In this document: positions 1 through 64,000 of the stretch, piece after piece
Position numbering within the stretch: the stretch's first letter is position 1
Layout: each line of letters begins with the position of its first letter
Origin: Candidatus Cloacimonadota bacterium
Lineage (GTDB): Bacteria > Cloacimonadota > Cloacimonadia > Cloacimonadales > Cloacimonadaceae
Length of the DNA stretch: 64,000 nt
Direction: 5' to 3'
NCBI GenBank assembly: GCA_012728875.1
Contig: JAAYEF010000029.1
Span: forward strand, 62,001 to 126,000
Position numbers and translations under genes: made by a program
The notes under the pieces: model-generated
Seen by the model: only the letters and a program-made list of their open reading frames with translations
What the model was told of the DNA's origin: nothing
Databases searched by the model: none

Positions 1-2
1 AT

Positions 3-131
3 TACATCTATGAAAAAGGATTCGACAAAATGGACATGGGCTATGCCAGTGCCGCCGCCATCATTCTTTTCATCGTGATTCTGGCACTCACCCTGCTGCA
101 GCGTCGGCTGGAAAAAAAGGTTAACTACTAA
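3..131 (+). CDS. Sugar ABC transporter permease (MalF/UgpA type), C-terminal end
   Basis: Only the last 42 codons are in the window; the gene starts to the left. The reading frame is open from base 3 and ends at TAA 129-131. The visible residues hold the typical end of MalF/UgpA-type permeases: a YIYEKGF start, the MGYASA stretch, and then one hydrophobic membrane helix ending in a basic cytoplasmic tail (QRRLEKK). The protein would be one of the two inner-membrane subunits of a carbohydrate importer. The next gene starts 12 bases downstream and encodes the partner permease, which supports the call. The substrate cannot be read from this fragment. Confidence 0.85.
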   Translation, partial: YIYEKGFDKMDMGYASAAAIILFIVILALTLLQRRLEKKVNY

Positions 132-143
132 GGGGAGTTGAAG

Positions 144-1139
144 ATGAAAAATCCAATCGCCTCCGCACTTACTTACATTTTCCTGATCATCTTCGGCGCC
201 GTGATGGTGGTTCCCTTCATTTGGATGCTTTCCACGTCGCTGATGACCCAGGGTGAATTCAATAAAAACGATTCCATCTTCATTCCCAAGGAAGAATATC
301 ACGTTTGGCAGGATGGGGATACGGAACGTCGCGTGATCTTGGTTCAAAGCAAGGACGGCAAGGCCGTGATCCACGTTTTGAACAGCGAAGGCCAGATCTC
401 CACAGATTTTGAAGAATATCTGGAAGTGCCGGACGATCAGGTGAAAATGGTGCGCAAAAAGCCCAGCTTCCACTTCGACAACTTTGTGAAGGCCTTCAAA
501 AAAGTCCCCTTTGCCACCTATTTTGCGAATACGCTCTACGTCTCCTTCATCACGCTCATCGGGGTTTTGATCAGTTCGGTTTTGGCAGCCTACGCCTTTG
601 CGCGCCTTGAGTTCAAGGGCAAGGACCTGATCTTCTACCTCTTTTTGAGCATGATGATGGTGCCGGAGCCCATCTATATCATTTCGTCCTACATCATGTT
701 GGACAAATTCAACTGGCTGGATACCTACAACGCGCTCATCATCCCCTGGTGTGTGAATATCTTCACCATCTTCCTCTTCAGGCAACACTTCAAGAGCCTG
801 CCGCAGGAGCTTTTCGACGCCGCTTCGATTGACGGCTGCAGCACCTTTGGCATGCTCACCCGCGTGGTTTTGCCTCTTTCAAAAGGGGTGATGGCCACCG
901 CAGCGGTCTTTTCCGTGATCGGCTCCTGGAACAGTTTCATGTGGCCGCTGGTGATGACCGACCGCCCGGAATTGCGCGTGTTGCAGGTGGGGCTCAGCTA
1001 TTTCAATCAGGAAGCCTCCACTCAAACCACACTGTTGATGGCGGCATCCACATTCAGCATCGTGCCCATTCTCATCATCTTTTTCCTGGCTCAAAAACAG
1101 ATCATTGCCAGCTATGCCAAGGCTGGCTTGAAAGACTAA
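144..1139 (+). CDS. Sugar ABC transporter permease (MalG type) with enlarged periplasmic loop
   Basis: Second permease of a carbohydrate ABC importer, 331 residues. I chose ATG 144 because AGGGGAG at 131-137 lies six bases upstream; an in-frame TTG at 138 abuts that site. TM1 is at about residues 9-31, and a further five helices follow from about residue 124. The EAA loop that contacts the ATPase is at about 222-246 (FDAASIDG ... LPL). Unusually, about 70 mostly polar residues (about 40-112) lie between TM1 and TM2, predicted to be periplasmic. This is why the protein is longer than E. coli MalG (296 residues). It forms an operon with the upstream permease, and the DUF2723 gene begins 13 bases after it. 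Neither ATPase nor binding protein is visible in the window. Confidence 0.9.
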   Translation: MKNPIASALTYIFLIIFGAVMVVPFIWMLSTSLMTQGEFNKNDSIFIPKEEYHVWQDGDTERRVILVQSKDGKAVIHVLNSEGQISTDFEEYLEVPDDQVKMVRKKPSFHFDNFVKAFKKVPFATYFANTLYVSFITLIGVLISSVLAAYAFARLEFKGKDLIFYLFLSMMMVPEPIYIISSYIMLDKFNWLDTYNALIIPWCVNIFTIFLFRQHFKSLPQELFDAASIDGCSTFGMLTRVVLPLSKGVMATAAVFSVIGSWNSFMWPLVMTDRPELRVLQVGLSYFNQEASTQTTLLMAASTFSIVPILIIFFLAQKQIIASYAKAGLKD

Positions 1140-1152
1140 AAGGGAATTTTTT

Positions 1153-3948
1153 ATGAACAAGCGTAAAACAGATGTGCGTCACATCAAAAAACAAATCCAA
1201 AAACAGGAAGTCATCAAGCATAAGGAATATAAGGTTCCGGAAAAGCCCAAGCCGCTGGAAGACTTCCGTTTCCGTCCCCAGCCTTTGGCAAATCCGAAGC
1301 TGAACAACATCGTTGCCTGGGCTGTTTTTGCCGTGGTGATACTGATTTACCTGCTCACCCAGGCGCGCAGCACCTCCTTTTGGGATTCGGGTGAATATGC
1401 CACCTGCGTGAGCATCCTCGGTGTTCCACACCCTCCGGGAAACCCGTTTTATGTGATTTTGGGACGCGCCTTGGTCACCCTCTTTGGCGGACTCTTTTCC
1501 CATGCCCAGATAGCGGCGTTTATGTCCGGACTCTTCAGCGCTTTTGCTGCCATGTTCACCTATCTCATCACAGTTCAGCTGGTCAGCATGCTGCGCGTCC
1601 GGGATTGGGAGGCAATGTTTGCCGGGATCGTGGCATCGCTGCTCACGGCTTTTTCCTTCACCTTCTGGATGAATGCTGTGGAAGCCGAAGTCTATTCCGG
1701 ACTTGTCTTCTTTGTGAACCTGATCATCTGGCTCACGCTGCGCTGGGTGGATAAATCCCGGGATTTTGATAATCAAAACGGTCTCCTGCTCATTGTTTAT
1801 CTGTTTTTCGTGGCTTTCAGTATGCACCAATCAGCGCTGCAAATCGCCCCGGCGGTATTGTTTATCGTGGTTTGGCCCCTGCTCTATCAAGGCTCAAAAG
1901 AAAGCAAATTCTGGGGAAAATTTGTGGGCTACGGTTTGGCGCTGGTGCTCAGCTACTGGATTTTTGGACTCATCGGAAAAGCAGCCAATTTGGACGTTTT
2001 GGATAAACTTGGCTTTGCCCTGTGCATCATTGTTTTGATGGTGATTGAACTGCGCGAAGTCTTTGATCGCAAGCTTTGGTTCCTGAGCGTGGCGCTTGTG
2101 ATCATCGGAGTTTCCGCCCATATCTACATTCCCATCCGTGCTGCGGACACGCCGTTCATCAATCTTGGCAATCCCAGCAATGTGGAAAGTTTTCAGAAAT
2201 ATCTAGCGCGCGATCAATATGGTCAAACTTCGATGTTTGAACGACGCGGCAGCTTTAAACATCAGATGGGACACCACTTCTTCCGCTATTTTGGCTGGCA
2301 ATGGTTCAGAACCGAAGGTCTGCCAAAAACCACCAAGCTGCCCGGCTCCATGATCTCATTTTTGGGCATACTGTTTGTGGCTGTCATCAGTCTCTTTGGC
2401 GCTTGGTTCCACTGGAAGAACAATAAACACAGCTTTGCCTACCTGCTCGCCATCATGTTTTGCGTGACCCTGCTCTGGGTATTTGTGATCAACCTTTCGG
2501 ATCAGGAAGTGCGCGACCGGGACTATTTCTTTGTGATTGCCTATAATATGTGGACCATCTGGATTGGCATCGGCGCTTTGGCTGTTACCAGATTGGTGAA
2601 CAACAAAAGCATCAAGATGGCAATCGTGGCGGTGATGCTCGCACTTCCAGTTTTGAATATGGCGCTGCAGTATCGTGAACACGACCGCTCACGTGAATTC
2701 ATTGCCTTGGACTACGGGCTCAACTTCCTCAATTCCGTGGAGGAAAACGCCATCATTTTCACAAATGGAGACAACGACACCTACCCCCTCTGGTATGCAC
2801 AGGCGATGGCAGACCCCTATGCCAAGGAATATATCCACAAAGCGCGGGACATCTATCCCACCTCTGAATCTGACGCCGCCATCCAGCGTGCCATGGAATA
2901 TAAGAATAAACACCTCAAAGGCATCAGGAAAGACGTCACCGTGGCAAACCTGTCTTTATTGAATACAGCGTGGTATATCCGGCAGTTGCGGGACCGCGAA
3001 GGTGTGTTGATCGACTGGACTGAAGATGAGATCGATTCCTTGGATAAAGGTCCTGATTCCTACCATCCCTATTTGTGGCAGGACAAGGTCGATTTTGTTG
3101 CAGGCGATCCCGCAGGGGAACAGCGCTTTTCCATAAACTATCTGGAAAACGCTCAAAACAGCGAAATGACCGGAGCCTTCTATCCTCTGCGCGGTTCGGA
3201 TTTTGCCGCTTTGAAGATCGTTCAAGACAACTTTGGCAAGCGCCCCATCTATTTTGCCGTCACCTGCGAAACCAATGTTGGCTTTGATGAGCACCTGCGC
3301 AGCGAAGGCATGGTTTACCGCATTGTGAGCAGCAAGGGTGAATTTGACGAACAGCTTGATATCGAACGCCTGCTCACAAACATCGACAAAGTCTATCAAT
3401 ATCGCTCCATCCACGATGACAGGGTTTTCAAGGACGACAACATGCAGCGCCTTGTGATGAACTATGGTTCAGGCTTCAGCCGCGCCGCCATCTGGTTTGC
3501 CAAAAACAGACAATTCGACAAGGCAGAACAATATGCCCAAAAGGCGAAAACGTTCATCGACAGCGATCTGCGCCTCACTGAGTTTTGGGTTTACCAATAT
3601 GCCGGTATGGGACAGCTGAATGAGCTTGACGCCTTCATTGACACTCATATTATGTCTCATCCGGATGCGGTTCGCATCTATAACAGCTACGCATTGAACT
3701 CCCTGGCGAAAGACTACCCCCAATATTTCCCGCGCTACATGAAAAAGATGCTATTAGCCTGGCCGGATGAGATGGATTATGCGGATTTGGCAATTTATTA
3801 TGGCAACAAGTATGAACTCATGCCCCAGGTGGAAGCCATGCTGGACAGCCTTTGGCTGCAAAGAAAGCTTGGCTACAGCCTTCAGGACCTGACCACCCGC
3901 ATTGGGCAGCTATATCACGATGATGACATGATCGAAGATGGATTCTGA
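1153..3948 (+). CDS. DUF2723 (TMEM260-like) polytopic membrane protein, possible O-glycosyltransferase
   Basis: A 931-residue integral membrane protein. The amino-terminal 50 residues are basic and cytoplasmic. The DUF2723 signature follows: FWDSGEYA at residues 76-83 and VPHPPGNP at 91-98. About a dozen hydrophobic helices reach to about residue 500. The last 430 residues are soluble and probably extracytoplasmic, with TPR-like helical repeats near the end. Members resemble GT-C fold glycosyltransferases, and the mammalian homologue TMEM260 is reported to be a protein O-mannosyltransferase. The acidic D78/E81 pair is the expected catalytic feature, so transfer of a sugar from a lipid carrier to secreted proteins is plausible but inferred. 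It follows the sugar permease by 13 bases and ends at a strong terminator. Bacterial members are common in phyla with type IX-like secretion. Confidence 0.85.
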   Translation: MNKRKTDVRHIKKQIQKQEVIKHKEYKVPEKPKPLEDFRFRPQPLANPKLNNIVAWAVFAVVILIYLLTQARSTSFWDSGEYATCVSILGVPHPPGNPFYVILGRALVTLFGGLFSHAQIAAFMSGLFSAFAAMFTYLITVQLVSMLRVRDWEAMFAGIVASLLTAFSFTFWMNAVEAEVYSGLVFFVNLIIWLTLRWVDKSRDFDNQNGLLLIVYLFFVAFSMHQSALQIAPAVLFIVVWPLLYQGSKESKFWGKFVGYGLALVLSYWIFGLIGKAANLDVLDKLGFALCIIVLMVIELREVFDRKLWFLSVALVIIGVSAHIYIPIRAADTPFINLGNPSNVESFQKYLARDQYGQTSMFERRGSFKHQMGHHFFRYFGWQWFRTEGLPKTTKLPGSMISFLGILFVAVISLFGAWFHWKNNKHSFAYLLAIMFCVTLLWVFVINLSDQEVRDRDYFFVIAYNMWTIWIGIGALAVTRLVNNKSIKMAIVAVMLALPVLNMALQYREHDRSREFIALDYGLNFLNSVEENAIIFTNGDNDTYPLWYAQAMADPYAKEYIHKARDIYPTSESDAAIQRAMEYKNKHLKGIRKDVTVANLSLLNTAWYIRQLRDREGVLIDWTEDEIDSLDKGPDSYHPYLWQDKVDFVAGDPAGEQRFSINYLENAQNSEMTGAFYPLRGSDFAALKIVQDNFGKRPIYFAVTCETNVGFDEHLRSEGMVYRIVSSKGEFDEQLDIERLLTNIDKVYQYRSIHDDRVFKDDNMQRLVMNYGSGFSRAAIWFAKNRQFDKAEQYAQKAKTFIDSDLRLTEFWVYQYAGMGQLNELDAFIDTHIMSHPDAVRIYNSYALNSLAKDYPQYFPRYMKKMLLAWPDEMDYADLAIYYGNKYELMPQVEAMLDSLWLQRKLGYSLQDLTTRIGQLYHDDDMIEDGF

Positions 3949-3973
3949 TTTATTGGAATCATGACTTCTCCGC

Positions 3974-4010
3974 AAGCGGGAATGAGCAGGCCTCATTCCC
4001 GCTTTTTTTC
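3974..4010 (+). terminator. Rho-independent terminator after the DUF2723 gene
   Basis: A perfect 13-bp stem (3974-3986 paired with 3992-4004, AAGCGGGAATGAG on the left arm) encloses a 5-base loop and is followed by a run of seven T. It lies 26 bases after the stop of the DUF2723 gene and closes the sugar-transport operon. Confidence 0.93.
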
Positions 4011-4116
4011 GTTCAGAGACAGCTTTGCTGCCAACAAATCATTGACAGAAATGATGCAATGTGCAGCTTAGCAAAAAATATAAACCAATCAAATCAACAT
4101 AAAAAAGGAGCAAACC

Positions 4117-4848
4117 ATGAAGCTGGAAATATGTGTGGATTCAGTGGAATCCGCCGTGATTGCCCAGGAAGCGGGCGCAGACAGAATCGAACTTTGTTCT
4201 TGTTTGGATGTGGGCGGGCTAACCCCCTCTCTGGGTGCCATCACCTCTGCCAAAAGTGTGTTGGAGATTCCCATCCACGTGCTCATTCGTCCTCGGATGG
4301 GAGATTTTTGCTATTCGGATCTTGAATTTCAACAGATGCTCCGGGATCTGCGGCTCGCCAAAGACACCAAAACCGAGGGTGTGGTTTTTGGAATCTTAAC
4401 CCCGGATGGCAAGGTTGACATCTATAGAACCGCTCTGCTGCTTGAAGCTGCCAGACCGCTTCAGGTCACCTTCCACCGTGCTTTTGACTTTTGCGTGGAT
4501 CCTTTTCAGGCCTTGGAAGATCTGATCTCACTGGGTGTGGATAGAATCCTGACGTCCGGACAAAAAAACACGGCGCCCCAAGGCGCTCCTTTGTTGAAGG
4601 AATTGATCGAAAAGGCGGACAACAGGGTCATCATCATGCCCGGAAGCGGCATCAATTCGCAAAACCTGCCCAGCTTGATCAAGGATACCGGTGCCAGGGA
4701 ATTCCATCTCTCCGCATCCCGCTTTTTACCCAGCCCCATGCTGAGCAAAAACCAAACTTTGGACCCCAAAGGTTTTGGAAATGCGGAACTCTCCCTGCGC
4801 CAGGCTGATGGAGATGAGATCAGAAAAATCAGGCAACTGCTGTCATGA
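4117..4848 (+). CDS. cutC: CutC family protein
   Basis: A 243-residue cytoplasmic protein matching the CutC family (TIM barrel, usual length about 245-250). The start motif LEICVDSVESA, the AGADRIELC segment at about 20-28, IHVLIRPR, the FHRAFD segment and the LTSGQ and PGSGI motifs near the end are all characteristic. The family was first linked to copper tolerance in E. coli; that role is now doubted and the reaction is not established. AAAGGAG lies at 4106-4112 ahead of the ATG. The stop overlaps the next start by four bases (ATGA), so the MlrC-like gene is almost certainly translationally coupled. A TTGACA box occurs at 4042 but has no good -10 partner. Confidence 0.92.
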   Translation: MKLEICVDSVESAVIAQEAGADRIELCSCLDVGGLTPSLGAITSAKSVLEIPIHVLIRPRMGDFCYSDLEFQQMLRDLRLAKDTKTEGVVFGILTPDGKVDIYRTALLLEAARPLQVTFHRAFDFCVDPFQALEDLISLGVDRILTSGQKNTAPQGAPLLKELIEKADNRVIIMPGSGINSQNLPSLIKDTGAREFHLSASRFLPSPMLSKNQTLDPKGFGNAELSLRQADGDEIRKIRQLLS

Positions 4849-6266
4849 AACACATCGCCATCGGTGGTTTTTTTCACGAATCCAACAGCTTCAACCCCAT
4901 CATCACCGGCGCTGAAGACTTCCTGATTTTTGAAGGTGATGAGATCCATACACAGGGTGTCAACTACCTTCAAGCCAAAGGGATTGCGGATTTTTTTGGA
5001 GACAAAGAGGATTGCCGGCTCATCCCGCTGGTTTTTGCGCGCGCTGTTCCCAACGGTTTGGTGGAGGAAGCCCTCTATTTGAAACTGAAGGATAGGTTTT
5101 TTGAGCTGCTGGAAGATCAGCCTCGGCCGGATATATTTGTGTTGGCATTGCATGGCTCCATGCGTGTGCAGCATATCGGCTCGGCTGAGACGGATCTCTT
5201 GGAAGCCATCAAAGCGCGTTATCCGGATCTGCCCATCGTTTGCGGACTGGACATGCATGCCACCGTGACCCAGAAAATGCTCCAACTTGCCACTGCCATG
5301 GTTGGCTACAAAACTGCTCCGCATCTGGACGCCTGGGAAACCGGACAACACGCTGCGCGCATGGCTTGGGAAATCCTTTTTGAACAAGCAGATCTGCGCA
5401 TGGCGGCGGTGAAAATCCCCGCTTTGATCGCAGGCGAAAAATCCGAAACCGACCATCCGCCCATGAAGGATTTGATCGCGGAATTGCACAGTTTGGAAGC
5501 AGATGAGAGCATCGCTGCCGCCTCCTATCTTTTGGGTTTTCCCTGGGCTGATGCTCAGGAAAATGGCGTCACCGCCTTGGTGGTGAGCAAAAATGAACAC
5601 AGCCAGGCTCAGGAAGCTGCACAGATGCTTGCAGACAGGTTTATTGAATTCAAATCCAAGTTTGACTTTTCCATGCCTGCCCATCCTTCGGAAGAAGCTC
5701 TGCTCCTGGCTTTACGCGAAAACCTTCGTCCTATTTTTGTGTCCGACTCCGGAGATAATCCCACCGCTGGTTCCACTGGAGACAACACTGGCATCATTTC
5801 CCTGCTTTCTGGACCACTGAAAGAAAAAACCCGGGGAAAGAAGATACTGGTGGCTGGCATCTTCGACCCCAGCGCCGCGTCAAAATGCAAAGCCAATTTG
5901 ACCCGTAAAATATGCTTGAAGGTTGGCGGAAACTACGACACAAAATACAGCCAGCCTGTGGAACTGACCGGCATTCCAATAAAAATGCTGGAAGAATTCG
6001 GTCCCTTCCGCAGTGAGCTGATCCTGTTCCAAACCGCTGAATTCTATCTCATCATCACTTCCAAGCACATCGGCTTCACAGCAGTGGATATGTTCCAGGC
6101 TTTGCAGATCGACTATCTGCAAACGGATGTGATCGTGGTGAAGCTGGGCTATCTGACCGAAGACTTCAAAGCCATTGCCGCAAAGTCCTATCTGGCGCTC
6201 ACCCGCGGCTGCACCGATGAGGTTCTCAGCCGCTTGGACTACACCCACAAATACGAATTGATTTGA
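4845..6266 (+). CDS. MlrC / M81 family metallopeptidase-like protein
   Basis: A 473-residue protein of the MlrC family (DUF1485 plus MlrC C-terminal domain). Family hallmarks visible are the IGGFFHESNSFNP start, ALHGSM at about 101-106, the metal-binding GLDMHAT at about 129-135, and a glycine- and aspartate-rich segment (SDSGDNPTAGSTGDNTG) at about 300-316. MlrC was named for the last step of microcystin breakdown, but homologues are widespread and most probably hydrolyse small peptides or amide substrates using zinc. The substrate here is unknown. It overlaps cutC by four bases, which suggests both proteins act on the same compound or under the same condition. No signal peptide is present. 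Confidence 0.88.
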   Translation: MKHIAIGGFFHESNSFNPIITGAEDFLIFEGDEIHTQGVNYLQAKGIADFFGDKEDCRLIPLVFARAVPNGLVEEALYLKLKDRFFELLEDQPRPDIFVLALHGSMRVQHIGSAETDLLEAIKARYPDLPIVCGLDMHATVTQKMLQLATAMVGYKTAPHLDAWETGQHAARMAWEILFEQADLRMAAVKIPALIAGEKSETDHPPMKDLIAELHSLEADESIAAASYLLGFPWADAQENGVTALVVSKNEHSQAQEAAQMLADRFIEFKSKFDFSMPAHPSEEALLLALRENLRPIFVSDSGDNPTAGSTGDNTGIISLLSGPLKEKTRGKKILVAGIFDPSAASKCKANLTRKICLKVGGNYDTKYSQPVELTGIPIKMLEEFGPFRSELILFQTAEFYLIITSKHIGFTAVDMFQALQIDYLQTDVIVVKLGYLTEDFKAIAAKSYLALTRGCTDEVLSRLDYTHKYELI

Positions 6267-6307
6267 CATAGTTGTAATAATCATCGTGAAAATCGTGAAA
6301 ATAAACC

Positions 6308-6336
6308 TTGACACAAAAATGAAGGGCATGGATATT
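6308..6336 (+). promoter_or_regulatory. Sigma-70-type promoter for the FG-GAP gene
   Basis: TTGACA at 6308-6313, a spacer of exactly 17 bases, then GATATT at 6331-6336 (four of six matches to TATAAT). The start codon is about 130 bases downstream, so a long untranslated leader is implied. This is sequence evidence only. Confidence 0.6.
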
Positions 6337-6466
6337 GTAATCAGTCGTTTCGGCATATTATAGATTATGATTAGCGAGGGATGTCAAAAGCCTTCAAGAA
6401 ACCTGAGAAATAATGAGTTGGGATCACCCCCATATTTGTGACTCAACTTTTCTAAGAGGTGAAGTC

Positions 6467-8056
6467 ATGACACTATCTATCTCAAACCGGGCATTCTTAC
6501 TCTTGGCAGTGAGTTTTTTTGTTTCCACAGCGCTTTGGGGTCAGAACGACATGCCGCTGATGGCGGAATTTGAAGGAGAGCATCATTGCTCAACGTTTGG
6601 TCATACCTTAGTCAGTCTCGACTTCAATCATGACGGTTACGATGATTTGATAGTGTGGTCTTTTGCCTGGGGCTACAATCACAGTCAGGCTATGCCGGCA
6701 CTTGGAAAGGTAGATATATATTTTGGCTGTCCCGACTTTTGTTCAGCAACTCAGCCATCCCTGAGCCGTGAGGGGTATTATTGGGATGATGGAACACGTA
6801 CCCGGGCATATACACCATTAAATTTGGGCGATTTGAACGGCGACGGCTATGATGATCTGGGCATCGTGGAATGGACTCCCAGAAGAAGTTATAAGCTGCT
6901 GATTTTTTACAGCGGGCCAAATGCCGGTCTCCAGGATCCGGATTACATTATTGAGCTTCCAGATGATGGCCGTATCTCGTATTACTGGAGCAGATTGGGA
7001 GATGTCGATGGAGATGGTTTTGACGATATCGGTTTATCTTATCATTGGCCTAATATACTTACTCGTACTTTTAACATAATTTGGGGCGGTTCACTCGAAT
7101 TACAGACAGTGTTTAGCATTGTTTATCCTGTACCTGTAGGCTTTAAAATCTGCGGACTTGGTGACATTAACAACGATGGTTTCCATGACTTTTCAATCAT
7201 TGTAGCGGGTTCTGGTCAACGCTATATCGAAAACATCTACTTTGGCAACAGTCAAAGAGAATTTTCAGACTTCCTTGGACTCTTTGAGTGGCAATCTTGG
7301 CTTATCCCATCGAGTCGCGCCTTGGGAGACCTGAATGGTGACGGCTATCACGACTTCTTTGGCTTTGGAAATTCTGAGGGGATGAAAATCTGGTTTGGCT
7401 CAGACAGCTTCCTGCCCATGCAGCCTCCAGACCTCAATTTGTTACCGGTTTGTATTGGCGATATTGGGTCCAGAAGCTTAAAATTTGGTGATGTGAACGG
7501 AGATGGTTATGACGATGTCGTTGGGGCAAACTACGGTCAGCGGATATTTGCAGTGTGGCTCGGTGGCAGCAAGATGAACTCTGAAGTTGACCTGATCAAA
7601 TATAGAGGTTACAGTCGTTTTGGTTATGGCATGGCGGTGGGAGACTTTAACGGCGATGGCTATGATGATGTGGCTGTCGGCGCACCCGGCAGCGACCCCG
7701 AACATGATTCCTTCAACCCGGGTTATCTGTTTGTTTTCGCGGGGAATGGCGACTTCGTTGGCAACAAGGATGAAACCCTGCCTCCCTTTGGTGAACAACT
7801 GGAGCTAAGTGTTTATCCCAATCCTGTCGATACAAGCGGCAAGCTCACCATTGAGCTCAAAGACCGCAACAGCTCCCCGCCTGCGGGCATCAAGATCTAC
7901 AATATCAGAGGTCAGTTGGTATATGAAGCCCAAAGTGACCAAACAAAACATGAAATCAAGGAACTTTCGAAAAAGGGCTTTTCCGCAGGAGTGTATATCG
8001 TTAAAGCTCAAGTGGGAAAGCAACAGGCAAGCAAGAGATTTACCATTATGAAATAG
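6467..8056 (+). CDS. Secreted FG-GAP/VCBS beta-propeller protein with C-terminal sorting domain
   Basis: A 529-residue secreted protein. I took ATG 6467 as the start, not the upstream ATG at 6413, because it directly precedes a signal peptide (about residues 1-25, ending ALWGQ) and has AGAGGTGA 6-13 bases ahead. At least six calcium-binding DxNxDGxxD loops (such as DLNGDGYDD and DVDGDGFDD) are spaced through residues about 50-430, as in integrin-like FG-GAP propellers. The final 85 residues form a secretion-sorting domain starting LSVYPNPVD and ending KRFTIMK, of the type used by type IX secretion. It is probably exported to the cell surface; the ligand is unknown. Base composition is somewhat more AT-rich than its neighbours. 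A sigma-70-like promoter precedes it. Confidence 0.88.
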   Translation: MTLSISNRAFLLLAVSFFVSTALWGQNDMPLMAEFEGEHHCSTFGHTLVSLDFNHDGYDDLIVWSFAWGYNHSQAMPALGKVDIYFGCPDFCSATQPSLSREGYYWDDGTRTRAYTPLNLGDLNGDGYDDLGIVEWTPRRSYKLLIFYSGPNAGLQDPDYIIELPDDGRISYYWSRLGDVDGDGFDDIGLSYHWPNILTRTFNIIWGGSLELQTVFSIVYPVPVGFKICGLGDINNDGFHDFSIIVAGSGQRYIENIYFGNSQREFSDFLGLFEWQSWLIPSSRALGDLNGDGYHDFFGFGNSEGMKIWFGSDSFLPMQPPDLNLLPVCIGDIGSRSLKFGDVNGDGYDDVVGANYGQRIFAVWLGGSKMNSEVDLIKYRGYSRFGYGMAVGDFNGDGYDDVAVGAPGSDPEHDSFNPGYLFVFAGNGDFVGNKDETLPPFGEQLELSVYPNPVDTSGKLTIELKDRNSSPPAGIKIYNIRGQLVYEAQSDQTKHEIKELSKKGFSAGVYIVKAQVGKQQASKRFTIMK

Positions 8057-8065
8057 GAGGAAAAA

Positions 8066-8155
8066 ATGAAAAAAATGGTATTATCGTTGACTCTGCTGTT
8101 AGTTACGGTGTTCATTATGGCGGGTGAAGCATCCGATTTTTTGAAGAAAAATTAG
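8066..8155 (+). CDS. 29-residue signal-peptide-like mini ORF
   Basis: ATG 8066 follows a textbook ribosome binding site (TAGGAGG at 8054-8060). The peptide starts MKKMVLSLTLLLV, looks like a complete export signal with a small hydrophilic tail (EASDFLKKN), and ends at TAG 8153. It lies ten bases after the FG-GAP gene and is probably co-transcribed. It may be the remnant of a deleted secreted protein, a tiny membrane peptide, or a real short secreted peptide. The sequence cannot distinguish these. No homologue is recognised. Confidence 0.45.
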   Translation: MKKMVLSLTLLLVTVFIMAGEASDFLKKN

Positions 8156-8195
8156 GCTATTTTAAAAATGGGGGAATGCCAAAGGATAGTTTCGC

Positions 8196-8225
8196 TTGAC
8201 AGAAACCGCATCCCCGCAGTATGTG
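8196..8225 (+). promoter_or_regulatory. Promoter of the zinc-regulator/ATPase operon
   Basis: TTGACA at 8196-8201 and a weak TATGTG at 8220-8225 with an 18-base spacer. The -10 element is embedded in the inverted repeat at 8221-8240, so bound repressor would block RNA polymerase. Confidence 0.6.
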
Positions 8226-8240
8226 AACATATATTCATAT
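8221..8240 (+). promoter_or_regulatory. ArsR/SmtB-type operator
   Basis: Imperfect inverted repeat with the core TGAACATATATTCA at 8224-8237. It fits the TGAACA-N2-TATTCA pattern known for SmtB, CzrA and ZiaR zinc-sensor operators, and it lies directly ahead of the gene for such a sensor. Confidence 0.78.
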
Positions 8241-8253
8241 AGATGAGGTTCAC

Positions 8254-8613
8254 ATGCACGCAACTTATTTATATAAAGGGCTTTCGCAAGACGAAGCCGA
8301 AACTTTGCAAGCCGCTTTGCCGGATGAGCGCACAATTGGCATCTTGAGCGATTTCTTCGGCGTTTTTGCCGACAGCACCCGCCTGCGTATACTTTGGTTC
8401 CTTTCCCATAAGGAACTTCGCGTGGCGGATCTTGCCGCCTTGGTCGGGATGCAGCAATCCGCGGTTTCACACCAATTAAAAACCCTCAGGCTGCAGCGTT
8501 TGGTAAAATTCCGCCGCGAAGGCACCACGATCCACTATTCCCTGGACGACGACCATGTACGCCATATTTTTGATGTGGCTTTGGCACACATCCGCGAGGG
8601 ACAACTGCCATGA
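8254..8613 (+). CDS. ArsR/SmtB-family zinc-responsive repressor
   Basis: A 119-residue winged-helix repressor that should release DNA when it binds zinc (or cadmium/cobalt). The recognition helix region AVSHQLKTLR is at residues 70-79. The alpha-5 metal site of SmtB is preserved: D99, H101, H112 and E115 fall with exactly the SmtB spacing (D104, H106, H117, E120). The alpha-3 site cysteine of SmtB/CadC is absent (ELRVADL where those proteins have ELCV), so this is an alpha-5-only sensor, pointing to zinc rather than lead or cadmium. The gene overlaps the ATPase gene by four bases and has its operator and promoter just upstream, giving an autoregulated efflux operon. Confidence 0.92.
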   Translation: MHATYLYKGLSQDEAETLQAALPDERTIGILSDFFGVFADSTRLRILWFLSHKELRVADLAALVGMQQSAVSHQLKTLRLQRLVKFRREGTTIHYSLDDDHVRHIFDVALAHIREGQLP

Positions 8614-10682
8614 CGGTTCGCGAATACGACATTCAAAACCTCGGCTGCGCCGGATGTGCCAGTAAGATCGAGGCGCAAATCAAAGCCCTTCCAGAAGTTC
8701 ACGACGTAAACCTGGATTTTGTGAACCGCAAGCTGATCGTGCAATATCATTCCACCGTGGATTCACCTCTGCAAAAGCTGAACAGCATTGCCGACGCCAT
8801 CGAACCGGGCGTGAGCATCACCGCTGGCGGCGAAAGCCAGTCCCACGATAAAAACACTGAGCTCTGGCTCACCCTGGGGCTTGCCGCTGCCTTCACCGTC
8901 GCCACCTTTTTCCTGCCCGAGATTCTGGTGCCGTGGTTCGGCGTTGCAGCCTGGCTGCTGGCGGGCTACCGCGTGCTCATCAAAGCGGGAAAATCGCTGT
9001 TTTCGCGCCAGATGTTTTCCGAACATCTTTTGATGGCAATTGCCACCATCGGCGCCGTGGTTTTGGGCGAATATGCCGAAGCAGCCGCAGTGATGATCCT
9101 GTATGAACTTGGTCAATGGCTGGAACACCGCGCTGTGGAGCATTCCCGCAACCTGATCCGCGGCATGCTTTCTCTGAAGCCGGACAAGGCACATTTGCTC
9201 ACGGATTCCGGAATCGAGGATGTGGCGCTGGACAGCGTGCCCATCGGTTCCATCATCCAGATCCGCCCCGGCGAAAGGGTTCCCCTGGATGGCGAAGTGG
9301 TCAAGGGCGAAAGCTCTGTGGACAGTTCCACCCTCACCGGTGAGGCGGAACCGCTCTTTGTGGGTCCCGGTGCCAAAATCTTTGCCGGCTTTTTGAACCA
9401 CAGCGGCCTTTTGGAAATGAAGGTGGGTTCCACCGAGGCGGAAAGCACGGTAAACCGCATCCTGGATCTGATCGACAACGCCGGCTCCCGCAAGTCGCAG
9501 CAGGAAAAATTCATCACGCGCTTTGCCCGGGTTTACACACCCGCCGTGGTTGCCGTCGCCTTTCTGGTTTTTCTCATCCCCACCCTGCTGGGGCATTCCG
9601 CCGCAAACTGGTTCCACCGTTCCCTGGTTTTCCTGATCGTATCCTGCCCCTGCGCGTTGGTGATCTCGATTCCGCTTTCCTACTACATCGGCATCGGCGT
9701 GGGAGCCAAAAAAGGCATCATTTTCAAGGGCAGCGAATATCTGGATGTGTTACGTCAAGTGAAAACCGTGGTTTTCGACAAAACCGGCACCCTCACCACC
9801 GGCGAATTGAAAGTGGAAAAAGTATTGGTGGAAGACGACGCCGAACCCGTGGAACTGCTCCACACAATCTGGCTTTGCGAACACAATTCCTCCCACCCCT
9901 TTGCCCGAGCCATCCAAAATGCCTATGAGGGTGACTACGACCCGCAAAAAGTGAACGCCTATTCCGAATATCCGGGCAAGGGCGTCCTGCTGCAATATGG
10001 CACGGACAGGCTGATTGCCGGCTCGGCAGACTTTTTGAGCGAACACGGCTTTGTGGGACTGATCGATTCCGGAGTCCACAGCACCGTGCACGCCGCCAAA
10101 AACGACCTCTATCTGGGTTGCCTCACTTTTTCCGACGCCATCAAACCCGGCATCCAGGAAGCCCTCGCCCAGCTTAGAAAACAAGGTGTTCGCCAGATGG
10201 TCATGCTTTCCGGCGATCGCAGCGCCAAAGCCCAACAGGTTGGGCTAGAAACCGGCATGGACGAAGTGCAAGCCGAACTGCTGCCCTCCCAAAAGCTGGA
10301 CAGCCTGGAACAAATCATGGCAAAGCACCCTGGAAAAACCGCCTTCGTGGGCGACGGCATGAACGATGCACCCGCTTTGGCAAGAGCCGACGCCGGAATC
10401 GCCATGGGTGGAATCGGCAACCAATCCTCCGTGGAAACCGCCGGCATTGTGCTGTTGAACGACAAACCGGAACAGCTTGCCGCAGCTTTCCAGCTTTCGC
10501 GCAAAACCGGCATTTTGGTGCTGCAAAACATTTCCTTTGCGCTGGGGGTGAAGGCCCTGGTGATGGTTTTGGGCGTCAGCGGCATTTCCGGACTGTGGGA
10601 AGCCGTGATCGCAGACGTTGGCGTCACGCTTTTGGTGATCTTCAATGCCCTGCGCATGCTCCGCAGCGAACGCCGGACTTGA
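8610..10682 (+). CDS. zntA: Zn2+/Cd2+/Pb2+ exporting P1B-type ATPase
   Basis: A 690-residue heavy-metal pump that expels zinc-group ions from the cytoplasm using ATP. In order: one HMA domain with GCAGC (C13, C16), membrane helices, the LTGEAE actuator motif, the intramembrane CPC at C346-P-C348, the phosphorylated aspartate D390 in DKTGTLT, the SSHPFA nucleotide-binding histidine-proline pair, and GDGMNDAP. The last helices carry the lysine (VKALVM) and aspartate (ADVGVT) typical of the P1B-2 zinc/cadmium/lead subgroup rather than the copper group. Length is usual for the family. It overlaps the repressor gene by four bases. No clear terminator is visible before thrS, 58 bases downstream. 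Confidence 0.95.
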   Translation: MTVREYDIQNLGCAGCASKIEAQIKALPEVHDVNLDFVNRKLIVQYHSTVDSPLQKLNSIADAIEPGVSITAGGESQSHDKNTELWLTLGLAAAFTVATFFLPEILVPWFGVAAWLLAGYRVLIKAGKSLFSRQMFSEHLLMAIATIGAVVLGEYAEAAAVMILYELGQWLEHRAVEHSRNLIRGMLSLKPDKAHLLTDSGIEDVALDSVPIGSIIQIRPGERVPLDGEVVKGESSVDSSTLTGEAEPLFVGPGAKIFAGFLNHSGLLEMKVGSTEAESTVNRILDLIDNAGSRKSQQEKFITRFARVYTPAVVAVAFLVFLIPTLLGHSAANWFHRSLVFLIVSCPCALVISIPLSYYIGIGVGAKKGIIFKGSEYLDVLRQVKTVVFDKTGTLTTGELKVEKVLVEDDAEPVELLHTIWLCEHNSSHPFARAIQNAYEGDYDPQKVNAYSEYPGKGVLLQYGTDRLIAGSADFLSEHGFVGLIDSGVHSTVHAAKNDLYLGCLTFSDAIKPGIQEALAQLRKQGVRQMVMLSGDRSAKAQQVGLETGMDEVQAELLPSQKLDSLEQIMAKHPGKTAFVGDGMNDAPALARADAGIAMGGIGNQSSVETAGIVLLNDKPEQLAAAFQLSRKTGILVLQNISFALGVKALVMVLGVSGISGLWEAVIADVGVTLLVIFNALRMLRSERRT

Positions 10683-10740
10683 CAAAATCACGCCTTAAAA
10701 CTGCTTTGGCAATTCAACTTAAATTTAATTTGGAGAAACC

Positions 10741-12642
10741 ATGTCCATAAAGATCACTTTGCCCGACGGCTCGATCAAAGAATATGCCCAACCCGTAAGC
10801 GCACAGCAAGTTGCCCAAGACATCAGCCCCAGGCTGGCAGACGCCTCTGTGGCGGCGGAACTGGATGGCAAACTCATCGACCTGAACCAGATTATCGACC
10901 ACGATGCCAATCTGATTTTGCACACCTTCAAAACCGAAACCGGAAAAGACATCTATTGGCACAGCACCGCCCACCTCATGGCGCAGGCGGTGAAACAGCT
11001 TTTCCCGGATGTGAAGGTGACCATCGGGCCCGCCATCGAACAGGGTTTTTATTACGACTTCGACCGCGACAAACCCTTCACAGAAGAAGAGCTTCAGCAG
11101 ATCGAAGACCGCATGGTGCAGCTGAGCAAGGAAGCCCTGCCCTATTCTCGCAAAGAGCTTTCCAAAGCTGAAGCCATCGAAATTTTCAAAGCGCAAAACG
11201 AAGACTATAAGATCGAGATTTTGAACGAGATTCCGGATGAAGACACCATCAGCACCTACACCCAGGGCGATTTCATCGATCTTTGCCGCGGTCCGCACAT
11301 CCCCCACACTGGAAAAATCAAGGCGGTCAAACTGCTCAAAAGTTCCGGTGCCTACTGGCGTGGCGATGAAAAGAACAAAATGCTCCAGCGTATCTATGGC
11401 ATCAGTTTTCCCACCGCCAAGGAACTGGATCAATACATGGAATTTCTGCGTCAAGCCGCTCTGCGCGACCATCGCAAGCTGGGCAAGGACCTGGATCTTT
11501 TCTCCATCAATGAAGACATCGGACCCGGCTTGGTTTTGTGGCATCCAAACGGCGCCATGATCCGCCATCTGATTGAAAACTATTGGCGTGAAGAGCATCT
11601 GCGCCGAGGCTACAAACTGGTTTACACGCCCCATGTGGGACGCGCCCAGCTTTGGGAAACCAGCGGTCACCTTGGTTTTTACAAGGAAAACATGTATGCC
11701 GCCATGGATGTGGAAGGTCAGGATTACTACATCAAACCGATGAACTGCCCCTTCCACATCGCAATCTACAATTCAAACCTGCACAGCTATCGCGAATTGC
11801 CCATCCGTCTGGCAGAGCTTGGAACCGTTTACCGCTATGAACGTTCCGGAGTTTTGCACGGCCTGATGCGCGTGCGCGGCTTCACCCAGGACGACGCCCA
11901 CATCATTTGCACTCCCGAACAGTTGAATGATGAAGTGGAAAAACTGATCGTGCTGTCGATGGATATGCTCAAACACTTTGGTTTCCAGGAATTCCTGGTC
12001 TATCTGAGCACCCGTCCCGAAGAAGCTGTGGGCGAACCCGAGGATTGGGAAACCGCCACCCAGAGCCTGCGCAGTTCCCTGGAAAAAATCGGCATAGACT
12101 ATGAAGTTGACGAAGGCGGGGGCGCTTTCTACGGCCCCAAGATCGACATCAAGATCAAGGACGCCCTGGGTCGCGCCTGGCAATGCAGCACTATCCAGTT
12201 CGACTTCAACGAACCCACCCGCTTCAACATGAGCTACATCGGTGCCGACAACGCTCAACACCGTCCGTTCATGGTTCACCGTGCCATCCTGGGTTCCGTG
12301 GAACGCTTTTTTGCCACGCTCCTGGAATATCACGGCGGAAACCTGCCCCTGTGGCTGGCGCCTATCCAGCTCATGATTTTGCCCATCACTGAACAGCAGT
12401 TGGACTACGCACGCAAGCTGGAAGAGGAATTTCGCCTGAAAGGCCTGCGCTGCGAAGTGGACACCCGCAACGAAAAGATTGGCTACAAAATCCGCGATGC
12501 CGAGATGAAAAAGATCCCCTTCATGGCGATCGTCGGCAAAAAGGAAGAGGAAGCACAAGCGCTCTCGCTGCGCCAGCACACCGTTGGCGACTTGGGCTCG
12601 ATGAACCTGGAAGACGCCCTGCATAAGTTGCAGGAATCCTAA
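10741..12642 (+). CDS. thrS: Threonyl-tRNA synthetase
   Basis: Charges tRNA-Thr with threonine. Full length at 633 residues with the standard layout: TGS domain (1-62), editing domain with HSTAH (H74, H78) and DLCRGPH (C182, H186), class II catalytic core with zinc ligands C336 in NCPFH and H387 in QDDAH plus a later histidine, then the anticodon-binding domain (about 530-633). All editing residues are present, so mischarged serine should be cleared. GGAG lies at 10731-10734, six bases ahead of ATG 10741. It stands alone between the zinc operon and the convergent ABC operon. Confidence 0.97.
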   Translation: MSIKITLPDGSIKEYAQPVSAQQVAQDISPRLADASVAAELDGKLIDLNQIIDHDANLILHTFKTETGKDIYWHSTAHLMAQAVKQLFPDVKVTIGPAIEQGFYYDFDRDKPFTEEELQQIEDRMVQLSKEALPYSRKELSKAEAIEIFKAQNEDYKIEILNEIPDEDTISTYTQGDFIDLCRGPHIPHTGKIKAVKLLKSSGAYWRGDEKNKMLQRIYGISFPTAKELDQYMEFLRQAALRDHRKLGKDLDLFSINEDIGPGLVLWHPNGAMIRHLIENYWREEHLRRGYKLVYTPHVGRAQLWETSGHLGFYKENMYAAMDVEGQDYYIKPMNCPFHIAIYNSNLHSYRELPIRLAELGTVYRYERSGVLHGLMRVRGFTQDDAHIICTPEQLNDEVEKLIVLSMDMLKHFGFQEFLVYLSTRPEEAVGEPEDWETATQSLRSSLEKIGIDYEVDEGGGAFYGPKIDIKIKDALGRAWQCSTIQFDFNEPTRFNMSYIGADNAQHRPFMVHRAILGSVERFFATLLEYHGGNLPLWLAPIQLMILPITEQQLDYARKLEEEFRLKGLRCEVDTRNEKIGYKIRDAEMKKIPFMAIVGKKEEEAQALSLRQHTVGDLGSMNLEDALHKLQES

Positions 12643-12666
12643 GCCCAGCGGCGTTTTTTCAGCAGC

Positions 12667-14736
12667 CTATTCTTCCTGGGAACTCCCCGCCTGCTTTTCA
12701 AACACCAGGCTGGCTTGATTTTCGCGCGTGACCCGGTGAAAAGCCCAAAGCGACAGCGCCAAAATCACCAACGCGGGCGCAATCACCCAATAGCGCAGGT
12801 TTTCAGCATCCACAACGATGAATTTCATCCAGCTCTTTTCGGCAAAAAGCCCGATAAAGAGTGCAAGAGAGTTGTTGATGGTGTGGGAAAGCATTGAATT
12901 GATGATACTTCCCGAGCGTGAGCTGAGATAACCCAGCAGGATTCCCAAGATCAAAACCGGTATAAAACGGAAAGGGTCAAGGTGGAAAAGCGCGAACAGC
13001 AAAGCGCTGATGATCACCGGTTGCCAAAACTTTCCCTTTTCAAAAAAGCGGATCAGGAAACCGCGAAACATCAGTTCCTCGCAGATTCCGGGCATCACTG
13101 CAATCACCAGAAACATCTGCCAGATGGGCACATCCAGGTTGAAAAGTTTCCCAAGTCCTTCCAGATAATCCTGCGGAAAAGGAAAGACCTGGTTGATAAG
13201 CTGGGCAACAATGGAAACCGTCACCGCCGCCGACACCGCGATCAAGGGCACCAAAAGCAATTCCTTGGGCTTGGGCGCTTTTACTCTCAAAAGCTTCCGG
13301 GCTTCCGAACCCTTGACTTTCAAGAACGCCAAGATCACAAACACAGGCAGCACAATGATATACATCTGCGTTTTGATCAAGCCATTGACCAGGTCCGCCA
13401 TCTGCCATTTCGTGCCCAGATAATACAGCGCCACCAGAGCCAGGGAAAAATAGACCGCACCGTTGAAGGTGTTGAAAAACCCGCTCTTGCTTTTGCGCTG
13501 GGATTTCAGGCTGCTGCCGTCGTCTTCGGTTCTGAACAGCACCGCCTCGGTGTGGAAAAGCTTCACCGTGAGCCAGATTGCCAGAATGTCCAGGACCAAT
13601 GTGCTGCCGATCGTGATCAAAAGATGCGAAAGCTCCCATTCGCCAATCAGGATGGCTTTGAAAAGCAGGGAGATGTTGATCACGGGTATCAGCGACAGCA
13701 GATTGCTGATTTGCATGGACGGAATGAAGCTCGCCATGCCCATCAGCATGGAAACCATCATGATGGGCTGTTCGTAGGTGCGCGCTTCCTTCATGTTCCT
13801 CGAAAAGGTGGAAATGGAAAGCAGCAACGCCGAAAACAGAGTTGCCATCGGCACCATCGCAAAAAGCAGGATGATGAACGACTTGATGGGCAAGTGCAGT
13901 CCCTGATCCGCCATGCCCATCTGGGAAAGCAGATAGCGCACGGAAAAGCTGATGCTGATCAAGTTTATGACCACATTTATCATCGCCATGCAAAACACGG
14001 TGAGATATTTTCCCAAAACGATTTCGCTACGTGTTGCAGATGAAACCAACAGCGTTTCCAGGGTGTGGCGCTCTTTTTCACCCGCCACAAGGTCTGCCGC
14101 AACCACCGCCGCACCGGTGATCAGCATCAAGATCATCATGTAGGGCAAAAGCATGCCCAAAATGCTGCCCATCTTTTTTTCCGTGGAGGAGCTGTCAAAT
14201 TGCCTCACCGTGAGCGGATGGATGTATTCTTCTTCCAACCCCTTTTCGCTGAGGCGTTTGGCAAGTATTATGGAATTCACCTGACCCAGGCTTTTCTGCA
14301 GTTTTTCAAAAAGCATGCGTCCCTGATCCCCCGAGGCATCGAAACGCACATCTGCCCTGTAGCTGGTGACTCCCGCTGCGGAAAGCGTGTCCGAAATGCT
14401 CACCACCGCCAGGATCTCTTTTTCTTCATACAGCATTTCCAGATGCGGCGGATCCTCCAGAGTGGTCACATACGGCGTTTCACTGAGGGTTTGCAGCACA
14501 GTTTCATACAGCTCCTTCGCGTCGGGACTTTCGTGGGAAAGGCTGTCCAAAAGTGCGATGGTGGCGCCGCGTTTTTCGATGATGTCTGCCTGGCGGCTCA
14601 TGATGCTGCTGGTGCCGATGAAAATCAGCGGATATAGGATCACGGGCAAAACGATGGTGGCAAAAAGCGTACGCTTGTCGCGCAGCATCTCCAGGATTTC
14701 TTTGCGGAATACGATGATCGCTTTCTTAAAATTCAT
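12667..14736 (-). CDS. ABC-2 type exporter permease fused to a CPBP membrane protease
   Basis: A 689-residue fusion. Residues about 1-400 are an ABC-2/NatB-like permease: one helix near the start, a large extracytoplasmic loop (about 40-180), then five or six helices including the conserved AGEKERHTLETLL segment. Residues about 430-680 form a CPBP (CAAX protease and bacteriocin-processing) domain with all three motifs: EELMFR, the FALFH histidine and the HTINN histidine-asparagine. I chose ATG 14736 over a TTG at 14745; it overlaps the ATPase stop by 11 bases and GGAG lies upstream. Fusions of this kind are known from several phyla. It may export a peptide or antibiotic-like molecule and cleave a membrane substrate. 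The substrate is not evident. Confidence 0.88.
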   Translation of the reverse strand: MNFKKAIIVFRKEILEMLRDKRTLFATIVLPVILYPLIFIGTSSIMSRQADIIEKRGATIALLDSLSHESPDAKELYETVLQTLSETPYVTTLEDPPHLEMLYEEKEILAVVSISDTLSAAGVTSYRADVRFDASGDQGRMLFEKLQKSLGQVNSIILAKRLSEKGLEEEYIHPLTVRQFDSSSTEKKMGSILGMLLPYMMILMLITGAAVVAADLVAGEKERHTLETLLVSSATRSEIVLGKYLTVFCMAMINVVINLISISFSVRYLLSQMGMADQGLHLPIKSFIILLFAMVPMATLFSALLLSISTFSRNMKEARTYEQPIMMVSMLMGMASFIPSMQISNLLSLIPVINISLLFKAILIGEWELSHLLITIGSTLVLDILAIWLTVKLFHTEAVLFRTEDDGSSLKSQRKSKSGFFNTFNGAVYFSLALVALYYLGTKWQMADLVNGLIKTQMYIIVLPVFVILAFLKVKGSEARKLLRVKAPKPKELLLVPLIAVSAAVTVSIVAQLINQVFPFPQDYLEGLGKLFNLDVPIWQMFLVIAVMPGICEELMFRGFLIRFFEKGKFWQPVIISALLFALFHLDPFRFIPVLILGILLGYLSSRSGSIINSMLSHTINNSLALFIGLFAEKSWMKFIVVDAENLRYWVIAPALVILALSLWAFHRVTRENQASLVFEKQAGSSQEE

Positions 14737-15487
14737 GATTCTCAAGCTCCGTTCCAGTTTGCTTCACATAGTGCACAAAAATGTCGTCAAGGTCTTCAAA
14801 TCCTGTTTCGGTGCGCATTCCCTGCAGGGTGCCCTGTGCCAGGACCCTGCCGTTGTGAATCATCACGATGCGGTCCGCCAGGCGCTCGGCTTCACGCATG
14901 ATGTGGGTGGAAAACAGCACACATTTTCCATTTTCCCTGCAGTTTCGCACAAAGGAAATGATGTTGCGCGCGGTGAGAATATCCAAGCCGGCGGTGGGCT
15001 CGTCAAAAATCATCACTGGTGGATCGTGGATGATAGAACGCACAATGGAAGTTTTTTGCTTCATGCCGCTGGAAAGAAATTCCATCTTTTTGTCCAAAAA
15101 ATCGTGCATGTCCAAAAGCGTTGCCATCTCGTCCATCCTGGTTTTGATGAGCTGATCCTCAACGCTGTAGAGCCTGCCGAAATATGTGATGAATTCGCGC
15201 GCTGTGAGGCGCATATAGAGCCCGGTGTCGCCGGAAAGAAAGCCCAGGTTGCGGCGCACCATGTCTCCCTGGCTAACGGTATCGTAGCCCTCGATCCGAG
15301 CACTTCCGCCATTGGGCTTGAAAACCGTGGAAAGCACCCTCATCGTGGTGGTTTTCCCGGCTCCGTTCACTCCCAAAAGGCAGACAATCTCACCGTGGGC
15401 AGCGGAAAAACTGACCTCGTCCACTGCCCTGAATTTCTCGCCGTTTTTCTTGGGAAATTCTTTGACTAATGATTGAACTTCTATCAT
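14726..15487 (-). CDS. ABC exporter ATPase (NatA-like)
   Basis: A 253-residue ATP-binding subunit. Walker A is GVNGAGKTTT at about 39-48, the signature is LSSGMKQK at about 137-144, Walker B is VMIFDEPTAGLD at about 157-168, and the switch histidine is in FSTHIM. It pairs with the permease-protease encoded immediately downstream, with which it overlaps by 11 bases. Similarity is strongest to sodium/antibiotic exporters of the NatA type. The gene begins the operon and is preceded by a long non-coding region. No promoter is obvious: a TTGACA upstream on the minus strand lacks a -10 element. Confidence 0.93.
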   Translation of the reverse strand: MIEVQSLVKEFPKKNGEKFRAVDEVSFSAAHGEIVCLLGVNGAGKTTTMRVLSTVFKPNGGSARIEGYDTVSQGDMVRRNLGFLSGDTGLYMRLTAREFITYFGRLYSVEDQLIKTRMDEMATLLDMHDFLDKKMEFLSSGMKQKTSIVRSIIHDPPVMIFDEPTAGLDILTARNIISFVRNCRENGKCVLFSTHIMREAERLADRIVMIHNGRVLAQGTLQGMRTETGFEDLDDIFVHYVKQTGTELENHEF

Positions 15488-16126
15488 TGCTTCTCACCTT
15501 GTTTCATACAGTTTTAAAAAGATTTGTGGAACTTTTCCTGCACTTGCCATCATGTCAAGCATAATCGATTGCTTTGGGTAAAGCAACTTAAAGTGTTTTA
15601 TTAATTTTTACTCTCTATTTGCTTAAATCACACTGCATTACATGTGATCGTATCCGTGTTCTAAAAGACAACAAAGTTTTTCGCCGCCATTTCTTTCCTC
15701 CCACTCCCCTTCGCCCTTGAGCCCAGCCATAATACTACTGCAATGATCCCTGTAAGCCTCCCCAATTTTTATTGGGAGGCTTATGGGATGTGTTTAGGTT
15801 GAATATTGGATGGAGCCAAGGGGGAAGGCAGGCTTGAGGGCTTTTAACCTCCCTCATTTATCATATTCCATATATGTCTTATCGATCGATACCATGCTTT
15901 ATATCTTTCCTTATTCGGTCAAGGCTTGAAATAGCGGCTTGTCAAAGATCGGACTCGCTCATTTTCAGGGTTCGCAGATATTATGGTGGGTTGAACGAAA
16001 AAAGCTTGACTAAAAACCGCCGCTCACAGGAAATGGACTCGTATATTGAAAAGCTGCTTCAAGCGGCTTTGAATCAAGCGAGGAAACTATCATCCCAATC
16101 ACCATATCAAGCGAGGATTCCCCTTT
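15488..16126. other. Non-coding region with structured elements
   Basis: No convincing gene. The stretch holds a 7-bp hairpin (15569-15575 with 15580-15586), an ATCACA...TGTGAT inverted repeat at about 15626-15647, and the palindromic repeat listed separately. A 95-codon open frame from 15874 lacks a ribosome binding site and any recognisable protein pattern. Divergent genes lie on either side, so promoters for both must be here, but I cannot place them confidently. Confidence 0.6.
15700..15852. repeat. Dispersed palindromic element, copy A
   Basis: An inner hairpin is formed by TAAGCCTCCC at 15753-15762 and GGGAGGCTTA at 15774-15783 (longer with a one-base bulge). Outer arms (15713-15723 with 15831-15841) pair with two mismatches. 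The right half, from GGGAGGCTTA onward for about 70 bases, resembles copy B near 39,328-39,396. The left arm contains CTCCCCTTCGCCCT, found identically in copy C (55792-55805). No coding capacity; a REP-like or MITE-like element is the simplest reading. Confidence 0.7.
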
Positions 16127-16855
16127 ATGAAAGAAGCGCTCAGCCTGCTCAATCAAATTGAAGCCGACCATGTTTTGGACGCTGCCACCGGAAGAGGTGA
16201 TTTCATTCAGACCTTGAAACAGCACCTGAAAAGCTACGTCCAGATCATTGGGGTGGATGCCTCTGAAAAAAGCGTTGACCATGCCCAGAAGCGCTTTCCC
16301 GAAAACGATGTGGAAATCTATCGCATGGATCTGGATGCCCTGGCTTTCGACGATGCAAGCTTCGATCTGGTCACGCTGCTCAATTCCATGCACCATCTTG
16401 CCAATCTGGACAAAGCTTTGGCGGAAATGATGCGTGTTTTGAAGCCCGGCGGAAAGCTGCTGATCAGCGAAATGTATTGCGACGGCCAGCAGAGTGAACC
16501 GCAAAAGACCCATATGATGATGCACCACTGGCTTGCCCGCATCGATCGTGAAAGCGGAAGCTACCATCGTGAAACCTACAGCAGGAGCGAGATCCTTGCC
16601 ATCTTCAACAGCTTGGGGCTGGCAAATCTGAAGAGCGTGGATTATTATATCCCTGTTGACGATCCCAAGGCCGCACGCAACTGTGAAAGCCTGAAGCGGA
16701 ACTGCGCCCTGGCGTTCAAAAAAGCCGAAACCCTTGAACACAACGAAGAGATTATTCGTGAAGGAAAAAGGGTTTTGGATAGAATTCAAGATGTGGGATG
16801 TGCTGGTGCCAGCAGCCTCATGCTTTTGGGTGAAAAGCCCAAAACCAAAATGTAA
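16127..16855 (+). CDS. Class I SAM-dependent methyltransferase
   Basis: A 242-residue cytoplasmic protein of the methyltransferase 11/25 type. SAM-binding motif I is VLDAATGRGDF at about 16-26, with an acidic motif II (IGVDASEKS), then LAFDDASFDLV and MLKPGGKLL-like motifs. The substrate cannot be told; the UbiE/menaquinone-like fold is used for many small molecules. It sits 22 bases ahead of rho and could share its transcript. The start has GCGAGG about ten bases upstream. Confidence 0.8.
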   Translation: MKEALSLLNQIEADHVLDAATGRGDFIQTLKQHLKSYVQIIGVDASEKSVDHAQKRFPENDVEIYRMDLDALAFDDASFDLVTLLNSMHHLANLDKALAEMMRVLKPGGKLLISEMYCDGQQSEPQKTHMMMHHWLARIDRESGSYHRETYSRSEILAIFNSLGLANLKSVDYYIPVDDPKAARNCESLKRNCALAFKKAETLEHNEEIIREGKRVLDRIQDVGCAGASSLMLLGEKPKTKM

Positions 16856-16877
16856 TTAATCCAAGGAGAATGGAAAA

Positions 16878-18137
16878 ATGTCCATGGAAGAAAATCTGTT
16901 TGAACTTCCTCAAACCCAGCTCACCAAGCTGGCAAAAAAATATGAAATCCCCGGCTACACCCAGTTGAAGGGTGTGGATCTGGTTTTCAGACTGTTGGAA
17001 CATCAGGCCGCCCAGGAAGGGCTGGCTTTTGTGACCGGCTGTTTGGAGATCATGGATGACGGCTTCGGCTTCCTGCGTTTTGCCCAAAACAACTATCTGC
17101 CCGGGCGTGATGACGTGTATGTTTCGCTCACGCAGGTGCGGCGTTTTGGCTTGAAAAACGGGCACATGATTTCCGGTCCGGTGCGTTCGCCCAAGGAAGG
17201 GGAAAAATATTATGCCCTGTTGAGGGTGGATGCTGTAAATTATATGGCGCCCACCGCCATGCAGGATCTGCGCACCTGGGACGAGCTTACGCCCTACTAT
17301 CCTACAGAACGCCTGAATCTGGAGTTTTCCGCCGATAACTATTCCACACGTCTGATCAATCTCTTCACCCCCATCGGCAAGGGTCAGCGCGGCTTGATCG
17401 TGGCGGCTCCCCGCACGGGAAAGACCACCCTGCTGCAGGACACGGCAAACGCCATTCTGACCAACCATCCGGAAGTGTATCTGATCGTGCTGCTGGTGGA
17501 TGAACGCCCCGAAGAAGTTACGGAAATGAAAAAGATCCTGCGTCCCGGAAACCGTGAAGTGATCAGCTCCACCTTCGATGAATCTCCAAAGAATCACACC
17601 GCGGTCAGCGAAATGGTTTTGGAAAAGGCAAAAAGGATGATCGAGCTGAACCAGGATGTGGTGATTGTGTTGGACAGCATCACGCGCCTGGCTAGGGCAT
17701 ACAACAACATCACCCCCTCCAGCGGAAAAGTGCTCTCCGGCGGTATCGACGCCAACGGCCTCATCAAGCCCAAAAAGTTTTTTGGCGCCGCCAGAAACAC
17801 CGAGGAAGCTGGCTCGCTCACCATCATTGCCACCGCCCTGATCGATACCGGTTCCAAGATGGACCAAGTGATTTTTGAAGAATTCAAGGGCACTGGAAAC
17901 ATGGAATTGGTGTTGGATCGCAGCATTTCAGATATGCGCCTCTACCCCGCCATCGATCTGGTGAAAAGCGGAACCCGCCGCGAAGAACTGCTGCTCACGC
18001 AAAATGAAATCAACCGCATGTATGTGCTGCGCAAATATCTGAAGACCATCAGCCCCATCCAAGGCATCGAAACCCTGCGCAAGCGGATGCAGGCAACCAA
18101 AACCAACGATGAACTCTTGAACTCCATGAGCAATTGA
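16878..18137 (+). CDS. rho: Transcription termination factor Rho
   Basis: Hexameric RNA helicase that ends transcription. The 419-residue length matches the compact bacterial form. Residues 1-45 are the amino-terminal helical domain, about 50-120 the RNA-binding cold-shock fold (GFGFLR ... DVYVS), followed by the ATPase with P-loop APRTGKTT at about 176-183, Walker [10 protein letters not shown], the Q-loop/R-loop segment SGGIDANG and a conserved end. AAGGAG precedes ATG 16878; ATG 16884 is an alternative. No long insertion is present in the amino-terminal domain, unlike Rho of some Bacteroidota and Actinomycetota. Confidence 0.97.
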
Positions 18138-18158
18138 ACTTGAAACGGAGGACTTGAC

Positions 18159-19391
18159 ATGCCTCACAAAACAGCCTCTAATGCCGAATTCCACTTGACG
18201 GATAATTGGGATTATACAGCCCAAAAACGATACAACGCCAGAACTGAGCCTGATATAACATCTACAGTCAAACGTCTGAAACCATTCCCCATCCTGCTTT
18301 TGATGGTTTTGAGCCTGCTTGCTCTGCCCCTGTGGGGCGTGGAATTCAGCAAGGAAATGAAAGCCCTGGAAAGCATGTTTTGGGAAGGTGACTTGGAAGA
18401 ACTGCCTGCCAAGCTTCTGCGCAGCAAGCCCAAAGGCGATGAAGAGCTAGCTTTGCAAAGTTATTTGAACGCCATGCTCCAAACCAGCCAAAAAGACACC
18501 CGGACCCTGCTGACGCAAACCATGCAGCGCTATCCATCCACCCTCTACGGTCAAAAAAGCTTGATCGAAATGGCGAAACTGCTCATTTTTGAACGCAAAT
18601 ATGCCGATGCGGAAAAACAACTGAACGAAATCAACAACTTCGAACTCGTCGAGCGCCACTATTGGCTGGCATATTGCTCTCAAGCCCTGGATAGACACGA
18701 AGAAGCGGTGAACCGAGCCAAAGAATATCTGCGCCGCCAACCCGGCGGAAAATATGTGGAGGACACCTATTATCTGATCGCCACAGCCAGGCAGAACCAG
18801 AGGAAATATGCAGATGGGATCCAGGCTTTGGAAGATCTGCGCGCCATTCACGGCCTTCCGCGCAGCAAACAGTATTATCACTACCTTTTGGGGCGGCTGC
18901 ACCACCTGGGCGGAAACTGGAGCAAAGCCTATGAAAACTATAAACAGGGCTTTCTGCTGAATGAGGACTCCCAACTGGCGTATGAATTGGAAGACCTGCT
19001 TTTCGAACTGAAGGATGCACGCGGATCCAGCATCGACCTTTCCTTTTTGTATCCCTATACCGCACTGGACATTCCGGATCTGCCGCTGGAGCCTCCCCCT
19101 CCGCCTCAAATGCCGGCACTGGACTTGAGCAAGGAACCGTTTCGCGCTGAGACCCGACCCAGCGGCTCAAACTATATCCAAGCCGGACGCTTCAGCACGG
19201 AAGCAAACGCCAGGGCACGCACCAGCGAGATGCGGGCACTGAATCTGAATGCATACTATTTTGAAGACAAAGCAAATAAAAGCATCCCCTGGGTGGTGTT
19301 CTGCGGACCATATCTGAACTCAAGTGAAACGGAAGCAGTGCGCCAAATCCTGATCAAAAATTCCATAGACAGTTTCACCACACGCTATTAA
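18159..19391 (+). CDS. TPR-repeat envelope protein with C-terminal SPOR-like domain
   Basis: A 410-residue protein. CGGAGG at 18146-18151 supports the start at ATG 18159. A hydrophilic tail of about 42 residues then precedes a single hydrophobic segment (about 45-60), so the protein is either membrane-anchored or has an unusually long signal region. Residues about 65-300 are helical tetratricopeptide-like repeats. A proline-rich linker (about 308-320) leads to about 70 residues (YIQAGRFSTEANA onward) that look like a SPOR domain, which binds denuded peptidoglycan glycan strands at division sites. A role in cell-wall organisation is inferred. It lies between rho and mutS; the gap to mutS is nine bases. 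Confidence 0.72.
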   Translation: MPHKTASNAEFHLTDNWDYTAQKRYNARTEPDITSTVKRLKPFPILLLMVLSLLALPLWGVEFSKEMKALESMFWEGDLEELPAKLLRSKPKGDEELALQSYLNAMLQTSQKDTRTLLTQTMQRYPSTLYGQKSLIEMAKLLIFERKYADAEKQLNEINNFELVERHYWLAYCSQALDRHEEAVNRAKEYLRRQPGGKYVEDTYYLIATARQNQRKYADGIQALEDLRAIHGLPRSKQYYHYLLGRLHHLGGNWSKAYENYKQGFLLNEDSQLAYELEDLLFELKDARGSSIDLSFLYPYTALDIPDLPLEPPPPPQMPALDLSKEPFRAETRPSGSNYIQAGRFSTEANARARTSEMRALNLNAYYFEDKANKSIPWVVFCGPYLNSSETEAVRQILIKNSIDSFTTRY

Positions 19392-19400
19392 AAAACCCGG

Positions 19401-22028
19401 ATGAAGCCCACCGCGCCAGCCAAACTGACCCCCATGCTCCAGCAGTATCAGGAGCTGAAGGACCTCCATCCGGACAAGCTTTTGCTGTTTCGCATCGGGG
19501 ATTTTTATGAAACCTTTTTTGAGGATGCCCACACTGCTGCCAAGGTCTTGAACATCACCCTCACCTCAAGGGATAAAAGCAGCGAAAACCCCGTTCCCCT
19601 GGCGGGTTTTCCCCATCATGCGCTGGACGCCTATCTGGATAAATTGATCAAGGCGGGCATGAAAGTTGCCATCTGTGAGCAGACCGAGGATCCCAAAAAA
19701 GCTGTGGGACTGGTGAAGCGCGATGTGGTGGAGATCATCACACCTGGCACGGTTTTGGATCATTCCCTGATCGGGGGAAGTGCGAGCAACTTTTTGAGCG
19801 CGGTTTATTATGAGGACGAAAAACAAAAGGCGGGCTTGGCAAGTCTGGAGCTTTCCACCGGGGAATTCATTTTCACCGAACTGAAGACCGAAGAACTCAA
19901 CAACGAACTTTTACGGCTGAGACCGACAGAAATCATCGTAAATGGAAGCGATTCCGAGGCTTTTCTCAAAAGCCTGAAACTGGAATACAAGCCCACGCTC
20001 AGCATCTTTGACAGCTGGCAGTTCCGCCCTTCGGAGGCGGCTTCCGTGCTGAAGAAACACTTTCAAGTGCATTCGCTGGAGGCGTTTGACGCCCACGGCA
20101 AAAAACTGGGGGCCACAGCGGCTGGAGCGGCTCTGGCCTACGTTCAAACCCTGTATCAGGTTCCGCTTTCCCACATCAGCAGCCTGCGCTTCTATTCCTT
20201 GAGCAGCTACATGCAACTGGATGAGATCAGCCGGCGAAATCTGGAACTGGTGCGCTCCATCCGCTATGGTGACCGCCACGGCAGCCTGCTTTCCGTTTTG
20301 GATCAAACCCAAACTCCAATGGGAACCCGGCTTATGCAAAACTGGCTGCTGCATCCGCTCTTGGATCCCGAGCAAATCAACCAACGTCAGGACCTGATCC
20401 AAGCCTTTCTTTCAAACACTGCCTATCTGAAGGATGTGCGCTCCAGCCTGAGGGAAATTGGCGATATTTCGAGATTGGTTTCGCGCCTGGGTTCGCTGCG
20501 GATCAACCCCCGCGAAATGATGGCGCTGCGTTCCTATCTGCTGATTTTGGACGAACTTCGCCAGAGACTGACTGCGTTCAACGAGCCTTTGATCCAAGCC
20601 TTGGAGTCGGCTCTGAGCGGTTTTGAGGATCTGGCTCAAACAATTGGGGACGCCATTCGCGAGAGTCCGCCTGTAACCATCAGCGATGGCGGCATTTTTA
20701 ATAAGGGTTACAACGAAGACCTTGACGAGCTTTTGGAACTGATTCACGATGGAAAATCTTGGATTGCACGCCTGGAAGATGATGAACGCAAAAAGACGGG
20801 GATCAACAACCTGAAGGTTGGCTACAACAGGGTTTTCGGCTATTATCTTGAGGTTGGCTCCGCCCATGTTTCCAAGGTTCCGGACTATTGGGTTCCCAAG
20901 CAAACCTTGGTGAACTCACAGCGCTATATCTCACCGCGGCTGAAGGAATTTGAGGCCAAGGTCCTCAGTTCCGAGGAAAAGAACAAAAGCTTGGAATATG
21001 AGCTGTTTAGAAACTTCCGCAGCCAGGTGGCATCGCGTTTGGACGACCTTCAAAAGCTGGGCGAAACCATAGCCTTGATCGACGTTCAAAGCAGCCTGGC
21101 GTGGCTGGCTTGGCAAAACAACTACAGCCGTCCGCAGTTTACCCAACAGCGCAGTTTGACGATTGAAGACGGGCGCCATCCCGTGATTGAAAAGCTGATT
21201 GAAGACCAAGAATTCATCCCCAACGATACACAACTGGACTATCCTGAAACCACGATCGCCCTCATCACCGGACCGAATATGGCGGGAAAATCCACCTATC
21301 TGCGTCAGGTGGGGCTGCTTGCCATCATGGCTCAGATTGGCAGCTACGTTCCGGCGAAAAAGCTGGTGATGCCGATATTTGACCGTGTGTTCACCCGCGT
21401 GGGCGCTTCTGACAACCTTGCCCAGGGGCAAAGCACCTTTTTGGTGGAAATGATTGAAACGGCGAATATCTTGCACACCGCCACAGCGGATTCATTGATA
21501 CTTTTAGACGAAATCGGACGCGGAACCTCCACCTTCGACGGACTCAGCCTGGCTTGGTCCATCATCGAATACATCCAAAAATACAAACGCACCCTCACCC
21601 TTTTTGCCACTCACTACCACGAACTCACGGAACTGGAAAACATCTATCCGGACATCCGCAACTACAACGTTTTGGTGAAGGAATACAACGACGAGATGAT
21701 CTTTTTGCGCAAGATTGAACGCGGCGGAGCCGACCAAAGCTACGGCATCCAGGTGGCTCGGCTGGCTGGCATTCCAGACCGGGTGGTGCGGCGTGCGCGC
21801 GAAATCCTGCGCAATCTGGAAGATCATGAACTTTCACCTCAGGGGCTGACCGCCTCCATCCGCCGTAAACTGAACAAAACACAGCCGCAAATGGAACTTT
21901 TCGAGGTTTTGGCGGAAAAAGCCGATGAGGTCTCCCCCATCATCGAAGAAATCAAAGACCTCGAACTGGATGCGATCACGCCCATCGAAGCCTGGAATAA
22001 ACTGAAGGAACTTCAGGACAAACTATGA
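19401..22028 (+). CDS. mutS: DNA mismatch repair protein MutS
   Basis: Recognises mispaired bases and, with MutL, starts repair. Full length at 875 residues. The mismatch-contacting F-x-E motif is in GDFYETF at about 33-39, followed by connector, lever, clamp and ATPase domains. Walker A GPNMAGKST is at about 624-632, Walker B LILLDEIGRGTS and the FATHYHEL histidine follow, and the carboxy end carries the usual helix-turn-helix region. It overlaps the downstream lipoprotein gene by four bases. Confidence 0.97.
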   Translation: MKPTAPAKLTPMLQQYQELKDLHPDKLLLFRIGDFYETFFEDAHTAAKVLNITLTSRDKSSENPVPLAGFPHHALDAYLDKLIKAGMKVAICEQTEDPKKAVGLVKRDVVEIITPGTVLDHSLIGGSASNFLSAVYYEDEKQKAGLASLELSTGEFIFTELKTEELNNELLRLRPTEIIVNGSDSEAFLKSLKLEYKPTLSIFDSWQFRPSEAASVLKKHFQVHSLEAFDAHGKKLGATAAGAALAYVQTLYQVPLSHISSLRFYSLSSYMQLDEISRRNLELVRSIRYGDRHGSLLSVLDQTQTPMGTRLMQNWLLHPLLDPEQINQRQDLIQAFLSNTAYLKDVRSSLREIGDISRLVSRLGSLRINPREMMALRSYLLILDELRQRLTAFNEPLIQALESALSGFEDLAQTIGDAIRESPPVTISDGGIFNKGYNEDLDELLELIHDGKSWIARLEDDERKKTGINNLKVGYNRVFGYYLEVGSAHVSKVPDYWVPKQTLVNSQRYISPRLKEFEAKVLSSEEKNKSLEYELFRNFRSQVASRLDDLQKLGETIALIDVQSSLAWLAWQNNYSRPQFTQQRSLTIEDGRHPVIEKLIEDQEFIPNDTQLDYPETTIALITGPNMAGKSTYLRQVGLLAIMAQIGSYVPAKKLVMPIFDRVFTRVGASDNLAQGQSTFLVEMIETANILHTATADSLILLDEIGRGTSTFDGLSLAWSIIEYIQKYKRTLTLFATHYHELTELENIYPDIRNYNVLVKEYNDEMIFLRKIERGGADQSYGIQVARLAGIPDRVVRRAREILRNLEDHELSPQGLTASIRRKLNKTQPQMELFEVLAEKADEVSPIIEEIKDLELDAITPIEAWNKLKELQDKL

Positions 22029-23725
22029 AAACACGCCATTTTATACTTCTGCTCTTGGCCGTGGCGGCTCTTTTTCTGACCGCCTGTGCCGTAAACCAAG
22101 CCGACCTGGCTGGACGTATCAACGGTCAGCCCATCTCGCGCAACGCTTTCAACGAATCTCACCGTCGTCACTATGAAAACTTTCAGGTTTTGCAAAACCG
22201 CGCCCCTTCGCGGGAAGAGCGGGAACTGATCAAACGCGAAACCTGGCTGAACCTGGCGCGCGTGACCATCCTTCAGCAGTATTTTCAAAAATATAACGTC
22301 AAGGTGAGCCCCGCGGAAGTCTTGGAACATTTGCAAAACAATATCCCCGGCTTCATTCAAAACTCACCCAGATTCACGGTTGACGGAGCCTTTGACCCTC
22401 TGCTCTACAATCAATCCCTGCTCTATGATACTCCGGAAAACCTGGGCTATCTGCGTCAGGAATATCTGGAAATGAGGCTTCCCATCCTCAAACTGCAGGA
22501 TGAACTGATCAAAAACGAACTTTTGACAGCAGCCGAAAGAAAGCTGATCCGCAGCATCATCCAAAGCCGGGCGGATGTGGAATTTACCGTGCTGCCACTG
22601 GAGCTGATCCAGCCCCGCATCACGGACGAGGAAGTTGGCGCCCAATATCAGCGTCATCTGAGTGAATATCGTCTCGATCCCTTTATCAGCCTTTCCTTTG
22701 CCTCCATCGAGGTTTTGCCCACCCGCACCGATATTGCCCAAACCCGCGACTATGCGGATTCCCTTTATCTCGATCTCAGTGTGGGCAAACCTTTGGAGAT
22801 TCTTTTGCAGAAAGATAATCCCTTTGCAGCCCACGTGTTGGTACAAAACTCCGGTTTTGTGAAAAATGGTGATCTGGACCCCGAACTCTATGCCCTTTTG
22901 AGCAATCTGGAGGAAGGAAGCTGGAGTAAACCGCAGGAAACGCAGGATGGATACAGCCTGATTCAGCTTGAAAAACGAACCAAGAGCATGAGCAGCTTCA
23001 CACACCTTTTTGTGCCGTTCATCCCTGCGCAGAGCAGCATCGACAGAACCCGCCCCCAGGCTGAAATCGCTGTGCGCCTTGCCCGTGAACAGGGAATGGC
23101 GGTGGCCTGCGAAGAGCTTTCCCTAATCCGCGAAAAAACCCAGCGCATCACGCCCGAACAGCTTTGGCATCCGGATCCCCTGATCGTGCAAGCTATCCAA
23201 AATGACCTGCCCGGCAGAATACCGGGGCATATCTTTGAGCCGATCTATTCGGCTGTTACCCGCAAATGGGTGGTGGTGGAACTGATTGAAGCCACGCTGA
23301 ACGAGTTTCGCAGCCTGACAGAGGTTGAAAACGAGATCCGAACCCGCCTGATGACAGAAAAACGTGAAAACATGGCATTGCAGATTTCCGAAGCAGTTTT
23401 GAATGGATACAGCCCTGCTCCTGCCGGAGCCACCCAACTCAGCATCAAAAACTTTGGCGCCGACTCCCGCGATTTTGGCAAAAACACGCCTCGCATCGCC
23501 TATTCGATTCTGAAGCCACACCTGAAAAAACAGTCCCAAAAAGCCTTCATCTGGGAAGGCAAGGTTTGGATGCCCAGCGTGGTGAGCGTCAGCCAGGATA
23601 AATCCATGACTGTGGATGAAGAAAAAATCCAGGCTGTTTTCCGGGAAAACCTCGACCCCAATTGGTTTGAATCCTGGCTGAATCAGAAACTGGAACAGGC
23701 GGTTATAAACAAATACGACTACTGA
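22025..23725 (+). CDS. SurA/PpiD-like peptidyl-prolyl isomerase lipoprotein
   Basis: A 566-residue lipoprotein. The signal peptide ends in the lipobox LTAC with the acylated cysteine at 21. Residues about 28-175 look like the SurA_N/PpiD chaperone region (INGQPISRNAF onward). A parvulin-like stretch is at about 205-320 (SGFVKNGDLDPE ... LIQLEKR), and a second partial one lies at about 325-430. The expected job is to escort outer-membrane or secreted proteins through the periplasm. Whether the isomerase site is active is unclear because the parvulin motifs are divergent. It is translationally coupled to mutS, an unusual partner. Confidence 0.78.
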   Translation: MKTRHFILLLLAVAALFLTACAVNQADLAGRINGQPISRNAFNESHRRHYENFQVLQNRAPSREERELIKRETWLNLARVTILQQYFQKYNVKVSPAEVLEHLQNNIPGFIQNSPRFTVDGAFDPLLYNQSLLYDTPENLGYLRQEYLEMRLPILKLQDELIKNELLTAAERKLIRSIIQSRADVEFTVLPLELIQPRITDEEVGAQYQRHLSEYRLDPFISLSFASIEVLPTRTDIAQTRDYADSLYLDLSVGKPLEILLQKDNPFAAHVLVQNSGFVKNGDLDPELYALLSNLEEGSWSKPQETQDGYSLIQLEKRTKSMSSFTHLFVPFIPAQSSIDRTRPQAEIAVRLAREQGMAVACEELSLIREKTQRITPEQLWHPDPLIVQAIQNDLPGRIPGHIFEPIYSAVTRKWVVVELIEATLNEFRSLTEVENEIRTRLMTEKRENMALQISEAVLNGYSPAPAGATQLSIKNFGADSRDFGKNTPRIAYSILKPHLKKQSQKAFIWEGKVWMPSVVSVSQDKSMTVDEEKIQAVFRENLDPNWFESWLNQKLEQAVINKYDY

Positions 23726-24080
23726 TCGTTGTCACAAACCCAGGTCCGTCAATAAGGCTCATTTGCTGCCATAGAAGGCAAATTCCCTTGAGCAGGCATT
23801 CTTTGTGTTCCGACCTTAACTTCATTCTGTCTTTATCAATCTCTTGAGGACGAGCCTGCATTCCGCGTCCTTGACTCAGAGCGTTAATCACTTCTTGATC
23901 AAGCCATAATCAAGTCTTAATAATTAACGCTTGATTAAGACTTGATGGTCACTTGATTGAGGCCTCCAAAGAAGGTTGACCCATCCAAAATAGCTGGACC
24001 CGGACACAAAAAAGCCCAATTGCAAATCAGGCTGGGAAGCTTGACCACAATTGGGCTGTAACTTATTGGTTTAAGGAATC
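23726..24080. other. Intergenic region between convergent genes, rich in CTTGAT hairpins
   Basis: No gene seen. Between 23881 and 23960 the motif CTTGAT and its complement recur about six times. A perfect 12-bp stem (23909-23920 with 23935-23946), an 8-bp inverted repeat (23881-23888 with 23923-23930) and a 10-bp palindrome CTTGATCAAG (23894-23903) overlap each other. The minus-strand terminator at 24007-24057 is listed separately. Confidence 0.7.
24007..24057 (-). terminator. Terminator of the C25-family surface protein gene
   Basis: Read on the minus strand, a perfect 10-bp stem (AGCCCAATTG arm, 24048-24057 with 24013-24022) with a 25-base loop is followed by a run of T (24008-24013). It lies 24 bases after the stop codon at 24081. 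Confidence 0.82.
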
Positions 24081-27000
24081 TTACTTCAGCAGCACCGCCT
24101 TGCGGGTGGAGTTCAAAACTGGCGATTGCAGGCGGATGAAATAGATGCCGGAAGCGGCAGCTTTTCCATTCAGGTCACGTCCATCCCAAACCACGTTGTG
24201 ATTGCCAGCAGGCAGGCTGCCCCGGCTGAGTTCACGCACCAACTGACCTTTGACGTTGTAGATGCACAGTTCCACATTTGCAGGCAGTGCAAGGTCGAAA
24301 GCGATGGTGGTGCTTGGGTTGAAGGGGTTGGGATAGTTTTGATGGAGCCTTGATACCAGCGGCGGAGTTTGCGGATCGTCCTGACTCACATAGGGATAGG
24401 CAAAAGAGACAGGCTCGCTTTCCACACTTTCACCGTTTTCATAGCAAGCCACCACCTGATAGCGGTAGTCCCCTTCCACAAAAAGCGTTTCCAGATATTG
24501 CGCTTCCTGCGTTTGGGCGATCTGTTCATACTTTCCGGAATTCAGTTTACGGATGATCTTGTAGGAAACAACGCCATCCTGCGGAGGCTGCCAATTCAGG
24601 GTGAGCAGATCCTCCTCCACGGAAAACTGCAGATCTTCCACAGGCTGGAACCAATGGAGGAAAAAGTCCAGTTCCGCGCTGGGATTTTGCAGGTTCAGCG
24701 CAATGGGCTGCACGCTTTGCTCCAGATAGCCGGGACCGGTGGCAGTGATTTTATGTTCCCCGGTGGGCAGGAAAAATTCATAATAGCCTTCGGAGTCTGG
24801 ATAGCAGATGATGTCACCGTCGTTGAAAACGGCGGTCTGGGAAAAATCTTCCTCGGGTTTGGAGGTTTCAATTGTGCCGCTGGCTTTTCCCGCAAAGGGG
24901 ATGAAGCCTGTGGTTTGAACATCATCGATGAACCAGCCTTCCGAGTTTGTGGAATAGTCCGAAGCAAAGCTCCAACGGAAGCGGACGTTTTGGTTGTTGT
25001 ATTGGGACAAAGGAAATCTTGCCAAGGTCCAGCCGCCGGAACTGCCCGAATAGCCGGGTCCGGACAGAGCTGATATGTTACTGGTTGGGTAGCCGCCTTC
25101 CGGGGTGAGCGTGGTCCAGGTTTGGCCTTCATTGGTGGAAGCTTTAACGTTCCCGCCGTCGTAATTGCTTTCGGTTTGATACCAGTGGTAAAATTCCAGC
25201 ACAAAGTTGTCGCCGATAAAGACAGGCGGCGAGGTGAGCGTCCAGTTTGCATTGCTGGAATACTGTTGATTGATCTGGGTTCCCCAAACTTTTGTGCCGC
25301 TGTGCGCTCCGACGGTGTTGTCTGCGCCCCATTGCCAGCCATTGTTGGAAGGCTGTGCCGTGAATCCGCCATCGTTGAGCTCAAAGTCTTCATACATACC
25401 TGTGGTTCCAACGTTTAACAGGATGCTTTCGTTTTGGGCAGTCACCCCGTCACCCAGGTAGGTGAGATAGAAGGTGAGGTTATTTCCAACGATTACGTTC
25501 GGCGAAAGGCTGACTGTATAAGCCGCCTGGGCTGTATTACCGGCGGGAATGAAAGGAATGAGTTGCTGCGGGTTGACAATGCTCACGTGTTCACTGAGGC
25601 AGGTGATGTTGCTGGTGAGGTTCAGCGCCTCCACATTGCCATGGTTGCTGTAGTTAACCACCAAAGTGAAGGTTTCATCGGGGTCTGCCATGCCGTTGCC
25701 ATTGCCGGTTGAGTCATTGATAAAAATCCCGCTCATCTGGATCACGGGTTTTTTTACAATAATGCTGTAAGGATAAACCCAGGAATTGTTTGCCGCGCTT
25801 ACGCTCAATTCAAGCGAGATGCTGGCATCTCCGGGGCAGTTGCTGGAAACCAAAACCCTGATGGGAGTGTAGTTTACTCCGGAACCGCTGCCGGGGATAT
25901 TTGGATAATCGCTTTGCGGATTTTCGATGCTCAGATGCGGGCTGGAAGTGGAAATATTGATTTGAACCGAGGAGGCTTCGTCCAAACCGAGGTTGTTCAG
26001 CTTGATGCCCAGAAGCGCGCTTTCACCCGGCTCCAGCCAGGAATTACCATTTTCGTCGTCGATGATGATTTCATCCACAACCAGATGGGGGTGCTGGAAA
26101 AGAACAGGGGTGGTGGTGATCAACAGCGCCTTTTGGTTTCCAAGTGGCTGTGCCGCAGGTGGATATTGGTTGTTGTAAGTGTATTGCAAACCGCGGGTGC
26201 CGGTGTGGTCGCGAATGCCCACTGTGGCATATTGACCGTGCCTGGGACTGTATCCGCTGCCGCCAATGTCCACGTTGTTGAAAGCCTTATATTGGATTTT
26301 GATCATCCCATCATCCAAGCCGGTGGGGTAGAACATCGGGTCGTAAAAAATCACCTGAAAGGTCTCTTCAGATGTGCGGTTGTAGCCGTTTTTCAGATTG
26401 TGCCACTGGATGATGAAAAGGTGGTTTTCCACATCGTGATATTGGTAAATCCCCGCTCCCGAAGGAATGATGAGATCGTCCCAGAAGGGTGCGATCATGG
26501 GCGAAGGTCCCCCAACTCCCGGCATGCTTGTATTGCGGAAATCGCCGTCTTCAGTGATCCCCATGGCGATGAATCCGTTCGAGCAAACCGTGATGCGTTC
26601 ATAGTCCTCGCCGTAAAACCTGAAATTGAAAGGCAATTCCACAGTTTTCAGCACCGTACTATTGTCTGTGTCACCTTCCGAACTACTGGAACCGGCATCG
26701 TTGAAGCCCGGGATCAGGCTGCCGCCGCCACCCAGGTTTGGCACAATTTCGATCCATTCGTAGGTGGGGCAGTCTGGAAAAGCCGTGTCGGAAACATCAT
26801 AAATCAGATATCCGTATTCATCCGGTCCCAGCGGTGTATTCTGGCTCACCTTGCCAATGGTGATGGAAAAGTGGCAGATTTGCTCAAAGCCTTGATCGTT
26901 ATAGAGTCTCAGCTTCAAGGGAATGGTCATGCCGGGGATCAGCAAAGGCCGGGCAAATATCTCAAACCCTTCCGTGAAGGAGGAACTGGTGCCGGCGCTG

Positions 27001-29474
27001 ATCGAACCGATCCAGGAAATGGGCTGGTTTACCACCAGCAGGTCATTCAAAGTGGTCAATTCGCCATACAGCTCAAAAGCGCCAAAAACCGAGCTGTTGT
27101 TCACAGTGATGTTCAGGCTTCCGGTTTCGCCGGGATCCAGGACATTGTCGCCGCCTGCGCTCACCGTGTAGTTTGCCACATTCAGGTTGGCGTTGAAGGC
27201 TCCCAGGTGGAAAATTACATTTCTCACATTGCCTTCGGAGTCCGTCAGATCCAGACTGAATCGGCTGTCGTGGAAGGCGGAAATATTGTTGCCAAACTGG
27301 ATCAGGAAGGGGGTTTGGTTTATCCCGGCAACACTGGGGAGAAAATCATCGTAGCTGCTTTGCGCCTGGATCAGGGTCAGCATGGGATCGTTCGTGCCAA
27401 GCTGGGCGCTGATGCCTTGAATGCTTTCAGCGCTGCTGTTGTAAAGCTCCACAAACAGGGCGATGGTTTCTCCGGCGTTGATGAAGCCGTCGCTGTTTCC
27501 GCTGGAACCCTGGGTTCCATTGTCCAGCGTGGTTTTGGATGAAAATACCAGCGAACCTGTGGAATCGATATCGATGGTCTTTTGAGCGGGTTTGTAGTTT
27601 TGAGCGGAGGCGGTCACCACCAGGTTTGAAGTCACAAAGTTTGGCACATTCAGAACCACCATGCCGCTGGAATTGGTGAATCCGGTTGCCACCACATCTG
27701 CATAGCCGGGGCTGTAAAGAGTTACGCAGATATTTTCCAGAGGGTTTTGGTCTGGATCTGTAACCAGGATGTCCACCAACGGGGTCTGGCTTGGAATGTT
27801 TGTTGGCGCCTCGATCACAAGGCTTCCCGGGATGCCCACAAAGGCTTCCACGGTGGGGTCCCCCATCAGGTTGCACCAGTGTGCAGAGCTGTTGGATTGG
27901 CTTGAATTGCTTTGACCGTAAAGGTTTGAAAGATGGATGCGTCCGTTCAGGAGCGCCTGACCCATGTCTCTCATCCCATGCTGAAAAATGCCATTGAAAA
28001 TGCCTGTTGCCAAAGCGTTGTTCAGCATTGTGTGGGTGCCGGTGGTCGCCATTCCGATGGCTGTGATGGCGCCTTTGGGTTCAGCCTCCGTTCCCAGGCG
28101 GATGAAGTTTTCCGTAGTGCTGGTGGATCCATAATCTCCCGTGCTGCAGGTCAGCGTCACGGAATGGGGCATCCTGGGACCGTTTGAAAGCGCATTGCTG
28201 GGGCTCCAGCCGCTCATGCCCAGCCAGCCGCGGTAGTTGAAAAATGCCACACCCTGGTTGATGCCGGTGTTCATGGTGTTGGAAAAACCGCTGCTGTAGT
28301 TTTCAATGTATTCATAGTCCGGGTTTGCCTTTTGGCTGATTTCACGGACATATTTACAATTATAGATGGTCGAAATACCTGAACCGTGGGCAATGTCGCC
28401 AACCAGAAGGATGCGGTTCAGCCAGGCTGCCGCAGGGGGATTATTGTTCACGTTCTTTTCGTAGATGTAGATTTTCTGGAAAAGGGTGATGAGCTGGGAA
28501 AGGTTTTCAGCGGAAATGCGACCTATGAACACATCGCCCAGGAGGTCGCTTCCGGCAAGATGCGTGTAGGGATAATCTCCGATGCCGCTGTAGCCGCTGT
28601 AGGATTCGTTCCAAGCGGGAATGGCATAGCTGCCGCCGGTGTCGCCCAAAAGAATGATGTAGTCCGGCCTGGTTTCCGGATTGTTATATTGCGTTTGGAT
28701 ATAGTTTTTGATGGCGGAATTTGAGCTGCCCGCCTGAACGGTGCTGGCCACATTCACCAAAAAACCTTTCTGGCGCTTCCAGGCTACAAATTCATTCAAC
28801 TTGGTCAGAAAAACCTGATCGCTGCTGTTTCCGTGGATCAAAAGAATGCGGGCTTGGAGGTTGCTCGATCTCAAATGCCTGTAGTCGTCAAAGTTTGCAA
28901 TCTGAGCCTCATAGAGCTTTTCAAAGACAGGGCTGTAGCCGGCATAGTCCGGCAGTTCATTGATTCCCTGTTCCGGACTGAACTCCAGGCTGATCTGTAT
29001 GTCTTGATAAACAGCGAATTTATGAGCAAGTGGATCATATTGACAGGGGTTGACGCTGAGCTGAACCACTCTGAAGTCTCGCAGAATTGCCGGTTCAGAT
29101 GCCAAAACCAGGCTGGAAGGCTGCTGCAGGGCGTCATCCCGCTCTTCCCCATCGAGAGTGAAAAACTCCGGAGCATCGATGTATTCAACGCCTCCGTGGC
29201 TCCAGGAAAGTGTGTAATTTCCCTGAGGCGGAATTGCCACCATGGTGCTGAACAGGGGCAGACCTGCTTCGCCGGGGTCAGGATTGAAAGCCTTGTCCAT
29301 GCTGATGCTGGGAAGCATGCGGCCTTCAAATTCAAGCTCTTCAATCTTGAGCTGGGGAGTCTTGAGCTCAAGCTGAACGCGCTGGGCTGAAGAACCTTTC
29401 ACGCTGAAGGGAGCCGTTTGTGCGCTTAGAATGCATACGCTCAAAAGCAATGCCAAAATGCTGATTTGCTTCAT
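24081..29474 (-). CDS. Giant C25 (gingipain-like) surface protein with sorting domain
   Basis: A 1,797-residue secreted protein starting at ATG 29474 (AAAGGAA upstream). Order: signal peptide (about 1-20), a C25 propeptide-like region (about 20-200), a C25 caspase-fold domain (about 208-565), then tandem Ig-like and CARDB-like domains (PDPGETF, DPGETGS repeats), a nidogen-like stretch, a jelly-roll/MAM-like module ending GWFIDDV, fibronectin-like modules, and a C-terminal FlgD-like sorting domain (NYPNPFNPSTTIAFD onward). The cysteine of the catalytic pair seems present (TLTCSTGDYG), but the usual NYTGHG histidine site reads NYRGWLG. The domain may therefore be inactive or use another histidine. 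It probably sits at the cell surface. A terminator follows. Propeptide and propeller boundaries are approximate. Confidence 0.88.
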   Translation of the reverse strand: MKQISILALLLSVCILSAQTAPFSVKGSSAQRVQLELKTPQLKIEELEFEGRMLPSISMDKAFNPDPGEAGLPLFSTMVAIPPQGNYTLSWSHGGVEYIDAPEFFTLDGEERDDALQQPSSLVLASEPAILRDFRVVQLSVNPCQYDPLAHKFAVYQDIQISLEFSPEQGINELPDYAGYSPVFEKLYEAQIANFDDYRHLRSSNLQARILLIHGNSSDQVFLTKLNEFVAWKRQKGFLVNVASTVQAGSSNSAIKNYIQTQYNNPETRPDYIILLGDTGGSYAIPAWNESYSGYSGIGDYPYTHLAGSDLLGDVFIGRISAENLSQLITLFQKIYIYEKNVNNNPPAAAWLNRILLVGDIAHGSGISTIYNCKYVREISQKANPDYEYIENYSSGFSNTMNTGINQGVAFFNYRGWLGMSGWSPSNALSNGPRMPHSVTLTCSTGDYGSTSTTENFIRLGTEAEPKGAITAIGMATTGTHTMLNNALATGIFNGIFQHGMRDMGQALLNGRIHLSNLYGQSNSSQSNSSAHWCNLMGDPTVEAFVGIPGSLVIEAPTNIPSQTPLVDILVTDPDQNPLENICVTLYSPGYADVVATGFTNSSGMVVLNVPNFVTSNLVVTASAQNYKPAQKTIDIDSTGSLVFSSKTTLDNGTQGSSGNSDGFINAGETIALFVELYNSSAESIQGISAQLGTNDPMLTLIQAQSSYDDFLPSVAGINQTPFLIQFGNNISAFHDSRFSLDLTDSEGNVRNVIFHLGAFNANLNVANYTVSAGGDNVLDPGETGSLNITVNNSSVFGAFELYGELTTLNDLLVVNQPISWIGSISAGTSSSFTEGFEIFARPLLIPGMTIPLKLRLYNDQGFEQICHFSITIGKVSQNTPLGPDEYGYLIYDVSDTAFPDCPTYEWIEIVPNLGGGGSLIPGFNDAGSSSSEGDTDNSTVLKTVELPFNFRFYGEDYERITVCSNGFIAMGITEDGDFRNTSMPGVGGPSPMIAPFWDDLIIPSGAGIYQYHDVENHLFIIQWHNLKNGYNRTSEETFQVIFYDPMFYPTGLDDGMIKIQYKAFNNVDIGGSGYSPRHGQYATVGIRDHTGTRGLQYTYNNQYPPAAQPLGNQKALLITTTPVLFQHPHLVVDEIIIDDENGNSWLEPGESALLGIKLNNLGLDEASSVQINISTSSPHLSIENPQSDYPNIPGSGSGVNYTPIRVLVSSNCPGDASISLELSVSAANNSWVYPYSIIVKKPVIQMSGIFINDSTGNGNGMADPDETFTLVVNYSNHGNVEALNLTSNITCLSEHVSIVNPQQLIPFIPAGNTAQAAYTVSLSPNVIVGNNLTFYLTYLGDGVTAQNESILLNVGTTGMYEDFELNDGGFTAQPSNNGWQWGADNTVGAHSGTKVWGTQINQQYSSNANWTLTSPPVFIGDNFVLEFYHWYQTESNYDGGNVKASTNEGQTWTTLTPEGGYPTSNISALSGPGYSGSSGGWTLARFPLSQYNNQNVRFRWSFASDYSTNSEGWFIDDVQTTGFIPFAGKASGTIETSKPEEDFSQTAVFNDGDIICYPDSEGYYEFFLPTGEHKITATGPGYLEQSVQPIALNLQNPSAELDFFLHWFQPVEDLQFSVEEDLLTLNWQPPQDGVVSYKIIRKLNSGKYEQIAQTQEAQYLETLFVEGDYRYQVVACYENGESVESEPVSFAYPYVSQDDPQTPPLVSRLHQNYPNPFNPSTTIAFDLALPANVELCIYNVKGQLVRELSRGSLPAGNHNVVWDGRDLNGKAAASGIYFIRLQSPVLNSTRKAVLLK

Positions 29475-29532
29475 CAAAATTTCCTTTGTTGGTGACGGCT
29501 TAAGCTATGCCGTGGCTGATATTTATTGTGAG

Positions 29533-29555
29533 AAAAAACCGGGTTTTCAGCCCGG
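29533..29555 (-). terminator. Terminator after the LVIVD lipoprotein gene
   Basis: On the minus strand CCGGG (29555-29551) pairs with CCCGG (29543-29539) across a seven-base loop and is followed by six T (29538-29533). It separates the lipoprotein gene from the C25-protein gene. Confidence 0.75.
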
Positions 29556-29586
29556 ATTATTGTTGTTTTTAGTTAAAGCATTTGCA

Positions 29587-30612
29587 TCATTGAAAGCGAT
29601 AGATCACGACACCCTTGTCGCGCGCAGCCACCAGCAGCAGGTCGTCACAAAACTTTGCATTGTTTGTGTAACCCAGAGTGGTGATGTTTTGAAGCAGGCG
29701 CGGATTAGCCGGATTGCTGGCATCGAACAAATAGATCCCGCCGCCGCCAGAGCTGACCACGGCGTGGTTTCCTTTCAGGTCCACCGTTGTGGCATAGCCC
29801 GTGGTGTCGAAAGTGCTCACCAGAATGGGCCAGGTGGGGTCGGCAATATTCACCACGCAAAGCCCCGCCTGACGGCAAGCCAGCCAGGCATAATTTCCTT
29901 TCACCTTCACATACAGCGCTTCGCCGGGAAGGGTGAGTTCGCTCAATTTTTGCTGACTTTGACGATCGTAGATCATCAGACCGCGCTGTCCCATTGCCAG
30001 AAAAACATGGGTTTGATTTGCATCCACGTGTTCCGGAACCCAGGGTGTGGTCACGATGTTATAGTCTGAACCCACATAGGAATAGCCGTTGTAGCGAGTG
30101 TAGCGGGCACGGGGTTCGGATCCACCCACGCTGAAAAAACCCTCGATGATGTTTTCATCGGTGGGGTTTTCGATGGCTTGGAAAAATATTGATTTCAGAT
30201 TGTCGGAGCCGCCGGTGATGGAATCCAGCAGGCGCAGGGAATCCGGATTGGAATAGTCAATCACGCGGATTTTGTCGGCAGCCCAATACTCGCTGGCAAA
30301 CAGTATCTTGTGTTTCCCAACTGCGGAAACTCCGCGAATCCTTGCCATCACGGCATCCGCGCTCGGGGGGTTCACTTCCGGCCACCAGCGGTGACTGAAA
30401 TCGTTGCGGTCGATCACGGAAATGCCGCCCTGATCCTGGGCCACAAAAATCCAGTCATCGTCAAAAGACAGGTCCATCGGGTTTCCCGCCACACTGATCT
30501 GTTTGACCAGGCTAAGCAGCTCCGGATCCTGCCAGGCAGGGTTGCGTTTGGCACATCCGATCAGCAACAGCAGCGCCGCCGCGATCAAAACCACTAATCT
30601 TCTCAGCTTCAC
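29587..30612 (-). CDS. LVIVD-repeat beta-propeller lipoprotein
   Basis: A 341-residue lipoprotein. I chose GTG 30612 because GGGAGG lies about eight bases upstream and the protein then begins with a proper lipoprotein signal ending LLLIGC (C20). A longer open frame runs upstream but would place this signal internally. The rest is made of repeated LVIVD-type blades (such as ISVIDRND, IRVIDYSN, LCVVNIAD, IYLFDAS), each about 40-50 residues, forming a beta-propeller. Such proteins are anchored in the envelope and their ligands are mostly unknown. It precedes the C25 protein on the same strand but is separated from it by a terminator. It is divergent from the CsgG-like gene. Confidence 0.82.
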   Translation of the reverse strand: MKLRRLVVLIAAALLLLIGCAKRNPAWQDPELLSLVKQISVAGNPMDLSFDDDWIFVAQDQGGISVIDRNDFSHRWWPEVNPPSADAVMARIRGVSAVGKHKILFASEYWAADKIRVIDYSNPDSLRLLDSITGGSDNLKSIFFQAIENPTDENIIEGFFSVGGSEPRARYTRYNGYSYVGSDYNIVTTPWVPEHVDANQTHVFLAMGQRGLMIYDRQSQQKLSELTLPGEALYVKVKGNYAWLACRQAGLCVVNIADPTWPILVSTFDTTGYATTVDLKGNHAVVSSGGGGIYLFDASNPANPRLLQNITTLGYTNNAKFCDDLLLVAARDKGVVIYRFQ

Positions 30613-30820
30613 TCTTCCTCCCAAATCATCTTTCTTGTGTGAGTGTCGTGCATATACATGATGCAAAAACCGTTCCGAATTCCAAGCCACCTTGGCAGAA
30701 TGGGTTGAAAAGTCCATGCCATGAGGCCTGCTCCAGTTTTTGCGTAAATTCTGCTTGACAAAGCAGTGGCTTTTTCGCTTGTGGAAATCCAAAAGAATAA
30801 ATTTCATGCAAGGAGGAAAA

Positions 30821-32119
30821 TTGACGAAAGCCAAAAGGTTTGCCAGCGCTGCTCTCATCCTGATGCTGCTCTTTGGTGCGGCTTGCAGCAAAACCAGAAC
30901 CCAATACCGTCAGGCGGCACGCGACTTCCGAAAAGGTGAGTTGGATTCCTCCTTTGCCAGCGGTGTGGAGATCCTGAACCGCAAACCCAACCACAAAAAA
31001 AGCCAGATCCTGCTCACCAAAGCCTGGCCCCGCATCCTTTTTGAAGCGGATGAGCGCCTGCGCAAGCTGAACTCCCTACCCCGCGAACAGGCTTTGGAAC
31101 AAGCCATCCCAGAATATGAGCATCTGCTGGAACAGCAAAACCTTTTGAATACCGTCCATCCCTTCATAAGCGCCAAAACCGGTGAAAAAATCGAGCTTGA
31201 ACAGCGGGATTTTGCACAAAACCTTGCCACCGCAAAGGCTGAAGCAGCGGAAATCCACTATCAAAGGGCTCTGGTGACCCTTTCCTTGAACGACGACCCC
31301 GACTCCCACAAAAAAGCATATCAAGAACTGAAAGCCGTTGTGGACCTCATTCCCAACTATAAAAATGCGCCCGAACTCATGGCACGTTCCAGGCAGTCCG
31401 CCGTCAAGCGCATTGCGGTGGGAAACTTTGAGGATAAATCCGGCAGCCGTCAAAAATATGGCAGTTTGATCGACCTTCTTTCAGACATGCTGATCGCCAA
31501 ACTCATCCGGGACAGTGAGATACAAAAACATTGGGACATCGTGAGCCGGGAGGATATCGAAGCCCTCTTGATCGAACAGCAGTTCGGCAATCCTCAATCC
31601 CCAAACTTTCAGGACGACGACATTTTATCAAACTTTCTCACAGCCCACGAAATCATCACCGGGAAAATCATCCAGGTGAACTATGTGCCTGAACGCACCA
31701 GCGAAATTGACCTGAAAGAAACCAAAAACATCATCACCGGCAAAGAGACCTATTACACGGAAAAAGGCAAAAAAAGGGAACGCGAAGTCCACAGCGACAT
31801 CAGTTGCAGCTACACAAAATACACCAAAACCGTTTCCGTGCGCGTGACCGCCACCTTCAGCCTGATCGAGGTCAATACTGGGATTTTGAAAGATAAGGAC
31901 ACCGTGACCGCAGAATATATCTGGACTGGAGAATGGGCAAGGGTAAACAACAGCGGCGACGAACGTGCCCTCTCGGATGAAACCCTGGCGCTGATTCGTA
32001 AAATGGAACCCTTTGCCCCCGAAGAAACAGACTTGGTGAACTTTGCCATGGACGCCCTCAGCGACAAGATCGTGGCAAGATTCCGCGCCCATGTAAAATC
32101 CCTTGGGGTTGGCTTCTAA
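30821..32119 (+). CDS. CsgG-like lipoprotein
   Basis: A 432-residue lipoprotein read from TTG 30821, which has AAGGAGG at 30810-30816; this start gives a clean lipobox (FGAAC, cysteine 22). An ATG at 30806 lacks a binding site. Residues about 30-190 are helical and TPR-like. From about 193 (VKRIAVGNFEDKSG) the pattern matches CsgG-type outer-membrane lipoproteins: an assembly beta-strand, SDMLIAKLI, a VSREDIEALLIEQ segment, and beta-hairpins with a lysine- and tyrosine-rich insert (about 320-350). CsgG exports curli subunits through an outer-membrane pore, but many relatives outside that system have unknown roles. No curli genes are nearby, so export of a different substrate or a signalling role is possible. 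Confidence 0.72.
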   Translation: MTKAKRFASAALILMLLFGAACSKTRTQYRQAARDFRKGELDSSFASGVEILNRKPNHKKSQILLTKAWPRILFEADERLRKLNSLPREQALEQAIPEYEHLLEQQNLLNTVHPFISAKTGEKIELEQRDFAQNLATAKAEAAEIHYQRALVTLSLNDDPDSHKKAYQELKAVVDLIPNYKNAPELMARSRQSAVKRIAVGNFEDKSGSRQKYGSLIDLLSDMLIAKLIRDSEIQKHWDIVSREDIEALLIEQQFGNPQSPNFQDDDILSNFLTAHEIITGKIIQVNYVPERTSEIDLKETKNIITGKETYYTEKGKKREREVHSDISCSYTKYTKTVSVRVTATFSLIEVNTGILKDKDTVTAEYIWTGEWARVNNSGDERALSDETLALIRKMEPFAPEETDLVNFAMDALSDKIVARFRAHVKSLGVGF

Positions 32120-32373
32120 GTATTAGCCTAAAACATATATCCATATCCCTGAACCAAACTCCTCTTCCCTTTACTTTTATTCCTTGGTGGGCATTGAAGT
32201 CTGTATTTTCTCAAGTTCCCTTTTCCCAAAAATCCCCTCGTTTTCAGCCGGATGATTTTTTGAAAAAGCAGGGCGGTTGAAAAAATCTCTTTTTACTTTG
32301 AGGAAAGCATTGACAATACAGCCGATGCCAAAAGATGGTACAAAAAAATTAAATACATGATGTGGAGACATTT

Positions 32374-33324
32374 ATGAAAAACATCCTCGTTCTTGGGGCT
32401 GCCGGACAGATCGGTTCGGAACTTGTGCCCTACCTCAGAAACATCTACGGCGCTCAAAACGTTGTCGCCACCTATCGCAGCACCCCGCTGATCCCTGAAA
32501 TCATGGAAGGCGGACCCTGTGAAAATATGGATGCCATGGATGCGGAAAGAATGATGTCCGTGGTGAAAAAATATGATATCGACACCATTGTGAACCTTGT
32601 TGCTGTTCTTTCCGCCGTTGGCGAATCCAAGCCCACCCTGGCATGGAAGATCAATATGGAAAGCATGATCAATTCCCTGGAAGTTGCCCGCGAAACCAAA
32701 GCTGCAGTGTTTTTACCCTCCTCCATCGGCGCCTTTGGACCAAATACCCCGATGGATAACACTCCGCAGGACACTTTGATGCGTCCCTCCACCATCTATG
32801 GAATTTCCAAAGTTGCTGCCGAACTTTTGGGAGACTACTATTTTGTGAAATACGGCGTTGATTGCCGCGGACTGCGCTATCCCGGCATCATTTCAAACGT
32901 GACCCTGCCCGGCGGCGGAACCACGGACTATGCCGTTGAAATCTACTATGAAGCTATCAAAAACAAAAAATACACCTGCAACCTGGGTGCCGGCACATTT
33001 TTGGACATGATGTATATGCCGGATGCGCTGAGAGCCTTGGTGGAACTGATGGAAGCCGATCCCGCCAAGCTGGTGCACCGCAACTGCTTCAACGTTTCCG
33101 CCATGAGTTTCGACCCCGAAATGATTGCCGCCGAGATCAAAAAGCACATTCCCGACTTTGCGATGGACTACAACGTTGACCCCGTGAAACAGGCAATCGC
33201 AAACAGCTGGCCAAACTATATGGACCACAGCGCCGCACAGCAGGAATGGGGCTGGAAGCCTGAATATGACCTTGGCTCGATGACAGCGGACATGCTGAAA
33301 ATCCTTGGCGCGAGGCTTGCATAG
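32374..33324 (+). CDS. tdh: NAD-dependent L-threonine 3-dehydrogenase (SDR type)
   Basis: Oxidises L-threonine to 2-amino-3-oxobutyrate, which is then split to glycine and acetyl-CoA. The 316-residue protein has the Rossmann motif GAAGQIG (8-14), an S116/S117, Y142-x3-K146 active site, and the substrate-loop motif LPGGGTTDYA that marks the epimerase-like threonine dehydrogenases found in Flavobacterium and animals. I use ATG 32374 because GTGGAGA at 32362-32368 is well placed for it; an upstream in-frame GTG falls within that site. Threonine breakdown fits an amino-acid-fermenting lifestyle. The Gfo/Idh/MocA gene follows after three bases. Confidence 0.9.
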   Translation: MKNILVLGAAGQIGSELVPYLRNIYGAQNVVATYRSTPLIPEIMEGGPCENMDAMDAERMMSVVKKYDIDTIVNLVAVLSAVGESKPTLAWKINMESMINSLEVARETKAAVFLPSSIGAFGPNTPMDNTPQDTLMRPSTIYGISKVAAELLGDYYFVKYGVDCRGLRYPGIISNVTLPGGGTTDYAVEIYYEAIKNKKYTCNLGAGTFLDMMYMPDALRALVELMEADPAKLVHRNCFNVSAMSFDPEMIAAEIKKHIPDFAMDYNVDPVKQAIANSWPNYMDHSAAQQEWGWKPEYDLGSMTADMLKILGARLA

Positions 33325-33327
33325 AGG

Positions 33328-34323
33328 ATGCTCAAAATTGGCATAGCCGGCATGGGCCGTCTGGGCCGTTTTCATGCCGGCAAGCTGCAAAATAACCCAT
33401 CAGTCTGCCTGGAAGGATGCTTCGACATCATTTCCGAGCGCAATCACGCTGCGACTCAGGATTTTAAGATCCGCGCCTTTGGCAGCTTTGAAGAATTGCT
33501 TGAAAATGTGGATGCCGTGGACATCGTTGCCACCACCAGCGCACACTTTGAACTTGCCAAAGCGGCGCTTCTTGCGGGCAAGCCCATTTTTGTGGAAAAG
33601 CCCCTCTGCGCCGAGCTTTGGCAGGCTCAGGATCTGGTTTCACTCGCTCAAGCGCGCAGCTTGAAAATCCAGGTGGGACACATCGAGCGCTTCAACCCCA
33701 TCATCCAGAAAGCCATGGATTTTATCCAGAAGCCGCTTTTCATTGAAGCAAGCCGCGTTTCGCCTTTCCAGCCGCGTGGAACCGATGTTTCCGTTGTTTT
33801 GGACCTTATGATCCACGACATCGACCTCATTCTCGGTTTCACTCAAAGCCCCGTTACCGCAGTTCACGCCAGTGGAGTCGGAATTTTGAGCAGCAGCTTG
33901 GATATCGCCAGCGCCAGAATCGAATTTGCCAACGGAGCCTTGGCAAACGTAACCTCTTCCCGTGTGGCTTTGAAGCAGGAACGTCAATTCCGCATTTTCC
34001 AGCGAGATGCCTACCTTTCCCTGGATCTCATTTCCAAAACCGGAGTCTTGATCAAGAAGAACAAAGACGCTCACGATCTTTTTCAGACAGACGAGGGAAA
34101 ACCACCTTCACAAGCCGAAGCCATGAAGCTTTTCGATGTCCAAAAACTGGATGCCAGCGAGGCTGAAGATGCGCTGCAGATGGAACTTGATCAGTGGGTG
34201 GAATCGATTTTGCAAGATAAAGAACCCGTGGTGGATGGAAAAGCAGGTCTGCGTGCGCTCGAAGCCGCCGTGCTGATCACCAATGCCATCAAAAAACAAT
34301 CCAAATTCGAGGACAAACCGTGA
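33328..34323 (+). CDS. Gfo/Idh/MocA family oxidoreductase
   Basis: A 331-residue NAD(P)-dependent sugar dehydrogenase-like protein. The Rossmann motif GIAGMGRLGRFH is at residues 5-16, the conserved EKPLC (90-94) follows FVEKP, and the VGHIERFNP segment (about 116-124) is typical of members acting on nucleotide sugars. The C-terminal alpha/beta domain carries HDIDLILG. Members close to GnnA convert UDP-GlcNAc to a 3-keto sugar for 3-amino lipid A, and lpxK is present elsewhere in the window, but this assignment is inference. It overlaps asnS by four bases (ATGA-type) and follows tdh by three bases. Confidence 0.85.
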   Translation: MLKIGIAGMGRLGRFHAGKLQNNPSVCLEGCFDIISERNHAATQDFKIRAFGSFEELLENVDAVDIVATTSAHFELAKAALLAGKPIFVEKPLCAELWQAQDLVSLAQARSLKIQVGHIERFNPIIQKAMDFIQKPLFIEASRVSPFQPRGTDVSVVLDLMIHDIDLILGFTQSPVTAVHASGVGILSSSLDIASARIEFANGALANVTSSRVALKQERQFRIFQRDAYLSLDLISKTGVLIKKNKDAHDLFQTDEGKPPSQAEAMKLFDVQKLDASEAEDALQMELDQWVESILQDKEPVVDGKAGLRALEAAVLITNAIKKQSKFEDKP

Positions 34324-35615
34324 AAAATATATTCATTTCAGATATTGCCGCCCACGAGGGCGAAGAAATCATCCTGCGCGGCTGGGTGCGTCACATCCGG
34401 CACAGCGGAAAGCTGCTTTTCATCAACCTGCGCGACGGCACCGGCGAACTGCAGTGTGTTGCCTTTGCACCTGAGCTTGGTGAAGAAGCATTCGAAACCG
34501 CCAAAAAACTGACTCTGGAATCCTCCGTGATCATCGCAGGAACCCCCAAGCCGCACCAAAAGCAGGCTGGAAAGTTTGAACTTTCGGTGAAAACCATTAC
34601 CCCCATCCAGATTGCACAGGACTACCCCATCGGCAAAAAAGAACACGGACCTGATTTCCTGCTTTCAAACCGTCATCTGTGGATTCGTTCCTCAAAACAG
34701 TGGGCTATCCTGCGCATCCGCCACACCGTTTATTATGCCATCTGCGACTACCTGAACGAAAACCACTTCTTCCGTTTCGACAGTCCCATCCTCACCCCCA
34801 ACGCCTGTGAAGGCACCACCACCCTGTTCGAAGTTGACTATTTCGACGAAGGAAAAGCCTATCTCTCGCAGTCTGGCCAGCTTTATCTGGAAACCGGAAT
34901 CATGAGCCTGGGCAGGGTTTACGACTTCGGTCCCGTTTTTCGTGCGGAACGCTCCAAAACCAGAAAACACCTCACCGAATTTTGGATGATGGACGCCGAG
35001 GCAGCCTTTGTGGAACACGATGAAAATATGCAGATCCAGGAAGGCCTGATCCGCTATGTGATCCGCCGGGTTTTGAAAGACTGCGCCGCCGAACTGGCAA
35101 TCCTGGAACGCAATGTGGAAAACTTGAAAGCCGCAGACGCGCCATTTGGCAGAATGAGCCACCGCGAAGCGGTTGAATTTCTACGTTCCAAGGGCAGCGA
35201 AATCGACAACGGCAGCGACCTTGGCGCCGCGGATGAACTGATGCTCACGCAGGATTCGCCTGTTCCCATTTTCATCGACAGATGGCCAAAGGACATCAAG
35301 GCTTTTTACATGAAGCGCGCTCCCGAGGATCCGAATCTCGTTTTGGGCAACGACCTCATCGCGCCTGAAGGATACGGTGAGATCATTGGCGGCTCGCAGC
35401 GCGAAGACGATCACGACCTCCTCCAGCAGCGCATGGAAGCGGAAAAGATGTCCCTAGATGAATACCAGTGGTTTTTGGACCTGCGCAAATATGGCAGCGT
35501 GCCCCACAGCGGCTTTGGCATCGGCTTTGAACGCTTGGTTTCCTGGATGGGCGGAGTTGCCCACATCCGTGAAACCATCCCCTTCCCCAGGATGATCTAT
35601 CGCATCTATCCATAA
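34320..35615 (+). CDS. asnS: Asparaginyl-tRNA synthetase
   Basis: Charges tRNA-Asn. The 431-residue length is normal. An OB-fold anticodon-binding domain (about 1-100, RGWVRHIRHSGKLLFINLRDG) leads to a class IIb core with motif 2 (VYDFGPVFRAERSKTRKHLTEFWMMD split around residue 200-225) and motif 3 (GFGIGFERLVSW). The HLTEFWMMD sequence after motif 2 fits AsnRS rather than AspRS, which also lacks the GAD insertion here. It is coupled to the preceding oxidoreductase gene. Confidence 0.92.
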   Translation: MKNIFISDIAAHEGEEIILRGWVRHIRHSGKLLFINLRDGTGELQCVAFAPELGEEAFETAKKLTLESSVIIAGTPKPHQKQAGKFELSVKTITPIQIAQDYPIGKKEHGPDFLLSNRHLWIRSSKQWAILRIRHTVYYAICDYLNENHFFRFDSPILTPNACEGTTTLFEVDYFDEGKAYLSQSGQLYLETGIMSLGRVYDFGPVFRAERSKTRKHLTEFWMMDAEAAFVEHDENMQIQEGLIRYVIRRVLKDCAAELAILERNVENLKAADAPFGRMSHREAVEFLRSKGSEIDNGSDLGAADELMLTQDSPVPIFIDRWPKDIKAFYMKRAPEDPNLVLGNDLIAPEGYGEIIGGSQREDDHDLLQQRMEAEKMSLDEYQWFLDLRKYGSVPHSGFGIGFERLVSWMGGVAHIRETIPFPRMIYRIYP

Positions 35616-35619
35616 AGCA

Positions 35620-35680
35620 AAGTTCCGTTTTCCACGTTCCCCGCTGCCAAATCCGATCTTGAACCGGAACGGAGCTTTTT
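35620..35680 (+). terminator. Possible terminator after asnS
   Basis: AAGTTCCGTT at 35620-35629 can pair with AACGGAGCTT at 35668-35677 (one G-U pair), followed by T residues. The 38-base loop makes this less convincing than other terminators in the window. Confidence 0.4.
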
Positions 35681-35714
35681 GAAATTTTAAAAATAAGAAA
35701 CTGGAGAATAGATA

Positions 35715-36917
35715 ATGAATTACACAAATTCATTTTCCCGAGTGACCCGGGAGATGAGATCTTCGCTGATCCGCGAATTGGTCGCATCCACGAAAAACAT
35801 CGAGGGTTTGATCTCTTTCGCAGGTGGCTTTCCCTCGCCGCTCACCTTCCCTGAAAAGCAGCTTTCCGAAATCTTTGGTGAAGTTGTGGCAAACGAAGGC
35901 CGCGACGTTTTGCAATATGGCGCCAGCGAAGGCGACGCGCTCCTGAAAAAAGAATTGATGAAATGGGAAGGCTACGATCTCGACCCCGACGAAATGCTGA
36001 TCACCGTTGGCGCCACAAACGCGCTCTACTACTATGGAAGAGCGCTCACCGAGCCCGGAGACGTGATCCTGTGTGAAGCGCCCTCATTTTTGGGTTCCCT
36101 GGTGGCGTTCGATGCGCTGGAAGTGGATTGCAAAGCCATCCCCTTCGACGATGAAGGCATCATCATGGACGAGCTGAAAGAGCAGGTTTCCAAGATTCGC
36201 GCCCAAGGCAAGAGGATCAAATTCTTCTACATCATTCCGGACTTCCAAAACCCCGGCGGAATCTCCTACAGCCTTGAGCGCCGCCGCGAACTGCTCCGCT
36301 TTTGCATCGAAAACGAACTCCCCATCGTGGAAGACAACCCCTACTCCCGTCTGCGCTACAGCGGAGAGCCGCTTCCAACCTTCTATCGCCTTGCGCGCGA
36401 AGAGTTTGACGGCTCCACCATCGTCACCGAAATCCAATCCTTTTCAAAAATCCTGGGGCCGGGAATGCGCATCGCCTCCGTGAAGGGCGACAAAGCCCTC
36501 GTGGAGCGCATGGTTTCTTGGCAGCAAAAAGTGAACATCACCCCGGATTGCGTGGCACAGAGGGTTGTGGCTCGCTTTTTGGAGCGCGGCCTCATGGATC
36601 CACACATCGAAAACATCAAAAAATTCTACGCTCCCTACCTGAACAAAATGCTGGATGAACTCCAGAAAAACATGCCTGCCACTGTGAAATGGACCAAACC
36701 CGAAGGCGGCATTTTCCTTTGGCTGACCCTGCCCGAAAACGTGAACGCAGATGAGCTGTTCAAGGAAGCTGCCAAAAACAAGGTTTCCTTCATCCCCGGC
36801 TCAAAGTTCTATCCGCCCGGACAGGAACGTTATAACACCTTGAGGCTGAACTTTAGTTTTGCCACACCCCAGCAAATTGAAGACGGAATAAAACGCCTGG
36901 CAGAACTGCTTGTTTAA
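35715..36917 (+). CDS. PLP-dependent aminotransferase (LysN/2-aminoadipate type)
   Basis: A 400-residue fold-type I aminotransferase. The motif FAGGFPSP (35-42) and the segment LQYGASEGD (66-74) match the 2-aminoadipate/kynurenine aminotransferase group. The cofactor lysine is K245 in SFSKILGPGMR, with N179 and D207 (EDNPYS) in their expected places and the substrate arginine near the end (RLNFS). The range of substrates in this group is broad (2-aminoadipate, branched-chain and aromatic amino acids), so the exact substrate is not assigned. An ordinary metabolic enzyme, alone between asnS and the LysM gene. Confidence 0.88.
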   Translation: MNYTNSFSRVTREMRSSLIRELVASTKNIEGLISFAGGFPSPLTFPEKQLSEIFGEVVANEGRDVLQYGASEGDALLKKELMKWEGYDLDPDEMLITVGATNALYYYGRALTEPGDVILCEAPSFLGSLVAFDALEVDCKAIPFDDEGIIMDELKEQVSKIRAQGKRIKFFYIIPDFQNPGGISYSLERRRELLRFCIENELPIVEDNPYSRLRYSGEPLPTFYRLAREEFDGSTIVTEIQSFSKILGPGMRIASVKGDKALVERMVSWQQKVNITPDCVAQRVVARFLERGLMDPHIENIKKFYAPYLNKMLDELQKNMPATVKWTKPEGGIFLWLTLPENVNADELFKEAAKNKVSFIPGSKFYPPGQERYNTLRLNFSFATPQQIEDGIKRLAELLV

Positions 36918-36934
36918 TAATGCGAGGAAGATGC

Positions 36935-38689
36935 ATGCTCAAATCCTTCAAATACTTATTCCCGCTTCTGTTGATCCTGATCCCGGCGCTTTTAAGCTCG
37001 GAACTGGTGACCCACAGAGTGGAAAGCGGCGACACGCTGTATAATATCAGCAAACGCTACGACGTCACCATCGACCAGATCAAGGAACTTAACAGCCTCA
37101 CAGACAATACCATCCGCCTGGGCCAGGTTCTGAAAATCAAGGAATCGGATCGTTTGGCGGCGGTGACGATACAGCCCGAAGGCAAGATCAGCCTCCCGGC
37201 AGACAAATTGCCCGCAGACCAGGGTGCACCTCACTTTTCCGTGGCGATCGATTCCGAAGGACGTTGGACAAATCCGCGCCGCATCCCTTCCGATGCGCTC
37301 TTTGCCGAAGACGCCGCCGGAAGCCGCTACTATGCTGGAGTTTTGAGCCAAAACATGTCCTTTGGCAGCTTCAAACTGCAAAGCAGGCTCAGCGCCGAAC
37401 AGAGCAAGGATGGGATTCTTGCCGACACATGGCTGGCATGCCAAAACTCTGATGGAAGCTGGCGATGGGCAAAAAACTTTGCCTTGGTGAAGGCTGGAAC
37501 GGGATTGGCTCTGGCGGTTGGCGGTTCCGGAAGCGTGTATGCCGCCGGGCTTTTCGACCAAGAGCTTGAGATTGACAATCAAAAACTCCAAGCCGGCGGT
37601 CCCAGCGACCTGTTTCTGGCAAAGTTCGACAACTCCGGCAAACTGCTCTGGCTGAAGAAAGGCCTTAGTTCAGGCGGGATCAGTTCTCCGATCCTGAGCC
37701 TCAATCAAGATGGAAACATCTTCCTGGGCGGAGAGTTTTCCGGAACCCTGAGCTTCGACGACGCTGAAAACAGTTCCTCGGGAGACAGCGACCTCTTTGT
37801 GACGATGTTGGACTCCATGGGCAGCCGGATCTGGACTGCCACCACAGGCTCCGACAAGGCGGAAAAGCTCCTCAAAATGGAATTGACCGGCAATGGCGGA
37901 ATCCTGATTTACGGTTCCACCCAGGGAAGCTTCAAAATTGAGGGAACAAAACTGGGAGAGCTGCCCGACTCCGCCGACAATAGATTCTTTCTTGCCCGCA
38001 TCGAGCCTGACGGTCGTTGGGTTTGGGGCAGCCGCATCCAGCAGCTCGGAACCCAGTGCCTTTGCAATCATTTCAGTTCCGATACCGAGGGAAACACCTG
38101 GTTTGCCGACAATTTCTATGCCAGCGGTAAAAGCCATGACATCTACACCGGCGGCATGAGTGTGAATTCACAGCTTACCATGCTCAACGCCCAGGGCAAG
38201 AAAATCTGGAGCAAAAGCATGGGCGGCACGGATGTAAGCATAGACTGGATCAGTGCAGGACCAAATTCCGGACTCTTTGTGAGCGGAAGCTTTCTCGGCA
38301 GCCTGACTTTGGGGGATTGCAAGCTGGACAGCGGTTCTCAAACCGCACAATACTACGCCTATTTCGACTCCAAGGGAAACTGCCTCTGGGCACGCAAATG
38401 GCTGGGAACAAACCTCTATTTCAACATGGTTTCCAGCTCGGGCGAGCTCTATCTGGTTGGAAAACATCAACAGTACATCGATACAGGCAGCACGCCCCAC
38501 TATTTTGAAATGGGCGACGGCGATCTGCTTGTGACACAATTGGATGGCGAAGGAAACTGGATTTGGGTGTCCCGTGCAGATTCCAAGGTGTCTCCAGACC
38601 TCCTGAGGCTGGATTTTGACCGCTTGGACAACCTCCGCATCTGGGGCTACAATCCCGGAGAAATGCTCTTCAGCCCTGTGAAACCCTGA
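36935..38689 (+). CDS. Secreted LysM protein with propeller-like domain
   Basis: A 584-residue exported protein. I used ATG 36935 because GAGGA is six bases upstream and the signal peptide (about 1-23, KYLFPLLLILIPALLSS) then starts near the amino end. An upstream ATG at 36920 has no site. Residues about 24-70 are a LysM domain (HRVESGDTLYNISKRYDVT...) that binds peptidoglycan. The rest is repeated WD-like or SBBP-like blades with recurring segments such as FLGGEFSGTLSFDDAE, LFVTMLDSMG and LLVTQLDGEGNW. Function is unknown; a wall-associated sensor or scaffold is plausible. It ends at a terminator. Confidence 0.72.
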   Translation: MLKSFKYLFPLLLILIPALLSSELVTHRVESGDTLYNISKRYDVTIDQIKELNSLTDNTIRLGQVLKIKESDRLAAVTIQPEGKISLPADKLPADQGAPHFSVAIDSEGRWTNPRRIPSDALFAEDAAGSRYYAGVLSQNMSFGSFKLQSRLSAEQSKDGILADTWLACQNSDGSWRWAKNFALVKAGTGLALAVGGSGSVYAAGLFDQELEIDNQKLQAGGPSDLFLAKFDNSGKLLWLKKGLSSGGISSPILSLNQDGNIFLGGEFSGTLSFDDAENSSSGDSDLFVTMLDSMGSRIWTATTGSDKAEKLLKMELTGNGGILIYGSTQGSFKIEGTKLGELPDSADNRFFLARIEPDGRWVWGSRIQQLGTQCLCNHFSSDTEGNTWFADNFYASGKSHDIYTGGMSVNSQLTMLNAQGKKIWSKSMGGTDVSIDWISAGPNSGLFVSGSFLGSLTLGDCKLDSGSQTAQYYAYFDSKGNCLWARKWLGTNLYFNMVSSSGELYLVGKHQQYIDTGSTPHYFEMGDGDLLVTQLDGEGNWIWVSRADSKVSPDLLRLDFDRLDNLRIWGYNPGEMLFSPVKP

Positions 38690-38710
38690 TTTAGACCGAT
38701 CTCAATCCTT

Positions 38711-38744
38711 GAGCCGCTCAGGTGTAAACCAGCGGCTCTTTTTC
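38711..38744 (+). terminator. Rho-independent terminator after the LysM gene
   Basis: GAGCCGCT (38711-38718) pairs with AGCGGCTC (38731-38738) over a 12-base loop and is followed by five T. The left arm overlaps the stop codon of the convergent flavin-reductase gene (38718-38720). Confidence 0.88.
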
Positions 38745-39188
38745 TTTGTTTGCCCAGCTATGGCGCACTTCGCCCACAAAGATGGTGTGGTCGCCGCTGC
38801 GAACCTGCGTCACCACTTCACATTCAAAAACCGCCACCGCTTCCTTGGGAATCGGCAGTTTGTGCAGTTTCCCGGGGATGAATTCAACGCCGCCTTTTTC
38901 AAATTTGTCGATATCCCTGCCCGAACTTGATCCCGCCATCGCGCAAAGCGGCTTCATCTCAACAGAGGGAAAAACGAGGTTGAAAAACCTGTGTTCCTGC
39001 AGGCATTCATAGGAATAGCGGTTGTGTCCAACGGATATGGCAAACATGGGCGGCTGGATGGATGTGCGCATGAACCATTCCATCGTGATCAGGTTGTAGC
39101 CACCTCCGGGTTTTTCGGTTACCGCCAGCACTACTTTTGCTGGTAAGTGTACCAATCCATAAGCTTTTGTGAGTTCTGTTTGCGTCAT
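38718..39188 (-). CDS. Flavin reductase-like FMN-binding protein
   Basis: A 156-residue flavin reductase-like protein (FMN-binding split barrel). ATG 39188 is used because the longer upstream open frame has no start signal and no family match. The start LPAKVVLAVTEKPGGGYNLITMEWFMRTS, read in pieces, follows the family pattern (PxxVxLxTxxxxGxxN), followed by PMFAISVG and a CALMAGSS-like segment (LCAMAGSSSG). It probably reduces flavin with NAD(P)H or binds FMN as an electron carrier. The single gene stands convergent to the LysM gene. Partner enzymes are not nearby. Confidence 0.78.
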   Translation of the reverse strand: MTQTELTKAYGLVHLPAKVVLAVTEKPGGGYNLITMEWFMRTSIQPPMFAISVGHNRYSYECLQEHRFFNLVFPSVEMKPLCAMAGSSSGRDIDKFEKGGVEFIPGKLHKLPIPKEAVAVFECEVVTQVRSGDHTIFVGEVRHSWANKEKEPLVYT

Positions 39189-39289
39189 TGCTTCTTCATC
39201 CTGTCCAATGGTTTTACAAATAATATAAGCCAAAATCCGGCTTCGCCATCCATTTTCCATGGCTCTCCCTGGAGCCGAACCGATCTTCC

Positions 39290-39400
39290 TCTTTGTTGCC
39301 TCCCCTCAAGCACCCGCCCAAAGGCGGGAGGCTTACGGGAAGGATACGGGTTGTATATTGGCTCGAGCCAAGGAGGAGGCAGATCAGGGTTTTTGTTGTG
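39290..39400. repeat. Dispersed palindromic element, copy B
   Basis: Core stem CCCGCC/GGCGGG (39313-39318 with 39323-39328). From GGGAGGCTTA at about 39326 the sequence follows copy A closely for about 70 bases (both contain the ATATTGG and GAGCCAAGG blocks, separated alike). The CTCAAGCACCCGCC block resembles the core of copy C. Promoter 39418-39446 of the next gene lies just after it. Confidence 0.68.
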
Positions 39401-39417
39401 CGAAGGCATGATGGGAC

Positions 39418-39446
39418 TTGACAGAATTGGGCGGTCCAGTTATTTT
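39418..39446 (+). promoter_or_regulatory. Sigma-70-type promoter upstream of the envelope protein and pilD
   Basis: TTGACA at 39418-39423, 17-base spacer, TATTTT at 39441-39446 (four of six to TATAAT). The start codon at 39484 follows after AGGAGG at about 39471. Confidence 0.65.
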
Positions 39447-39483
39447 GTAAAAATAAGATGATAAAAATGAAGGAGGTTCCGAA

Positions 39484-39942
39484 ATGAAAAAGCCTTTGCT
39501 CGGAATCCTGATTCTGCTACTAAGCCTGCCGCTTTTGGCTCAGATAGATATGCCCAAGCCAAATTTCAACCCCTACAGGCAGCAAACGCCGGGATTGTTC
39601 AGCTTGGATCGCCTTTCCATGAACCATTCCCTGGGCTTTTCCGCCGGGGTGAGCAGCGTGGGCACGGGGTACTACCTTTCCCGCTATACGAACCAGATCA
39701 GTTATGTGATTTCGCCAAAGCTGAATCTGGAGCTTGACCTCAGCCTGGTGAACTTTGGAACCACCGGTGCAAAACTCGAATTCAATTCTGACAACAACAC
39801 CAAAGTGATTCCCGAGTTCAAGCTGAACTACCGTCCTTCCGAAAACACGAATCTTTCGATCGAATTCAGGCAGGGAGCGCCGTGGAACCAGGCTTATTCA
39901 CCCTGGGAGACGGATCAGCGTCCCTGGTATGACAGATGGTAA
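39484..39942 (+). CDS. Small exported protein, possible outer-membrane strand-rich protein
   Basis: A 152-residue protein with a clear signal peptide (MKKPLLGILILLLS, ending LLAQ) and strong AGGAGG site. The mature part has alternating hydrophobic and polar residues (LNLELDLSLVNFG, LSIEFRQG) that suggest beta strands, perhaps a small outer-membrane barrel. It overlaps the prepilin peptidase gene by 14 bases. No family is recognised. Confidence 0.7.
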   Translation: MKKPLLGILILLLSLPLLAQIDMPKPNFNPYRQQTPGLFSLDRLSMNHSLGFSAGVSSVGTGYYLSRYTNQISYVISPKLNLELDLSLVNFGTTGAKLEFNSDNNTKVIPEFKLNYRPSENTNLSIEFRQGAPWNQAYSPWETDQRPWYDRW

Positions 39943-40720
39943 AAGTCTTTTGAGCTTTGTGATATATCTTTTGATAGCTGTCCTTGGCGCCGCCCTGGGC
40001 AGCTTTTTTAATGTGGTGATCGACCGCGTTCCCCGGGGCAAATCCATTGTAAATCCTCCCTCCCACTGCACTGAATGCGGCAAACAGCTTCCCGCTTGGC
40101 AAAACATTCCCATCTACAGCTATCTCGCCCAAAAGGGACGCTGCAAAAACTGCGGTGCAAAAATCCACTGGCATCATCTGGTGGTGGAACTCGTTACCCC
40201 GCTGTTGTTTTTGATTTTGGCCTTGCTTTTTGGCGTGGAGAATCTGGCGTTTTGGAAATTTGCATTGATGTTTGGATTCCTGATTCCCATCTTTTTCATC
40301 GATGCCTTTCATCAGCTCATCCCGCTGGTGCTGTCCCTGCCGATGCTGGGCTTGGGGCTGATCCTCAGTTTTGCGCAAAGTGCCTTTCGGTTTCGGGATT
40401 TCTTTCTGGTCTATTTTTTGCCGGCTTTGATGCTGTTTATCCTGCTTTATGCGCTGGCGCTGGCTTGGGAAAAGGTTTTCAAAAAAGAAGGCTTGGGCGG
40501 GGGTGACGTGATCCTGATTCCCGCATTGGCGGTTTATTTCGGAGCGGTTCACATCCCCTTTGTGATACTATTGGCCAGTGTTTTGGGGATGATCTATTTC
40601 CTGCTTTTTGTGCGCAAAGCAAACCAAGTTTTCGCCTTTGGGCCCTTTTTGGCGCTTGCAGGCGTGCTTTGGGCTCTGGTGGGCGATGTGCTTTTGCTGT
40701 CCGTGGGCTTCGGGCTTTAG
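39929..40720 (+). CDS. Prepilin peptidase / leader methyltransferase (type IV)
   Basis: Cleaves and N-methylates type IV pilin or secretion pseudopilin leaders in the inner membrane. The 263-residue polytopic protein has the zinc-ribbon cysteines C47, C50, C72 and C75, and the two catalytic aspartates D125 (FIDAFHQLIP) and D193 in the GLGGGDV motif. Its start overlaps the preceding gene. Its end overlaps the end of the convergent 40,717-41,172 gene by four bases. No pilin genes are in the window, so the substrates lie elsewhere. Confidence 0.92.
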   Translation: MTDGKSLLSFVIYLLIAVLGAALGSFFNVVIDRVPRGKSIVNPPSHCTECGKQLPAWQNIPIYSYLAQKGRCKNCGAKIHWHHLVVELVTPLLFLILALLFGVENLAFWKFALMFGFLIPIFFIDAFHQLIPLVLSLPMLGLGLILSFAQSAFRFRDFFLVYFLPALMLFILLYALALAWEKVFKKEGLGGGDVILIPALAVYFGAVHIPFVILLASVLGMIYFLLFVRKANQVFAFGPFLALAGVLWALVGDVLLLSVGFGL

Positions 40721-41172
40721 TCAAACAAAGCTTTGATCAGGGTTTCGGGCTCCAGACGGTAGGCGCTGCCGCGTCCTTCAAAAAAGCCGTGTGCACCGAT
40801 CATGTGCATGCTGAGCGAAGTCCAAACCACCGTGATGCCATTGCCTTGGTTTGTGAGGGTGGTAACCGCTTTGCGATAGATTCCCGGATGTCCGAAAGGA
40901 CAGGGCATTCTGCCGCGGTAAACCTCGGTTTGAACCAGATATTTGCCATCCACCAAGGTTCCTTCCAGATAGCTGTCCCAGCTTGCCTGGGTCAGGCTTT
41001 CCATCCTTTTTGCCACCTCTTGCTGGGTGCGTCCCAGCCGGTCCAACACAATGGCATCGTCTTGGATAATTTCGTTCAGGGGACGGGTGTCGTCGCCCAA
41101 AAAACCGCTCAGGGTCTGCACCCCGGGCTGCATGCGCTGCATTGTTTTTAATTCTTTTCCTGTGGGTTTCAT
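40717..41172 (-). CDS. Unknown protein, last gene of the Nqr-type cluster
   Basis: A 151-residue soluble protein with no recognised family. ATG 41172 lies three bases beyond the nqrF stop, so it is almost certainly translated from the same transcript. The middle and end have blocks that look conserved in principle: RMPCPFGHPG, SMHMIGAHGFFEGRGSAYR, and a single cysteine with several histidines that could bind metal. The first 30 residues are hydrophilic and no signal or membrane helix is visible. Its last four bases overlap those of the convergent prepilin peptidase gene. I cannot assign a function. A role near the Nqr complex is a guess from position. Confidence 0.62.
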   Translation of the reverse strand: MKPTGKELKTMQRMQPGVQTLSGFLGDDTRPLNEIIQDDAIVLDRLGRTQQEVAKRMESLTQASWDSYLEGTLVDGKYLVQTEVYRGRMPCPFGHPGIYRKAVTTLTNQGNGITVVWTSLSMHMIGAHGFFEGRGSAYRLEPETLIKALFD

Positions 41173-41175
41173 GGC

Positions 41176-42279
41176 TCATCCAAAGCTGTCAAAATAGATC
41201 TTTTCCTTGGGCACGCCCAGATCTGTGAGGGATTTGGTCACGGCGTCGATCATGCCGGGGCTTCCGCAAAGGTAGGCTTCCGTGTTTTTGGGATCGCGGA
41301 TGGCGTCTTTGAAAAAGGGCATGACAAAGCCGGTTTTGCCCTGCCAGTTATCCTCTGGCGCGGCATGTGAAAGCACGGGCTCATAGGCAAAATCGTCAAA
41401 AAGCTTTTCAAAGGATTCCATCTCTTCGGTGAGATAGAGGTCCTTGGGGGTGCGGGCGCCAAAAAAGTATGTCATCTTGCGCTTGGTGCCCACCACGGCA
41501 AGATGCTCCAACATCGACTTGATGGGCGCTTTGCCGGAACCGCCAGCCACAAAAAGGATGTCGGCATCGGTGTCACGCAGGTAGAAATCACCGTAGGGAC
41601 CGGTGAAGCGGGCTTTGTCGCCCACCTTGAGCTGTGTGTGTGCCCAGGTGCTGCAAATCCCTTCCGGAACCAGGCGAATGATGAGCTGGATGGCATTAAC
41701 GTCGTCCGGTTTGGAGGAAATCGAATAGGCGCGGGTGACGCCCTGTTTCACCTTGGCATAGGGCTCTGAAATAAGCTGCACATATTGTCCGGCTTGAAAA
41801 TCAATGGTTTCGCCGGGCTCAAGCTGGAAGGTGATGCCCTTGATGTCGTAGGTGTAATCGATGATTTCCGTAATCACGCTGCTGAATTGGCGGATGTTGA
41901 AAATGCTTTCGGGAATCTCGATGCTGACATCACTTTTCACCTTGACCTGACAGCTCAGGCGAACGTTGTCCGCCAGTTCAGCCTGGTTCAAAAAAGGCTT
42001 TTCGGTTGGCAAAACGGGACCGCCGCCATCCAATACCTTGCATTTGCAGGCGCCGCAGCTTCCTCTGCCACCGCAGGCGGAGGGTAAAAAGACCTGCTCT
42101 TCGCTGAGCGAGTTCAAGAGGCTGCTGCCGCCTTTGACGGTGAGTTCGCGTTTGTTGTTTACGTTGATTTTGCAATCGCCATAGTTGTTCAGCCAGCGTT
42201 CGGCAATCACCAGCAAAATAGCCAGGATTCCGCTGACGCCGGTGATCACTCCGGTATCTTTCAAAATGGTGATAAGCAT
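41176..42279 (-). CDS. nqrF: NqrF-like NADH-oxidising subunit (2Fe-2S and FAD)
   Basis: Takes electrons from NADH for the membrane complex. The 367-residue protein has an amino-terminal anchor helix (about 10-28), a plant-type [2Fe-2S] domain with C69, C75, C78 and C110, then an FAD domain (RAYSIS) and NAD domain (VAGGSGKAPIKS, YLCGSPGMID). It is the expected NqrF design, though somewhat shorter than V. cholerae NqrF (about 408). The gene follows nqrE by 15 bases on the minus strand and precedes the unknown 151-residue gene. The presence of NqrF rather than RnfB/RnfC argues for an NADH-using, not ferredoxin-using, input. Confidence 0.93.
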   Translation of the reverse strand: MLITILKDTGVITGVSGILAILLVIAERWLNNYGDCKINVNNKRELTVKGGSSLLNSLSEEQVFLPSACGGRGSCGACKCKVLDGGGPVLPTEKPFLNQAELADNVRLSCQVKVKSDVSIEIPESIFNIRQFSSVITEIIDYTYDIKGITFQLEPGETIDFQAGQYVQLISEPYAKVKQGVTRAYSISSKPDDVNAIQLIIRLVPEGICSTWAHTQLKVGDKARFTGPYGDFYLRDTDADILFVAGGSGKAPIKSMLEHLAVVGTKRKMTYFFGARTPKDLYLTEEMESFEKLFDDFAYEPVLSHAAPEDNWQGKTGFVMPFFKDAIRDPKNTEAYLCGSPGMIDAVTKSLTDLGVPKEKIYFDSFG

Positions 42280-42294
42280 TGCTGTGAGTCCCCT

Positions 42295-42882
42295 TTATTG
42301 GATGGGCGCGATGCCGGAAAAACCGACAAAGGCCAGAGCCATGATGCCGGTGATGATGAGGCTGATGCCAGTTCCGCGCAAGCCGGCGGGGACCATCTTT
42401 TCGCGTAGTTTGCCTCTGAGCCCGGCAAGCATCAGGATCGCCAGAAGCCAACCCAGTCCGCTGCCAAAGCCATAGGCAATGGATTGCAGGAAGTTGTAGT
42501 TTCGGATCACCATGAACAGACTGACGCCAAAGATGGCGCAGTTCACCGTGATCAGAGGCAAAAAGATGCCCAGGGAATAATATAGAGCCGGGGCAAAGCG
42601 CTCGATGAGCAGTTCCAAAAGCTGCACAAAGGCGGCAATCACGATGATGAAAACGATGTATTGCAGATATTCAATATGAAAGGGCACCAGCAGATAGTGG
42701 TAGGCAAGCCAGTTCAATGCGGTGGTGAAAACCAACACGAAGGAAACCGCAATGCCAAGCCCCATGGAGGATTCCACTTCCTTTGAAACAGAAAGGTAGG
42801 AACACATGCCCAAAAAGTTTGTGAGCAGGATGTTGCTGGTGAAGATCGCGGCCCAAAAGAGCAGAAAGGCTGATATTTCCAT
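42295..42882 (-). CDS. nqrE: NqrE/RnfA-type membrane subunit
   Basis: A 195-residue polytopic protein with six predicted helices, matching NqrE/RnfA. Conserved features are SNILLTNFLGMC at about 16-27 with the cysteine near the iron-sulfur centre of the membrane core, and the NCAIFG segment (about 104-109) carrying the second conserved cysteine. It sits one base after the nqrD stop and forms the ion-conducting core together with the NqrD homologue. Confidence 0.92.
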   Translation of the reverse strand: MEISAFLLFWAAIFTSNILLTNFLGMCSYLSVSKEVESSMGLGIAVSFVLVFTTALNWLAYHYLLVPFHIEYLQYIVFIIVIAAFVQLLELLIERFAPALYYSLGIFLPLITVNCAIFGVSLFMVIRNYNFLQSIAYGFGSGLGWLLAILMLAGLRGKLREKMVPAGLRGTGISLIITGIMALAFVGFSGIAPIQ

Positions 42883-42883
42883 C

Positions 42884-43477
42884 TTAGACCACCTTGTAAT
42901 ATTTGTTGTTTACAAACCAAATGAGCAGCGCCAACAGGAAAAACGCGCTGGGCGCCATCACCATGATGCTCCAGTTTGTCCACCAGGAGCCAAAAATCTT
43001 GAATCCAAACAGGGTGCCAAAGCCAAAGAGCTCGCGCACAAAGGAAATCACCAAGAGCACCATGGTGTAACCCAGGCCGGCGCCAATGCCGTCGATCACT
43101 GAATCCAGAGGCGGGTTCTTGGAAGCAAAGGCTTCCAGGCGTCCCATCAGGATGCAGTTTGTGATGATGAGGCCCACGTAGGGTCCCAGCTGCTTGCTGA
43201 CATCGGGCAGGAAAGCTTTGAGCATGATGTCCACCATGATCACATATGCTGCCATGATCAGGGTTTGAGCGATCATACGCACGCTGCGGGGCGTGTATTC
43301 CCGAATGATGGAAACCGTGAGGCAGGAAAGCGCCAGCGCAAAGGTGACGCCCAAGCCCATGATGAGGCTATTCATCATCAGGTTTGTGACCGCCAGAGAG
43401 GAACAGATACCCAAAATCTGCTTCCACACGGCGTTGTCCGTGAAAGCGGAATTTATGAAAATCTCTTTGCGAGTCAT
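42884..43477 (-). CDS. nqrD: NqrD/RnfE-type membrane subunit
   Basis: A 197-residue polytopic protein, partner of NqrE in the ion-translocating core. The GICSSLAVTNLMMNS segment at about 24-38 and the NCILMGR motif at about 111-117 carry the two conserved cysteines of the membrane iron-sulfur site. It overlaps nqrC by four bases. Confidence 0.92.
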   Translation of the reverse strand: MTRKEIFINSAFTDNAVWKQILGICSSLAVTNLMMNSLIMGLGVTFALALSCLTVSIIREYTPRSVRMIAQTLIMAAYVIMVDIMLKAFLPDVSKQLGPYVGLIITNCILMGRLEAFASKNPPLDSVIDGIGAGLGYTMVLLVISFVRELFGFGTLFGFKIFGSWWTNWSIMVMAPSAFFLLALLIWFVNNKYYKVV

Positions 43478-44142
43478 TTTGCCTCCTGAGATCTGGATTT
43501 GGCGATTTCGGCCAGTTCGTCCCGAACCATGTCCACCACAGCCCTGCTGGTGATGGTGGCGCCTGTGATTTGGCGCAGTTCCTTGGGTTCGATTTTCTCC
43601 TGACCTTCGGGCACCATCACAAATACGATGGGGCTGGTTTTTTCCAGGATGGGTTTACCTTTGAACTGGGAAGTGAACCAATCCTCCTCGATGCGACCGC
43701 CCAGACCGGGAGTCTCGGATTGGCTGTAAACATTTAAGCCCAAAAGGGTTTGCAGGTCCAGGCTGGTGGCAACGAGCGCGCGCATCGTGCCCCAAAGCCC
43801 TTTTCCGCCCACATCGAACACATAGGCGATGAGTTCATCGTTGAATCTGACCTCATAGGCTTTGCGCGCAAAGCTGTCTTCGTCCATCAGGCTGATATAC
43901 TGTTTGAAACTGTTGGGGTAATCAGTTTGGAGAGCCGCAGCCTCACCGCCGATGCGACTGGCAAGGCTGTCTGCCACCAGGCTGAGAATGGTTTTTTCAT
44001 AGACTTCGCGCTGCTGCCTTTCGATGCGGGGCTCGCTGGCACGATACATCACTGCCAGAATGCCCACAAAAATCAGGCTGAGAATCAGCACGAAAAGCAC
44101 TGGCCACACTGGTTTGTCGAAAAAGCTGGTCTTATTTTCCAT
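43474..44142 (-). CDS. nqrC: NqrC/RnfG-type FMN-binding subunit
   Basis: A 222-residue protein with one amino-terminal helix (about 12-32) and an extracytoplasmic FMN-binding domain. The covalent attachment motif is TGAT at 193-196 in QITGATITSR, so FMN should be bound to T196. The SQSETPGLGGR block at about 141-150 is also conserved. The length is near RnfG (about 210) and shorter than NqrC (about 260). It overlaps nqrB by 11 bases and nqrD by four. Confidence 0.92.
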   Translation of the reverse strand: MENKTSFFDKPVWPVLFVLILSLIFVGILAVMYRASEPRIERQQREVYEKTILSLVADSLASRIGGEAAALQTDYPNSFKQYISLMDEDSFARKAYEVRFNDELIAYVFDVGGKGLWGTMRALVATSLDLQTLLGLNVYSQSETPGLGGRIEEDWFTSQFKGKPILEKTSPIVFVMVPEGQEKIEPKELRQITGATITSRAVVDMVRDELAEIAKSRSQEAK

Positions 44143-45082
44143 TTTGGACCGCCTCCTTTTTCGGCAAAGACTTCAAGCCATGTTCGATGATGGGCATCAC
44201 TGAGTTTGCGATCAAAAGGGCGAACATGAAGCCTTCCGCAAAAAGCGAAAAGCGGCGGATGAACACGGTTAAGAAACCGGTGAGAATGCCGAAAATCCAC
44301 AGTGCTGAAACGGTTTTGGGCTGTGAGATGGGGTCTGTGACCATGAACACAATTCCAAAAAGCGCTCCGCCAGCGCAGAGCATGTAGAGCGGATTTTCGC
44401 CGGGATAGAAAATCAGGTTGAAGACGATGATGCTTCCCAGAGTTGCCAGCATGGGAATCCACTTTGCTGATTTGGTGATGAGCAGATAGATTCCTGCCAG
44501 GATGATCAGCAAGGCGGAGGTTTCACCCAGTGAGCCGGCTTCAAAACCCAGGAAGGTGTCCAAAAAAGTGCTGGTGGGTACAAGCTTCAGCCGGAACTGT
44601 CCCATGATCGTGGCACTGGTTTGCAGCGCCGAGCCTGCACTCCAGCGCACAAAGCCGCCGGGGAAGCTGTTCATCATGAACGGCTTTATCCACGAAACCG
44701 TCATTTGCTGGGGAAAGGATACGTAGATGAAGGTGCGTCCCAAAATGGCTGGGTTGAAAGGATTGGCGCCAAAGCCGCCAAAAACCATCTTGCCAAACGC
44801 AACTGCCACCACGCTGCCCAAGGCCGCCATCCACAGCGGAATCGTTGGCGGCAGCGTCATCGCCAAAAGCGTCCCGGTCACAAATACAGCCATGGAGACC
44901 TTTCCGCCTTTTTTGTTTCGGATAAAAAGATATTCCGTGGCAAACGCCGCCAGGTTCGACACCGCCACCACCGCCGCAGCTCGCCAACCATATAGATAGA
45001 TGGCAAAAATCAGCAGCGGCGTGAGCGAATAGAGAACCTTGTTCATCACGGCTTGTTTCAGGATCAAGTCTTTTATCTTCAA
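44132..45082 (-). CDS. nqrB: NqrB/RnfD-type membrane subunit
   Basis: The 316-residue protein is of RnfD size (about 320-350) rather than V. cholerae NqrB (about 415), because the NqrB amino-terminal extension is absent. The GxGxNxFNPA signature (FGGFGANPFNPA, about 101-112) and the flavin site region (TSAT, residues 155-158, in place of SGAT) are visible, so FMN may be attached at T158. The start is TTG 45082 with AAGGAG upstream. It is the first gene of the visible nqr cluster; NqrA would be expected before it, but a PASTA protein gene lies there instead, 39 bases away. Confidence 0.88.
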   Translation of the reverse strand: MKIKDLILKQAVMNKVLYSLTPLLIFAIYLYGWRAAAVVAVSNLAAFATEYLFIRNKKGGKVSMAVFVTGTLLAMTLPPTIPLWMAALGSVVAVAFGKMVFGGFGANPFNPAILGRTFIYVSFPQQMTVSWIKPFMMNSFPGGFVRWSAGSALQTSATIMGQFRLKLVPTSTFLDTFLGFEAGSLGETSALLIILAGIYLLITKSAKWIPMLATLGSIIVFNLIFYPGENPLYMLCAGGALFGIVFMVTDPISQPKTVSALWIFGILTGFLTVFIRRFSLFAEGFMFALLIANSVMPIIEHGLKSLPKKEAVQNGK

Positions 45083-45121
45083 GTTTCACTCTCCTTTACG
45101 GAATTTGCGTCTTGTTTTTCA

Positions 45122-45715
45122 TTATTGTAATTCATCATCTGGATCACGGTATTCCTGCGCTGGTTCGGTGACCGGCTCGGGTCCCCGACTGATGGTAAGC
45201 TGCACGGTGCTGCCCTTTTCCACTTTCGAGCCGGTTTCAGGACGGGTGCGGATCACGGTGTTCGCCGTATAGCTGCTGGAATACAAGGAATCGCTGACCA
45301 CGCCTTTCAAACCAACGTTCAAAAGTGTGTAGTAGGCTTCATGATAGCTTTGCCCAACCACGGAGGGAATGCCAACCTGCTGGGATCCCCGGCTCACGCG
45401 AACATAGATGGTTCCTTCAGTGCGCAGCATCTGCCCCGGAGCGGGATCCTGTTCCAAAATGGTGCCCACCCTTTCTGTTTCGCTCCAGATGGAATCCTTC
45501 ACCACGGCGTGGATCCCCAAATTTTCCAAGCTTCTGCGTGCGTTTGCATAGCTTTGACCGATCAGGTCCGGAACCTCGATTTCCTTGGGCGAACGGAAAA
45601 TGAATGGAAAGATAACCTGGCTGGTGAGAAAAGCGGTGAGGAAAATGATCCCCGCGCCTATCCCAATGGTGAGCCAGACTTTGGTTGCTTTTTCACTGGC
45701 CAATGTTCTCTTCAA
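45122..45715 (-). CDS. Membrane-anchored protein with two PASTA domains
   Basis: A 197-residue protein with an amino-terminal membrane helix (about 15-38) and two PASTA domains (about 46-112 and 113-180; VPDLIGQSYANAR and IPSVVGQSYHEA). PASTA domains bind peptidoglycan muropeptides or beta-lactams and are usually found on Ser/Thr kinases or class B penicillin-binding proteins; no kinase or transpeptidase domain is present here. The start is uncertain: TTG 45715 overlaps the rsmB stop (TTGA) but GGAG abuts it. TTG 45703 would have better spacing. The next genes are nqrB onward, 39 bases away. Confidence 0.82.
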   Translation of the reverse strand: MKRTLASEKATKVWLTIGIGAGIIFLTAFLTSQVIFPFIFRSPKEIEVPDLIGQSYANARRSLENLGIHAVVKDSIWSETERVGTILEQDPAPGQMLRTEGTIYVRVSRGSQQVGIPSVVGQSYHEAYYTLLNVGLKGVVSDSLYSSSYTANTVIRTRPETGSKVEKGSTVQLTISRGPEPVTEPAQEYRDPDDELQ

Positions 45716-47025
45716 CTCCTTTTGATCATTTTTGCCGCAAAAGCGCCGTCCATATTATGACGGAAAGGCAGGCTGCGAAACATCCCGTCGGAAACCAAAT
45801 CCCGCGGGATGTGCTGCGCGGCATCCAATAAACTGAACCGTGGATTCCGGGCAAGGAATTTTTCCACCTGGCGCTGATTTTCCTCCGGGTTCATGGTGCA
45901 GGTGGAGTAAACCATCACCCCTTCGGAACGAACAAAGTTCGCCGCCTGATCCAAAGCCCTCTCCTGGATTTTGATGAGCTGGGGAATGTCGTGCCTCGCC
46001 TGCCAGCGCAGGTCGGCCTTGCGTCCAAAAACGCCCCAACCGGAACAGGGCGCGTCCACCAAAACCCGGTCGTATGCAGGCGCCACGGGGCCATAGCTGA
46101 AGGCATCGCTCACCACCATCTTGATGTTTGTAAGCTGGAGCCTGGTGGCAGCTTGCTTGAGCAGCTTCATTTTGTTGGGAATCTTGTCCACAGCCACAAT
46201 TTCGCCCGTGTTTTCCATGATTTCTGCTATGTAGGTGCATTTTCCACCCGGTGCTGCAAAAAGGTCGAGGATGTTCTCATCCTTTTGCGGGTCAAGCAGT
46301 TCCACCACCAATGACGAGGAGGTATCCTGCACGGAAAAATAGCCTTCCGAAAAAGCAACGTCGTCCAAAACGGTTTCCGCTTTATCCGCCAGCAGGCTCA
46401 TCCTCCCCACCGGTGAAGGCGTTAAAACTGTGTCTCGCTTGGCAAAATATTGGATCAGCTTTTGCTGAGTGGTGGCAACCTGGTTCACTCGCAGATGCAG
46501 GGTGGGGTTTTCGTTGAACCAAATGGCAAGGTATTCTGCGTCCTCTTCGCCCCAAAGCTCAATCCAATCCTTGATCAAGTCCGGCGGGTAGGAATGTTCG
46601 CTGGCGATGCGTTCTATGGGGTCGCTGGGCCAGGTGACATTCGGGTCTCTCTGCCAGGCTCGCAGGATGGCGTTCACAAAATCGCCAACTTTGTCTCCCA
46701 GCATGTTTTTTGCCAGTTCCACAGTCTCGTTGATGGCGGCATGGGCTGGAATGGAATCCAAATATAAAAGCTGATAGAGCCCCAGATAGAGCCAAACCTT
46801 GATCTTGAGGTCGGTGTTTTTGAATTTGACGGGGTCGGCATATTGGGAAAGAATGTAATCCAGTTTTCCCTTGAGCTTCACCACGCCCTTCACCATATTG
46901 TAAAAAAGCGCCAGATTCTCCCGGTTGTTTTTCAGACGCTTGGCTTTTTGGTGCAAAAGCGTGTCTGAAAAAGCATTGTCTTTCAAAACCTTCAGAATGG
47001 TTTGGTAGGCTTGGGTTCTCAGCAT
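45712..47025 (-). CDS. rsmB: 16S rRNA m5C967 methyltransferase
   Basis: Methylates C967 of 16S rRNA. The 437-residue protein has an amino-terminal NusB-like RNA-binding domain (about 1-130) and a Rossmann methyltransferase domain with SAM motif FAAPGGKCTYIAEI, the VDAPCSGWG motif IV and the STCTMNPEEN catalytic cysteine. The length and arrangement are normal for RsmB. The gene overlaps the PASTA gene by four bases; ruvA stops two bases before its start. Confidence 0.95.
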   Translation of the reverse strand: MLRTQAYQTILKVLKDNAFSDTLLHQKAKRLKNNRENLALFYNMVKGVVKLKGKLDYILSQYADPVKFKNTDLKIKVWLYLGLYQLLYLDSIPAHAAINETVELAKNMLGDKVGDFVNAILRAWQRDPNVTWPSDPIERIASEHSYPPDLIKDWIELWGEEDAEYLAIWFNENPTLHLRVNQVATTQQKLIQYFAKRDTVLTPSPVGRMSLLADKAETVLDDVAFSEGYFSVQDTSSSLVVELLDPQKDENILDLFAAPGGKCTYIAEIMENTGEIVAVDKIPNKMKLLKQAATRLQLTNIKMVVSDAFSYGPVAPAYDRVLVDAPCSGWGVFGRKADLRWQARHDIPQLIKIQERALDQAANFVRSEGVMVYSTCTMNPEENQRQVEKFLARNPRFSLLDAAQHIPRDLVSDGMFRSLPFRHNMDGAFAAKMIKRS

Positions 47026-47027
47026 TT

Positions 47028-47633
47028 TTATTTTCTTCTTTGATACAGACGCCGAATCACTTCCTTGATCAGCTGTTCGGCATTGAGGGTTTCGGCTTCT
47101 TCGCCCATCAGGCTCAGTTCCTGCCTCACTTCCCTGGCGTTGAAGCCCAAGGTTTGCAGAGCATTTTCCACCTCGTCGGCTTTGGAACCGGAAATTTGTG
47201 CTCCGCCGGGCTCGGCAAAATCCAAAATGTGTCTCAGTTTCCCTTTCAGTTCGATGATCAGGCGCTGCGCGCTTTTCATCCCGATGCCGGGAATCTTTGT
47301 AAGGATGGCGGTTTCATCGCGTTCCACGGCTTTCACGAAAGTGGAGATGGGCATGGTGGAAATGATGGACAGCGCTGATTTGGGACCGATGCCGGAAACG
47401 CGGTTCAACTGGCGGTACAGTTCGCGTTCCCCCGTGCTGGCAAAGCCAAAAAGGCGCACATCGTCCTGGGAAATATGTAGATGGGTGAAAAGCTGGCAAG
47501 CCTCCCCCACCGCGGGCAAAATCTCGAAGGTGCTAATGGGGATCAAGAGCTCGAAGGACAGCCCAGAAGCGGTTTCAAGCACGGCGTTTACCGGGTCTTT
47601 GTGAAGCAGGATTCCCTTGATTGATTCTATCAT
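47028..47633 (-). CDS. ruvA: Holliday junction helicase subunit RuvA
   Basis: Binds four-way junctions and loads the RuvB motor. ATG 47633 is the start because it overlaps the ruvC stop by four bases (ATGA) and gives the family start MIESIKG; the longer upstream frame is not needed. The 201-residue protein has the OB fold (1-65), the helix-hairpin-helix region including KIPGIGMKSAQRL (about 107-119) and a C-terminal domain III. RuvB is not in the window. Confidence 0.95.
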   Translation of the reverse strand: MIESIKGILLHKDPVNAVLETASGLSFELLIPISTFEILPAVGEACQLFTHLHISQDDVRLFGFASTGERELYRQLNRVSGIGPKSALSIISTMPISTFVKAVERDETAILTKIPGIGMKSAQRLIIELKGKLRHILDFAEPGGAQISGSKADEVENALQTLGFNAREVRQELSLMGEEAETLNAEQLIKEVIRRLYQRRK

Positions 47634-48109
47634 TTTTGAAATTTGATCCTGTGGTGATGGCACAGCGCCAGGCCCAAGGCATCGTAGGCGTCATCGCGCT
47701 TGGGAGGGGTTTTCAGTTTTAGAAGCTGGTTCACCATATAGCGCATCTGTTCTTTGCTGGCATTGCCGTTTCCCACCACCGCTTTTTTTACCTCGCGGGG
47801 ACTGTATTCCACGATCGGAACTCCGTGCCGGGCTAGAGTGAGCAAGATCACTCCGCGCGCGTGCCCCAAGGTGAAAACACTGCGGATGTGCTTGTGAAAG
47901 AACATGCTTTCCACCACTGCCACATCGGGCTTGAATTCTTCCAATACTCCGTCGATGGCGTTGAAAAGCAGATCCAGCCTGGCAGGAAGCTCTTTTTGAG
48001 CGGTCAGGTCGACCACATCGCAACCCGCGCCGCTGATCCGGCGTCCGTCAAGTTCAAGCAGGCCATATCCGCAATAGCGGCTTCCGGGATCTATCCCCAG
48101 AATGATCAC
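47630..48109 (-). CDS. ruvC: Crossover junction endodeoxyribonuclease RuvC
   Basis: Resolves Holliday junctions. The 159-residue protein has the four acidic metal ligands at D7 (GIDPGS), E67 (VVESMF), D140 and D143 (RDDAYDAL). The start is GTG 48109, overlapping the yebC stop as GTGA. Its carboxy end overlaps ruvA. The order yebC-ruvC-ruvA is common among bacteria. Confidence 0.95.
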   Translation of the reverse strand: MIILGIDPGSRYCGYGLLELDGRRISGAGCDVVDLTAQKELPARLDLLFNAIDGVLEEFKPDVAVVESMFFHKHIRSVFTLGHARGVILLTLARHGVPIVEYSPREVKKAVVGNGNASKEQMRYMVNQLLKLKTPPKRDDAYDALGLALCHHHRIKFQK

Positions 48110-48858
48110 TGTTCCTGGCTGAGGGCTTCCATCACTTCGTCGGAAACCTCAAAATTCGCATATACCTTTTGTACGTCGTCCAAATCTTCAAGCATCTCGA
48201 TGAGACGGAAAAGCTTTTCGGCAACGTTATCCGCATTGATGGTATTCTTGGGAACCCGGGTCAGGCCAGCGTTTTCCACCGGCACGCCAATTTTTTCAAA
48301 CTCACCCAAAACCGTGTGAAATTCGTCCACGGCAGTGTAGATATCGAATTGGTCGTCGCTTAGTTCGATGTCTTCAGCGCCGGCTTCCAAAGCTTGCATC
48401 ATGAATTCATCTTCATCCAAACCTTCGGCGGGAACGCTGAAATAACCCTTCAGGTCAAAATTCCAAGCCACCGAACCGCTTTCCGCCAGGTTTCCGCCAT
48501 ATTTGGAAAAAGCGTGTCTCAGTTCTGATACGGTGCGGTTTTTGTTGTCGGTCATCACTTCCACCACGATGCCCACGCCATTGTGACCATAGCCCTCATA
48601 AACTATTTCTTCGTAGGTGGCGCCTTCAATTTCCCCGGTGCCGCGTTTGATGGCGCGTTCGATGTTGTCTCGGGGCATATTTGCGGATCTTGCGCTCAGC
48701 ATGGCTGTGCGAAGCCTGGGATTTGTGTCGGGGTCGCCGCCGCCATCTCTGGCGGCCAGAATGATTTCTTTCGCGATGCGGGTGAAAAGTTTGCCGCGTT
48801 TTGCATCTGCGGCTCCTTTTTTGTGTTTGATGGAACTCCATTTATTGTGTCCAGACAT
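48106..48858 (-). CDS. yebC: YebC/PmpR family translation/transcription factor
   Basis: A 250-residue member of the YebC family. The start MSGHNKWSSIKHKKG fits the family exactly, and the conserved PRLRTAMLSARSANMPRDN block follows. Earlier work described it as a DNA-binding regulator; more recent work indicates relief of ribosome stalling at proline-rich stretches. Start ATG 48858 has GAGGTG upstream; an in-frame GTG at 48864 overlaps that site. Promoter candidate 48908-48936 (minus). Confidence 0.95.
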   Translation of the reverse strand: MSGHNKWSSIKHKKGAADAKRGKLFTRIAKEIILAARDGGGDPDTNPRLRTAMLSARSANMPRDNIERAIKRGTGEIEGATYEEIVYEGYGHNGVGIVVEVMTDNKNRTVSELRHAFSKYGGNLAESGSVAWNFDLKGYFSVPAEGLDEDEFMMQALEAGAEDIELSDDQFDIYTAVDEFHTVLGEFEKIGVPVENAGLTRVPKNTINADNVAEKLFRLIEMLEDLDDVQKVYANFEVSDEVMEALSQEQ

Positions 48859-48907
48859 AAACACCTCTATAATTCTTATTTTTTAGCTTTGATTCCATAC
48901 TTGTGTC

Positions 48908-48936
48908 AGCATCTCAAACACTTGGAAATATGTCAA
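48908..48936 (-). promoter_or_regulatory. Promoter candidate for yebC-ruvCA
   Basis: Minus strand TTGACA (48936-48931), 17-base spacer, GATGCT (48913-48908; three of six). It lies directly after the terminator of the EF-G-like gene, about 50 bases ahead of yebC. Confidence 0.45.
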
Positions 48937-48937
48937 G

Positions 48938-48971
48938 AAAAAAGGGGAAGGCTGTTTGATCAACCTTCCCC
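48938..48971 (-). terminator. Terminator of the EF-G-like gene
   Basis: Minus strand: GGGGAAGG (48971-48964) pairs with CCTTCCCC (48951-48944) across a 12-base loop, then six T (48943-48938). Confidence 0.9.
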
Positions 48972-49006
48972 GGAATCTGAAACCTGCTGAAATGCAGGGC
49001 GTTACA

Positions 49007-51061
49007 TTAGGCGTCGGAATCCTGCCAGGCGGCGATCACTTTTGCCGCCACTTCATCCGGAACCTTCTCATAGTGGGAAAACTTCTGGGTGAAGCGTCCC
49101 CTGCCTTGGGTGAATGATTTCAGAGCAGGATAGTAGAAATACATCTCGGCAACAGGCATCTGAGCGTTCAGATATTGCTTTTTGCCACGCTGTTCCATGC
49201 CCATGATACGTCCGCGGCGGGTGCTCACATCGCCCATCACGTCGCCCATATATTCGCTGGGAACGATGATGGTAAGTTCGTGAATCGGCTCCAAAAGGAT
49301 GGGACGGCATTTTTTGAACCCTTCCTTCAAGGCCATGGAGGAGGCGATCTTGAAAGCCATTTCCGAGCTGTCCACATCGTGGTAGCTGCCGTAGTAAACT
49401 TCCACTGCGATGTCCACGACTTTGTAGCCGGCAATGATGCCTTTTTCCAGGGTTTCAACCAAGCCTTTTTCGATGGCGGGGATGAAGTTTGAAGGAATCA
49501 CGCCACCCACGATGGAGTTGATGAACTGGAAGCCTTCTCCGCGCTCAGTGGGTTTGATGCGGAAAAACACTTCGCCATATTGACCGCGTCCGCCGGATTG
49601 TTTTTTGTGACGATATTGGGATTCCCCGCTGCCGGTGATGGTTTCCTTATATGGAATGCGGGGTTCCTTCATCAAGGCATCCACTTTATAGCGGTTTTTC
49701 AGCTTTTTGATAACCAACTGAAGCTGCTGCTCACCCATGCCGGAAATCACGTTTTCATGGGTTTCAACGTTCAATTCATAGCGGATAGTGGGATCCTCAG
49801 CGATCACCCTCTGCAGCGCTGTGCCGATCTTATCTTCGTCGGACTGATTTGCTGCGCGGATGGTCTGCCAGTAGGTGGCTGTGGGAAGTTCCGGCAAGGG
49901 CATGCTCAGCTTGCTGCCAACGGCTGTGATGGAATCCATCGAACGGGCGTTTTTCAGCTTCACCATGGCACCAATTTCGCCAGCACGGATTTCCTGGGTG
50001 TCCTGGCGATTTTTGCCCAGCATGTAATACATGTTTCCAGCCTTGTCTTTGGCGTCCTTTTCGGGGATGTAAAAATCCATTCCAGATTTCAGGCTGCCGG
50101 AGAAAACCCTCACGTAGGCATAGTCGCCCATGTTTGGATCGGCATAAAGCTTGAAAACGTAGCCCAGAAGCTCACCGTCGGGAGTGGCAACAAGTTCGCC
50201 AGCCTCTCCGTCTTTCAAAACCTGAATGGGGTTGGCGTCTTCCGGTGAGGGCAGATAATCGCAAACGCCATCCAAAAATGCCATCACGCCCACTCCGGTG
50301 GAGGCGGAACAGCAGAAAGCGGGGCAAATTTCGCCTGCGGCAACGGCTTTTTTCAATCCGCCCAAAAGCTGTTCTTCGCTGAGTTCCATGTTTTCCAAGA
50401 AGCTGTTCGAAAGCTCTTCATCGGTTTTGGCGACTGCTTCCATCAATGCCAAACGCGCGTCTTCCACGGCGCTTTGCATATCAGCTGGCACATCGCCTTC
50501 TCCGGATGGCCGGATTGCTTTTTGGCGAATGATGTCCACCACACCTTCAAAGCCACCTTCGCGACCGATGGGCAGTTGGATCGGGGTGGGATTCAGTTCT
50601 GTATTCTCATGAATGGCTTCAATGGTCTTATAAAAATCCGCGTGTTCATTGTCCATGCGGTTAACCAGCACCGCTTTGCCCACTTTTTTGCGTTCCACCT
50701 GCTCGATGGCAAGCTCCAGCCCAACTTCAAAGCCACCGGTGGCGTTTGCCACCAAAAGCACGTTTTCAACGGCTGGAATGGCAACTATGGCATCACCGAT
50801 AAAGTCTGGCGTGCCGGGTGAATCCAAAAGATTGATTTTGTGGTCTTTGTGGTTCAAAAAGCCCAGGCTCAAGCTCAGCGAACTTTTCTTCGCGATTTCT
50901 TCGGAATCGAAGTCCATCACGGTGTTGCCTTCGTCCACTTTGCCCAATCGGGTGGTGGTTTTGGTCAAATGGAAAATTTGTTCCGCAAGGGATGTTTTTC
51001 CTGAACCGCCGGCTCCCATCATCAGGAGGTTGCGCAGTTTGGACATTTTGTATTCTTTCAT
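49007..51061 (-). CDS. Elongation factor G-like GTPase (EF-G2 type)
   Basis: A 684-residue translational GTPase. I start at ATG 51061 (GAGGAACGTG ahead). The P-loop is GAGGSGKT (16-23), G3 is DSPGTPDF and G4 is NRMD, instead of the canonical AHVDAGKT, DTPGHVDF and NKMD of housekeeping EF-G; the switch I threonine segment is also altered (KKSSLSLS). Domains II to V are recognisable. These features fit the EF-G-like (FusA2) paralogue group, whose members bind ribosomes and have roles separate from normal elongation. An ordinary fusA is expected elsewhere in the genome. It is alone with its own terminator. Confidence 0.9.
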   Translation of the reverse strand: MKEYKMSKLRNLLMMGAGGSGKTSLAEQIFHLTKTTTRLGKVDEGNTVMDFDSEEIAKKSSLSLSLGFLNHKDHKINLLDSPGTPDFIGDAIVAIPAVENVLLVANATGGFEVGLELAIEQVERKKVGKAVLVNRMDNEHADFYKTIEAIHENTELNPTPIQLPIGREGGFEGVVDIIRQKAIRPSGEGDVPADMQSAVEDARLALMEAVAKTDEELSNSFLENMELSEEQLLGGLKKAVAAGEICPAFCCSASTGVGVMAFLDGVCDYLPSPEDANPIQVLKDGEAGELVATPDGELLGYVFKLYADPNMGDYAYVRVFSGSLKSGMDFYIPEKDAKDKAGNMYYMLGKNRQDTQEIRAGEIGAMVKLKNARSMDSITAVGSKLSMPLPELPTATYWQTIRAANQSDEDKIGTALQRVIAEDPTIRYELNVETHENVISGMGEQQLQLVIKKLKNRYKVDALMKEPRIPYKETITGSGESQYRHKKQSGGRGQYGEVFFRIKPTERGEGFQFINSIVGGVIPSNFIPAIEKGLVETLEKGIIAGYKVVDIAVEVYYGSYHDVDSSEMAFKIASSMALKEGFKKCRPILLEPIHELTIIVPSEYMGDVMGDVSTRRGRIMGMEQRGKKQYLNAQMPVAEMYFYYPALKSFTQGRGRFTQKFSHYEKVPDEVAAKVIAAWQDSDA

Positions 51062-51376
51062 CACGTTCCTCGTTTTTCTATATATAATCAATACAAATCA
51101 TGTTTCCGACCATCAATATAGCCCAGAACAATCCATTTTTTTCTCTGCGGCATTGTTGTCAAACGCTTTTTTTGCGTAACTGGCGAATTGCCAAAATAAT
51201 GCGTCCCACTTTGACGAAATCTTGAAGAAAACGATCTGTGAAAATGCCTCCATATTGCAAACCCATTTTTGGCTTGACCATAAGCCCGGTTCCAGCAAAT
51301 TTGAGCGAAAATATCATAATTAACAGGTCATCCTTCTGATCTAAAGATCCCGGCTTGACCCAAACAAGGAATACAG
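51062..51376. other. Intergenic region between divergent genes
   Basis: About 315 bases with no open frame of note. A TTGACA occurs on the minus strand at 51162-51157 but without a convincing -10 element. I see no repeat or structured RNA here. Promoters for both flanking genes must lie in it. Confidence 0.5.
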
Positions 51377-52471
51377 ATGCGTGTTTCACACTTTTTCATC
51401 CTGATGGCAGCGCTGTTGCTTTTTGCCTGCAGTCCCACAAAACCGCCTCAAAAGGGCGAACTGCCCATCCGCATGGATTTGGCTCCCGCAGCTCAAATTG
51501 GCCAAACAGTCACCCGCGTGGCGGTTGGCATCACCAAAGGCGATTTCAGTCAAAACATGGACTTGAGTATCAGCGGCAACACTGCCGAAGGCGTCTTTGA
51601 AAGCTTGGAACCGGGACTTTACGCCATCGACGTTGCGGTTTACAACGGACAAAACCTGATCGCCACCGGGCAGGGGACCGGCTTGGTGAAACCTGGCGAA
51701 ACCACCACGGTCCACATAAATTTGCAATTTGTACCGGGCGGGTTGGAAGTGGTGATTGGCTGGGGTTTGCCTTTGGAAAACGCACGCCGTGTCCTCTTTT
51801 TGGGAAACAGTCTCACCTATTCCTATGGCGGTGTGGAAACCCATCTGCAAGCACTGTTGGAAGCCGCCAGACCGGACTGGAGAATGGTGTTTGAATCCCG
51901 CTCCCCCGGCGGCTACACCCTCCAAAACCATTTTAACGACCCCCAAACCCGGCAAGCCATCACAAACGGAAACTGGGACCTCGTGATCCTGCAGGAACAA
52001 AGCTCCCGCCCTGTCACGCATCCCCAGCTTTTTTATCAATATGCAGATTCCCTGAACTCCCTGATCCGCTCAAACGGCGCTCAAACCAGCTTTTACATGA
52101 CTTGGGCGCGGGGGGACAACCCCTCCATGTATCTGCCCCTGCGGAATGCATACAACTACATCGGCGCCTTTTTGGACAGTCCTGTGGTGCCAGCCGGAGT
52201 GGCTTTTCATAATGCGGCTGATTTACCCGAACTGCCCAGCCTCTTCGACCCCGACCTCCTTCATCCCAGCATCCACGGAACCTATCTGGTCGCCTGCCTC
52301 ATGATGGCAAAAATCTGGAATATCAACCCGATTGGAAACCCCTACCAACCCATGCAAATAGACGCTCACACCGCTTTGGCTTTGCAGCAGCTTGCCTGGA
52401 ACACCTTGCAAAATGAATATGGAAGCTTGAACAAAATTCCGCGCCTGCAGCCCCAACGCCGTGCCGCTTAA
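51377..52471 (+). CDS. SGNH-hydrolase-like lipoprotein
   Basis: A 364-residue lipoprotein (lipobox LFAC, cysteine 18). Residues about 30-125 are a beta-rich module of unknown function. Residues about 135-345 are an SGNH/GDSL hydrolase domain with the nucleophile S145 in LGNSLTYSYG and the D293-L-L-H296 dyad in DPDLLHPS. The block corresponding to the oxyanion asparagine lies in VILQEQS (about 203-209). This fold removes acyl or acetyl groups from sugars or lipids. The envelope location suggests a polysaccharide or lipid deacetylase, but the substrate is unknown. AAGGAA precedes the ATG. The gene is convergent with lpxK. Confidence 0.83.
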   Translation: MRVSHFFILMAALLLFACSPTKPPQKGELPIRMDLAPAAQIGQTVTRVAVGITKGDFSQNMDLSISGNTAEGVFESLEPGLYAIDVAVYNGQNLIATGQGTGLVKPGETTTVHINLQFVPGGLEVVIGWGLPLENARRVLFLGNSLTYSYGGVETHLQALLEAARPDWRMVFESRSPGGYTLQNHFNDPQTRQAITNGNWDLVILQEQSSRPVTHPQLFYQYADSLNSLIRSNGAQTSFYMTWARGDNPSMYLPLRNAYNYIGAFLDSPVVPAGVAFHNAADLPELPSLFDPDLLHPSIHGTYLVACLMMAKIWNINPIGNPYQPMQIDAHTALALQQLAWNTLQNEYGSLNKIPRLQPQRRAA

Positions 52472-52479
52472 GATCGGTC

Positions 52480-53517
52480 TTACAAAATCCTGTCTTGAAT
52501 CAAACGCTTGAGCCGACCCTCATCAGCACATTCCAACTTCATCCGCAGCGCAAGCGGATTCAAACACTCATGTAAAGCTAACTTGGACAAATCCTTCTCC
52601 GTGCAGAGCAGCACGGTTTCTGCGCCCAAAGCCTGAAAAACCTTTTCCAAATCCTCCCGCCGTGAAAAAGCATGGTGGTCCGCAAAGCGGAAATGCCTTT
52701 TCCAAGCCAAACCCAAGGCTCGAACGCTGTCTTCAAACGATTCCGGAACTGCGATGGAACTCAGCAAAACCAGTTCCCGATCCTTTAGTAAATCCAAAAA
52801 AACTGTATTTCCTTGTGTATCAACGAAGTCAACAGCTTTAAACTCACATTTCAGTGCGTTCCGAGCCGTCGCAGGCAAATTGCTTCCAAACGTGGTTCCG
52901 CCTTCTTTTTGAATCAAAACCAAGGCATCCGCACTTTTCAAAGCCGCAAGCGGTTCCCTCAGCCAGCCGGATGGAATCACGCGACCATTGCCCAGACCCA
53001 ATTTTGCGTCGAAGCAAACCAAATCAAGATCCCGGGCAATTTTCAGATGCTGGAATCCATCATCCAGAATCACCACATCCAGATCAGGAAATTCGCTTAA
53101 AAGCAGCGATACGGCAGAAACACGCCTCTTCCCCACCACCACGGGCATTCCGGGCAGTTTTTGAGCCAAAAGCTGGGCTTCGTCGCCTGAATCCTCCACT
53201 CCCAAAACTATTTCCCTGCGGTTTGAAACAAGGCTGGGAACATTTTCCCGACTTCCACCGCAGCCGCGATGGCTGAGCCCCACTTTCAGCCCCATTTCCT
53301 GGAGCAGGGTTGCCAAATATATGCAAAATGGAGTTTTACCGCTGCCCCCACTGCCCAGATTTCCCACGCTGATCACCTTGCACGGAGCCTGCCAACCCTT
53401 CATTCTGTTTCTGCGCAGGCTTTGCACAGCGGAGTTCAAGCCCCCCAAAGGCAGCAGCAGATCGCTCAATAAACTGCGTTTATGAAGGTGTTTTTGGGCC
53501 AGCTCCTGCAGGTCCAA
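52480..53517 (-). CDS. lpxK: Tetraacyldisaccharide 4'-kinase
   Basis: Phosphorylates the 4' position of the lipid A precursor at the inner membrane and so shows the cell has lipopolysaccharide. The 345-residue protein has the Walker A motif GNLGSGGSGKTP (52-63) and the LDDGFQH motif (about 155-161). The start is TTG 53517, placed directly after the receiver gene's stop. It carries SHRGCGG where many LpxK proteins have SRGYG. Other lipid A genes are not in the window. Confidence 0.92.
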   Translation of the reverse strand: MDLQELAQKHLHKRSLLSDLLLPLGGLNSAVQSLRRNRMKGWQAPCKVISVGNLGSGGSGKTPFCIYLATLLQEMGLKVGLSHRGCGGSRENVPSLVSNRREIVLGVEDSGDEAQLLAQKLPGMPVVVGKRRVSAVSLLLSEFPDLDVVILDDGFQHLKIARDLDLVCFDAKLGLGNGRVIPSGWLREPLAALKSADALVLIQKEGGTTFGSNLPATARNALKCEFKAVDFVDTQGNTVFLDLLKDRELVLLSSIAVPESFEDSVRALGLAWKRHFRFADHHAFSRREDLEKVFQALGAETVLLCTEKDLSKLALHECLNPLALRMKLECADEGRLKRLIQDRIL

Positions 53518-53901
53518 TCAACATTCCCCGCCAAATTTGGCATCAATCAAAGCCACGAGCCTTTCCACGTCGAAGGGTTTGAACAAAACGTCCTTCAAAC
53601 CATCGATTTTGGAACGCACCAAAACGTGGTCCGGATCGTAGCCAAAGCCGGTCATCATGATCACCGGAAGCGCGGGATCGTGGCCTTTCACGAGTGAAAA
53701 CAGTTCATAGCCATCCATATCAGGCATGGCAATGTCCGTGATCACGAGGTCAATATTTCCGGCAAGAACCTCGTGCAGGGCGTCCAAACCGTTGCTGAAA
53801 CCCAAAATCTGCCACTTTGGACGTAAAGCCCGCAGTTGCTCACGAAGCGATACAACAATGCCTTCCTCGTCGTCAACGATACAAATTGTTTTATTTGTCA
53901 A
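53518..53901 (-). CDS. Stand-alone response regulator receiver domain
   Basis: A 127-residue CheY-like protein with no output domain. The acidic pocket D10/D11, phosphoacceptor D56, T84 and K108 are all in place. The start is TTG 53901, with GGGAGGA six bases upstream; the TTGA overlaps the purC stop by four bases. A longer upstream frame would read through purC. No histidine kinase is nearby. It lies inside a purC-lpxK run and its start and end are locked to them, an unusual place for a signalling protein. Confidence 0.88.
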   Translation of the reverse strand: MTNKTICIVDDEEGIVVSLREQLRALRPKWQILGFSNGLDALHEVLAGNIDLVITDIAMPDMDGYELFSLVKGHDPALPVIMMTGFGYDPDHVLVRSKIDGLKDVLFKPFDVERLVALIDAKFGGEC

Positions 53902-54779
53902 TCGAGTCCTCCCAAAATTATATCTCGGACCCTGCAATAGCGGTCCATCGTTTTTTCAATGATCTGAGGCGGTAAAACCGGCGCAGGCGGCTGTTTGTTC
54001 CATCCGATTTCGATCAAATAATCCCGGATAATCTGTTTGTCGAAACTGGCGGGGGTTTTGCCAACCGTGTATTGCCCAAGATCCCAAAACCTTGATGAAT
54101 CCGGCGTCAATGCCTCATCCGCCAGGGTCAGTTCGCCACCTAGAAGTCCGAATTCGAACTTCGTATCCGCCAAAATGATGCCCTTTTCCTTCAGTTTGCG
54201 ATATGCCCAGTCATACAGTTCCAGCGCATATTTCCGCGCCAGATCGGCACTGGCGGGGTCCATCGAGTCCCGCATCTGCTGGAAACTGATGTTTTCATCG
54301 TGACCTTCCTCGGCTTTGGTGGAAGGAGTGAACAGCGCCTGGGGAAATTGTTCGCTTTCCTGCATTCCCGCTGGCAGTTCCAAGCCTCCAATGCTGTGGG
54401 AAACCTTATATTCCGCAAATGCCGAACCGCTCAAGTAGCCGCGCACAATGCATTCAAAGGGGATGATCTCCAGCTTTTTCACCAGCATGCTGCGATCCTT
54501 AAGATATTCCTTAAATGGTTGCAAAGCAGCCGGATAGGCGTCCACATCATCGGTGATGAAGTGGTTCGGAAGCAAGCCGGAACTCACCTTGAAAACATGC
54601 ACGGCAATTTGGTTCAAAATGGCGCCTTTGCCGGGCAGAGTTTGCGAAAAGACCACATCAAAGGCGGAAACGCGGTCGCTGGTGACAATCAACAGGGTTT
54701 CTCCGAGGTCAAAAATGTCCCGCACCTTCCCCTGATGGCAGCTCTTAACAATATCCAACTCTTTTATTCTCTTAAACAT
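53898..54779 (-). CDS. purC: Phosphoribosylaminoimidazole-succinocarboxamide synthase
   Basis: Joins aspartate to CAIR in purine synthesis. The 293-residue protein is of the longer (yeast-like) form, with GKVRDIFD at about 17-24, VTSDRVSAFD at about 32-41, ECIVRGYLSGS (about 108-118) and DTKFEFG (about 199-205). ATG 54779 starts four bases after the UvrC-like gene's stop. It overlaps the receiver gene by four bases. Confidence 0.95.
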   Translation of the reverse strand: MFKRIKELDIVKSCHQGKVRDIFDLGETLLIVTSDRVSAFDVVFSQTLPGKGAILNQIAVHVFKVSSGLLPNHFITDDVDAYPAALQPFKEYLKDRSMLVKKLEIIPFECIVRGYLSGSAFAEYKVSHSIGGLELPAGMQESEQFPQALFTPSTKAEEGHDENISFQQMRDSMDPASADLARKYALELYDWAYRKLKEKGIILADTKFEFGLLGGELTLADEALTPDSSRFWDLGQYTVGKTPASFDKQIIRDYLIEIGWNKQPPAPVLPPQIIEKTMDRYCRVRDIILGGLD

Positions 54780-54782
54780 ATC

Positions 54783-55718
54783 TCATCCTTTCCGATGTTT
54801 CACGTGATATTCATACAGTATACGTCTTTCATCCAAGTCATTTAGGTTGACCGCAAGCATCTCATTTTCACGGTAGGGGGTCTCTTCACGTGGAAAGTCG
54901 TGCCGCATACCCTGATGTTTGCACCAGCGCAAAAGACCGTTTTCCACCCCGAAATCCTCTTCCTCCCAGCTCAGGGACTTCGTCACATAAAGGAAATTCA
55001 GCCAGTCCCGATAGCTTTGCAAGCGCTCTATTTCTTCATCCAAGAGGTCTGCCTTGGCAAAGTCCAAATCATCAAAATATTTATCCCGTTCCTGGGCGAC
55101 CATCTCCAAAATGCCGTTTTGCGGATGCAGATAAGCCTCGTTCAGGAGGGTGTCAAGCTTCTTGAGTTCGGCGTCCTCGCCATTTTCAAGGGCTAAACAC
55201 CAGCCTTTACAGATGCCCTGATCCAGTTTTTCACAGGGGTAATTCTCTGTCTCGCAGTAGGGAAGCTTCAATATCCGCCCCAGGCTGTCCATCACGTCAT
55301 ACAGTAAAAAACGCCCGCGCCAGGGTCCGGCATAAGTCCAGTGGTCGTTGGTATCGTCTTTCAATGTCACAAAAGGGAAACGCCGTGCATCCAGAGCCAG
55401 ATAGGCGTAGTCCCGGCTGGGCTGCATCATCTGCTGGTGTGGAACGCTGTTTTTCCCCAGAAAGATTTTCAGGCGAATGAGCGCATCCACACTGCGTTCC
55501 TGGCTTTCCACGTCCAATGAATCTGCCAGCGCCGCCACCTCCGCAAAACGGGTGTCAATCTCAGCTTTTTTGCGGATGAAATTCAGGCGCTGAGCCAGGT
55601 TTGGCGTGATTCCGCACCACAGCGGCTCTTCGCCCTGGCGAAAACAAAAAAACACCCAGCCGCCGGGCAATTCAAAGCTCTCGGAAATTCGGGTTCCGTC
55701 CCATTTCAGCTTGATCAT
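54783..55718 (-). CDS. UvrC amino-half-like protein with degenerate GIY-YIG site
   Basis: A 311-residue protein whose layout matches the first half of UvrC or the Cho endonuclease. Residues about 19-48 follow the GIY-YIG fold (GGWVFFCFRQGEEPLWCGIT with AQRL), but the lysine after YxG is an isoleucine here and the metal-binding glutamate of the ALLLEN segment is missing (ALIRLK). Then come GPWRGRFLLYDVMDSL (as in UvrC GPY) and four cysteines C155, C162, C170 and C174, in which the C-x7-C-x3-C spacing equals that of the [4Fe-4S] site of UvrC. A UVR-like segment (DLDFAKADLLDEEIERL) is at about 217-233. The nuclease half is absent. It may bind DNA without cutting. First gene of the operon with purC, three bases away. 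Confidence 0.78.
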   Translation of the reverse strand: MIKLKWDGTRISESFELPGGWVFFCFRQGEEPLWCGITPNLAQRLNFIRKKAEIDTRFAEVAALADSLDVESQERSVDALIRLKIFLGKNSVPHQQMMQPSRDYAYLALDARRFPFVTLKDDTNDHWTYAGPWRGRFLLYDVMDSLGRILKLPYCETENYPCEKLDQGICKGWCLALENGEDAELKKLDTLLNEAYLHPQNGILEMVAQERDKYFDDLDFAKADLLDEEIERLQSYRDWLNFLYVTKSLSWEEEDFGVENGLLRWCKHQGMRHDFPREETPYRENEMLAVNLNDLDERRILYEYHVKHRKG

Positions 55719-56239
55719 GCGCCAAAGCTCTTGCTCCTGTACTTTGTGTCAATCAGAATCTTGCACCCAAATAAACATACCTGGGAAAAGCCTCCCCTTC
55801 GCCCTAAACCCCTGAAGCAATTCCACCTGGATCGTGCGCCTCAGGCACCCGCCTTTTTCGCGGGTGGGAGCAGAGAGCGAAGGCGGCGGGATTATTGCTT
55901 AACTCAAGGAAGCGCAGGGGTTTGTGCAGTTTTTTGGCAGTGAGATTTGAATTGCGCCATTTTGGTGGAAATTGCCGCCGGGTTTCAAGCCCTGATAGTA
56001 GCATAAATAAACCCATCAGCACAATCTGAGAGCCTTTTATATCCTGCATTGGCAGGAAATTATGGAAAAAATCCCACAAACCCAAATAAAAACGGCGTTT
56101 TTCCGCTTGACAAAATCGCTAAGTTCTTATTTAGGTGTAAGTCATGGCTCTATATGAAAAGAGCCTAAAGTGAATTGTAAATTCATAACATCATGAAAAA
56201 TAAATAGTTTATAGATATACATCGCAAGGGAGGTTGGTA
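55719..56239. other. Non-coding region ahead of nrdD
   Basis: No gene seen. It holds the palindromic copy C, a TTGACA box at 56107-56112 without a clear -10, a hairpin GGCTC/GAGCC at 56146-56165 whose right arm can alternatively pair with TTTAGG (56130-56135), and the palindrome TGAATT-gta-AATTCA at 56171-56185. The last two lie in the nrdD leader and may be regulatory. NrdR boxes are not evident. Confidence 0.6.
55790..55935. repeat. Dispersed palindromic element, copy C
   Basis: Inner stem CACCCGC/GCGGGTG (55846-55852 with 55860-55866) and outer stems AAACCCCTG/CAGGGGTTT (55806-55814 with 55915-55923) and AAGCAAT/ATTGCTT (55815-55821 with 55894-55900). The arm CTCCCCTTCGCCCT (55792-55805) is identical to copy A. 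The core resembles copy B. No coding capacity. Confidence 0.65.
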
Positions 56240-58366
56240 ATGTTTTCGAAGATTCGGAAACGCAACGGCAATATTGTCGCTTTCGACAAGCAAAAAATTG
56301 TGCGCGCAATCCAGAAAGCAGGAGAAGCGACAGGTGAGTTTGAACTCGATGCAGCGGAGGTTTTAAGCGCTCGTGTGGTGAATTTGGCAGCCCAGATCAT
56401 CGACGACGCCATTCCCGAGGTGGAACGCATTCAAGACATTGTGGAGGAAGTACTTCTGGCTTCGCCCTACAAAAAATCCGCCAAGGCCTACATCATTTAC
56501 CGCGACCAGCATGCCCGCATCCGCGAAATGTTCAACACCGGCGGGGTCCAATTGATCGACCAATATCTGGAAAAGCTGGACTGGCAGGTGAATGAAAACT
56601 CGAACATGGCATACTCCCTGCAAGGTTTGAACAACTACATCGCGAGTGAGATCAGTAAAACCTATTGGCTTAACAAGATATACCCTCCCGAAATTCGCCG
56701 TGCCCATCTTGAGGGGGACATCCATATCCACGATCTTGGCCAGCTTTCCGTTTACTGCGTGGGCTGGGACCTGATGGACCTTTTGAAAACCGGCTTTTGC
56801 GGAGCCGAAGGCAAGGTGGAAAGCGCACCTGCCAAGCATTTCCGCAGCGCTTTAGGGCAAATCGTAAACTTCTTTTATACCCTACAGGGCGAAGCTGCCG
56901 GAGCGCAGGCTTTTTCAAATTTTGACACACTTTTGGCGCCTTTCATCCGCTATGACGGCCTGGCTTACAACGAAGTGAAACAGGCTCTGCAGGAATTCAT
57001 TTTCAACATCAACGTCCCCACCCGCGTGGGCTTCCAAACACCCTTCACAAACATCACCCTGGACCTCCTGCCGCCCGATATATATAAGGATACGCCCGTG
57101 ATCATCGGCGGCGAAGAGCAAAAGGAAACCTACTCCGAATTCGAACTCGAAATGGATATGATCAACAAGGCGTTTTTGGAAGTGATGATCGAGGGCGACG
57201 CCAAAGGACGGGTGTTCACCTTTCCCATCCCGACCTACAATATCACCAAAGATTTCGACTGGAGCGACCCCAAGCTCAGCTATCTTTGGGAAGCCACCGC
57301 CAAATATGGCATCCCCTATTTTTCAAATTTTGTAAATTCCGACCTCGACCCAAATGACGCACGCTCAATGTGTTGCCGTCTGCGTTTGGACACCCGCAAG
57401 CTGGAAGCCCGTGGCGGCGGACTCTTCGGCGCCAATCCGCTCACCGGCTCCATCGGCGTGGTGACCCTGAACCTGCCCCGCATCGGCTATCGCGCCAAGA
57501 GCGAGGAGGAGTTTTTCACGCTTTTGGAAGAAAAGCTCCAGATTGCCAAAAACAGCCTGGAAATCAAGCGTAAAATATTGGAACGCTATACGCTTAACGG
57601 ACTTTATCCCTACACGCGTTTCTACCTGAAAAACATCTATGAACGCTTCCTACAGTATTGGAAAAACCACTTTTCCACCATCGGCATCATCGGCATGAAC
57701 GAAGCGTCGCTGAACTTTTTGGGCAAAAACCTGGGAACCGAGGATGGACGCAGCTTTGCCTTGAAGGTGATGGACTATCTGCGCGAACGCTTGGTTGAAT
57801 TCCAGGAGGAAACCGAATCCAATTACAACCTGGAAGCCACACCTGCCGAGGGAACCAGCTATCGCCTCGCCATTTTGGACAAGAAATTCCACCCGGACAT
57901 CATCAGCGCAAATTGCGGTTCAGACACGCCTTTCTACACCAACAGCTCGCAGCTCCCGGTGAACTATTCAGACGATATTTTCGAGGTTTTGGACCTGCAG
58001 GACGAGCTTCAAACCAAATATACCGGTGGAACCGTGCTGCACATCTTTGGCGGAGAGCGGGTTGAACACGGAGAAAGCATCCGCAAGCTTGTGCGCACCA
58101 TCTGCGACAGCTACCACCTGCCCTACTTCACTTTTTCGCCCACTTTCAGCATCTGCCCCGTGCACGGCTATCTGGTTGGCGAACAGCCGAATTGCCCCAC
58201 CTGCCAGAGGAACACCGAGGTCTTTTCCCGCATCGTTGGCTACCTGCGTCCCGTTTCGCAATGGAACGAAGGCAAAAAAGCCGAATTCAAGATGCGCACC
58301 ACTTTTGACACGGTTAAAAACAGCCGCGAAAGTCGTCCCGGCGTTGTCAAACATCAGGTTTTGTAG
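56240..58366 (+). CDS. nrdD: Anaerobic (class III) ribonucleotide reductase
   Basis: Makes deoxyribonucleotides under strictly anaerobic conditions using a glycyl radical. The 708-residue protein has an ATP-cone (about 1-90) for allosteric control, the ten-strand barrel with the DARSMCCRLR cysteines, a zinc site (CPVHGYL ... NCPTCQR) and the glycyl-radical region VGYLRPVSQWN near the end. ATG 56240 follows GGAGGT at 56229-56234; an upstream TTG is part of that site. The end motif resembles the Thermotoga type. It is followed by nrdG six bases on. Confidence 0.96.
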   Translation: MFSKIRKRNGNIVAFDKQKIVRAIQKAGEATGEFELDAAEVLSARVVNLAAQIIDDAIPEVERIQDIVEEVLLASPYKKSAKAYIIYRDQHARIREMFNTGGVQLIDQYLEKLDWQVNENSNMAYSLQGLNNYIASEISKTYWLNKIYPPEIRRAHLEGDIHIHDLGQLSVYCVGWDLMDLLKTGFCGAEGKVESAPAKHFRSALGQIVNFFYTLQGEAAGAQAFSNFDTLLAPFIRYDGLAYNEVKQALQEFIFNINVPTRVGFQTPFTNITLDLLPPDIYKDTPVIIGGEEQKETYSEFELEMDMINKAFLEVMIEGDAKGRVFTFPIPTYNITKDFDWSDPKLSYLWEATAKYGIPYFSNFVNSDLDPNDARSMCCRLRLDTRKLEARGGGLFGANPLTGSIGVVTLNLPRIGYRAKSEEEFFTLLEEKLQIAKNSLEIKRKILERYTLNGLYPYTRFYLKNIYERFLQYWKNHFSTIGIIGMNEASLNFLGKNLGTEDGRSFALKVMDYLRERLVEFQEETESNYNLEATPAEGTSYRLAILDKKFHPDIISANCGSDTPFYTNSSQLPVNYSDDIFEVLDLQDELQTKYTGGTVLHIFGGERVEHGESIRKLVRTICDSYHLPYFTFSPTFSICPVHGYLVGEQPNCPTCQRNTEVFSRIVGYLRPVSQWNEGKKAEFKMRTTFDTVKNSRESRPGVVKHQVL

Positions 58367-58372
58367 GCAAGC

Positions 58373-59083
58373 ATGAAGATTGGCGGCTTCCAAAAGTTTT
58401 CGCTGCTGGATTTTCCCGGACAGCTGGCTGCCATTATCTTCACGCAGGGCTGCAACTTCCGCTGTCCCTATTGCCACAACCCCGAATTGGTTGACCCCGC
58501 CCGCTTCGGCAAACCGCTAGCTACAGGCAAGGTTTTGGACTTTTTGCGCCGACGCCGCGGAAAGCTGGGAGCGGTGGTGATCACCGGGGGCGAACCCACA
58601 CTGCAGCCCGATTTGCTGCGTTTTATCCGTCAGATCAAATTCATGGGCTACCTGGTGAAACTGGACACCAACGGCTCCCATCCTGAAGTGCTGCAGCGTC
58701 TTGCCAATGAAGAACTTGTGGACTATTGGGCGATGGATTTGAAAGCCCCGCCAGATCTTTATCGGCTCATTTCACGCTCTTTGGTTCCAATGAACGACAT
58801 CTTGTTCAGCATGGATATCCTGCGCAAAAGCGGCAAGCCCTACGAATTCCGCACCACCTTTTTCGAACGCATTTTCGACTGGGAGGATATGGAACGCATC
58901 CGCGAACTTTTGCGCCCCGGAGACAGTTTTTACCTGCAGGAATGCCATTACGACGATACTTTGGAAGACTTTCCCGACGCCACCAAAGAAGCCAAAGCAA
59001 AACTTTTGGACAATCCAGCCTGCCAATCCCTGATCCGCTGGGGCGATGAGCATCAGGTAAACATCGGCGTCCGTTCACATTAA
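58373..59083 (+). CDS. nrdG: Anaerobic ribonucleotide reductase activating protein (radical SAM)
   Basis: Radical-SAM protein expected to install the glycyl radical in NrdD. The 236-residue protein has the FeS-binding C27-x3-C31-x2-C34 in GCNFRCPYCHN, GGEPTLQ and the (S/T)xxT SAM-binding region. It is longer than E. coli NrdG (154) and resembles the larger activase group of NrdG2 and PflA-like enzymes. Its place directly after nrdD supports the assignment. The rSAM-DUF2344 gene begins four bases later. Confidence 0.9.
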   Translation: MKIGGFQKFSLLDFPGQLAAIIFTQGCNFRCPYCHNPELVDPARFGKPLATGKVLDFLRRRRGKLGAVVITGGEPTLQPDLLRFIRQIKFMGYLVKLDTNGSHPEVLQRLANEELVDYWAMDLKAPPDLYRLISRSLVPMNDILFSMDILRKSGKPYEFRTTFFERIFDWEDMERIRELLRPGDSFYLQECHYDDTLEDFPDATKEAKAKLLDNPACQSLIRWGDEHQVNIGVRSH

Positions 59084-59086
59084 GCC

Positions 59087-61525
59087 ATGCCACAGGCACG
59101 CTTTGAAGCCCTGCTCCCCTTGGTGGAAAAGCCATCGCGCTACATCAACCACGAGCTCAACTCCGCCCAAAAAGGCTGGCAAGACCACAATTTTTGCTTC
59201 GTCTATCCCGATATTTATGAGGTTGGCATCTCCCATCTGGGCATCAAGATCCTGTATTCAATCTGCAACCGCCTGAACGGCGTGATGGCAGACCGTGCCT
59301 ACCTTCCCTGGACAGACATGGCTGAACTTATGCGCCGGGAAAAGCTGCCCCTTTTTGGCCTGGAAAGCCGGCGGGCTTTGAAGGATTTTGACCTAGTGGG
59401 CATCACCCTGCAAAGCGAACTCACCTATTCCAACCTCTTGGAAACCTTGTCTTTGGCGCAGATTCCCATTCTAAACGAAGAGCGGGATGAACACATGCCC
59501 ATCATCATGGCAGGAGGCCCCTGCGCCACAAACCCTCTGCCCCTCTCACCCTTTGTTGATGTATTTTTCATTGGCGAAGCCGAGGAATCCATCGTGGAAA
59601 TTGCAGAGGTGTTCAAACGCGTCTCCTCCCGCAAACAAAGGCTGGAAGAGCTTTCACGCATCCCCGGCTGCTGGATTCCCGCACTTCACAAGGGTGAAAA
59701 GGTCGTGGGAAGAAAATTCGCTTCCTTCGCCCGCGGAGAACAACTGCACAGCCCACAGCTCCTTTCCTGGCAGCTTGCCACCCACAACCGCTGTGTGGCG
59801 GAAATTATGCGCGGCTGCTCCCGCGGCTGCCGTTTTTGCCATGCAGGATATTTCTATCGTCCTGTGCGGGAACGGGATGCCAGCTCCCTGCAAAAGGAAA
59901 TCCTGGATGAAATTGAACTGAGCGGCTGGGACGAGGCCGGCCTGCTTTCGCTTTCCAGCGGGGATTACAGCCGCATCACCGAGCTTTTGAGCGATCTTCT
60001 GCGCAACATTGATACAGACAGGACCCACATTTCCCTGCCTTCCCTGCGTGTGGATGCGTTGAACACGGAAACCGTGGAACTCCTGCGCGAACTTGGGCGC
60101 GAAGGGCTCACAGTGGCCCCGGAAGCAGGCTCCCAGCGTTTGCGCGATGTGATCAACAAAAACATCTCCGAGGATGAAATCATCCGCGGGGTAAAAATTG
60201 CCCTCGATCTTGGTTGGCAAAGGGTCAAGCTCTATTTCATGGTGGGTCTGCCCACGGAAACGGATGAAGACATCGAAGCCATCACCGCCCTCATCCGCCG
60301 CATCGCAGCGCTGGACAGGCGTCTGCAAATCAGCGTGACCCTCTCCCCCTTCGTGCCAAAGCCTTTCACACCCTTCCAGTGGGCTCCAATGCTTTCCAGG
60401 GAAGAAATCCTGCGCCGCTGCATCAGCGTGAAACAGGCATTTTTCCGTCAACGCAATATCCGCATAAAATACCACACCATAGAAAGTTCCATGCTGGAAG
60501 CCATCTTTTCCCGCGGCGACGAAGCGGTGGGAAAAGCCATCCACACAGCCTGGAAAAATGGCGCCCGCTTTGATGGCTGGAACGAATATTTTGACTTTTC
60601 CATCTGGCACGCCGCATTTGAGGAAAATGGACTGGATACAGCGAAATATCTGGCGGGAAAATCCCACGAAGAGCCGCTGCCCTGGGATTTTATCGACCTG
60701 GGGCTCACCAAGGAATTTTTGCTGGAAGAATGGGAAAAAGCCAGACGTGAAGAAAGCACGCCGGATTGCCGTGAAATCTGTTCAAACTGCGGCATTTGCG
60801 CGGACGAGCTTCAAACCACCCTGGCCCCGTCGCAGGCTCCGATCAGTGTGGGAACAAAAAGCTTCAGCCCTTCCAAAGGCGGGGGGCAACACCGCTACCG
60901 GCTGTGGTATGCCAAGGAAGGCGTGTTGCGCTTCATTTCCCATCTGGACTGGATGCGCATGCTGTTCCGCTTCATCGGCCAAATGCCGCTGCCCACGGTT
61001 TTCACGGAAGGTTTTTCTCCGCATCCCCGCGTGAGCCTGTGTCCGCCGCTGCCGCTGGGGGTTGAAAGCGTCTGCGAATATTGCGACATCTCATTTTGGA
61101 GCCGCCCTTCCCCTCAGGAAATTGCCGCTGCCTTCAACGTTCGCGGCATCCCTGAACTGCGCTATTTAAACAGCGAACCCCTGCACGGCAAGGGCAAAGT
61201 TCCCAGCGGCGAGGTGATCATCGTTGATCTTTCCGAGCACCTTGTGGAACCCAGCCGCCGACGCTTGGAAGAGTTTTTTGAAAAAGAAACACACCTCTTC
61301 ACAAAAAGCACACCCAAACGCAGTAAATCCTACGACCTGCGCCAAATCATCCTTTCCTCCCAGTGGCAAAACAACCGCCTGCTGATCGGAAAAAGTTTGG
61401 CCAGTCCATCGCTTTACGACGTCCTGGCCGAACTGCTAATGCTGGATAAAACCCAACTATACGCTTTTTCCGTCACCCGCTTGGATTGGATATTTTCCCC
61501 GGATCCGGGCGAGCAACGATTCTAA
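59087..61525 (+). CDS. B12-binding-domain radical SAM protein fused to DUF2344
   Basis: An 812-residue protein. Residues about 1-180 resemble the B12-binding fold typical of many radical-SAM enzymes; C244-x3-C248-x2-C251 (GCSRGCRFC) defines the [4Fe-4S] radical-SAM site; GLTVAPEAGSQRLR and VKLYFMVGLPTE fit the TIGR03960 family. From about 605 a DUF2344 domain (TIGR03936 type) follows (RYRLWYAKEGVLRFISHLDWMRM in sequence). Family members often have these two halves as adjacent genes next to ribosomal-protein or rne-like genes, while here they are fused. Substrate unknown; ribosomal or tRNA modification has been suggested from context. It shares an operon with nrdD/nrdG. Confidence 0.85.
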   Translation: MPQARFEALLPLVEKPSRYINHELNSAQKGWQDHNFCFVYPDIYEVGISHLGIKILYSICNRLNGVMADRAYLPWTDMAELMRREKLPLFGLESRRALKDFDLVGITLQSELTYSNLLETLSLAQIPILNEERDEHMPIIMAGGPCATNPLPLSPFVDVFFIGEAEESIVEIAEVFKRVSSRKQRLEELSRIPGCWIPALHKGEKVVGRKFASFARGEQLHSPQLLSWQLATHNRCVAEIMRGCSRGCRFCHAGYFYRPVRERDASSLQKEILDEIELSGWDEAGLLSLSSGDYSRITELLSDLLRNIDTDRTHISLPSLRVDALNTETVELLRELGREGLTVAPEAGSQRLRDVINKNISEDEIIRGVKIALDLGWQRVKLYFMVGLPTETDEDIEAITALIRRIAALDRRLQISVTLSPFVPKPFTPFQWAPMLSREEILRRCISVKQAFFRQRNIRIKYHTIESSMLEAIFSRGDEAVGKAIHTAWKNGARFDGWNEYFDFSIWHAAFEENGLDTAKYLAGKSHEEPLPWDFIDLGLTKEFLLEEWEKARREESTPDCREICSNCGICADELQTTLAPSQAPISVGTKSFSPSKGGGQHRYRLWYAKEGVLRFISHLDWMRMLFRFIGQMPLPTVFTEGFSPHPRVSLCPPLPLGVESVCEYCDISFWSRPSPQEIAAAFNVRGIPELRYLNSEPLHGKGKVPSGEVIIVDLSEHLVEPSRRRLEEFFEKETHLFTKSTPKRSKSYDLRQIILSSQWQNNRLLIGKSLASPSLYDVLAELLMLDKTQLYAFSVTRLDWIFSPDPGEQRF

Positions 61526-61579
61526 ATCCATCCCTCTTGGGGAGCATTTTGCTAAAATCCTGCTCTGGCAGGGCTTGAA

Positions 61580-62989
61580 TCAGAAGAACAGGTCTCGTTT
61601 TCCTTCCTTCATTTCCGTCAATTTTTCGGTTACCGCCTGGCGCATATTATCTTCCTCGATTTTGGCGAGTTCATTGTCGATAAGCTCCAAACCGGCTTTC
61701 AGTGTGCGTTTGCTCGAAAAATCATAAAGATATTCGGCGAAGGTGAGCAGTGCGTTTGGCGTGCAAAAACGCTTCACAAAGCCCGGCACGGCAAATTCCA
61801 TGAAGTGTTCCCCGGTGCGTCCTGCGCGGTAGCAACTGGTGCAGAAAGAAGGAATGTAGCCGCCTTTGGCAAGTTCGTAAATCACGTCGTCCAAGCTGCG
61901 GGTGTCGCCCAAAACGAATTGGCTTTTCTTTTTGGATTCATCGTCTTTGGCGGAATAGTCGCCCACTCCGATGCTGGAGCCGGCGTCAATTTGGGAAACT
62001 CCATAGCGCAGGATTTCATTGCGAATGGCGATGGGTTCGCGCGCCGTGAGAATCATGCCGGTATAGGGCACGCTGAGACGCAAAACAGCCACCAGATGCC
62101 TGAAATCTTCGTCTGAAACCTGATGGGGTGGGTGTTCTGCAAAGTCCGTTCCGATGGCGGGTTCGATGCGCGGGAAGGAAATCGTGTGGGGACCCACGCC
62201 GAATCTATCTTCCAGGTGGATGGTGTGGTAAAGCAGACCCATCACCTCAAATTTCCAGTCGTAAAGCCCCATCAATGCGCCGATACCCATGTCGTCGATT
62301 CCGGCTTGCATGGCGCGGTCCAGTCCATCCAAACGCCAAAGGAAGCTGCTTTTGGGTCCGCGGGGGTGCTGTTTTTCGTAGGTGGGCTGGTGATAGGTTT
62401 CCTGGAAAATCTGGTAGGTGCCGATGCCGACTGATTTCACCGTGCGAAAACCTTCGATATCCAGCGGTGCGGCGTTGATATTCACGCGGCGAATCTCGCC
62501 CTTATGATATTTTGTGTCGTAAACCGTTTGCACCGTTTCGGCAATGTATTCGGGTGAATACATGGGATGCTCGCCATAAACCATGATCAGGCGCTTGTGT
62601 CCGGTTTCCACCAGGGATTGCGTTTCATGAACCAATTCGTCGTGGGTGAGCGTGGCTCTCACACATTCCTTGTTTGAAATACGGAAACCGCAATAGACGC
62701 AGTCGTTGATACATTCGTTGCCCACATACAGCGGAGCAAAGAGCACGATGCGGTTGCCGTAGATGCGTTCCTTCAGTTCGTGTGCGCCATCCAGAATAAG
62801 CTGCTTCAATTCCGGATCTTTCACGCTGACAAGCGCAGCAGTTTCGTCCGGATCCAGCCTGTTTTTGTCCAGAGATTTCGCAATGATCTCCCGGATCCTG
62901 GATTCCGGAGCATGAGCTTCGCTGGCAATCAACTCTTCGATTTTTCCAGTGGGGATAAAGGATTTCAAGCCTTCGGTGCTGATCTTCAT
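61580..62989 (-). CDS. hydG: [FeFe]-hydrogenase H-cluster maturase HydG
   Basis: Radical-SAM tyrosine lyase that supplies the CO and CN ligands of the hydrogenase active site. The 469-residue protein has C93-x3-C97-x2-C100 (ECINDCVYCGF), LIMVYGEHPMYS, the CPMG-like GIGALMGLYDWK loop, and the auxiliary cluster cysteines in FCTSCYRAGRTGEHF near residue 390. The presence of HydG implies an [FeFe] hydrogenase and its HydE/HydF partners elsewhere. The start is ATG 62989, ten bases after the small TM1266-type gene. Confidence 0.95.
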   Translation of the reverse strand: MKISTEGLKSFIPTGKIEELIASEAHAPESRIREIIAKSLDKNRLDPDETAALVSVKDPELKQLILDGAHELKERIYGNRIVLFAPLYVGNECINDCVYCGFRISNKECVRATLTHDELVHETQSLVETGHKRLIMVYGEHPMYSPEYIAETVQTVYDTKYHKGEIRRVNINAAPLDIEGFRTVKSVGIGTYQIFQETYHQPTYEKQHPRGPKSSFLWRLDGLDRAMQAGIDDMGIGALMGLYDWKFEVMGLLYHTIHLEDRFGVGPHTISFPRIEPAIGTDFAEHPPHQVSDEDFRHLVAVLRLSVPYTGMILTAREPIAIRNEILRYGVSQIDAGSSIGVGDYSAKDDESKKKSQFVLGDTRSLDDVIYELAKGGYIPSFCTSCYRAGRTGEHFMEFAVPGFVKRFCTPNALLTFAEYLYDFSSKRTLKAGLELIDNELAKIEEDNMRQAVTEKLTEMKEGKRDLFF

Positions 62990-62999
62990 TTTTTCTCCA

Positions 63000-63248
63000 T
63001 TATATTTTCAATGTTATTGTTTTCACGTTTACAGACCTGATTTGGCCAAGTTTTCCGGAGAATGAGCCCAAGGTGTCCATGTCTGCCTCCACCACCAAAA
63101 AGATGACCGACACATTTTTGTCGCGCATGGGATAGCCCACCCTCATCAAAATGTGTGAGGAAAACTTGTGGATCAGTTCTGAAACGGGGTTGAATGCCAC
63201 ATCCACGTCTTCCACCACGATGGTCACGATGTGCCTTTTGGGCTCCAT
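63000..63248 (-). CDS. TM1266-type putative iron-only hydrogenase regulator
   Basis: An 82-residue protein of the TM1266 family (ACT/NikR-like fold), which is found next to [FeFe]-hydrogenase maturation genes. Motifs such as HIVTIVVEDVDVAF and VSVIFLVVEADMDTLGSFSGKLG are typical. Members are thought to regulate hydrogenase maturation; no ligand is established. AGGAGA lies ahead of ATG 63248. It is the leading gene of the hydG operon. Confidence 0.85.
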   Translation of the reverse strand: MEPKRHIVTIVVEDVDVAFNPVSELIHKFSSHILMRVGYPMRDKNVSVIFLVVEADMDTLGSFSGKLGQIRSVNVKTITLKI

Positions 63249-63356
63249 ATATTTCTCCTGTATTGATATTTTTGCTGGGAGAAAGAATACAGTTCTGCAC
63301 GGGGATTTTCCTCCCTTGATGCCGGAACGTATCCCTCATCTCAGGTTTATTTGGTC

Positions 63357-63384
63357 ATCTTATTCCCAGCCATATTTTTGGCAA
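63357..63384 (-). promoter_or_regulatory. Promoter candidate for TM1266-type gene and hydG
   Basis: Minus strand TTGCCA (63384-63379), 16-base spacer, TAAGAT (63362-63357; four of six). The start codon is about 110 bases downstream. Weak but the best candidate in the gap. Confidence 0.35.
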
Positions 63385-63498
63385 GGTTTTTTTTGGTTTC
63401 CCACCATCCTGGGTTTCGAGACTAACAAAGATAAAGTACAGGGCAGTCTTGATCTCACTTAGGTTACCTCTCTTTAGTGATTGCTTCTGATCTTGACA

Positions 63499-64000
63499 TC
63501 AGGCATTAGTAGAATCGACACAGATTGTTTTGTGTTTTATATGGTAATCAATGCATCGCTTTGTGCAGTAATTGATTAACTTGTTTGCTGTGCTATTATA
63601 AAAATCTTGAAAATCTGCTTGTTTTGAAACCAGACTATTGTAGTGAAGCCTGCCGAAAACAATTTTGTCCACACTACCAATACTATCTAAAATGGGCTCT
63701 AATCTTTGATTTACAATGTTTGGAGTAGGATAAGGCTCAATGCTAACCCATGTTTTACACCCTAAAGAACGTAACTCCTTCATACTAGAAATTCTTTCAT
63801 TGTAACTCGCAGAAAACGGTTCATAGGATTTCCTAAATTCATCGTTCAGTGACACAAGAGATATGCCCCAATGGTGATTTTTTCGGAAATCTGCTAACTG
63901 AATTGGCAAGATTCCCTTTGTTAGCGCTGAACATATAATTCCTTGTGAATCTAAATATCTAATAATCTCTAAACTCATTTCCTGAATCTCAGGATATCCA
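63499..64000 (-). CDS. Radical-SAM protein fragment (SplB-like), runs off window
   Basis: The reading frame is open to the right edge, so the real amino end lies outside; the window holds about 166 codons. The segment IIRYLDSQGIICSALTKGIL, followed by LVSLNDEFRKSYEP and WVSIEPYPTP, resembles the second half of SplB/Rv2578c-type radical-SAM proteins. The cysteine cluster is expected beyond the edge. The gene and its 5' and 3' flanks are clearly more AT-rich than the rest of the window, suggesting horizontal gain. Substrate unknown. Confidence 0.65.
   Translation of the reverse strand, partial: GYPEIQEMSLEIIRYLDSQGIICSALTKGILPIQLADFRKNHHWGISLVSLNDEFRKSYEPFSASYNERISSMKELRSLGCKTWVSIEPYPTPNIVNQRLEPILDSIGSVDKIVFGRLHYNSLVSKQADFQDFYNSTANKLINYCTKRCIDYHIKHKTICVDSTNA

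Follow-up and report, generated by a model that had tools for sequence, protein, structure and literature searches.

Results

A UvrC- and Cho-like gene heads an operon-like run

The stretch of DNA analyzed here (the window; 64,000 nucleotides) comes from a genome of Candidatus Cloacimonadota, family Cloacimonadaceae. An intact open reading frame with an ATG start on its reverse strand (54783..55718) encodes a UvrC-N/Cho-like protein of 311 amino acids, P0001, hereafter the pseudo-nuclease. Four parts can be delimited in the protein, all encoded on the same strand: a degenerate GIY-YIG domain (amino acids 14–100; 55419..55679), placed by alignment to T. maritima UvrC and by PDB profile matches; a four-cysteine loop, which is a putative Fe-S site (C155, C162, C170 and C174; 55197..55256), and a UVR-derived helical hairpin that includes F220 (amino acids 203–236; 55011..55112), both placed by alignment to E. 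coli UvrC; and a small C-terminal domain (amino acids 245–311; 54786..54986) with the family motif NG...YRxNExLA...DE.

The stop codon of the pseudo-nuclease gene is separated by 3 bases from the start of purC, encoding SAICAR synthetase (53898..54779, reverse strand; Pfam SAICAR_synt, E = 1.1e-70). This is followed on the same strand by a gene for a receiver-only response regulator (53518..53901; Pfam Response_reg, E = 6.1e-23) and by lpxK (52480..53517; Pfam LpxK, E = 3.8e-76), which ends the run. The receiver gene probably starts at the TTG at 53901, which overlaps the purC stop codon and lies behind a GGAGG sequence. An initial annotation of the locus had the gene heading an operon with purC and lpxK; its place at the head of an operon-like run that includes purC is borne out, whereas lpxK comes fourth, after the receiver gene that had been omitted. 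A gene on the forward strand (51377-52471) converges on lpxK; it encodes a DUF4886 protein (E = 1.5e-10) with a lipoprotein-like N-terminus.

The pseudo-nuclease is a degenerate homolog of UvrC and Cho

Searches against NCBIfam matched P0001 to PRK07883, a DEDD exonuclease-GIY-YIG fusion, within its UvrC-like part (E = 2.5e-9), and to the UvrC model TIGR00194 (E = 3.3e-9). The TIGR00194 score of 36 bits lies below the UvrC equivalog threshold (curated cut-off, 285 bits). For the family, no NCBIfam model does better than PRK07883 (NF005906), again in the UvrC-like part, but the pseudo-nuclease lacks its exonuclease domain and scores 36 against a cut-off of 495 bits. The NCBIfam Cho model NF007833 was absent among the P0001 matches at E up to 1. 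Pfam gave nothing significant for P0001 and no match for any of 53 family members, and phmmer with P0001 alone against the PDB returned chance matches only. When a profile of 53 relatives was compared with the PDB, solved UvrC GIY-YIG domains ranked at the top (1yd6, E = 7.7e-10). Homology to the amino half of UvrC, as first proposed, is thus significant by both NCBIfam models and by the profile comparison.

A structure of P0001 predicted by AlphaFold2 from the 53-relative alignment had a mean pLDDT of 92.6 and a pTM of 0.88. The best Foldseek matches of this model were UvrC GIY-YIG domains, with a probability of 1.00 and an rmsd of 1.4–2.4 Å; the best rmsd, 1.4 Å, extends over 78 columns, the E-values are weak (0.02–0.4) and the match spans the GIY-YIG domain only. 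The prediction therefore returned the UvrC GIY-YIG fold rather than an unrelated one. The pseudo-nuclease family is a single-copy UvrC/Cho homolog without a name.

We compared the family with full-length UvrC and with stand-alone Cho-like GIY-YIG proteins. Genes for the latter occur in a few genomes of the order (L092:2888-3838, reverse; L093:2861-3877, reverse; L094:2956-3936, forward), and these three proteins have all seven GIY-YIG catalytic residues. Alignment by hhalign with these Cho-like proteins ran from end to end over 298 columns (E = 1.7e-24) and included the C-terminal domain, which is collinear with the Cho-like C-terminus and has invariant residues G261, E286 and A289. By contrast, the alignment with the host's own UvrC (E = 5.1e-14) ended before the RNase H half. 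In view of this collinearity, the pseudo-nuclease is more aptly regarded as a stand-alone Cho-like protein that has degenerated than as a truncated UvrC; the label of a UvrC amino half holds with respect to homology but not with respect to architecture. Like the pseudo-nuclease, the Cho-like proteins, E. coli Cho included, have the same length class, a GIY-YIG domain and the cysteine loop, but they retain 6–7 of seven catalytic residues and are mostly basic. The amino half of UvrC (TIGR00194) shares with the pseudo-nuclease the order of GIY-YIG domain, four cysteines and UVR position, whereas UvrC has catalytic residues, a positive charge and RNase H and HhH domains, all of which the pseudo-nuclease lacks.

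P0001 ends after the small C-terminal domain, and the single RNase H match of the genome belongs to a separate uvrC, so that the RNase H half is indeed missing. This uvrC (L055:845-2656), with a product of 603 amino acids, is found beyond the window, some 60 kb distant on the contig that carries the pseudo-nuclease gene. UvrB, identified by its UVR match and its length, is encoded by a 672-amino-acid frame on another contig. With complete UvrC and UvrB in the genome, the pseudo-nuclease is not the host's UvrC.

Catalytic residues have been lost throughout the family

We scored seven GIY-YIG catalytic residues (Y19, Y29, K32, R39, Y43, E76 and N88) in an alignment of 75 family members, 22 UvrCs, Cho-like proteins and the T. 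maritima UvrC domain. At these positions P0001 has F, W, I, R, I, L and Q, so that R39 is the sole catalytic residue left and six of the seven are gone; the replacement of the lysine and glutamate noticed at the outset corresponds to K32 to Ile and E76 to Leu. All seven residues were kept in 22 of 22 UvrCs and 6–7 in the stand-alone Cho-like proteins, as against 0–5 in the family. None of the 75 members combines K32, E76, Y19 and R39. The loss is family-wide yet stepwise: members in family f9 retain more residues, and some of these keep both K32 and E76 together with a basic charge. Next to the lost E76, K84 is nearly invariant (72/75) and new relative to UvrC.

We considered whether the protein could be an active nuclease with shifted or substitute residues. 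Its fold is retained, and 4 or 5 of the catalytic residues persist in seven members; P0001, however, has one of seven, and its charge has changed as well (see below). Shifted positions do not account for the loss, as a tolerance of one column either way recovered both K and E in only 14 of 75 members and a full set in none. We consider an active enzyme very unlikely for the family, and the initial reading of a non-cutting UvrC-N homolog is strongly supported by the alignment, with no member carrying a full catalytic set, and by the selection acting on the gene. Basic f9 members with K32 and E76 may nevertheless possess residual activity or DNA binding.

The gene is conserved across the order and under purifying selection

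A family-grade match was found by a search of the phylum in 60 of 62 good genomes of Cloacimonadales (at least 90% complete and at most 5% contaminated), whereas the nine good genomes of the sister order had UvrC only. The two exceptions (G035 and G070) also have no match to the receiver signature described below, so that an assembly gap is possible in both. Named relatives all belong to Candidatus Cloacimonadota, including Syntrophosphaera thermopropionivorans. A first contig scan with a single protein yielded no matches. The contig scan that covered 84,980 species used two peptide patterns that reach close relatives only, so that the family may also occur outside the phylum. P0001 also had no PADLOC, PHROG or plasmid match and only weak phage matches (E = 1e-3 or worse), and we rejected the idea of a defense or phage protein.

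Close pairs gave dN/dS values of 0.07–0.21 (dS approaches saturation in some of them), so the gene evolves under purifying selection. In an unrooted quick maximum-likelihood tree, a branch with an SH-aLRT support of 100 separates the family from the remaining sequences, and another with 99 separates the UvrCs. As the UvrCs of the phylum form their own clade that excludes the family in this tree, a recent duplicate of the phylum's uvrC was rejected. Positions near-invariant in the family but foreign to UvrC are K84, R136, F137, D141, N285 and E297. A decaying pseudogene, or a functionless remnant of a uvrC duplication, could likewise be expected to lack catalytic residues and an RNase H half. 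Against this stand the near-universal presence in the good genomes of the order, the low dN/dS, the confident fold and the separation from the phylum's UvrCs; selection and conservation rule this explanation out for practical purposes.

The cysteine site and the hairpin are retained, but the charge is inverted

The cysteines of P0001 are spaced C155-x6-C162-x7-C170-x3-C174 and align with C154, C166, C174 and C178 of E. coli UvrC. All four are retained in 71 of 75 family members, and the site is thus intact as originally described; three of the remaining members (L052, L053 and L054) have no loop, and L047 has one cysteine. We infer from this alignment that P0001 binds a [4Fe-4S] cluster, although the four members without the full set indicate that the cluster is not required everywhere.

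The hairpin also preserves part of its ancestral sequence. F220 aligns with F223 of E. coli UvrC and is Phe in 75 of 75 members, and the LEF-x-KA pattern persists; the RD of the UVR motif is lost, and the hairpin is recognized neither by Pfam UVR nor by a UVR model derived from the phylum's UvrCs. The UVR-like segment has thus been kept only in part. One function that such a hairpin could serve is in nucleotide excision repair (NER): the protein would dock on UvrB, or mimic DNA, and compete with or assist UvrC without cutting. The invariant Phe and the persisting pattern, the presence of UvrB and UvrC in the host genome, and an acidic charge that could suit DNA mimicry all agree with this proposal. 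Set against it are the lost RD, the failure of the UVR profiles and the lack of linkage to uvrA, uvrB or uvrC in the loci of the order examined, and we regard a role as NER modulator as unlikely.

The region common with UvrC (amino acids 14–245) differs in charge. In the family it has a median pI of 5.07 and a net charge of -4.0 per 100 amino acids, whereas in the UvrCs, mostly of the same phylum, it has a pI of 9.18–9.96 (median 9.73) and a net charge of +7.3 per 100 amino acids. The Fe-S loop and the hairpin take part in this change, being positive in UvrC and negative in the family; exceptions are some f9 members, which are still basic. These features bear on the suggestion, made at the outset, of a DNA-damage scaffold or sensor that does not cut, that is, a DNA-binding Fe-S protein recognizing DNA structures. 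The UvrC-like fold and the cysteine loop are compatible with it, as are the few basic f9 members. The UvrC Fe-S cluster matters for complexes with dsDNA, according to the statement in PMC9426483 that cites earlier work. However, the charge inversion argues against a simple DNA-binding scaffold, the HhH domain is absent and the UVR segment is degenerate. The non-cutting part of the suggestion thus stands, while DNA scaffolding or sensing appears quite unlikely.

A receiver protein is the steadiest neighbor

With the same orientation and a downstream position in 74 of 75 loci, the receiver gene is the steadiest neighbor of the pseudo-nuclease gene. By comparison, purC adjoins the pseudo-nuclease gene in 56 of 75 loci, and lpxK is conserved in family f1 only. 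The f9 loci have no purC, and the pseudo-nuclease and receiver genes adjoin or nearly so, with one gene between them in L040. The receiver retains the acidic pocket, the phospho-acceptor Asp, the Thr and the Lys, together with the signature MMTGFGYDPNHV; receivers with MMTGFGYDPNHV occur throughout the phylum at about one per genome. In L048 and L103, the receivers lack the conserved lysine of KPF, their GFGYDP signature is incomplete, and they may be degenerate.

Further along the f9 run come a peptidase-like gene, mazG, a gene for a membrane histidine kinase, and nnr; the kinase apart, these names come from reading the sequences. The kinase is possibly the cognate kinase of the receiver. A 40% identical homolog of the f9 operon kinase (L100:7082-8314, forward) is found elsewhere in the host genome of P0001 (G000:C5:44464-45951).

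The sister order (G107-G124, loci L163-L177) has purC, the receiver gene and a gene of 106–112 amino acids, convergent with full-length uvrC and without the pseudo-nuclease. This makes it probable that the pairing of purC with the receiver gene is the older arrangement, and linkage to the pseudo-nuclease gene is in itself no proof of a partnership. The idea that the receiver is a partner exclusive to the pseudo-nuclease is weakened by the same observation. In G037, moreover, the two genes lie on different contigs; both points make the partnership uncertain.

Discussion

Our preferred explanation, which we hold with about as much confidence as doubt, is that the pseudo-nuclease is a cluster-bearing, non-cutting Cho-like protein that works as an adaptor or regulator by contacting other proteins, the receiver most probably among them. 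This reading draws together the catalytic loss, the preserved cysteines, purifying selection, order-wide presence, the separate UvrC and UvrB, monophyly, the inverted charge and the linkage to the receiver gene. A stand-alone Cho-like ancestor would have lost its active site early in Cloacimonadales, and the protein would have been retained as a non-cutter with its GIY-YIG domain, four-cysteine loop, UVR-derived hairpin and small C-terminal domain. It would bind a [4Fe-4S] cluster and act as a cluster-dependent adaptor or regulator, with the co-transcribed receiver-only response regulator as the likeliest partner, and phosphorylation of the receiver may switch the contact, which might ultimately act on repair or on another process. 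A precedent for a role without cutting is H. pylori UvrC, which has a nuclease-independent role in microimports (PMC9426483). That protein is full-length with intact sites, and its likeness to the pseudo-nuclease is limited to a role that does not depend on the nuclease site. A bolder proposal is that the Fe-S pseudo-nuclease is switched by, or reports to, a dedicated receiver and so links the redox or DNA-damage state to two-component signaling in Cloacimonadales, which would make this descendant of a UvrC/Cho repair nuclease a signaling protein of a new class; we judge this unlikely at present.

A search of the open-licence PMC literature found no such family named, which is weak evidence of absence. 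Catalytically dead relatives of a repair nuclease that are conserved across a whole bacterial order appear to be undescribed. If the pseudo-nuclease does carry a cluster, the Fe-S site of UvrC would have a role separable from cutting, a point relevant to its function within UvrC. The receiver protein offers a concrete candidate partner, in a phylum of which few members have been cultured.
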